Part shown: positions 1 to 32,338 of the stretch, in pieces
How the letters are laid out: the number at the start of each line of letters is the position of its first letter
Numbering within the stretch: position 1 is the first letter of the stretch
The notes under the pieces: generated by a model
The model's input: the letters and a program-made list of their open reading frames with translations, nothing else
Databases searched by the model: none
Told to the model about the DNA's origin: nothing
Assembly: GCA_013202525.1 (NCBI GenBank)
Contig: JABMQS010000007.1
Span: forward strand, 1-32,338
Length of the DNA stretch: 32,338 bases
From: Candidatus Omnitrophota bacterium
GTDB lineage: Bacteria > Omnitrophota > Gorgyraeia > JABMRG01
Direction of reading: 5' to 3'
Program-made: the position numbers and the translations under genes

Positions 1-89
1 ACGGATTCACCGTAGTCTATCTTCAGGCTTACCTTATCGAGTGCCTTCACATCCTTAAATGATTTTGTAATGTCGATGACTTCTATCAT
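1..89 (-). CDS. Partial ABC transporter ATP-binding protein (second ATPase of the peptide importer)
   Basis: Only the first 29 or so codons lie in the window; the gene continues past the left edge. The translation starts MIEVIDITKSFKDVKALDKV, which is the normal first beta-strand region of an ABC nucleotide-binding domain (ideology: hydrophobic strand, aromatic A-loop-type position, then a VSLxI strand). The Walker A motif is outside the window. It follows two permeases, a binding protein and an OppD-like ATPase, so an OppF/DppF-type partner ATPase is the natural guess. The ATG at 87-89 has only a weak purine-rich stretch upstream. The assignment to the peptide system rests on context, not on diagnostic residues. 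Confidence 0.7.
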   Translation of the reverse strand, partial: MIEVIDITKSFKDVKALDKVSLKIDYGES

Positions 90-125
90 GGTATTTGAGA
101 TTTGTCCTTGCAATCGCGGTAGTAT

Positions 126-200
126 GGATTCCCGCTTCCCCTCGCTTTCGCTCGGGACCTTTCGAGGGGCCCTGAGCTTGTCGAAGGGCCGCGGGAATGA
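126..200. repeat. Palindromic intergenic repeat between the two ABC ATPase genes
   Basis: The 132-bp gap 90-221 has no gene but holds nested inverted repeats. The outer arms are ATTCCCGC (128-135) and GCGGGAAT (191-198). An inner pair is CCCCTCG (138-144) and CGAGGGG (163-169), followed by a CCCTGAGCTTGTCGAAGGG-type block (170-188). Palindromic blocks of this type are common dispersed intergenic repeats in bacteria, so I read it as a mobile, MITE- or REP-like repeat. It could also fold in the transcript and reduce read-through into the distal ATPase gene. No transposase is present. Confidence 0.7.
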
Positions 201-221
201 CAAATACTCGCTATTACGGTT

Positions 222-1010
222 TTATAGCTTTAGTCTCTCGGGCATGGACTCAAGCAGCATCTTTGTATACTCATGCCTGGGCTTGTTGAATAATCTATCA
301 GTATCATCGATCTCTACGATCCTGCCCTTATACATCACAGCCGTCTTGTCTGCCACCTTCTGCACAAGACGTATATCATGGGTGATGATCAAGACCGATA
401 AAGACAGCTCCTTGCGCAAAAGAAGGAGCAGGTCCAGTATCTCAGACTCGGTGTCGACATCGAGTGCTGTCGTCGGCTCATCTGCTATCAGAAGCTTCGG
501 CCTCATAGATACGGCCATGGCTATCATCGCTCGTTGTTTCATGCCCCCTGATAGCTGGTGCGGATACGAATCAAGGACGCGCTCCGGCTCCCTTAGCCTT
601 GCCTCTTTCAATGCCGCTATTGCAAGCTTCCTTGAGCCCCTCTTATCGGTTATCCTGTGCACAAGCAGGGCCTCTTCTATCTGCTCACCTATTGTAAATA
701 CAGGGTTGAGCGAAGTGGCAGGCTCCTGAAATATATATGATATCTGTTTGCCACGGATGTCACGCAGTTTCTCCTGAGGCAGCCTTAAGATATTCACCCC
801 TTCAAAAACAACAGAGCCGGAGATAATCTTTCCGTCCTTTGGGTTTATCAAGTCTGTTATCGACAACCCGAGGGTGGTCTTTCCGCATCCCGACTCTCCG
901 ACAATCGCAAAGATGCAGGATGGCGGGATATGTAAGCGCACACCATCAACGGCCCTGGTCTCTTTACCATCCTTGTAATAATACGTATTCAGATCATTTA
1001 TCTTAAGCAT
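222..1010 (-). CDS. Oligopeptide/dipeptide ABC transporter ATP-binding protein, OppD/DppD-like (short form)
   Basis: This is an ATPase subunit that would power peptide import at the inner face of the cytoplasmic membrane. All ABC motifs are intact (numbered from the GTG option): Walker A GESGCGKTT about residues 39-47, Q-loop FQEP about 95-98, signature LSGGMKQ about 154-160, Walker B with ADEP about 177-180, and H-loop THD about 211-213. The protein ends at about 262 residues, just where the OppD/DppD C-terminal extension normally begins (HEYTKMLLESMP), so that extension of roughly 60 residues is missing. The stop lies about 20 bp from a palindromic repeat. The start is either GTG at 1011-1013 or ATG at 1008-1010; both overlap the permease stop and I chose ATG. 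Function is confident at family level; the substrate is not known. Confidence 0.93.
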   Translation of the reverse strand: MLKINDLNTYYYKDGKETRAVDGVRLHIPPSCIFAIVGESGCGKTTLGLSITDLINPKDGKIISGSVVFEGVNILRLPQEKLRDIRGKQISYIFQEPATSLNPVFTIGEQIEEALLVHRITDKRGSRKLAIAALKEARLREPERVLDSYPHQLSGGMKQRAMIAMAVSMRPKLLIADEPTTALDVDTESEILDLLLLLRKELSLSVLIITHDIRLVQKVADKTAVMYKGRIVEIDDTDRLFNKPRHEYTKMLLESMPERLKL

Positions 1011-1816
1011 CACTTGTGCGGGCTGAAATGTTCCCTCAAGCCCTCTCCCAAAAGATTATATCCCAAGACCGTTATAAATATCGCAAGCCCCGGGAACAAC
1101 ATTAACCACCAGCAGACACCGAGGGAGGCCTTTCCCTCCATCAGGATATTTCCCCAGCTCGGCGTGGGCGGCTGAACACCCAGGCCCAGAAAACTGAGAG
1201 CAGACTCGACCAGGACCGCTGCCGCAACACCAAGGACCGCGCTGACTAAGACAGGTGCTATGGCATTTGGTATGAGGTGGAACACTATTATTCTCAAGTC
1301 GCTTGCGCCGATGGCGCGCGCGGCAAGGATGAACTCCCTCTCTTTCAGACTGAGTATCTCTGCCCTTATCAATCTGGCCACACCCATCCAGCTTGTTATA
1401 CCGATAACGATCATGATATTTGTTATGTTCGGTTCAAGCACAGCAACCACCGCCAGTATCAGAAAGAATGACGGAAAGCATAACATAATATCCACAAACC
1501 TCATAAGGACCGTATCCGTCTTTCCCCCGTAGTAACCGGCAATGGAACCGATGACTATGCCGATGCACACTGCAATACCCACAGCTATGAATCCTATGGA
1601 CAAGGATATCCTTGAGCCATAGACCATCCTGCTGAAAACATCCCTGCCCAGGTAGTCTGTGCCGAAGATATGCTGCGAAGACGGACCAAGTAACGCAGAC
1701 TCTATATCAATGCTTGCGGGGTCATAGGGGGCGATAAGCGGGGCAAATAACGCCGCCAGGCCAAGCAGGCCGACGATCACAACACCGAAAAGTGTCAGCT
1801 TGTTTCTACTTCTCAT
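1010..1816 (-). CDS. Peptide ABC transporter permease, OppC/DppC-like
   Basis: Inner-membrane permease of 268 residues that should pair with the OppB-like permease encoded just upstream. An N-terminal membrane segment (about 9-30) is followed by the OppC-type loop GTDYLGRDV (about 52-60) and further hydrophobic segments. The EAA loop that docks on the ATPase is visible at about 165-184 ([20 protein letters not shown]). The motif NAIAPVLV follows it, as usual in the family. The gene overlaps the OppB-like gene by 11 bp and its stop overlaps the ATPase start, so translation is probably coupled. Length is slightly below the usual 280-300 residues, with no sign of damage. Confidence 0.95.
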
Positions 1817-2780
1817 ATCTTATCCTCGGGTCTGCCAATGAGTAGGATATATCGGCCAGGATATTACCGATAAGCGTCAAGGTCGCACCTATGACCAGTA
1901 TCGCCATTATCACAGGATAGTCCCTTCCCATTACCGACTCATAAAATAACCTTCCCATGCCGGGTATACCGAATATAGATTCGAATATCACGCTTCCGCC
2001 GATCAAGCCAGGAACAGAAAGGCCCAATATCGTTATTACAGGAAGCAGGGCGTTCTTCAGGGCATGCTTGTATATCACCATAGACTCAGGCAGGCCCTTT
2101 GCCCTGGCGGTCCTTACATAATCCTTATGCAGGACCTCGAGCATATTGCTCCGCATGTAACGGCTCATTCCCGCCAGGCCGCCGACCGCCGAAACAAAGA
2201 CAGGAAGGATCAGATGTCTTGCCACATCCGCAATCTTTCCAATAAACGACAGGCTGTCAAAGTCCAGAGATACAATGCCCTGGATAGGAAGCCAGCCCAG
2301 CGTTATACCAAATAATGACATGAGCAGAAGTCCAAGCCAGAAGCCGGGAAGAGCAAAACCTATAAAGACAAAAACAGTCATAGAGCGGTCATATAAGGAG
2401 CCCGACCTGGCCGCGCTTGAGACCCCTATTGGTATGGCTATACACAGAATCAGCAATATCGAAAGAATATTTATCAGGAGTGTTATTGGAATGCGCTCTG
2501 CTATCTTAACGATCACCTTACGCCCGTCACGATAGGAATCCCCAAAGTCGAGCGTCGCAAGGCGCTTCAGCCAGCTCAGGTACTGTATAAAGACAGGCCT
2601 GTCAAGCCCATACTGCGTGATGAGCTTCTCCTTTGCTTCCAGGGATACCTTTGCATTGAGACTCGTAGAAAGATCGACAGGGCTTCCCGGCGCAAGGTGG
2701 ATCACGGCAAAGGATATTATCGATATGCCTATGAGCATGGGAATAATACTTATGATCCGTCTCTTTATATAACTCTTCAT
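1806..2780 (-). CDS. Peptide ABC transporter permease, OppB/DppB-like
   Basis: Inner-membrane permease of 324 residues. The N-terminus ([20 protein letters not shown]) is a typical OppB/DppB first membrane segment, followed by HLAPGSP at about 28-34. Several hydrophobic segments follow between about 100 and 320. The EAA loop is at about 224-243 ([20 protein letters not shown]) and is followed by ALLPVIT, both hallmarks of the family. The start overlaps the stop of the binding-protein gene by 4 bp (ATGA), showing tight coupling in one transcript. It would form the transmembrane channel together with the next gene product. Confidence 0.96.
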
Positions 2781-4420
2781 TGTTTATACTTCTGCTGATC
2801 TTTGGGCACGTACCACCTGATAAAGTTGTAGCCTATGCCCGCAGGGGCGGGCTTTACGTTCTTAAAACGCTTATGCACTATAGGCAGGCTATCGGCAACC
2901 CACAAGAACATATAAGGCTGATCCTCATACAAGATCTTCTGCACCTTGTGGTATATCTGAGCCCGCCTTTGTTGATCAAATACGCGCCTTCCCTCTTCAA
3001 GGAGCCTGTCGACCTCATTGTTCTTATAGCCTATGAAATTAAACTCACCCTGTCTCGTCTTGGATGAGTGCCAGATATCATAGCAGTCTGGGTCACGACC
3101 CAGGCCCCAGGCAAGCAGTATTGTCTCAAATCTCTTTTTGTTAATAAACTCTGTCAAAAACACACTCCACTCAACGACCTTGATCTTGACCTTAACACCT
3201 ATCTCAGAAAGCCTGTGCTGTATTATAACCGCTGCCCGGCGCCGCAGGTCATTACCCTGATTGGTAAGTATGGTAAAGCTAAATGGCTCGCCATCCTTAT
3301 CGAGTAAGCCGTCGCCGTCTGTATCTATCCAGCCTGCCTCGGCGAGGAGCATCTCTGCCGCCTTGGGATCATAGGCAGAAGGCCTTATATCCTTATTATA
3401 TGCCCATGACTCAGGAACAAACGGGCCTGTGCAGACTTCGCCCAGCCCCATGAGCACACCGTCTATCAGCTCACTCTTATTCACCGCAAGATTCAGCGCC
3501 TTGCGCACCCTCTTATCTTTGAACTTTTTATCGAGCAGATTGTAGCCCAGGTAGGTATATCCAAATGATGGGTAGCGGAATTTATTATAACAGCTCTTGA
3601 AGAAACGATTGTCTGTCTGCCTGCGGTATTGCAGAGGATCGAGCCCCATCATATCGATACCCTCTGTCTCAAGCTCCAAAAACATGGTAGCAGCATCGGG
3701 TATGATGCGATAGATATACCTGTCTATAAATGGACGCCCGTCAAAATAGTCCTTGTTTGAAACCAGGTCTATGCGTTCACCGGTCTTCCATCTAGAAAAC
3801 TTGTAAGGGCCTGTGCCTACGGGCCGGCGGCCGTAAGAGGTAGTATTAAGGTCTTCACCCTCCAGTAGATGCTTTGGCATGATCCACATGCCCCAGGATG
3901 ATAGCGCCGGCGAAAACGGTTCTTTATATCTGACCTTCACGGTATAGGGGTCCAGGACATCCAGGGATCTTATCTTTAAGAAGTCGCCTCCGTAAGGGGT
4001 GCGCACCTTCGGGTCTATAAGCCTCTCATAAGTAAACTTCACATCCTCGGCAGTAAAAGGTTTGCCGTCATGCCACCTGACATCCTTTCGCAGGTGAAAT
4101 ACTATTACAAGTCCGCCTTCTTCTATATCCCAACCTTCTGCAAGCTCGCCTACGATATTCAAATCCTTATCGTATTTAACAAGGCCGTTATAGACTAAGG
4201 CACATATACTATGAGAGGCAGAGTCTGAGGCTACTATGGGTATAAGGGTGGTGGCATCTGCTATCGAGGCTTCCACAATAGCATCGCCGTAGGAGGGCGG
4301 GCCGTCTATATTGTAATCGACCCCGGATAGATAGCTCGAGCAACCGAGGGACAAGGTAACCAGGAAGAAAAAGGCCGCTGATATCTCAAGCGGCCTTATG
4401 AACTTCTTTAATATATGCAT
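2777..4420 (-). CDS. Oligopeptide-binding lipoprotein of a peptide ABC transporter (SBP_bac_5 family)
   Basis: Extracytoplasmic solute-binding protein of 547 residues that would deliver peptides (or, in some relatives, oligosaccharides or nickel) to the permeases. The N-terminus is a lipoprotein signal: positive [10 protein letters not shown], a hydrophobic stretch, and a lipobox LSLG-C with the acylated Cys at about 27. Family signatures include [40 protein letters not shown] (about 109-128) and [15 protein letters not shown]. It is first in the importer block, 56 bp after secG. That gap has only a weak CCTCC/GGAGG stem (4445-4458) and a purine-rich ribosome-binding site, so it is probably still in the glycolysis-secG transcript. 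Which solute it binds cannot be told from sequence. Confidence 0.95.
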
Positions 4421-4476
4421 GTCTCTTCTTTTCCACCGCCAGGCCCTCCGGATGGAGGAAAGGCGTTGCTGTTTGA

Positions 4477-4893
4477 CTATTTTGCCTCTTCTCCGATAGG
4501 AATGGTCTTCTCCTCAATCACCGTCTCTCTGCCGGTCTTTGGGTCGACCTTCACCTGCCTTACAGTCGTCTTTGAGACGGCCTGCTTTTCAGAAGGTGCT
4601 CCTTGCGGCAGTGTTGCCGCTGACTTTGCCGGAATCGCTGTGCCCTCCATAAGCGATCTCTTTCTTATACTGGAAAGATACGCCAGGGTCAAAGAGGTGC
4701 ACAGAAAAAGAACAGCGCTTACGCTCGTGGCCTTGGTCAGAAAAGCAGATGCCTTCTGCCCAAATATCGTGGTCTGGCCGCTTCCGCCGCCAAAAGTCTC
4801 GGCAAGGCCTCCGCCTTTTCCTGCCTGAAGCAGGATAACCGCGATCAGGGTCAAGGAGGCAACTATATGAATTATCAGCACAAAGATATACAT
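4477..4893 (-). CDS. secG: Preprotein translocase subunit SecG, with a long hydrophilic tail
   Basis: Small subunit of the SecYEG translocon in the inner membrane. It begins MYIFVLIIHIVASLTLIAVI, the first of two membrane segments, followed by the diagnostic SecG loop LLQAGKGGGLAETFGGG (about 21-37) and GQTTIFGQKASAFLTKAT. A second membrane segment runs about 56-72. The roughly 65 residues after that are charged and membrane-free and contain VDPKTGRETVIEEKTIP near the end. The protein is 138 residues, longer than many SecG proteins. It starts 2 bp after the tpiA stop with an AAAGGAG ribosome-binding site inside tpiA. The tpiA-secG order is common in bacteria and supports both calls. Confidence 0.96.
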   Translation of the reverse strand: MYIFVLIIHIVASLTLIAVILLQAGKGGGLAETFGGGSGQTTIFGQKASAFLTKATSVSAVLFLCTSLTLAYLSSIRKRSLMEGTAIPAKSAATLPQGAPSEKQAVSKTTVRQVKVDPKTGRETVIEEKTIPIGEEAK

Positions 4894-4895
4894 GT

Positions 4896-5651
4896 CTATA
4901 CAGCTCCTTTCACAATCTGGGTAAACGAATCTATCTTAAGGCTGGCGCCGCCGACAAGGGCGCCGTCTAAATCCTTCTCCTGCATAAGTTCTTTTATATT
5001 GTCCGGCTTGACGCTGCCGCCGTATTGTATCCGTGTATTCTCCGCTGTCTCCTCATCAAAGATCTCTTTTAAAAGGCCCCTTATATAAGCATGGACCTCT
5101 TCTGCCTGCTGAGGGGTGGCTGTCTTGCCCGTGCCTATAGCCCATACTGGCTCATAGGCCAGGACTATTTTCTCCATATCCTCTCCTGAGAGCCCGGCGA
5201 GTGAACCCGTAACATGGTCTTTTATAACATCGAAGGCCTTGCCAGCCTCGCGCTCTTCGAGCTGCTCACCGACGCATACTATAGGAAGGAGCCCTGCTGC
5301 AAGCGCTGCCTTTATCTTCTTATTAACGGTCTCGTTTGTCTCATTAAAATATTTCCTGCGCTCGGAGTGGCCTATGATAACATAATCGCAGCCTGCGTCC
5401 TTTAACATCTGCGGGGAGATCTCACCGGTAAAGGCGCCCTTCTCCTCCCAGTAGACATCCTGGGCTCCAAGCTTTATATTCGTATCCATGAGGATCTCAT
5501 GCGCATCCGAGAGCGCGGTATATGTAGGGCATACCACGATATCGACACCATCTGCGTCTACGAGTTCCCTCTTCAGGCCGTTGATAAGCTCAACCGCCTC
5601 GTTGATCGTATTGTTCAGCTTCCAGTTACCAGCAATAATCGGTCTTCTCAT
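4896..5651 (-). CDS. tpiA: Triosephosphate isomerase
   Basis: Cytoplasmic TIM-barrel enzyme that interconverts dihydroxyacetone phosphate and glyceraldehyde 3-phosphate. The 251-residue length is normal. All catalytic residues are present: Asn9 and Lys11 in GNWKLN, His95 in VIIGHSERR, and Glu167 in LAYEPVWAIGTG, plus the phosphate-binding IQYGGSVKP near the C-terminus. It is preceded by an AAGGAG site and lies 18 bp after pgk and 2 bp before secG. The gap-pgk-tpiA-secG order indicates coordinated expression of lower glycolysis. Confidence 0.98.
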   Translation of the reverse strand: MRRPIIAGNWKLNNTINEAVELINGLKRELVDADGVDIVVCPTYTALSDAHEILMDTNIKLGAQDVYWEEKGAFTGEISPQMLKDAGCDYVIIGHSERRKYFNETNETVNKKIKAALAAGLLPIVCVGEQLEEREAGKAFDVIKDHVTGSLAGLSGEDMEKIVLAYEPVWAIGTGKTATPQQAEEVHAYIRGLLKEIFDEETAENTRIQYGGSVKPDNIKELMQEKDLDGALVGGASLKIDSFTQIVKGAV

Positions 5652-5669
5652 AAATACTCCTTAAATATG

Positions 5670-6854
5670 TCATTTGTCAGATAGTGCGGCAACGCCGGGC
5701 AGGACCTTGCCTTCAAGGTACTCAAGTGATGCACCGCCGCCGGTAGATATATGAGACATCTTATCTGCTACACCAAACTTTGCCACCGCTGCTGCTGTAT
5801 CGCCGCCGCCGATCACAGAGACGGCGGATGAGGCTGCCACTGCATCAGCCAGTGCCTTTGTCCCTGCCGCAAACTTATCATTCTCAAAGATCCCGACAGG
5901 CCCGTTCCAGACTATGGTCTTGGCAGAAGCGATCTTCTCACAAAATAAGGCTATCGATTTCGGGCCGATGTCAACGCCCATCCAGCCCTGCTCTATTGGA
6001 TCACCGTCTGTGGTCTTTACATTAGCCGCTGTCTCAATATTATCTGTAACGACATGATCGACCGGCAGGACTATATCGACACCCTCGCCCGCTGCCTTAT
6101 CGAGGATCTTCTTCACTGTATCAAGCATCTCCTCTTCCATGCGGGATGAACCGATATCGATACCCTTGACCTTCATAAATGTATATGCCATGGCCCCGCC
6201 GATAAGTATCGTGCTGGCCTTGTCCATCATATTCTCGATAACCGGTATCTTGTCAGCCACCTTTGCGCCGCCGAGGATGAATATAAACGGCTTCTGTGCA
6301 GAGGTAAGAACCCTTTGAAAATACTCTATCTCCTTCTCTACCAGAAAACCTGAAACAGATTCAAGGTAGTGCGTAACACCTTCGGTCGAGGCATGGGCGC
6401 GGTGGCAGGTGCCAAAGGCATCGTTTACAAATATATCGCCTAAGGACGCCAGCTCCTTTGCAAACTCCGGGTCGTTCTTCGTCTCCTGCTTGTGAAATCT
6501 CAAGTTCTCAAGCAATATGACATCACCATCGTTCATCTCAGAAATCGCCTTCTTGATCTCATCACCTATACAGTCACCCAGCATCTTAACCGGCTTACCA
6601 AGTAGTTCGCTGAGGCGTTCGGCCGCGGGCTTAAGGCTAAACTCTGGCTTAGCCTCACCCTTTGGCCTGCCAAGATGGCTCATCAGGATAAGTTTTGCAT
6701 CCTGCTCGATAACATAATTTATGGTAGGCAGGGCAGCCCTTATCCTGTTATCGTCTGTGATCTTCTGCTCTCCATCGAGCGGCACGTTAAAATCAACGCG
6801 CATCAGAACACGCTTGCCCTTGATATCCACGTCCCTGACGGACTTTTTATTCAT
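5670..6854 (-). CDS. pgk: Phosphoglycerate kinase
   Basis: Cytoplasmic glycolytic kinase that makes ATP from 1,3-bisphosphoglycerate and ADP. The protein has 394 residues, the usual size of the monofunctional bacterial enzyme. Visible family motifs are the N-terminal RVDFNVPLD (substrate-binding Arg and Asp), [18 protein letters not shown], the [14 protein letters not shown] nucleotide-domain segment, WNGPVGIFE, and the glycine-rich [11 protein letters not shown] near the C-terminus. It is separated from gap by a 140-bp gap containing a strong hairpin, which may let it be expressed at a different level from gap. An AAGGAA site precedes the ATG. Confidence 0.98.
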
Positions 6855-6918
6855 AAGTGGTTCCTTGTTTAATGGTTGTGCTGTTCTCCACCAGGTGGTG
6901 GTAATGCAATGTTTTTAC

Positions 6919-6970
6919 AGGGACGGTCTTTTTTCTGGTTCTACGTGTAAACTATCTAAAGACCGTCCCT
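6919..6970. repeat. Long perfect hairpin between gap and pgk (REP-like inverted repeat)
   Basis: Two perfect 13-bp arms, AGGGACGGTCTTT (6919-6931) and AAAGACCGTCCCT (6958-6970), flank a 26-bp loop. Shorter outer arms CCACCAGG (6888-6895) and CCTGGTGG (6968-6975) add a second possible pairing level. In the gap-pgk transcript this would fold within the leader of pgk. There is no long U-run immediately after the stem, so a classical intrinsic terminator is not supported. A dispersed REP-like repeat, or a stability or attenuation element, is more likely. The GGGACGGTC core resembles repeats I associate with REP-type elements in uncultivated bacteria, which is a recollection and not a search result. 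Confidence 0.7.
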
Positions 6971-6994
6971 GGTGGTGCTTTTATCCTTGGGTGG

Positions 6995-9030
<2,036 letters not shown>

Positions 9031-9032
9031 AT

Positions 9033-9074
9033 TTAGGTCTTAGGTGTTAGGTTATAGGTTTTAGGTTTTAGGTT
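9033..9074. repeat. Six-copy heptamer tandem repeat (TTAGGTT) between the galT genes
   Basis: Six uninterrupted 7-bp units occupy 9033-9074: TTAGGTC, TTAGGTG, TTAGGTT, ATAGGTT, TTAGGTT, TTAGGTT. On the transcribed strand the unit reads AACCTAA. The array ends 2 bp from the ATG of the downstream galT, so it fills its leader and displaces any normal ribosome-binding site. The 68-bp gap 9031-9098 holds little else. Arrays like this change length by slippage, so the spacing between the two genes may vary between strains. Confidence 0.9.
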
Positions 9075-9098
9075 ATGCCTCTGTCAACAATAGCTTCG

Positions 9099-10118
9099 TT
9101 ATACTTCACGTAAAAACTTGGCGGCTTCTTCAGGCGGCGTGGGGTTGATATAGAAACCTGTACCCCATTCAAAACCAGCTACCCTTGTCAGGCGCGGTAT
9201 TATCTCAATATGCCAGTGATAATCCTGTTCAATTGTGCTCCAGTAGCCGGCCTTTGGGCGCCTGTAAGGCGCTGTATGGAGCATGTAGTTAAAAGGCGGA
9301 TCTGAGAGCAGTTTATTCATCCGGGAAGTCACTTTCTTCAGTATCTTTGAAAGGGCCTTTATCTCGTTGTCTTTTATCTTGCTAAAGTCCGATGAATGCT
9401 CCTTTGGCAGTATCCATGTCTCAAACGGAAACCTTGCGGCAAAAGGCGCTATCGCCACAAAACCATCTATCTCGAGTATCAGGCGCTTCTTATCATCAAG
9501 CTCCTGGGATATTATGTCACAGTAGACACATCTGTCTTTATAATCAAAATATTTTTTTGCGCCTTCAAGCTCACCCTTCACGCTCTTGGGGCAGGCGGGC
9601 AAAGCAATAAGCTGGCTGCGGCAATGCTTTATGGTAGTCGAACCTGCGGCAGGCTTATGATTCTTGAATACGAGCACATATTTAAAACGCCTGTCCTTCT
9701 CGAGGTCGATGAGCCTCTCCCTATACGTCTTCCAGGTCTTGGCGATCTGCGCCGATTTCAACAGGCACATATTGCCTACATGCTCCGGGGTTTCAATAAT
9801 AACCTCATGCGCCCCGACACCGTTCATAGTATCATATATACCGTGGGGGTGCTTGTGAAGGTCACCCTCTATTCTCAGAACCGGTGCAATACTCGGCACG
9901 ACCCTTATGTCCCATCCTGGCTTGTTGGCTTCGGTACCGTCTTTCCTGATGGCCCTTATCTCCGGCGGAGTAAGTTTCTCGTTGCCGGCACAAAAAGGGC
10001 ATGGCGTGACCTCTGTCATCTCCGACTGCTCCGGCTTAAAGTCATTGGGCCTCTTTGCACGGTCTGTGGCAATAATGACCCAACGGCCTATAATGGGGTC
10101 TTTGCGTAATTCAGGCAT
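9099..10118 (-). CDS. GalT-family protein with the catalytic His replaced by Arg (divergent paralogue)
   Basis: A 339-residue GalT-family protein, clearly a paralogue of the next gene: the N-termini MPELRKDPIIGRWVII and MGDIRLDPMTARWVII align. It keeps the zinc CPFC pair (40-43), the NGVGAHEVI segment (about 100-107), a CVYC pair and the C-terminal YHWHIEIIPRL. At the active site it reads K-H-C-R-S-Q (about 164-169) where the neighbour has E-H-S-H-T-Q, so the second His, the uridylylated nucleophile of the family, is Arg167. The codon is CGC, one base from CAC. The frame is otherwise intact, with an AGAAGGA ribosome-binding site and a strong promoter upstream. It may be an inactive partner, a regulatory subunit, or an enzyme with altered chemistry. 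It is the first gene of the galT-glycolysis transcript. Confidence 0.85.
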   Translation of the reverse strand: MPELRKDPIIGRWVIIATDRAKRPNDFKPEQSEMTEVTPCPFCAGNEKLTPPEIRAIRKDGTEANKPGWDIRVVPSIAPVLRIEGDLHKHPHGIYDTMNGVGAHEVIIETPEHVGNMCLLKSAQIAKTWKTYRERLIDLEKDRRFKYVLVFKNHKPAAGSTTIKHCRSQLIALPACPKSVKGELEGAKKYFDYKDRCVYCDIISQELDDKKRLILEIDGFVAIAPFAARFPFETWILPKEHSSDFSKIKDNEIKALSKILKKVTSRMNKLLSDPPFNYMLHTAPYRRPKAGYWSTIEQDYHWHIEIIPRLTRVAGFEWGTGFYINPTPPEEAAKFLREV

Positions 10119-10176
10119 GGATTCCTTCTGCTCGCTGTTTCCCTATAATAACTATGACTAAGATTAATTGTAGGAT

Positions 10177-10204
10177 ATTATAGCATACCGCTTTAGAAGT
10201 GCAA
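10177..10204 (-). promoter_or_regulatory. Sigma70-type promoter for the galT-gap-pgk-tpiA-secG unit
   Basis: On the minus strand there is a TTGCAC -35 box (10199-10204), a 16-bp spacer and a perfect TATAAT -10 box (10177-10182). Transcription would start roughly 50 bp before the ATG at 10118. It sits directly after the stop of the GH57 gene (10222-10220) in the only non-coding gap of this stretch. No operator could be identified with confidence. No comparable promoter is visible in the shorter gaps downstream, so the genes to secG, and perhaps the peptide importer, are likely expressed from here. Confidence 0.8.
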
Positions 10205-10219
10205 GGGTTTTTTTGGCGG

Positions 10220-12214
10220 TTATTTTACCTCGAGATCTATTCCCACGGACTTTGACTTGCCTGCGGCAAGGTCGAGGCGGAATACCGGAAAGACTGTGCT
10301 CGCCTGGTAATTTCTCTCGATCTTTCTCTCTGACTGCGAGACCGTCTTGACGCAGAACCTGAAGATCTTCTTTGGCCTCTTTGAGAAACGCACTGTTATC
10401 TTCAATCCCTCGATAGGATCATGTAAAAGGATCGAATCCGCCGGGCGCAGTTCCTCCTCGGTATCGTCCTTTGTAAGCGAGAGGTTGAGTTCCGGCGAAA
10501 AATTGACAGAGAGCGACTGCGAAGAAAGGTTTTCGATATTATACATCACGCTGAGTGAATCCTTCTGCGGGAAAAAGATAAAGCGTTTGAGTAGCCTGAC
10601 AGAAGCGCTGCCCACAAAACCTCTCCGCTCTATCTCAATATAGGGCCTGGTGCCGCTATTTACATCGGACTTCAGGCAGCTTGCGTTTATAAGATCGCCC
10701 TGCTCTTTGTAACGGTTCGATGAGACATCCTTTAGCGTCACCTTGTCGGGCAGAAAGTGATCGAGAAAGAGGCTGCGGCGATGGCTGTCATATACGATAG
10801 CCTTTAGTTTCTTGTGATAGATCTCCTTTTTACGGGAGAGGGTATTCAGTATATTTAGAGGCTTCTCTTTTATAGACCACTCGGTCACGCTCGCGCCCTC
10901 ACTCGGGTCTATGACAAATATATCCCTGGGCGTCTTTACAATAAACTCCTTTGCGCCGTCGCAATCGAAATCGCTGCTCGTAATATCCACCCATTTCTTG
11001 CCCTTATGGCTTACGGAATCTATTATCCTCTCCGCGGCTATAAGGTGCTTGTATACGGCCGTACGCAGGTGATAGAGGTAGAGGCCGCCGAACAACCCGT
11101 GCCAATAGGCGCAGTTACACTGAGCGCGAAAGAGTTCACGCCTTGCATCATCGAGCCTTCTATCGACTACCGTTGTCTGTTTCTTGGCCTGCAGCTGGCG
11201 CAGCTGGCGGCTGACCAGCAGCATCTTCTTGTGCATGTGGTTGGATTCGGGGTATTTTACAAGAAAGTTTCTCCAGAAACCTCCCCTTACAAAGTCCGCG
11301 TATCTGTCATCGCTTGCGTGCTGCTTCTTTAATTTGGCCAGCACGCCTTCAAGCTTCTCTCCTGCCTCTGCAGAGAGAGCCCACTCGCCCATCTCCTTGT
11401 AAGAGGCTGCGGGTATATATATCCTGCCCTGCGGCTTGTGGTTCTCGATATAGTCGGATATCTTATGCGTCTTAAGCCATGAAGAATTACTGCGCAGTAG
11501 TTTTAAAAAATGAGCAAGCCACTTCCGCGCATATCCGTTCTTGTTGGTCCCGGGCCACTCACCAAACTTCTCGCCATCGTCTCCATAGAGGACACAGCCG
11601 GTCTTGTGCTTATCCTTTATCCTGCGGAAGTAATCGAAGGTCTCCTTGTGCGGGCGAAAAGGTATGGTATAACGCAGAGACTTATCAGATGCGAATATCT
11701 TAAGGAGCCTTCTGTTCTCTTCTGTCACATAATAGCCGTAGAGTTTCTCCTGCGCGAGTCCGGCATAGCGCAGATGCGTATCATCGACAATGGTATAATC
11801 GATACCTGCCTTTGCAAAGACCTCTGCAAGATGCGGCTCCCAGACCCTCTCCGCCAACCAGCCACCTGAGACGCCGACGCCAAACTCATTCCTTAAAAAT
11901 TCAGAGAGCATCCGTATCTGTTCGATGCTGTCTCTCTCCGGCAGGCCGGGCAGTATAGGCTCGTAAAAACCTCCTCCGATGAGTTCTATCTGGCCCGTCT
12001 CGATCAAGGCCGCTATCTTATCCAGTATGCCTGGCCTGTTCTCCTTGAACCACTCAAGCAGTGATCCGCTGTAGTGCAGGTTAAATTTTATGTCAGGAAA
12101 ATCCGCGATAGTATCCAGAAAAGGCTCATAGCACCTGTCGCATGCCTTCTCGACCACAAACCCAAAATTGTCCACAGGCTGATGAAAATGTATTGCCATT
12201 AAAAAATTAAACAT
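10220..12214 (-). CDS. GH57 family 4-alpha-glucanotransferase / alpha-amylase-like enzyme
   Basis: Cytoplasmic glycoside hydrolase family 57 enzyme expected to act on alpha-1,4-glucans such as glycogen or maltodextrin. With the start at 12214 it has 664 residues, close to the Thermococcus litoralis 4-alpha-glucanotransferase type. The five GH57 regions are visible: HFHQP (9-13), GGFYEPIL (81-88), WLAERVWEP (119-127, nucleophile Glu122), YGDDGEKFG (210-218, acid/base Asp) and YIPAASYKEMGEW. The C-terminal half is the beta-sandwich usually seen in this subfamily. The open frame extends 32 codons upstream, but MFNFLMAIHFHQP is the family start and GGGAGGAG lies just before it. The start overlaps the fmt stop by 8 bp. 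Transferase versus hydrolase activity cannot be settled from sequence. Confidence 0.93.
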   Translation of the reverse strand: MFNFLMAIHFHQPVDNFGFVVEKACDRCYEPFLDTIADFPDIKFNLHYSGSLLEWFKENRPGILDKIAALIETGQIELIGGGFYEPILPGLPERDSIEQIRMLSEFLRNEFGVGVSGGWLAERVWEPHLAEVFAKAGIDYTIVDDTHLRYAGLAQEKLYGYYVTEENRRLLKIFASDKSLRYTIPFRPHKETFDYFRRIKDKHKTGCVLYGDDGEKFGEWPGTNKNGYARKWLAHFLKLLRSNSSWLKTHKISDYIENHKPQGRIYIPAASYKEMGEWALSAEAGEKLEGVLAKLKKQHASDDRYADFVRGGFWRNFLVKYPESNHMHKKMLLVSRQLRQLQAKKQTTVVDRRLDDARRELFRAQCNCAYWHGLFGGLYLYHLRTAVYKHLIAAERIIDSVSHKGKKWVDITSSDFDCDGAKEFIVKTPRDIFVIDPSEGASVTEWSIKEKPLNILNTLSRKKEIYHKKLKAIVYDSHRRSLFLDHFLPDKVTLKDVSSNRYKEQGDLINASCLKSDVNSGTRPYIEIERRGFVGSASVRLLKRFIFFPQKDSLSVMYNIENLSSQSLSVNFSPELNLSLTKDDTEEELRPADSILLHDPIEGLKITVRFSKRPKKIFRFCVKTVSQSERKIERNYQASTVFPVFRLDLAAGKSKSVGIDLEVK

Positions 12215-13148
12215 CGGCTCCTCCCAAAACTGTGCCTTCCGGTATAGTTCTTCCACGTAAAAATTCTGATGCTGCAAGCGGCTTTTTTCCCTCGATCTGC
12301 AGCCTTTCAATCAGGACAGCACCTTTGCCGCAGGAAACCTTTATTCCCTTATCGGTCGTCTCTATAACAGACCCTTGCTTTTTCCCTTTTGCGCCTTCGG
12401 ATATATCAACCTTTAGGATCTTTAAGACCTTTCCATCGAGATATGTATAAGCTGAAGGCCACGGCGAACAGCCGCGCACCAGATTCTTTATCGAGGGTGC
12501 ATCCTTGCTCCAGTCGATCAAACCGTCTTCCTTGCTGAGCTTATGCGCATAGGTTGCGGCAGGATCATCCTGCGGCGTAGATGGCGCTGAGCCTGCGGCT
12601 ATCTGATCCAGGGTCTCGATAAGCAGCGGGGCGGCCAGCGATGAGAGCCTTGCACTCAGAGAAGCTGCATCCTCATCATCGCCAATAGCAAGTTCCTTCT
12701 GGAAGATAATATCCCCGTGGTCAAGTTTCACGCTGACGCGCATTATTGTAACGCCTGATCTTTTTTCCCCGTTGATGATCGCGCGATGGATGGGGGCTGC
12801 GCCGCGGTATTTCGGTAAAATAGAGGCATGGATATTGATAGGGTAAAGCGCTGGTATCTCCAGGACCTCTTTGCTGAATATCTGGCCAAAAGAGACTATC
12901 ACAAAGGCCTCTGCCTCCTGTTCCTTAAGAAACTCAAAGGCCTCTTTTGAATTTATATCTTCAAACTTCCGGACGACTAAACCTTTTTTTGATGCATACA
13001 ACTCAACAGGCTGGGGCAGGACCTTTAGCCCCCTGCCTTTATGGGTCTTGGGCTGCGTGATTATAGAAACGACCTCATGGCTGCTCTTTATAAGCGCCTC
13101 TAACGCAGGTACTGCAAACTCCGATGTCCCAAAAAATATTATCCTCAT
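12207..13148 (-). CDS. fmt: Methionyl-tRNA formyltransferase
   Basis: Cytoplasmic enzyme that formylates initiator Met-tRNA with 10-formyltetrahydrofolate. The protein has 313 residues, the standard length. It begins MRIIFFGTSEFAVPALEAL, and the catalytic motif is present: Asn105 and His107 in INIHASILPKYRGAAPIH, and Asp143 in LDHGD. The C-terminal domain carries IDWSKDAPSIKNLVRGCSPWP, split here for reading around residue 215. The start overlaps the priA stop by 4 bp (ATGA). The priA-fmt neighbourhood is common in bacteria. Confidence 0.97.
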   Translation of the reverse strand: MRIIFFGTSEFAVPALEALIKSSHEVVSIITQPKTHKGRGLKVLPQPVELYASKKGLVVRKFEDINSKEAFEFLKEQEAEAFVIVSFGQIFSKEVLEIPALYPINIHASILPKYRGAAPIHRAIINGEKRSGVTIMRVSVKLDHGDIIFQKELAIGDDEDAASLSARLSSLAAPLLIETLDQIAAGSAPSTPQDDPAATYAHKLSKEDGLIDWSKDAPSIKNLVRGCSPWPSAYTYLDGKVLKILKVDISEGAKGKKQGSVIETTDKGIKVSCGKGAVLIERLQIEGKKPLAASEFLRGRTIPEGTVLGGADV

Positions 13149-15142
13149 AACGGATCCACGTCGATTGTGAGAATCACCCCGGAGGGCTTTCGAAAACCTT
13201 TAAGACATTCTCTCAGATTAATGTTAAATTTCTCCAGATCCCTGGCCTTCAATATTATATTCCATCTATACTGTCTGCGCAAGCGGTAAACGACCGCCTC
13301 CACAGGCCCTTCCAGTTCCATCATGCCGTGGGGCTTCTTCTTCAAAAGGTGCCTTGCCAGATCCTCTGCAGCCTTTTTGGCGCGTTCTTCATTATAAGAG
13401 CGCGAAGTCAGGCAGACAATGTGTGAAAACGGCGGGAGCATTAGCTCTTTCCTTAGACTCATCTCCTTCTTATAGAAGCCCTCGTAATCATGATCTATGG
13501 CCGAGCGAATCGTATAGTGGTGAGGCACATACGTCTGTATAACAACCTCGCCCGGTGAAAAACCCCTTCCTGCCCTGCCGGCCACCTGTGTCAATAGCTG
13601 GAAGGTGCTCTCCCCTGCCCTGAAGTTCGGAAGATTTAATGCGGTATCTGCGCAGACAACACCGACCAGGGTGACCCTCGGAAAATCATGGCCCTTGGCG
13701 ATCATCTGCGTGCCTATCATGATCTGCGTCTTGCCTGAAGCAAAATCCTTCAATATAAGCCTGTGCGACTGCCTCTTCTTGGTGGCATCGGTATCCATCC
13801 TGCTGATAGTGCTTGCCGGAAAATACCTGTGCAGTTCACTCTCTACCCTCTGCGTGCCAAAACCGAAATAATCTATATATGCACCCTTGCACGAGGGGCA
13901 TATCTCAACGGGCTCCTTCTGGTAATTGCAGTAGTGGCATACCAGCTTCTTCTTGTCGGAATGATAATTCAGAGCGATGTTGCACTTCTTGCACCTTTCG
14001 ACATAACCGCACTTCTTGCAGTTTGCGTATGTGGAGAAACCCCGCCTGTTTAAGAAGAGTATCACCTGCTGTTGCTGCTTCAATACCTTTTCAATAGATT
14101 CTGAGAGCAGGCGTGAGAATATGACCCTTCTCCTCTTTCGCTCTATAAGTTCCTGCCGCATATCTATTATCCTCACCTTCGGAAGGGGCCTTTTCTCAAT
14201 GCGCTCGGTGAGGTTAAGCAGGGTGTATTCCTTATTCTTGGCCCTGTAATATGATTCTAAAGAAGGTGTCGCGCTTCCCAGGATCACGCAGGCATTATCC
14301 AGCCTTGCCCGCATTACCGCAACATCGACCGCATTGTACCTGGGCGTATCCTGCTGCTTATAGGATGAATCGTGTTCCTCATCGACTACTATAAGCCCCA
14401 GGTTCCTTATCGGGGAGAAGATCGCCGATCGCGCGCCGACGACTATATGACACTGGCCGTCCCTTAATTTCTTCCACTCCTCAAATTTCTGCCCGGCGGT
14501 AAGGCGGCTGTGAAAAACAGCCACCCTCTCCTGGAAACGCCCCTTAAACCTGTCTACTGCCTGCGGCGTCAGGGAGATCTCGGGAACAAGGACTATGCAT
14601 GAGCGGCCCTTCTCCAGGACCTCACCTATGGCCTGAAGGTAGACCTCTGTCTTGCCGCTGCCTGTCACCCCGTGAAGAAGAAAGACTTCATGTTTGGATT
14701 CTTCTATGGATTTGGATATAACCGTTAAGGCCTTCTTCTGCTGAGTCGTAGGAACTAGATTTGAGCTCGGCTCGATCGATGAGTAGTCTTCCTTTATCCT
14801 CGACTTGACTTCGGTCTTGCCTTTTTTTAAACTGGACGGTACCGCGGCATCTATGGCCTCGCCCCAGGAGCAGAGATAGTATTCCGATATCTGCCTCGTA
14901 AGCTCCATCATCTCGGCGCTTAATATGGGCTCCTTGTCTATCAGCTCCGATATGGGCCTTGTCTTTTCAACGTCTGTCTTCGTTGAAGTGGAGATGACAT
15001 ACCCTACCAGCCTTCTGGGCCCGAAATCCACCCAAACCCTCATACCCGGCATTATATCCTTTGCGAATCTCTCAGGTACTGAATAGTCGAATGGCCCCTG
15101 AATCGGTAATTTGATTAAAATTTTAGCATAAAGTGGTGGCAT
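13145..15142 (-). CDS. priA: Primosomal protein N' (replication restart helicase PriA)
   Basis: Superfamily 2 3'-5' DNA helicase that reloads the replisome at stalled forks. The protein has 665 residues, shorter than the 732 of E. coli but complete. The N-terminal DNA-binding domain begins MPPLYAKILIKLPIQGPFDY. Walker A is GVTGSGKTEV (158-167) and the DEEH box is at 254-257. The zinc-binding insert has all eight Cys (375, 378, 384, 387, 402, 405, 415, 418). Helicase motifs GTQMIAKGHDFP and TQVAGRAGRG follow. It is 14 bp downstream of the uracil-DNA glycosylase gene and overlaps fmt. Confidence 0.97.
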   Translation of the reverse strand: MPPLYAKILIKLPIQGPFDYSVPERFAKDIMPGMRVWVDFGPRRLVGYVISTSTKTDVEKTRPISELIDKEPILSAEMMELTRQISEYYLCSWGEAIDAAVPSSLKKGKTEVKSRIKEDYSSIEPSSNLVPTTQQKKALTVISKSIEESKHEVFLLHGVTGSGKTEVYLQAIGEVLEKGRSCIVLVPEISLTPQAVDRFKGRFQERVAVFHSRLTAGQKFEEWKKLRDGQCHIVVGARSAIFSPIRNLGLIVVDEEHDSSYKQQDTPRYNAVDVAVMRARLDNACVILGSATPSLESYYRAKNKEYTLLNLTERIEKRPLPKVRIIDMRQELIERKRRRVIFSRLLSESIEKVLKQQQQVILFLNRRGFSTYANCKKCGYVERCKKCNIALNYHSDKKKLVCHYCNYQKEPVEICPSCKGAYIDYFGFGTQRVESELHRYFPASTISRMDTDATKKRQSHRLILKDFASGKTQIMIGTQMIAKGHDFPRVTLVGVVCADTALNLPNFRAGESTFQLLTQVAGRAGRGFSPGEVVIQTYVPHHYTIRSAIDHDYEGFYKKEMSLRKELMLPPFSHIVCLTSRSYNEERAKKAAEDLARHLLKKKPHGMMELEGPVEAVVYRLRRQYRWNIILKARDLEKFNINLRECLKGFRKPSGVILTIDVDPL

Positions 15143-15156
15143 ATGTATTGTGGTGT

Positions 15157-15876
15157 TTACTGGTTTTCTTGGTGATTACTAAGATAGTCTCGGATTTTTT
15201 TCATGTCCTCCCACACGTGTCTCTTCTCACTCGGGTTGCGCAGGAGATACGCGGGGTGGAATGTCGGCATAAGTTTTGTGCCTTCAAAGTCGTAGAATCT
15301 TCCTCTCAACCTCGATATCGATTCTTCTGACATAAGCAGTGTCTGCGCTGAAAACTTACCCAGGCAGCATATCACCTTTGGCCTGATAATATCTACCTGC
15401 TGTCTCAGAAATTCCCTGCAGGCTATGACCTCTGAAGGAAGCGGATCGCGGTTCTTCGGCGGGCGGCACTTAAGGCAGTTTGCGATATATACATCCTCCC
15501 GCTTCAAGCCGATCGCCTCTATTATCTTCGTAAGCAATGCGCCTGCCTTCCCGACAAAGGGCTCACCCTTTATATCCTCTTCAAGCCCGGGCGCCTCACC
15601 TACAAACATCAGCCTTGCCCCGGGATCGCCTGAACCAAAGACAAGATTTCTGCGTGACTTGCAAAGCGGACACTCCCTGCACTCCTGGGCCTGCGTCCTT
15701 AGCTCATCCAGCACAGTCTTTCTATCACGGGCCACGCCCCCGGTATCGAGGCCTGATGCTTGTTTAGGCTTGGTTACACCCTTTAGCATAAACTCATCAA
15801 GTCCTGACTCTTTCTCGAGCTCAATAAAATTTTTTATGTCTCTTATGATTCGATTTAGTCGCGACTTATCCATCAT
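15157..15876 (-). CDS. Uracil-DNA glycosylase, family 4 (iron-sulfur type)
   Basis: DNA repair enzyme that removes uracil from DNA. The family 4 motifs are visible: MFVGEAPGLEED (90-101), GEPFVGKAGALL (104-115) and the HPAYLL motif (207-212). The expected 4Fe-4S ligands are present as C66 and C69 (CRECPLC), C137 in LKCRPPKNRDP, and C153. An N-terminal extension of about 55 residues precedes the catalytic domain, which is frequent in this family. The gene starts 5 bp from the end of the 155-bp inverted-repeat element and has no clear ribosome-binding site, so its leader is made of repeat sequence. It leads the UDG-priA-fmt-GH57 group. Confidence 0.95.
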   Translation of the reverse strand: MMDKSRLNRIIRDIKNFIELEKESGLDEFMLKGVTKPKQASGLDTGGVARDRKTVLDELRTQAQECRECPLCKSRRNLVFGSGDPGARLMFVGEAPGLEEDIKGEPFVGKAGALLTKIIEAIGLKREDVYIANCLKCRPPKNRDPLPSEVIACREFLRQQVDIIRPKVICCLGKFSAQTLLMSEESISRLRGRFYDFEGTKLMPTFHPAYLLRNPSEKRHVWEDMKKIRDYLSNHQENQ

Positions 15877-15881
15877 ATCTT

Positions 15882-16036
15882 AGGGTTTGCTGGTTAATCT
15901 CCGCAGGAACGCAAAATTTTCCCCACCGAGGAAAATTTTGCTCCGTTTTCTTTCTCGCTCTCGCCAAAAAGCTGTACAGGGCGAACCATGGCCGCTCGAA
16001 ACAAAAAGGTCCTGCTTCGATTAACCAGCAAACCCT
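15882..16036. mobile_element. 155-bp MITE-like element with long terminal inverted repeats
   Basis: The ends form a perfect 18-bp inverted repeat, AGGGTTTGCTGGTTAATC (15882-15899) and its complement (16019-16036); matching continues to 27 bp with three mismatches (GCAGGA shared at the inner end). Inside is a second perfect hairpin, GCAAAATTTTCC (15911-15922) and GGAAAATTTTGC (15930-15941), with a 7-base loop. No transposase is encoded, and no clear target-site duplication is visible. It fills most of the 180-bp gap between the polysaccharide block and the UDG-priA block. I read it as a non-autonomous mobile repeat. It may also insulate the two operons by folding in RNA. Confidence 0.75.
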
Positions 16037-16056
16037 GCAGAATAGCTTTTCCTGCG

Positions 16057-17199
16057 TCACTCTGTGTCCTCTTGCGTTAGCAGCCGGAGAGCGAGGCGGG
16101 CAATATCGTCCGCGGCAGACGGCCTTGCAACAGACCGCATCCTCTCCTTGACTCTCTTAAGTTCTTCGGGCGAATTATGAAAGCGGCTTATCAGGGATAT
16201 CAGCTCATCGACATCCTTTACCTTGAAACCTATTCCTTTCTCGCCGAGAAAGTCCGCATTTCGCATCTCCTGGCCAGGCATTGGCTTTAGTGTAAGGACG
16301 GGCAGTTCCTTTATCATGGCCTCAGTTACTGTTATGCCGCCGGACTTGCTTACCATAAGGTCGCTCGCTGCCATGATCTCGTCCACATTAACACAGAAGC
16401 CCAGTATGTGCACCGTCTTTGTAAAGTCCTTTCTCATCTGCCTCATCTTCTTTACCAGGGCCACATTGTGGCCGCAAACAACTATCATCTGGCAGTCGAA
16501 ATCGAGCCCCTGCAGCATCGATACTATATTCTCTATCGGCCCAACGCCAAAACCTCCACCCATGACAAGTATGGTAAACCTATCCTCTTCTAATTTAAGT
16601 TTCAGGCGTGCCTGCTCCTTTGAGATGGGTTTATTGAACCTGCTGCGAACAGGCATACCCAGGACCTTTATCTTCTCCTGGGGAATACCCCTTGCTATCA
16701 ACATCTCCTTGGTCGCCTCGGCGCCAACGGTGTAATAGTCAACATTCTTGAACTCCCAGAAACGGTGTGATTTAAAATCTGTTATTATGTTGATAATAGG
16801 TACTGATAGAAGGCCTTTCTGCTTCATGCGGCAGATGACCTCTTCTGCCAAAAAATGTGTGGATATTACAAGGTCGAAGTCCTCCTTATGCAGGAACTCT
16901 ACGAGCCTCTTTGTACTCAATGCGTTGTTTAGCCTGCGAAAGGGCCTGCAGACAGCATAGACGAATCTATTATCAAGTATATAATAGACGAAACCCCATA
17001 CAAGGGGGAGATACTTTATCAGGAACATATAACCTACCTTATAGCTGTATTTGAAGAAGCGGCTCGTATAATTAAGCGAGTCTATAAGGACGGGATCTAT
17101 ATCGTCCCTGCTTAAGTTCTGCAGTGCGGTATAGACGGCCTCTGCGGCCTTCTTGTGGCCGTCACCTGCTGATGCATATATCACGAGGATCTTTTTCAT
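16057..17199 (-). CDS. MGDG-synthase-like glycosyltransferase (GT28, diacylglycerol glucosyltransferase type)
   Basis: Probably a membrane-associated glycosyltransferase that adds a hexose to a lipid or isoprenoid acceptor. The 380-residue protein begins MKKILVIYASAGDGHKKAAE, the MGDG_synth N-terminal signature with the GDGHxxAA acceptor loop. A C-terminal GT28-type domain has VMGGGFGVGPIEN and, near the end, SKSGGITVTEA plus LKPMPGQE, which are the nucleotide-sugar binding elements of MurG, UgtP and plant MGDG synthases. It is the last gene of the polysaccharide block and overlaps the homocysteine methyltransferase gene by 4 bp. Lipid glycosylation is the family role; the actual acceptor is unknown. 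Confidence 0.88.
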   Translation of the reverse strand: MKKILVIYASAGDGHKKAAEAVYTALQNLSRDDIDPVLIDSLNYTSRFFKYSYKVGYMFLIKYLPLVWGFVYYILDNRFVYAVCRPFRRLNNALSTKRLVEFLHKEDFDLVISTHFLAEEVICRMKQKGLLSVPIINIITDFKSHRFWEFKNVDYYTVGAEATKEMLIARGIPQEKIKVLGMPVRSRFNKPISKEQARLKLKLEEDRFTILVMGGGFGVGPIENIVSMLQGLDFDCQMIVVCGHNVALVKKMRQMRKDFTKTVHILGFCVNVDEIMAASDLMVSKSGGITVTEAMIKELPVLTLKPMPGQEMRNADFLGEKGIGFKVKDVDELISLISRFHNSPEELKRVKERMRSVARPSAADDIARLALRLLTQEDTE

Positions 17200-18068
17200 A
17201 TGGTGGTTTTGATGGCGCGGGTATGCTCGGGTGTCGTGCCGCAGCAGCCGCCGATTATGTTGGCGCCGGCCTTGATCAATGCCGGCACAGACTCTTTAAA
17301 CTCATCCGCTGACTGTTCATATACTGTTCTTTCGCCAACAAGCTTTGGCATGCCGGCGTTTGGCTGTGCCAATAAAAAGGCAGTACCCAAATTGCGCATC
17401 CCGGATACCACATCCACCATATCCGAAATCGTGAGGCTGCAATTTGTGCCGATGACATCACAGCCTGCGAGTAAAGACTCATCCACAAACTGCGGTATCG
17501 TGACACCGGATGTGGTCCTGAAACCCTTCTCACCCGTCTTTTGAAATGTCATGCTGGCAATAAGCGGCAGTCCAGTACTCTCCTTTGCCGCCATTATCGC
17601 CCTCTTGAGCTCCTCTGCATCGGACATCGTCTCAATAATAATAGCATCTACGCCAGCGGATTCGAGCGCCTTTATCTGCTCGATAAAGACCTCGAGCATC
17701 TCATCCGATTCAAGATCGCCTGCGGGCTTCAGGTATTCACCCGTCGGCCCGACATCCCCGAGCACATAGGCCTTGCCCCCTGCAGCATCCTTTGCGATCT
17801 CAACCGCCCTCTTATTTATATCAACGGCCTGCTTCTGAAGGTTGAATCTCCTGAGCTTGATTGCATTGGCGCCAAAGGTGTTGGATGTGATCATATCCGC
17901 ACCGGCCCCTACATAGGCCTTATGTAGTTTGGACAGGACCAACCTATTCTTTATGGCCCACTCTTCCGGGCATACGCCTTCAGGCATGCCATTCTCTATA
18001 AGCATCGTTCCCGTGGCCCCGTCACATACCAGGACCTCTTCTTTCAGGCGCTCCAATAACTCTTTCAT
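17196..18068 (-). CDS. Homocysteine S-methyltransferase, stand-alone zinc domain
   Basis: A TIM-barrel enzyme that would transfer a methyl group to homocysteine, or to a related thiol, to make methionine. The 290-residue protein corresponds only to the N-terminal homocysteine-binding module of MetH. VLVCDGATGTML (13-22 region) is the family start motif. The zinc ligands are intact: Cys210 in GTNCSLT and Cys275-Cys276 in GGCCGTTPEH. No cobalamin, folate or reactivation domains follow, so the methyl donor must be another protein or small molecule. AGGAG precedes the ATG. It lies 10 bp after the GmhB-type gene and overlaps the next glycosyltransferase gene, an unusual place for a methionine enzyme. 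Confidence 0.92.
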   Translation of the reverse strand: MKELLERLKEEVLVCDGATGTMLIENGMPEGVCPEEWAIKNRLVLSKLHKAYVGAGADMITSNTFGANAIKLRRFNLQKQAVDINKRAVEIAKDAAGGKAYVLGDVGPTGEYLKPAGDLESDEMLEVFIEQIKALESAGVDAIIIETMSDAEELKRAIMAAKESTGLPLIASMTFQKTGEKGFRTTSGVTIPQFVDESLLAGCDVIGTNCSLTISDMVDVVSGMRNLGTAFLLAQPNAGMPKLVGERTVYEQSADEFKESVPALIKAGANIIGGCCGTTPEHTRAIKTTI

Positions 18069-18078
18069 GGCACTTCTC

Positions 18079-18633
18079 CTATTTTAAAACGATTCTGCTC
18101 ACTGCTGTAAAGAGATCTTTGGTAATGAAATCTGGTTTTGCCTTCCAGTTCTTTATGCTGCTTCTTTTGCCATAGCCGGATAGGACCGTTATGTTCTTCA
18201 GGCCGAAGTTTTTGCCTGCAGCAACATCTCTCTGAGTATCTCCTATATAGAAGGAGCTCTTGATATTGACCTTGCTTTTTCCAACGGCCTTTTTAAACGA
18301 CCCTGTCTTGGGCTTCCTGCAGTCACAACCCGACTCAGGATGGTGTATGCAATAACATAACTTTCTCACTTTGCTGCCCGATGCCTCAAGGCCCTTTCTC
18401 ATCTTATCATCTATATCTTTAAGATCCTTGCATGTAAACAGGCCCTTTCCTACACCGGTCTGGTTAGATACGATAGCGACATCAAAACCTGCCTCGTTCA
18501 GCAGCCTGATGGCCTTGCGTGCCCTGGGCAGGAAATAAAACTCTGCCGGCTTCTTGATATAATCCTTATAGGCCGGGTTCTTATTGATAACGCCGTCTCT
18601 GTCCAGAAAAATAAGCTTCCTCGTTCTCACCAT
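18079..18633 (-). CDS. gmhB: HAD phosphatase, D-glycero-D-manno-heptose-1,7-bisphosphate 7-phosphatase (GmhB) type
   Basis: Cytoplasmic HAD phosphatase of the histidinol/heptose phosphatase group. From the ATG it has about 184 residues, the normal size. The catalytic DxDG is seen as LDRDGVINKN (about 10-19, ATG numbering), SNQTGVGKG follows, and the GmhB zinc loop is intact as CIHHPESGCDC (about 95-105), with CRKPKTG after it. IGDTQRD provides the C-terminal Asp. GmhB makes heptose 1-phosphate for ADP-heptose, which fits the GT9 heptosyltransferase-like genes upstream. The frame can start at a TTG (18634-18636), the ATG (18631-18633) or the following GTG; the ATG overlaps the preceding stop by one base. 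A histidinol phosphatase role is possible but unlikely here. Confidence 0.88.
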   Translation of the reverse strand: MVRTRKLIFLDRDGVINKNPAYKDYIKKPAEFYFLPRARKAIRLLNEAGFDVAIVSNQTGVGKGLFTCKDLKDIDDKMRKGLEASGSKVRKLCYCIHHPESGCDCRKPKTGSFKKAVGKSKVNIKSSFYIGDTQRDVAAGKNFGLKNITVLSGYGKRSSIKNWKAKPDFITKDLFTAVSRIVLK

Positions 18634-19403
18634 CAACCTTTCTTTTTATCCTTCGTAAGTTCCCAGTACTTGGCCCAGTTCAGGAAGTGGACCCATGCAA
18701 ACAATACAGAAAATATAAGACCATAGATCCCTTCCAGGAAACCTTTCTTTTTCACATAGAACTTCCAGAACCTCTTAAGCGGCATTACGGTCAGGTTATA
18801 TCTGATAGTCTTCTCATCCAGGATGCCGTCCGTGTCAAGGATCTTGCGTGCCTCTAACGCGGAATAGCCATTGTGCCTTTCTATAAACTGCTGCAGAGAA
18901 TCGAATGGGTAGTGCTCCACCGCGCCCTCGATCTTACCGACCTTGCCATCCACAATAAGGGTCTCGTGTATTTGTCCCTTGTAGCGCGCCTTGCCTTTCT
19001 TTAAGAAGTGCAAAGAGTAATGATACCACCCGCCGTGACGCATAAAGTGGCCCAGGAAAAAATTCTTCCTACGAAACTTAAATGCGGAAAATCCCCTGTC
19101 GTCCTCAAGGATCTGCTCTATATCCTTCCTTAAGCCCTCTGTGACTATCTCATCGGCATCGAGCTTTAGTATCCAGTCTCCTGATGAGTTGTCTATGCCT
19201 ATATTGCACTCTGTGTCAAAACTGCCCTCGAACCTGTGCTGAACCACCTTTACGCCGTATCTTTTGCATATATCGACTGTGCGGTCCCTGCTATAACCAT
19301 CGACAGCGACTATCTCATCCGCCCAGGTGACTGAATCGAGGCAGTTGGTTATCCTCGACTCCTCGTTTTTGACGATCAAAAGGGCTGTTAATCTCTTCCT
19401 CAT
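18633..19403 (-). CDS. GT2 glycosyltransferase, LPS core (WaaE/KdtX-like)
   Basis: Cytoplasmic-face glycosyltransferase of 256 residues. It starts MRKRLTALLIVKNEESRITN, the family 2 nucleotide-binding entry of the LPS core beta-glucosyltransferase type. VDGYSRDRTVDIC and the metal-binding LDADE (81-85) follow. The second half has the conserved KGQIHETLIV segment and a hydrophobic region near the C-terminus (GLIFSVLFAWVHFLNW) that may attach to the membrane. It resembles the GT2 half of the fusion protein at 29279-30589. An AAAGGAAG site precedes the ATG, 9 bp after the previous gene. Donor and acceptor are unknown. Confidence 0.9.
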   Translation of the reverse strand: MRKRLTALLIVKNEESRITNCLDSVTWADEIVAVDGYSRDRTVDICKRYGVKVVQHRFEGSFDTECNIGIDNSSGDWILKLDADEIVTEGLRKDIEQILEDDRGFSAFKFRRKNFFLGHFMRHGGWYHYSLHFLKKGKARYKGQIHETLIVDGKVGKIEGAVEHYPFDSLQQFIERHNGYSALEARKILDTDGILDEKTIRYNLTVMPLKRFWKFYVKKKGFLEGIYGLIFSVLFAWVHFLNWAKYWELTKDKKKG

Positions 19404-19412
19404 ACTCTTCCT

Positions 19413-20498
19413 TTACAATAGCCTCTCTACGGCATCGATCACGGCGTCATCTGAAACCTTGTTAAGGCAATCGATATGGGTGCATTCCGGTACCTTGAAA
19501 TTCCTGTAGCAGGGCCTGCACTCAAGGCCTTCGTTTCGAACCACAATATCCCCTTCACCGAGAGGATACGGGCCATAGGCCTTATCGTCTACGGGCCCGA
19601 AGATCGAAACCGTCTTTGTCTTACAGGCAACAGCTATATGGAGCGGCCCTCCATCATTAGTGACAAGAAGTTTGGCGCGTCTTACTATAGCAGCAAAGGT
19701 CAGGAGGTCTGTCTCGCCGCATAGGTCTGTGCACTCAGGGCACTGGCTTCTGATATAATCGCATATCGGTTTATCATCGCTGCTTCCCAATAGAACGATC
19801 TTTATCTTCTTCTCACCGGACAGCCTCTTCGTTACCCTGGCAAAACCCTCTTTTGGCCACTGTTTTCTAAAAGAGGTCTCGCCCCAGCTCGCACCGCCTC
19901 CTGGGGCAACGCAAATAAAGGATTCATCCTTTCTTAAACCCTTTGCCGCGAGCATCTCTTCTGATCTTTCTTCGTTCTCCTGCGGTATATAGATCTTAAG
20001 GCCGGGCTTATCCAACGGCGTTATCCCCGCAAGGCCCAAAAGCTCCTCATAATATTCAGCGATGTGCCTGTTCTCATAGGCCCTGGGCAAGGCTATTCTT
20101 TTAGTCAGAAAGAGGCCCCTTTTACGGTAGTCATAACCTATCCTCTCCCTTATGCCTGCCAGCATCAAGAGGAGTCCGTACTCACGGGCAAGCGAGAGAT
20201 CGAAGACAGCGTCAAAACCTTCCCTGCCTATATCCTTAAACAGGCTGAATATCTTCCCGATGCATCTGGACTTTGAGATCTTCCATATCTGGCGAAACTC
20301 ATCCTTTTCAAATATGAAGGCCTTATCGACCTTGGGGTTAGAAAGGATAAGCGGCGCTGTCCTTATATTGCATACATATCCGACATAGTTGTCTGGGGAC
20401 TGCGCCTTTATGGCCTCTATTATAGGGGTGGTGAACAAGACATCCCCTATGCCAAAAGGGTTGACTATAAGAAATCTTTTACTGCGTATTGCGTTCAT
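19413..20498 (-). CDS. Glycosyltransferase family 9 (heptosyltransferase-like), copy 1
   Basis: Probably transfers a heptose or related sugar from an ADP-sugar onto a lipid A-core or similar acceptor. The 361-residue protein has the GT9 N-terminal glycine turn PFGIGDVLFTTPIIEAI (14-30), a central CVAPGGGASWGETSFRKQWP donor-site segment, and VTNDGGPLHIA (279-289). The C-terminus carries four Cys, C327-x2-C330-x8-C339-x4-C344, in a spacing shared loosely with the two other GT9 proteins here. The start overlaps the previous stop by 4 bp. The substrate assignment relies on GT9 family knowledge and on the gmhB-like gene nearby. Confidence 0.92.
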   Translation of the reverse strand: MNAIRSKRFLIVNPFGIGDVLFTTPIIEAIKAQSPDNYVGYVCNIRTAPLILSNPKVDKAFIFEKDEFRQIWKISKSRCIGKIFSLFKDIGREGFDAVFDLSLAREYGLLLMLAGIRERIGYDYRKRGLFLTKRIALPRAYENRHIAEYYEELLGLAGITPLDKPGLKIYIPQENEERSEEMLAAKGLRKDESFICVAPGGGASWGETSFRKQWPKEGFARVTKRLSGEKKIKIVLLGSSDDKPICDYIRSQCPECTDLCGETDLLTFAAIVRRAKLLVTNDGGPLHIAVACKTKTVSIFGPVDDKAYGPYPLGEGDIVVRNEGLECRPCYRNFKVPECTHIDCLNKVSDDAVIDAVERLL

Positions 20499-21544
20499 TG
20501 TAATATCTTCATAGCGGCCTCAAAGACCTCTTTGGGTGTAATGCTCGTTAAACACTTATAGGCGATGTTACATTCCCTGTCAAGGCACGGGGAACACCCG
20601 GGATCCTTATGAAATACTATATGGCCCTCCCCATAAGGCCCCCACCTCTTGGGACTTGTACCTGGTGTATTTCTGCCGAATACCGCTACTACCTTTGTCC
20701 CTACTGCCGCAGCAACATGCATGGGCCCATTGTCATTCGAGATGCACAGATCGGCCTTCTTCATCATGGCCCCAAGCTGTTTCACTGACAAAAATCCCGC
20801 GAAATTAGCCACATAGCTTTTGTTGCTGCCCGATAAGATCTTATTGCAGAGAGGCCCCTCTGCCTTATCGCCTATAGCGACCACCCGCACATTTGATGCT
20901 ACCAACTGCCTGACCACGTCCCTGAAGCTCTCTGCCGGCCACTTCTTAGCAGGATTGCTGCTTCCTGGATGCACGACTACAAGCTTTCCTTCCCTTATTA
21001 CCAGATGCTGCAGAAGCAGGTCATCAACATAGGTGTCATCTCTATCCCTGACAGGAAAAGAAGGTGCAAGCCTGCCAGCTGCAATACCAAAGGCCCTTAA
21101 CAGGCCCAGATTATAGTCGACCTCGTGCATGCCGCCTTCAGATGATGTATCATTGAGCTTGTAATTCAGCAGAAAACCCCACTTCCTGTTAAAGCCCAGG
21201 CGGTAACGTATGCCTGCCAGAAAGACCGCAATGTGCAATGCCCTATGAGGATTCAATACCACCGCCATATCAAAGGATAGCTTCTTCAACACACTACCTA
21301 AGGTAATCGCCTCCTGTATCGAGACATCCCTGTTAATGGTACTAAACGTTATAACCTCTTCTACATCACTCCTGCCGGATATAACATCGGCGGAATAGCT
21401 GGACGTCACAAAGGTTATAGCTGCCTCCGGAAACCTCCACTTGAGGGCCTCTATGACGGGCGTGCAAAGCAATACCTCGCCTATGCGGTCTGTCCTCAAT
21501 ACCACGATCCTGTTCACATCTGTAAACTCGACGTTATTTTCCAT
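20495..21544 (-). CDS. Glycosyltransferase family 9 (heptosyltransferase II-like), copy 2
   Basis: A 349-residue GT9 enzyme. It begins with a short extension and then RIVVLRTDRIGEVLLCTPVI, the usual first strand and turn. VVHPGSSNPAKKWPAESF is the typical mid-protein donor-binding segment of ADP-heptose:LPS heptosyltransferases, and ISNDNGPMHVA (268-278) is the conserved C-terminal domain motif. Four Cys lie close to the C-terminus (317, 320, 325, 331). AAGGAGG sits 7 bases ahead of the ATG, the best ribosome-binding site in this block. The gene overlaps the ligase gene by 11 bp. Confidence 0.93.
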   Translation of the reverse strand: MENNVEFTDVNRIVVLRTDRIGEVLLCTPVIEALKWRFPEAAITFVTSSYSADVISGRSDVEEVITFSTINRDVSIQEAITLGSVLKKLSFDMAVVLNPHRALHIAVFLAGIRYRLGFNRKWGFLLNYKLNDTSSEGGMHEVDYNLGLLRAFGIAAGRLAPSFPVRDRDDTYVDDLLLQHLVIREGKLVVVHPGSSNPAKKWPAESFRDVVRQLVASNVRVVAIGDKAEGPLCNKILSGSNKSYVANFAGFLSVKQLGAMMKKADLCISNDNGPMHVAAAVGTKVVAVFGRNTPGTSPKRWGPYGEGHIVFHKDPGCSPCLDRECNIAYKCLTSITPKEVFEAAMKILQ

Positions 21545-22757
21545 CAGCCATCCTCCTTAAAGATACTGTAAGCCCAAGGCACATGAATATGAATGCCGAA
21601 AGGACTACAGAATAGAGATGCGTATCGACTACGCAATGGGCTAAGAATCCTATCACGCCTGCAAGCAGGCCCAGAGAAAGATCACGTTCCAGCGGATCTT
21701 TGTGCAGTCTTATGCTCCTGCTGGCCGTGAAGACCAGTATAAGAAGAAACGCTATAAAGATACCGGCGCCCACAATGCCTGTTTCTGCCGCCATATGCAG
21801 GTAACTGTTATGCGTATACCTCACATCAGGATAGTCGGCAGGCTTATATTTAGGGAAGTTCTTCGTATATGTGTTTACGCCGACGCCCAATACAGGATGA
21901 TCCCTTACCATATCCGCTGTCCCGCTCCACAGCTTAATACGTTCCCATATAGTCCCACCGCTGTTAATGGTCGAAATATCGGAAAATCTGTCCTTGATCG
22001 AATGCGGCATAAAAAGCGGTGAGGCCAAAAGCAGAATCAATATAATCACAAAGAGCTTTTTGCTCCTCATGAATGCCATGTATAAGAGCGCTATCAAAAA
22101 TCCAATCCATGCACCTCTTGAATCGGTGGTTACCAGACACCAGAAAGCCGGTAATAATACTACCGAGAGCATAATCCTCATCTTTAAGCTGCGGCCTTTC
22201 GAAAATATGAGACTCATAAGCAGGGGTATTATAACGACAAGATATGCCCCGAAGTCATTGGCATGCCTGAAAGAAGATGATACCCTGTGCAGATAATCAT
22301 ACGGATCTATGGTACGATGACGTATAAGGTCTGTGCCGATTATATACTGCAGGATACCGTTTAGGCAGATGAAAAACGCTACCCCGAACATAACATATAC
22401 CAACCTCTCTATCCTGGCCCTTGTGCGGAAATAGTCTATTGTCGCCATAAAAAGAGCGGCATGCTTTATAACCTTAAAGAGTCCCCTTATGCTCTCATGC
22501 ATATAGCCTGTGTTTATAAAAGAAGCCAGGGTCCACGCCGAAAGTAGTACAAGCAGGATGCTTAAGATCCCGCCGGGCAGGCTATAATCCTTTTTTAGTA
22601 TCTTGCCTATAATCCATAGTGCTATTATCGAGGCTGTTGCGATCTCGGTTAATGCATTGGAGAATGTTATACCAAGAACCAGAAGGTAGAACGACAGAGC
22701 TGTGAGCTTATCACAGACATCCAGGATCTTATCTTTATACACAGGTGCTCCTTTCAT
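21534..22757 (-). CDS. O-antigen ligase/polymerase family membrane protein (Wzy_C)
   Basis: Polytopic inner-membrane protein of about 407 residues with roughly ten or more hydrophobic segments. The large periplasmic loop typical of Wzy/WaaL proteins is visible: GVGVNTYTKNFPKYKPAD followed by YTHNSYLHMAAETGIVG, which holds the conserved His residues. It would join or polymerise O-antigen or similar polysaccharide units on the periplasmic side. Start choice is uncertain: the ATG at 22755-22757 overlaps the previous stop, but a GTG at 22740-22742 has AAAGGAG five bases upstream and gives a protein about five residues shorter. Ligase and polymerase cannot be separated by sequence alone. Confidence 0.9.
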   Translation of the reverse strand: MKGAPVYKDKILDVCDKLTALSFYLLVLGITFSNALTEIATASIIALWIIGKILKKDYSLPGGILSILLVLLSAWTLASFINTGYMHESIRGLFKVIKHAALFMATIDYFRTRARIERLVYVMFGVAFFICLNGILQYIIGTDLIRHRTIDPYDYLHRVSSSFRHANDFGAYLVVIIPLLMSLIFSKGRSLKMRIMLSVVLLPAFWCLVTTDSRGAWIGFLIALLYMAFMRSKKLFVIILILLLASPLFMPHSIKDRFSDISTINSGGTIWERIKLWSGTADMVRDHPVLGVGVNTYTKNFPKYKPADYPDVRYTHNSYLHMAAETGIVGAGIFIAFLLILVFTASRSIRLHKDPLERDLSLGLLAGVIGFLAHCVVDTHLYSVVLSAFIFMCLGLTVSLRRMADGK

Positions 22758-24169
22758 CAATACGCGTGTTCTGATTTTGAAAACAAGGTCTGTGATACGG
22801 ACATCATCAGTATCTTTATATCAAACATCAGCGACCAGTTCTCAACATAGTAGAGGTCATACTTGGTCCTCTCCTCTATTGAGGTATCGCCACGCAGGCC
22901 GTTTATCTGCGCCCAGCCGGTCACACCGGACCTGATCTTGTGCCTGGACATATACCTGGGTATGTCCTCTTTAAACTTATCGACAAACTCCGGCCTTTCG
23001 GGGCGCGGGCCTACCATGCTCATCTGGCCCCTCAGTACATTTATAAACTGGGGCAGTTCATCAAGGTTGTTTCTCCTCAGGAAAGTACCGATATTTGTCC
23101 TGCGCGGGTCATCCTTCTTTGCCCATACAGCGCCTGTCTCCTTCTCGGCCTTATCTATCATCGTCCTGAACTTCAAGATATTAAAACGAGTCCCGTCCTC
23201 ACCGATCCTCTTCTGCCGGTAGAATACCGGCCCCGGAGAACCCAGCTTTACCAATATTGCTATTATAAGAAACGCCGGGAGCAGCACAATAAGGCCTATG
23301 GTAGAACCCGTAAGATCCATCATCCTCTTTATAAACCTGTTGTAGTTCAATGAGAGCGGGCTCTCCTTCAGCCCCAGCAGCGGTATGCCGTCTATATTCT
23401 CCATGTCGACCTGTGAGGTTATCATGCCCAGGAGGTCAGCTATCAAACGGAACTTTATCATCCTCTTCTCACATTCGAGTATCACGGACATGATCTTCTC
23501 ACGGGGCAGCGAATGCACAGTCAGTATTACCTCCTCTATATCCCTGCGTGAGAGGATCTCATTGAGGCTGTCGATCTCACCGATGACAGAGACATCATCC
23601 AGGGCCTGCTGTTTCTGCTCACCTGAGACAGCGACCGCGCCGGCTACCCTATAATTCCAATGGGGGTTGCCCTTTATGTGCCTTATGATCCGCAGGGCAG
23701 TGGCGCCTGTGCCTATCAACAGAAGGTTTGAAAAATCCTTATTTGTGCTTCTTAACATAAAGCGCGCCCTGTTTATGATAAACCTTCCAAGCGATACAAA
23801 GATTATAAGGTCTATCCAGCAGATAAGGAGCATCATCCTGGAGTAGGAGAAGTCCCTGTATATAAAGGTGGCGGCCATAAAGATAACGAGCCCCGCTGTC
23901 ATGGCCTTTACTACAGCCAGAGACTCATCCAGAATGGAGAGCCTCCTCTTTAAGGCGTAGAGCCCAAAAGACTGCATGATAAAGACAAGCAGTATGCATA
24001 TGATAGGCAGGGGTTTCATATATTCGGCAATATCCGGTATGCCGTGTATGACGGGTATGATACCGCTGTTAAATCTGAGCCAGTAGGCGAACATAAAGGC
24101 AAAACTTATCATAAACAGATCACTGACTATCCGCGTAAACTCAAATAGAAAATAACTTCTCTGCTTCAT
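22757..24169 (-). CDS. Undecaprenyl-phosphate sugar phosphotransferase (WbaP/WcaJ type)
   Basis: Initiates polysaccharide assembly by moving a sugar-1-phosphate from a UDP-sugar to undecaprenyl phosphate in the inner membrane. The 470-residue protein has four predicted N-terminal membrane segments (to about 135), a Rossmann-like CoA-binding type region (about 145-220) with LLLIGTGATALRII, and a C-terminal bacterial sugar transferase domain from about 280. That domain shows KRMMDLTGS, the membrane hairpin with LLPAFLIIAILVKLGSPGP, then FYRQKRIGEDG, FNILKFRTM, RRNNLDELPQ and MVGPRPERPEF, all diagnostic. Glucose-1-phosphate transfer is typical of this architecture, but galactose is possible. It lies 2 bp after the GT4 gene. 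Confidence 0.95.
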   Translation of the reverse strand: MKQRSYFLFEFTRIVSDLFMISFAFMFAYWLRFNSGIIPVIHGIPDIAEYMKPLPIICILLVFIMQSFGLYALKRRLSILDESLAVVKAMTAGLVIFMAATFIYRDFSYSRMMLLICWIDLIIFVSLGRFIINRARFMLRSTNKDFSNLLLIGTGATALRIIRHIKGNPHWNYRVAGAVAVSGEQKQQALDDVSVIGEIDSLNEILSRRDIEEVILTVHSLPREKIMSVILECEKRMIKFRLIADLLGMITSQVDMENIDGIPLLGLKESPLSLNYNRFIKRMMDLTGSTIGLIVLLPAFLIIAILVKLGSPGPVFYRQKRIGEDGTRFNILKFRTMIDKAEKETGAVWAKKDDPRRTNIGTFLRRNNLDELPQFINVLRGQMSMVGPRPERPEFVDKFKEDIPRYMSRHKIRSGVTGWAQINGLRGDTSIEERTKYDLYYVENWSLMFDIKILMMSVSQTLFSKSEHAY

Positions 24170-24171
24170 GC

Positions 24172-25302
24172 TTAAACCCTTTCATTGATATACTTTTTAA
24201 TCTTCTCTTTAAATAGCGCTCTGTCAAAGCGCAAGGCATTGCTGCGCAATGCCACCGGGTCAAACTTATCCTTGATGGATTCAAAATACCGGACCGCCTC
24301 TATCAGGGCCTGCGGCGTCTGTTCGTAAAAGAAGACGCCGGTAGGCTCTTGGTTTAATGTCTTTTTATTTATCCCGACGACCGTCTCCAGCGCTCCGCCC
24401 TTTGCGTATGCGATAACCGGCTTTCCGCATGCCTGCGCCTCTACGGGAACTATGCCAAAGTCCTCTTCCCCGGGAAATATAAGGCCCTTGCAACGGGCAA
24501 AATATCCCTTGATCGCTTCATCGTACGCCCAGCCCAGAAATTCTATATTGGGCCCGGCTATCTTCTTTAAATCTTTTTCTGAATTTCCGGTGCCTATGAC
24601 CACAAGCCTCTTGCCCAGCCTGTTGAATGCCTCTATCGCTATATCTATGCGTTTATAGGGGACGAGCGCTGACACGACAAGATAAAAATCTTCCTCCGTC
24701 GTTGAAGGCTTGAGGCCCCCAGCATCTACCGGAGGATATATTACATCAGCATCCCTGTCATAGAATCTTTTGATCCTGTCTTTGATATTATCCGATATAG
24801 CGACAAAAAAGTCAACGCCTTCATTGGACTTAAGATCCCATCTCTTGAACCGTTTTAAAAAAGTCGATATCGCGGCCCTCTCCACAGGATTAAACTCTCC
24901 AAAGTACTCATCAAAGAAGACCCATACATATCTTACCGGGGTGTAGCAGTAACAGATATGTCTTGCGGTATTAGATACCTTGACACCCTTTGCAACGCAG
25001 TGGCTTGAACTAAGAACAAGGTCATATCCTGCCAGGTCAAACCTTTCTATTGCCTTGGGAAACAGCGGGAGATATCTCCTGTATTTTGTGGCTGCCTTAG
25101 GAAGATTCTGTATAAAAGAGGTCTTTATGTCCATGGCCTCTATGGTATCTGAAACAGAACCCTTATTATGCAATAGTGTAAAGAGTGTCGCATCGGGAAA
25201 GAGCTCGCAAAAGACCTCCAGGCACTTTTCCCCGCCCCTCATGCCTGTCAGCCAATCGTGGACTATCGCTACTCTCAAGTTAATCTTACGGAATTGGATC
25301 AT
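24172..25302 (-). CDS. GT4 glycosyltransferase
   Basis: A retaining GT-B glycosyltransferase of about 376 residues in the polysaccharide operon. The N-terminus has VAIVHDWLTGMRGGEKCLEVF, a well-known start for GT4 enzymes acting on exported glycans. The C-terminal domain carries LVVSALVPYKRIDIAIEAF and the donor-site PGEEDFGIVPVEAQACGKPV, which includes the EX7E-type motif. The frame opens with a TTG at 25317, but the ATG at 25300-25302 forms an ATGA overlap with the preceding stop, as in the rest of this operon, so I chose it. Mannosyl transfer is common in such relatives, but the sugar cannot be assigned here. Confidence 0.9.
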   Translation of the reverse strand: MIQFRKINLRVAIVHDWLTGMRGGEKCLEVFCELFPDATLFTLLHNKGSVSDTIEAMDIKTSFIQNLPKAATKYRRYLPLFPKAIERFDLAGYDLVLSSSHCVAKGVKVSNTARHICYCYTPVRYVWVFFDEYFGEFNPVERAAISTFLKRFKRWDLKSNEGVDFFVAISDNIKDRIKRFYDRDADVIYPPVDAGGLKPSTTEEDFYLVVSALVPYKRIDIAIEAFNRLGKRLVVIGTGNSEKDLKKIAGPNIEFLGWAYDEAIKGYFARCKGLIFPGEEDFGIVPVEAQACGKPVIAYAKGGALETVVGINKKTLNQEPTGVFFYEQTPQALIEAVRYFESIKDKFDPVALRSNALRFDRALFKEKIKKYINERV

Positions 25303-26381
25303 AAGCACTGTGCCCAAAGGGTCTTTGTTTGGAAAGCGGTTTTCTGCCAGGAAAAATGCTCAGCCCGCTTCATGCCTTTGTTTATAAGATTTTTTCTTAA
25401 TTCCTCATTGTGCAAAACACTGCAAATCTTCTCTTCCATATCCTTCACATCATATGGATCAAACAACACCCCTGCATCACCCACAACCTCGGGCAGAGAT
25501 GCTGCAGAGGATGCTGCCACCGGTGTCGCGCAGGCCATGGCCTCCAGGGGCGGCAGCCCAAAACCCTCATACAGAGAAGGCATGACCAAAAGGCCTGCAA
25601 GATTGTATATCAGAACCAGTTCCTCTGCTCCTACTTCACCCAGATAGATGCAGTCGCTGGTTTTGACCTTCTTAATTATCGAGGCCTCTTTAGGGTCCTC
25701 TCTTCCCACAAGGACCAGCTTATGCCCGAGCCCTCTTGCGCGCAGCCGGGCGCAGCAATCGATAAGCCTTTCTATATTCTTGTGCATCCTGAGGCTTCCG
25801 ACACATAATATTATCTCTTCGGGCAGATTATACTTATCGCGCACCTGTTTCTTGCCTGCCTCATCATCTACAGGCCTAAACAGAGGGTCTGCTGCTTCAT
25901 ATATGACATCGATCTTACCTTCTGCAGCCGGAGACTTCTCTATTATATCTTTCTTCGTGTTCTCTGAAACAGCAATAATCCTTTTCGCCTTTTTTATCGT
26001 ATTATCAAAGGCCACATGCGCTGCCATGCCCTTAAGCAGGGTGCGCTGTGTCCCGGGAAATTTAAGATATATGAGATCATGTATAGTGACGACCAGGTTA
26101 TCTATCCTTGTAAATGGCACATTGAAATGCGGTATATGGACTATATCAAACCCTTCTCCGGCAAAGGGATTAGATAGGAGCTCTTTTACACTGTAAATCG
26201 GCGCTGCATATTCCCTGATGGCACACCTTTCCGCGCCGGAATACTCTTTCAGCCTGGCCGGATCCCCATATAATACAAACTCAATGGCCTCTTCTGTCGA
26301 TAACAGGCCATTGAGAAGGTTTCTTATGTACCTTCCGATGCCCGGGTGGCCTATCATCCTCGCATCAAAACCTATCCTCAC
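25299..26381 (-). CDS. GT4 glycosyltransferase
   Basis: A 360-residue GT4 enzyme with a GTG start that overlaps the previous gene by 4 bp. It begins with RIGFDARMIGHPGIGRYIRN, the pattern of mannosyltransferase-like GT4 proteins in O-antigen clusters. ILCVGSLRMHKNIERLIDC marks the linker to the donor domain, and PSLYEGFGLPPLEAMACATP is the EX7E donor motif. It is a distant paralogue of the GT4 protein at 28206-29282. No membrane segment is visible; it probably works at the cytoplasmic face on an undecaprenyl-linked intermediate. Confidence 0.9.
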   Translation of the reverse strand: MRIGFDARMIGHPGIGRYIRNLLNGLLSTEEAIEFVLYGDPARLKEYSGAERCAIREYAAPIYSVKELLSNPFAGEGFDIVHIPHFNVPFTRIDNLVVTIHDLIYLKFPGTQRTLLKGMAAHVAFDNTIKKAKRIIAVSENTKKDIIEKSPAAEGKIDVIYEAADPLFRPVDDEAGKKQVRDKYNLPEEIILCVGSLRMHKNIERLIDCCARLRARGLGHKLVLVGREDPKEASIIKKVKTSDCIYLGEVGAEELVLIYNLAGLLVMPSLYEGFGLPPLEAMACATPVAASSAASLPEVVGDAGVLFDPYDVKDMEEKICSVLHNEELRKNLINKGMKRAEHFSWQKTAFQTKTLWAQCL

Positions 26382-27526
26382 AACTTCACCCCTGCAAATA
26401 TCTTATCCACCGCATCAAGGAGGTCATCTATGGTTATCAGGTCCATGCAGATATTGTCCTTGCAGTCCAGCTGCTCGCAGTCTTTGCATGCGATCTCCTT
26501 CTGTATCACGATGGCCTTATCGCTGCGGGGCGCCCAATCCTGCATGGTGTTTGCGCCGCTGTATAACACTACCATCGGGACACCGACCGACGCGGCGAGG
26601 TGGCTGGGCCCGGAGTTTACCCCTACAAAGAGGGTCGACCTCTCAAGCAGGGCAGTAAGCCCTCCAAGGGATGTCTTGCCTGCGTAGTTTATGGCAGGCG
26701 CCTTGACCTTTTCTATTATCTTATCATTGCTGGCCTTGTCCTTTTCAGAACCTACCAGTATCGTCCTGGTATTATACCTGTGATTAAGCAGGTCTATCGA
26801 TTCAACAAAACGTTCATCCATCCACTTGTTTGCAGGATACCCTGCGTGCGGATGAATGGTGACTATAAAATCCTTATTCGTCAGATTGTTCTTCTCAAAG
26901 AAGGTGCGTATGTTAAACTCATCCTTTTGTGAGGGGTAGACCTTGGGCTTATATGTGGCTACGTTTATGCCCATGCTCCTCAGGAGATCGAGGTTATGGC
27001 CTATCGCATGCGCGCCCTCTGTGTATTTGGCCTGCCTGTGCAGCATAAAACCGCCCCCGGTTATGCCATATCCCACCCTGAATTTTACACCGCCTAAAAG
27101 CATAAGTAAGATATGCCTTATATCTCCCCTTAAATCAAAACCCAGGTCATAGTCATGCCTGCGCAGCTCCTTTGCCAGATTAAAGAAGCTCTTGAAATCG
27201 AATATTTTCTTTTTGGCGCGATTGAACCACGGCGCCTCATAGCAGATGACCTCGTCTACATACGGGTTGTTTATCACTATCTCCTTTGCCCAGCTTGCAA
27301 CAAGAAAGGTGATCTTACCGCCCCGGTAGTGCGCCTTCAGGTTCTGCGGTATCGGGGTCGAGTATATCAGGTCCCCTATATGGTCCAGCCTTATAAGCAG
27401 TATTTTGCCCACGTTTCCCGGCTTCTTCTTCTTAAATATATTAAAGGGAAGAAAGACTATCCTTCCGATAGAATCGATAAGAAACGCTAAGAATTTATAG
27501 AATCTGTTCCTGAAGACATACTTCAT
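26378..27526 (-). CDS. Glycosyltransferase family 9 (heptosyltransferase-like), copy 3
   Basis: A 382-residue GT9 protein with an extra N-terminal hydrophobic stretch (MKYVFRNRFYKFLAFLIDSI and beyond, to about 32) before the family start GKILLIRLDHIGDLIYSTPI. The donor-binding ITIHPHAGYPANKWMDERF-type segment and VGVNSGPSHLAASVGVP (301-317) match GT9. The C-terminus has four Cys, C347-x2-C350-x4-C355-x4-C360. The hydrophobic head could anchor it to the inner membrane. Its start overlaps the upstream stop by 4 bp. The transferred sugar is not known; heptose is the family default. Confidence 0.9.
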   Translation of the reverse strand: MKYVFRNRFYKFLAFLIDSIGRIVFLPFNIFKKKKPGNVGKILLIRLDHIGDLIYSTPIPQNLKAHYRGGKITFLVASWAKEIVINNPYVDEVICYEAPWFNRAKKKIFDFKSFFNLAKELRRHDYDLGFDLRGDIRHILLMLLGGVKFRVGYGITGGGFMLHRQAKYTEGAHAIGHNLDLLRSMGINVATYKPKVYPSQKDEFNIRTFFEKNNLTNKDFIVTIHPHAGYPANKWMDERFVESIDLLNHRYNTRTILVGSEKDKASNDKIIEKVKAPAINYAGKTSLGGLTALLERSTLFVGVNSGPSHLAASVGVPMVVLYSGANTMQDWAPRSDKAIVIQKEIACKDCEQLDCKDNICMDLITIDDLLDAVDKIFAGVKL

Positions 27527-28209
27527 CCTGACACCCTATACCTGAACAATGTTATCAGTGTAGCAACACCGTCTTTCCACGTGATCTTCTTCCCCTCATG
27601 GTAGGAACGCCCTTTGTAGGATATGGGTACCTCGACGATCTGATGCCCGGCCTTAAGTAATTTCGCAGTTATCTCCGCCTCTATCTCAAAACGCTGCGAC
27701 TCTATGGCCAGCTCTTTGAATATATCCGTCCTTATCATCTTATAACAGGTCTCCATGTCGGTCAGTCTTGAACCAAAGAGGATATTTGTAAGCAGCGTGA
27801 GGAAACCGTTTACCAGAAAATGCCAGAAGCTCGTAACACGCCATGTCATTGCAAACCTTGAGCCAAAGACTACATCCACCTTCTGGTCCCGGGCTGCCTC
27901 AAGCAGCAGGGGATAATCCCCAGGATCATATTCTGAATCCGCATCCTGTATTATGGAAAAGTCTCCGCTCGCATATGTCAGGGCCGTCTTTATGGCCGCG
28001 CCCTTACCCATATTTGCATCATGGTATATTACCTTTATGCCTCCCCCGCCTTCACCGAATCTCTCCCTCAGAAACTCCCTCGTCCCGTCTGTGGAGCAAT
28101 CATCGACAAGTATGATCTCCTTCTCAACAGAGACCCTGCCCACCTCTTCCAGGACAGCGCTTATGGTATTGACCTCATCATATACAGGAATCAGTACGCT
28201 CAGCTTCAA
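27523..28209 (-). CDS. GT2 glycosyltransferase, polyprenyl-phosphate mannosyl/glucosyltransferase (DPM1-like)
   Basis: A 228-residue GT2 enzyme that likely loads a hexose onto polyprenyl phosphate. It begins KLSVLIPVYDEVNTISAVLE, followed by LVDDCSTDGTREFL, IYHDANMGKGAAIKTAL and the DADSEYDP motif (DXD plus YDP), the pattern of dolichyl-phosphate mannose synthase relatives. No C-terminal membrane anchors are present, as in the short soluble members. The start codon is TTG (28207-28209), preceded by GAGGTG five bases away and forming a TTGA overlap with the preceding stop. No in-frame ATG fits better. Product mannose or glucose is undetermined. Confidence 0.9.
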   Translation of the reverse strand: MKLSVLIPVYDEVNTISAVLEEVGRVSVEKEIILVDDCSTDGTREFLRERFGEGGGGIKVIYHDANMGKGAAIKTALTYASGDFSIIQDADSEYDPGDYPLLLEAARDQKVDVVFGSRFAMTWRVTSFWHFLVNGFLTLLTNILFGSRLTDMETCYKMIRTDIFKELAIESQRFEIEAEITAKLLKAGHQIVEVPISYKGRSYHEGKKITWKDGVATLITLFRYRVSG

Positions 28210-29282
28210 TTCAGCACCTCTTTGTATATCGCTATAGTCTCTGCCGCGGTCTTTGCCCAGGAAAACCTGTTAGCTTGTTCGATCGACTTCCCGCGGAGTT
28301 GTTCCCTAAAGCCTTTATCCCCGAGTACCGATGAAAGGGCAGCCTTAACAGAGGCTGTATCCTCAGGATCCACATAGATGCCGGCATCACCGCCTATCTC
28401 AGGCAGTGATGAGGCCTTTGAACATATAACAGGCACGCCGCATGCCATCGCCTCCAGCACAGGCAGGCCAAAGCCCTCATAGAAAGAAGGGTATGCAAAG
28501 GCCTCGGCAAGATTATAAAGAAGGGGCAGGTCTTCGTTATCTACGTAGTCGCAAAAAGTAACCTTATCTTCAAGCTTCAGTTCCTTCATCTTGCTCAAAC
28601 ACGCATCATAGCCCCATGCCTTCTTGCCTGCTATAACAAGGAGGAGGTCATCGCGCTTGGATTCTTTTAGATATGCGGCAAAGGCCTCCATCAGACGCGG
28701 CACATTTTTGCGCGGCTCAACAGTGCCGACATTCAGGATATAATCTTTATCTATACCGTATGCTTTCAACCTGGCTCTTTTCTCATCTGCCCCTTCAATA
28801 GGCCTGAATACCTCATCAGCGGCCAGATAGACCACCTTTATTCTTTCCACAGGTATCTTCAGGAGCCTTATGATATCGCGCTTTGTGTTTTCAGAGTCTG
28901 CAATAATAAAGTCTGAGTTCCTTATGGCAGCAGGCAGCCACCTCTGCCAGTACAACCTGCTTACCAGCGCCAGGTTCTGCGGATATATAAGGCCAATAAG
29001 ATCATGGACCGTGGTGATCTTCCTGTATGCGCCTTTCATATAAGGTCCTGCAAAACCAGGCACATGCAGGATATCGATCTTATCGTTCCGAGCCTTCCGG
29101 CTTAAGGACACATTCTCCCAATATAATCTCTGGAGCGTATTATAATCTTTGCCCTGCGAATCTCTGTAGTAGCGGAAATCTATACTATCTATCTTTTCAT
29201 ACTCCTGGCTCAGGCAGCGGGCATAATAGCCAATGCCTGTTGCCTGCAGTGTTGCCGATTGCATATCAATGCCTATCTTCAT
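28206..29282 (-). CDS. GT4 glycosyltransferase
   Basis: A GT4 enzyme of about 358 residues. From the chosen start it reads MKIGIDMQSATLQATGIGYY, then HVPGFAGPYMKG and TVHDLIGLIYP in the acceptor domain, and YILNVGTVEPRKNVPRLMEAF and PSFYEGFGLPVLEAMACGVP in the donor domain. The frame extends to an ATG at 29297, but the ATG at 29280-29282 has AGGATAG upstream and gives the ATGA overlap typical of this operon, so I prefer it. It is similar in layout to the GT4 protein at 25299-26381. Specificity is unknown. Confidence 0.91.
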   Translation of the reverse strand: MKIGIDMQSATLQATGIGYYARCLSQEYEKIDSIDFRYYRDSQGKDYNTLQRLYWENVSLSRKARNDKIDILHVPGFAGPYMKGAYRKITTVHDLIGLIYPQNLALVSRLYWQRWLPAAIRNSDFIIADSENTKRDIIRLLKIPVERIKVVYLAADEVFRPIEGADEKRARLKAYGIDKDYILNVGTVEPRKNVPRLMEAFAAYLKESKRDDLLLVIAGKKAWGYDACLSKMKELKLEDKVTFCDYVDNEDLPLLYNLAEAFAYPSFYEGFGLPVLEAMACGVPVICSKASSLPEIGGDAGIYVDPEDTASVKAALSSVLGDKGFREQLRGKSIEQANRFSWAKTAAETIAIYKEVLN

Positions 29283-30589
29283 TTTTCTATCCTGCACATG
29301 TACATAAGGCCCAGATACCTGAAAAAATTTCTCTTTGTGCTCTGAAAATAGTAGTCCCTGCTCTCTTTAATGTTAAAACCTGTAAGCAATTTCTCCCATG
29401 CGCCCTTTGAAAGGAGCCTTTCATTCCCAAAGTCTTTATGCCTGTAATGTTTATTTGGCACGCTGAAGAATACGCTCTTTGTGCAGACCTTTAGCTTCTC
29501 ATCGAGAATCCTCTTGATCTCAACGTCTGTAAAGTGTTCCAGTACACCTTGAGAAAATACAACATCGAATGCCCCTTCCCTGAACGGAAGGCTGAACGCA
29601 TCGGCACATACCACCTCGATATCAAGGCCGAGCTTGCGGGCATCCTCTTTTACCTTCTTTAAGATATTGAGCCTGTTGTCCACGGTAATTATCCTGATCG
29701 CCTTCTTCTTTATTATAGAGAAGGATATTGCTGCCGAGCCGCTTCCCACCTCCAGGAGCGTTTGGGGGGAGGCCGCGGTTATGGACCTGATGAGATCTTC
29801 ATGGACCTCTGCCTGATGCGTGATCTCTTTTTCTATATCGACTCCGCTGTAGAAATCGACCCAGTCTCTCCTGATATAACGCCTCTCCCATATCTTGAAG
29901 AGATTAACAAACTCATAAAAGAAGGCATTGAGTGCCAATACAGTGCCGGCTATACCATCCCTGTAGGCCTTTCTCTGGAAGAAGACCTGAATAAACCTGT
30001 AGAAGGGCTTTAGGAAAAGGGTGAAACTCGATGCCGAAGACTCCGAAGAAGATATATCCGTATACTTGTTCATCTTCTCAATATGCTCCTTGAGGTCCTT
30101 CATGGAATAATGCATAAAGGAGCTGTTGAGCCGGCCCACCCGGCCATTGACCACGGCCTCTTCATGAACAGGATTTCGATAACGCGCCTTACCTCTCTTA
30201 AACAGGCGCAGCTGATAGTCGGGCTGTGTATGCCCCAGCTTTACCCCGTACATATAATTTATCCTGTTTATGCAATAACCTTCAAAAGCGCTCTGGTCTG
30301 CGGCCTTTTGAATCTCTTCTGCCAGCTCAGGTGTTATCACCTCATCTGCATCGACCATAAGCACCCAGTCGCCTTTGGCCTCAGCTATGCCTCTGTTTCT
30401 TACGGATGAGAAATCGCTCATCTGCTCAAGAACGACCTTTGTGCAAAGGGGCCTTGCCTTTTCCGTTGTCGAGTCACTGCTGTATGAATCTATCACTATC
30501 CTCTCATCGGCCCATTGCAGGGACTCAAGGCACCTGGTTATATCCTCTTCTTCGTTAAAGGTCAGTGTCACCGTTGATATAGATGCCAT
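29279..30589 (-). CDS. GT2 glycosyltransferase fused to a SAM-dependent methyltransferase
   Basis: A two-domain protein of about 436 residues. The first part (about 1-235) is a GT2 domain: ISTVTLTFNEEEDITRCLES, IDSYSSDSTTEKA, the metal site VDADE (79-83), and a C-terminal hydrophobic region similar to the GT2 at 18633-19403. The second part (about 265-420) is a class I methyltransferase: motif I LLEVGSGSAA (about 278-287), acidic VDNRLNILKK, VVCADAFSLPF, and VFSQGVLEHF. The frame is continuous, so this is a true fusion, not two genes. I start it at ATG 30587-30589, one base after the previous stop; the longer frame would need TTG. It may add a sugar and then methylate the product, capping or decorating the chain; that role is inference. 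Confidence 0.9.
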   Translation of the reverse strand: MASISTVTLTFNEEEDITRCLESLQWADERIVIDSYSSDSTTEKARPLCTKVVLEQMSDFSSVRNRGIAEAKGDWVLMVDADEVITPELAEEIQKAADQSAFEGYCINRINYMYGVKLGHTQPDYQLRLFKRGKARYRNPVHEEAVVNGRVGRLNSSFMHYSMKDLKEHIEKMNKYTDISSSESSASSFTLFLKPFYRFIQVFFQRKAYRDGIAGTVLALNAFFYEFVNLFKIWERRYIRRDWVDFYSGVDIEKEITHQAEVHEDLIRSITAASPQTLLEVGSGSAAISFSIIKKKAIRIITVDNRLNILKKVKEDARKLGLDIEVVCADAFSLPFREGAFDVVFSQGVLEHFTDVEIKRILDEKLKVCTKSVFFSVPNKHYRHKDFGNERLLSKGAWEKLLTGFNIKESRDYYFQSTKRNFFRYLGLMYMCRIEK

Positions 30590-30590
30590 A

Positions 30591-31523
30591 TCATATACCT
30601 TTTGAGATCTCAAGGACCTCTCTGTCTGTCAACTTATAAGGGCCTTGCGCTCTTCTTCTTGAAAGCGCACTACTTAATCTTGAAAGCGCCTTAAAGAACG
30701 CGCTCACAAATTCTATCCTGCCTGTTAGCAGGGAATAGACCATGCGTGCCGGCAGCCATAGAATATGCCCGAGTATAATACGCGCATCGGCCATATTCTT
30801 CCACATAAAAAGCAGTGTGTTTCTGTGTGCCAGCTCCATGATCTTTCTTGATCCAAAGGCCTTCTTAAAACTCGCCTGGCCTATATGATAGATGAGGCTC
30901 CTGGGTTCATAATACCCCTTATAACCCTTCTTCCACGCCCTGTAACAGAGATCCATATCTTCTGCTATGCCGGGCAGGTAAAGGTCATCAAAACCTCCAA
31001 GCTCGATAAATTTTTTTCTGTCAAATGCGCCAAAACCTGCCTGCATGGTATAGCCTTCTTTATCTATTGCAGCTTCATACCCTTCATAGCGCGAACCTGA
31101 CTTAAGCATACCCTTCTCAAGCCACCACTTAGACTTTGCGCCGTCATAGGTCTTCCCATCGAACATAAGACACTTCGGCCCTGCCAGAAACGCATCCTCG
31201 TGGGCCTGGAACGCGCCTATCAAAGGATCTATAAAATCAGGCTCGACCTTTATATCATTATTCATAAGAACGAGTATATCGTCATCTACATCCCCGGCAA
31301 TCTCATTAAAGGAGCAGAATACCCTGTTGCTGCCTGCTACATAGACTACGGCCTCAGGGAAATTCTTTCTTATAAAGGCCTCGCTATCGTCAGTGCTTCT
31401 GTTGTCAAGGACCGTTACCCTGCACTCATGGCTGGTCTTCTTAGACGCCTCCATTATGCTCGGAAGGCACTCCTTTAAAAGTTCCATGCCATTATAATTC
31501 AGGACTATTATATTTACCTTCAT
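30591..31523 (-). CDS. GT2 glycosyltransferase (rhamnosyltransferase-like)
   Basis: A 310-residue GT2 enzyme. It starts MKVNIIVLNYNGMELLKECL, followed by VTVLDNRSTDDSEAFIRKNF and the LVLMNNDIKVEPDF metal-binding segment, where NND stands in for DXD as in many rhamnosyltransferase-like GT2 proteins. GFGAFDRKKFIELGGFDDLY and the EDMDLCYRAWKKGYK acceptor-side motif are typical. The last 90 residues are basic and moderately hydrophobic (LLFMWKNMADARIILGHILW), suggesting membrane association. It lies 5 bp after the nucleotidyltransferase gene and 1 bp before the fusion gene. Confidence 0.92.
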   Translation of the reverse strand: MKVNIIVLNYNGMELLKECLPSIMEASKKTSHECRVTVLDNRSTDDSEAFIRKNFPEAVVYVAGSNRVFCSFNEIAGDVDDDILVLMNNDIKVEPDFIDPLIGAFQAHEDAFLAGPKCLMFDGKTYDGAKSKWWLEKGMLKSGSRYEGYEAAIDKEGYTMQAGFGAFDRKKFIELGGFDDLYLPGIAEDMDLCYRAWKKGYKGYYEPRSLIYHIGQASFKKAFGSRKIMELAHRNTLLFMWKNMADARIILGHILWLPARMVYSLLTGRIEFVSAFFKALSRLSSALSRRRAQGPYKLTDREVLEISKGI

Positions 31524-31528
31524 GCGGC

Positions 31529-32221
31529 CTATCTAAAGATCTTTCTCGCCTCTTCCAGCTCTGTGTTGTCATCTATCTCAAGGGCGGGCTTATCAGTACA
31601 CATAGGAACTACCCTTACACCTTTTGCTTTTAACCTCATGATGATATCCATAACACGGCCGTTGATCTTTCCCTCATTCAGCATGGAATCGACCTCGTCA
31701 AAGAAGGCCGGGCTAACAGATTGCGATACCTTCATCATAAGGAATTCACCGGTTGCCTCATCAGAGGGCACGTCTTTGCCCATTTTGATTATCTCGTCGT
31801 CCTTTACCTGGACCTTCGAACCCTCGGCATCGCACTCATTGATCTTTACAACGACTACTATCTCACCCTCTGCCTTGATGCACTCGGTAAGTATATCTTT
31901 ATGAAGCATGGCATCTGAGGTCACGTATATAAACGAATCGTCCCTCAGGCGGGGTGAACCCTTCTGCACTGAATAAAGGATACCTGCCTTATCATACAAG
32001 TCGTTATAGACACACTCGGCTCTTCCTTTGAGTGCATCTTCTACCTTGTCCGCAAAATAACCGGTCGCGACAACGATATCGTCTATTCCGGAACTCTTCA
32101 GCATATTGATAAGATGCTCTATTATGGGTCTGTCCCCTACCTTGAGCAGGCACTTGTTGGTTTCGCTGGTCAGCTCACCCAATCTTGTGCCCATGCCTGC
32201 CGCAGGTATCAGTGCCTTCAT
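31529..32221 (-). CDS. Nucleotidyltransferase, LicC-like sugar- or alcohol-phosphate cytidylyltransferase
   Basis: A 230-residue NTP_transferase. The N-terminus has the nucleotide-binding signature LIPAAGMGTRLGELTSETNK (4-23), with the conserved Lys shortly after, then CLLKVGDRPIIEHLI. YVTSDAML holds the metal-binding Asp, and the C-terminus ends with ALEIDDNTELEEARKIF, the EID pattern of LicC-type phosphocholine and inositol-phosphate cytidylyltransferases. It is the first visible gene of the polysaccharide block, with AAAGG before the ATG. It probably makes a CDP- or other NDP-activated precursor for an envelope glycan. The activated compound is unknown, and a UTP- or GTP-using sugar nucleotidyltransferase is a possible alternative. 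Confidence 0.88.
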   Translation of the reverse strand: MKALIPAAGMGTRLGELTSETNKCLLKVGDRPIIEHLINMLKSSGIDDIVVATGYFADKVEDALKGRAECVYNDLYDKAGILYSVQKGSPRLRDDSFIYVTSDAMLHKDILTECIKAEGEIVVVVKINECDAEGSKVQVKDDEIIKMGKDVPSDEATGEFLMMKVSQSVSPAFFDEVDSMLNEGKINGRVMDIIMRLKAKGVRVVPMCTDKPALEIDDNTELEEARKIFR

Positions 32222-32244
32222 AAGCCTTTCACCTTCCTATTTGA

Positions 32245-32338
32245 CCCCTCGGGGTGCTTTTCTAATAGCGAGGGGGCATCCTGAGGAGCGAAGCGACGAA
32301 GGATCTCATGAGATCCTTCAGCCCTTCGGGCTTCAGGA
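32245..32338. repeat. Palindromic intergenic repeat at the right edge of the window
   Basis: The 117-bp stretch upstream of the nucleotidyltransferase gene has no gene. It holds CCCCTCG (32245-32251) paired with CGAGGGG (32269-32275), then a larger inverted repeat with 28-base arms (32279-32306 and 32311-32338, 22 of 28 positions matching) around CATG. The centre is a perfect 22-bp palindrome (32298-32319) whose half site is GAAGGATCTCA. The same CCCCTCG/CGAGGGG pair appears in the repeat at 126-200. The repeat may continue past the window. No clear promoter could be separated from it. Confidence 0.75.

Follow-up and report, generated by a model that had tools for sequence, protein, structure and literature searches.

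A dispersed palindromic repeat with a predicted Y-shaped fold in Omnitrophota and other bacterial phyla

The window analysed here, 32,338 nucleotides long, is one whole contig of the 1.64-Mb draft genome of a Candidatus Omnitrophota bacterium. We propose, with a probability of roughly 0.6, that positions 15882-16036 of this window represent one member of an ancient family of palindromic repeats that is dispersed and non-autonomous, spreads as DNA and is moved in trans by an enzyme that reads its fold. The family is previously unlisted: the element had no significant family match in Rfam, and the open-licence literature that we searched held no relevant account of palindromic or transposable repeats in Omnitrophota or candidate phyla, an earlier description elsewhere being possible.

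The first-pass annotation had described this stretch as a nested palindrome, and repeat search bore this out in full. The terminal arms (15882-15908 and 16010-16036, 27 nt each) are 89% complementary (24 of 27), and their outer 18 bp form a perfect stem between AGGGTTTGCTGGTTAATC (15882-15899) and GATTAACCAGCAAACCCT (16019-16036); the 5' arm is unlike those of sister copies, yet it complements its own 3' arm. Read on the + strand, the outer stem is followed by an internal loop, TCC (15900-15902) opposite TTC (16016-16018), which is pyrimidine-rich on this strand and GGA/GAA on the other, and then by a six-pair inner stem, GCAGGA (15903-15908) with TCCTGC (16010-16015), in which all six pairs show two-sided changes across the family. 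Hairpin A (15911-15941) consists of GCAAAATTTTCC-CCACCGA-GGAAAATTTTGC and includes a perfect 12-bp stem (15911-15922 with 15930-15941). Hairpin B (15944-16009) has a variable basal stem, a conserved internal loop made of CTCGCTC (15954-15960) opposite CCATGGCCGCTC (15986-15997), and a variable apical hairpin C. The base at 15926 in the loop of hairpin A covaries with 15991 in hairpin B, the pair being C-G here and G-C in most copies. The folding energy is much lower than that of dinucleotide shuffles (z of -7.25, -8.14 and -8.04, covering both strands and folding as DNA), and none of 200 shuffles matched it. A covariance model trained on 24 diverse family copies, including this one, scores 148 bits on the window and matches exactly 15882-16036.

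One fold is common to all copies, with the layout seen in the window: a long outer stem, an internal loop, a short inner stem and a junction bearing hairpins A and B. Comparison of the copies predicts that the element is Y-shaped, the outer and inner stems leading to a three-way junction at which the loop of hairpin A contacts the internal loop of hairpin B. Folding on both strands and a search for covariation, which the first-pass annotation had suggested, gave strong folds on either strand and changes on both sides at 37 of 44 pairs, the loop-to-internal-loop contact included, across the 24 diverse copies. In these copies 90.9% of the paired cells are indeed paired; shuffles reach 66% (0 of 500 as good) and slid registers 31-51%. 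The loop of hairpin A reads CCCCNSCGWGG in the family, and its S base covaries with the S of the hairpin B internal loop as G-C in 42, C-G in 8 and G-T in 2 of 52 copies; a larger set of 67 readable copies gave 56, 9 and 2. In hairpin B the internal loop CTCGCTC/CCRTGSCCGCTC is conserved, and the basal stem and hairpin C are free in sequence. The outer stem is likewise free, and in one genome it reaches a length of about 38 bp. At two pairs of orthologous sites (L080/L102 and L113/L114) the core has been kept, and other paired sequence has taken the place of the apical hairpin and of the distal part of the outer stem.

Several variants of this architecture were also observed. Three loci on two contigs of the same genome (L194, L196 and L197; C109 and C76) carry a second type of head (beginning GAACTTAAAAGGTGTGGGGTATTTG) on the outer and inner stems of the studied element, as if heads had been swapped. 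Three others at contig ends of this genome (L012, L017 and L019) are longer, with an extra paired rod segment (beginning GACTCCATTGGCGAGAGCACCCTGTG) between inner stem and junction. In genome G119, the elements L285-L292 are nested in several layers of further concentric or adjacent palindromes, such as GATTTTTCGGC/GCCGAAAAATC and GGCGAAAATATC/GATATTTTCGCC.

The window copy is far from alone. Its own genome contains seven long matches (the window and six others at 77-83% identity) plus many partial ones, and at least eight copies according to the covariance model; several matches lie less than 100 bp from contig ends, which suggests that the assembly breaks at the repeat. With up to 15 candidates scored in each genome, the model detects the family in at least 85 of 193 sampled Omnitrophota genomes, and copy number differs widely, down to zero, within one genus. 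When the exact hairpin A core pattern AATTTTCCCCNNCGWGGAAAATT was searched across 84,980 species genomes, 45 loci were recovered, nearly all from Omnitrophota and the remainder from Aminicenantes, Portnoybacteria/Patescibacteria and Auribacterota, and most of the 45 have the full architecture. By the model, two Aminicenantes genomes carry 46 and 43 copies, one Auribacterota genome 30 and one further bacterium 32, and 93 relatives of a Portnoybacteria genome include 28 with matches. The region is thus not a single-copy stretch conserved as an ordinary leader. Since further copies exist in its own and related genomes, a dispersed, non-coding, non-autonomous element is the right class, as first annotated; the transposase, target-site duplication and clean empty site expected of a mobile element were not found. 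Coding capacity was considered and rejected. Open frames are near expectation on the + strand of family copies (63 versus 56) and above that of shuffles on the - strand (61 versus 43), but the latter excess was not taken as coding because copy lengths are not multiples of three.

Two observations support gain or loss of copies, as judged from comparison of related loci. In a Portnoybacteria genome (L101), a full copy lies in frame inside a GT4 glycosyltransferase gene whose orthologues are without it. The copy contributes roughly 40-50 residues to a variable linker, of which orthologues from other genomes have a shorter version. Downstream of xerC, three genomes of genus g34 differ: one (G119) has a copy, a second (G033) an apparent 5'-arm remnant and a third (G163) none. 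Neither the GT4 gene nor the xerC site yielded a target-site duplication or a precise empty site, the flanks having diverged too far for the ends to be placed. The orthologous GT4 gene of a different Patescibacteria genome (G073; L172, about 1615-1710) has another palindromic insert, with 13-bp arms GCGGGCGAGCCGC, in this variable linker. The closest known parallel in behaviour is the Rickettsia palindromic elements, which are about 150 bp long, palindromic and dispersed, and can lie in frame within genes (PMC10969869). The studied element, at about 155 bp, is likewise palindromic and dispersed, and it lies in frame within a gene in one convincing case (L101); compared by description, it differs in its phyla and in its architecture of conserved A and B heads on variable stems.

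Copies are not placed at random with respect to genes. Two neighbouring genes were identified for 69 copies: 45 of these copies run in the direction of both genes and 12 against both, and 11 lie between divergent and 1 between convergent genes, a sense bias (45 versus 12) with p = 1.3e-5. ORF calling here relied on a simple script, and one genome may contribute several copies, so that single cases may be wrong and their independence is incomplete. A copy typically starts about 20 bp or less past the upstream stop codon. Script-called ORFs contain three of the 72 copies that were placed, clearly in one case (L101) and putatively in the other two. Two ideas about the insertion site were explored. 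Inverted target duplication, with the 3' arm copied from the end of the preceding gene, was rejected as a general rule (4.44 versus 4.32 when permuted; 86 of 500 permutations as high), and no T-run was seen by eye after the 3' arms when pre-existing terminator hairpins were considered as insertion sites. The window copy has the rarer orientation: it is antisense to both flanking genes, a 239-aa uracil-DNA glycosylase ORF (15157-15876, - strand), whose start is 5 bp away, and a 380-aa glycosyltransferase-like ORF (16057-17199, - strand), whose 3' end is 20 bp away. The earlier suggestion that the element supplies the leader of the glycosylase gene therefore holds by position, with the gene starting at 15876, but not as a trait of the family, and the position before this gene would be chance.

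The sense bias and the nearness to upstream stop codons could reflect a role in mRNA, and they fit an alternative in which the element is a structured RNA of 3' UTRs or intercistronic regions, duplicated because it is useful, for example in 3'-end protection, processing or protein binding. Strong covariation of a multi-helix fold with a long-range, tertiary-like contact is also what structured noncoding RNA motifs in Rfam show, and on the - strand the conserved loops GCGAGC/GCGAGC and GNA/GNA could form sheared G.A pairs. Moreover, conservation of some copies between orthologous sites (L280/L294) roughly equals that of the neighbouring gene, which could mean a host function. The mismatches, however, tell a different story. 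An RNA strand under selection should favour G.U over A.C, yet among single mismatches flanked by Watson-Crick pairs we counted 16 G.T and 19 A.C, and 27 and 26 in a structure-blind alignment; 13 tRNAs from the same loci, used as a control, gave 11 and 0 (Fisher p 0.002). Only the model alignment (A3), which was fitted to the + strand fold, leans to G.T (86 versus 57 A.C). This parity suggests that pairing is kept as if by DNA, and it looks to be maintained through recognition of a cruciform or hairpin or through arm-to-arm copying or conversion among copies. An RNA role also sits poorly with the antisense orientation of the window copy and 11 others to both genes, with the wide copy-number differences, zero included, within one genus, with the copy inside coding sequence and with the lack of a significant Rfam match. 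We accordingly regard the structured RNA, which the first-pass annotation had offered as a separator of two operons, as rather improbable. Other mismatches on the + strand are strongly skewed (28 pyrimidine-pyrimidine versus 2 purine-purine), so that recognition of the element is likely to be strand-asymmetric; a purely symmetric cruciform does not need such asymmetry, and this, too, counts against the mobile-DNA reading.

If the family spreads as DNA, what moves it? All-against-all comparison of ORFs beside the 45 loci revealed no recurring neighbour gene, and no transposase linked to the element was found. Bacterial MITEs with stable folds, such as ERIC, NEMIS and Nezha, are small, intergenic, foldable and bounded by terminal inverted repeats. 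The studied element likewise is short (145-170 bp in the family), non-coding and multi-copy with terminal inverted repeats, and it could in principle be what is left of the termini of a classical DDE insertion sequence, the autonomous parent having been lost or never sampled. Unlike in ERIC, NEMIS and Nezha, however, its ends are not conserved and its stems co-vary across phyla. The terminal inverted repeats vary between copies and genomes and the interior is conserved, whereas a transposase that binds fixed ends needs the reverse, and a pattern search of its own genome found neither a parent nor, as the first-pass annotation had envisaged, a transposase with matching ends. An ordinary MITE is therefore a very remote prospect.

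Movement by a RAYT (Y1, IS200/IS605-like) transposase, as for REP/REPIN repeats, has nearly as little to recommend it. REPs of the GTAG and CGTC families are extragenic hairpins that carry unpaired tags; they often follow closely on a coding region, are sometimes intragenic, and favour unidirectional and convergent gene pairs (PMC3733652). The studied element resembles them in placement and in the conserved unpaired tags of its hairpins, RAYTs are common in element-bearing genomes, and the copy within a gene has its counterpart among REPs. Yet REP units measure 20-40 bp, compared with about 155 bp and a three-way junction here, and convergent gene pairs are nearly avoided (1 of 69). Terminal GTAG or CGTC tags are absent; the outermost bases are not conserved, and CGTC is confined to the interior, where it stands at the junction. 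A copy lies within about 1.5 kb at only 1 of 31 RAYT loci in element-bearing genomes. Three copy-rich genomes have no Y1 match (G309 with 30 copies, G021 and G052 with at least 15 each), and three element-free congeners (G138, G161 and G163) carry Y1. RAYT linkage was thus rejected, as 30 of 31 loci are without a nearby copy and the presence of Y1 does not track that of the element. Two of the three RAYT genes in the element's own genome are instead bordered by palindromes of their own (beginning GGGGTCAGGCCCTGAGCACGA, and TCTGCGGGGTTGAAAAACCCCGCC; L125, 1240-1310 and 1880-1930; L126, 1335-1400 and 1885-1945), unlike the studied element.

We therefore return to an element that, on the best reading of these comparisons, would be RPE- or REP-like in behaviour with an architecture of its own. 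The most likely mechanism would be a trans-acting nuclease or transposase that recognises the folded single strand or cruciform. Recognition may depend on the few conserved unpaired bases (CTCGCTC, CCRTGSCCGCTC and CCCCNSCGWGG), which would leave the letters of the stems free to drift while they remain complementary. Copies would insert, or persist, chiefly in sense orientation and immediately downstream of a stop codon. More tentatively, and with rather less than even odds, the family might represent a cross-phylum class of mobile DNA defined by its fold, in which the enzyme reads the three-way-junction cruciform and loop contact, arms and apical hairpins are replaced as the shape persists, and Omnitrophota, Patescibacteria, Aminicenantes and Auribacterota have been colonised with no dedicated transposase linked to the family.

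Equal tolerance of G.T and A.C offers a simple sequence test of whether a covarying, RNA-like repeat is kept as DNA. If our reading is correct, this family would rank with the more widespread families of interspersed repeats in uncultivated bacteria, would explain some of the contig breaks in these draft genomes, and would provide a defined substrate in the search for a new transposase that reads a fold.
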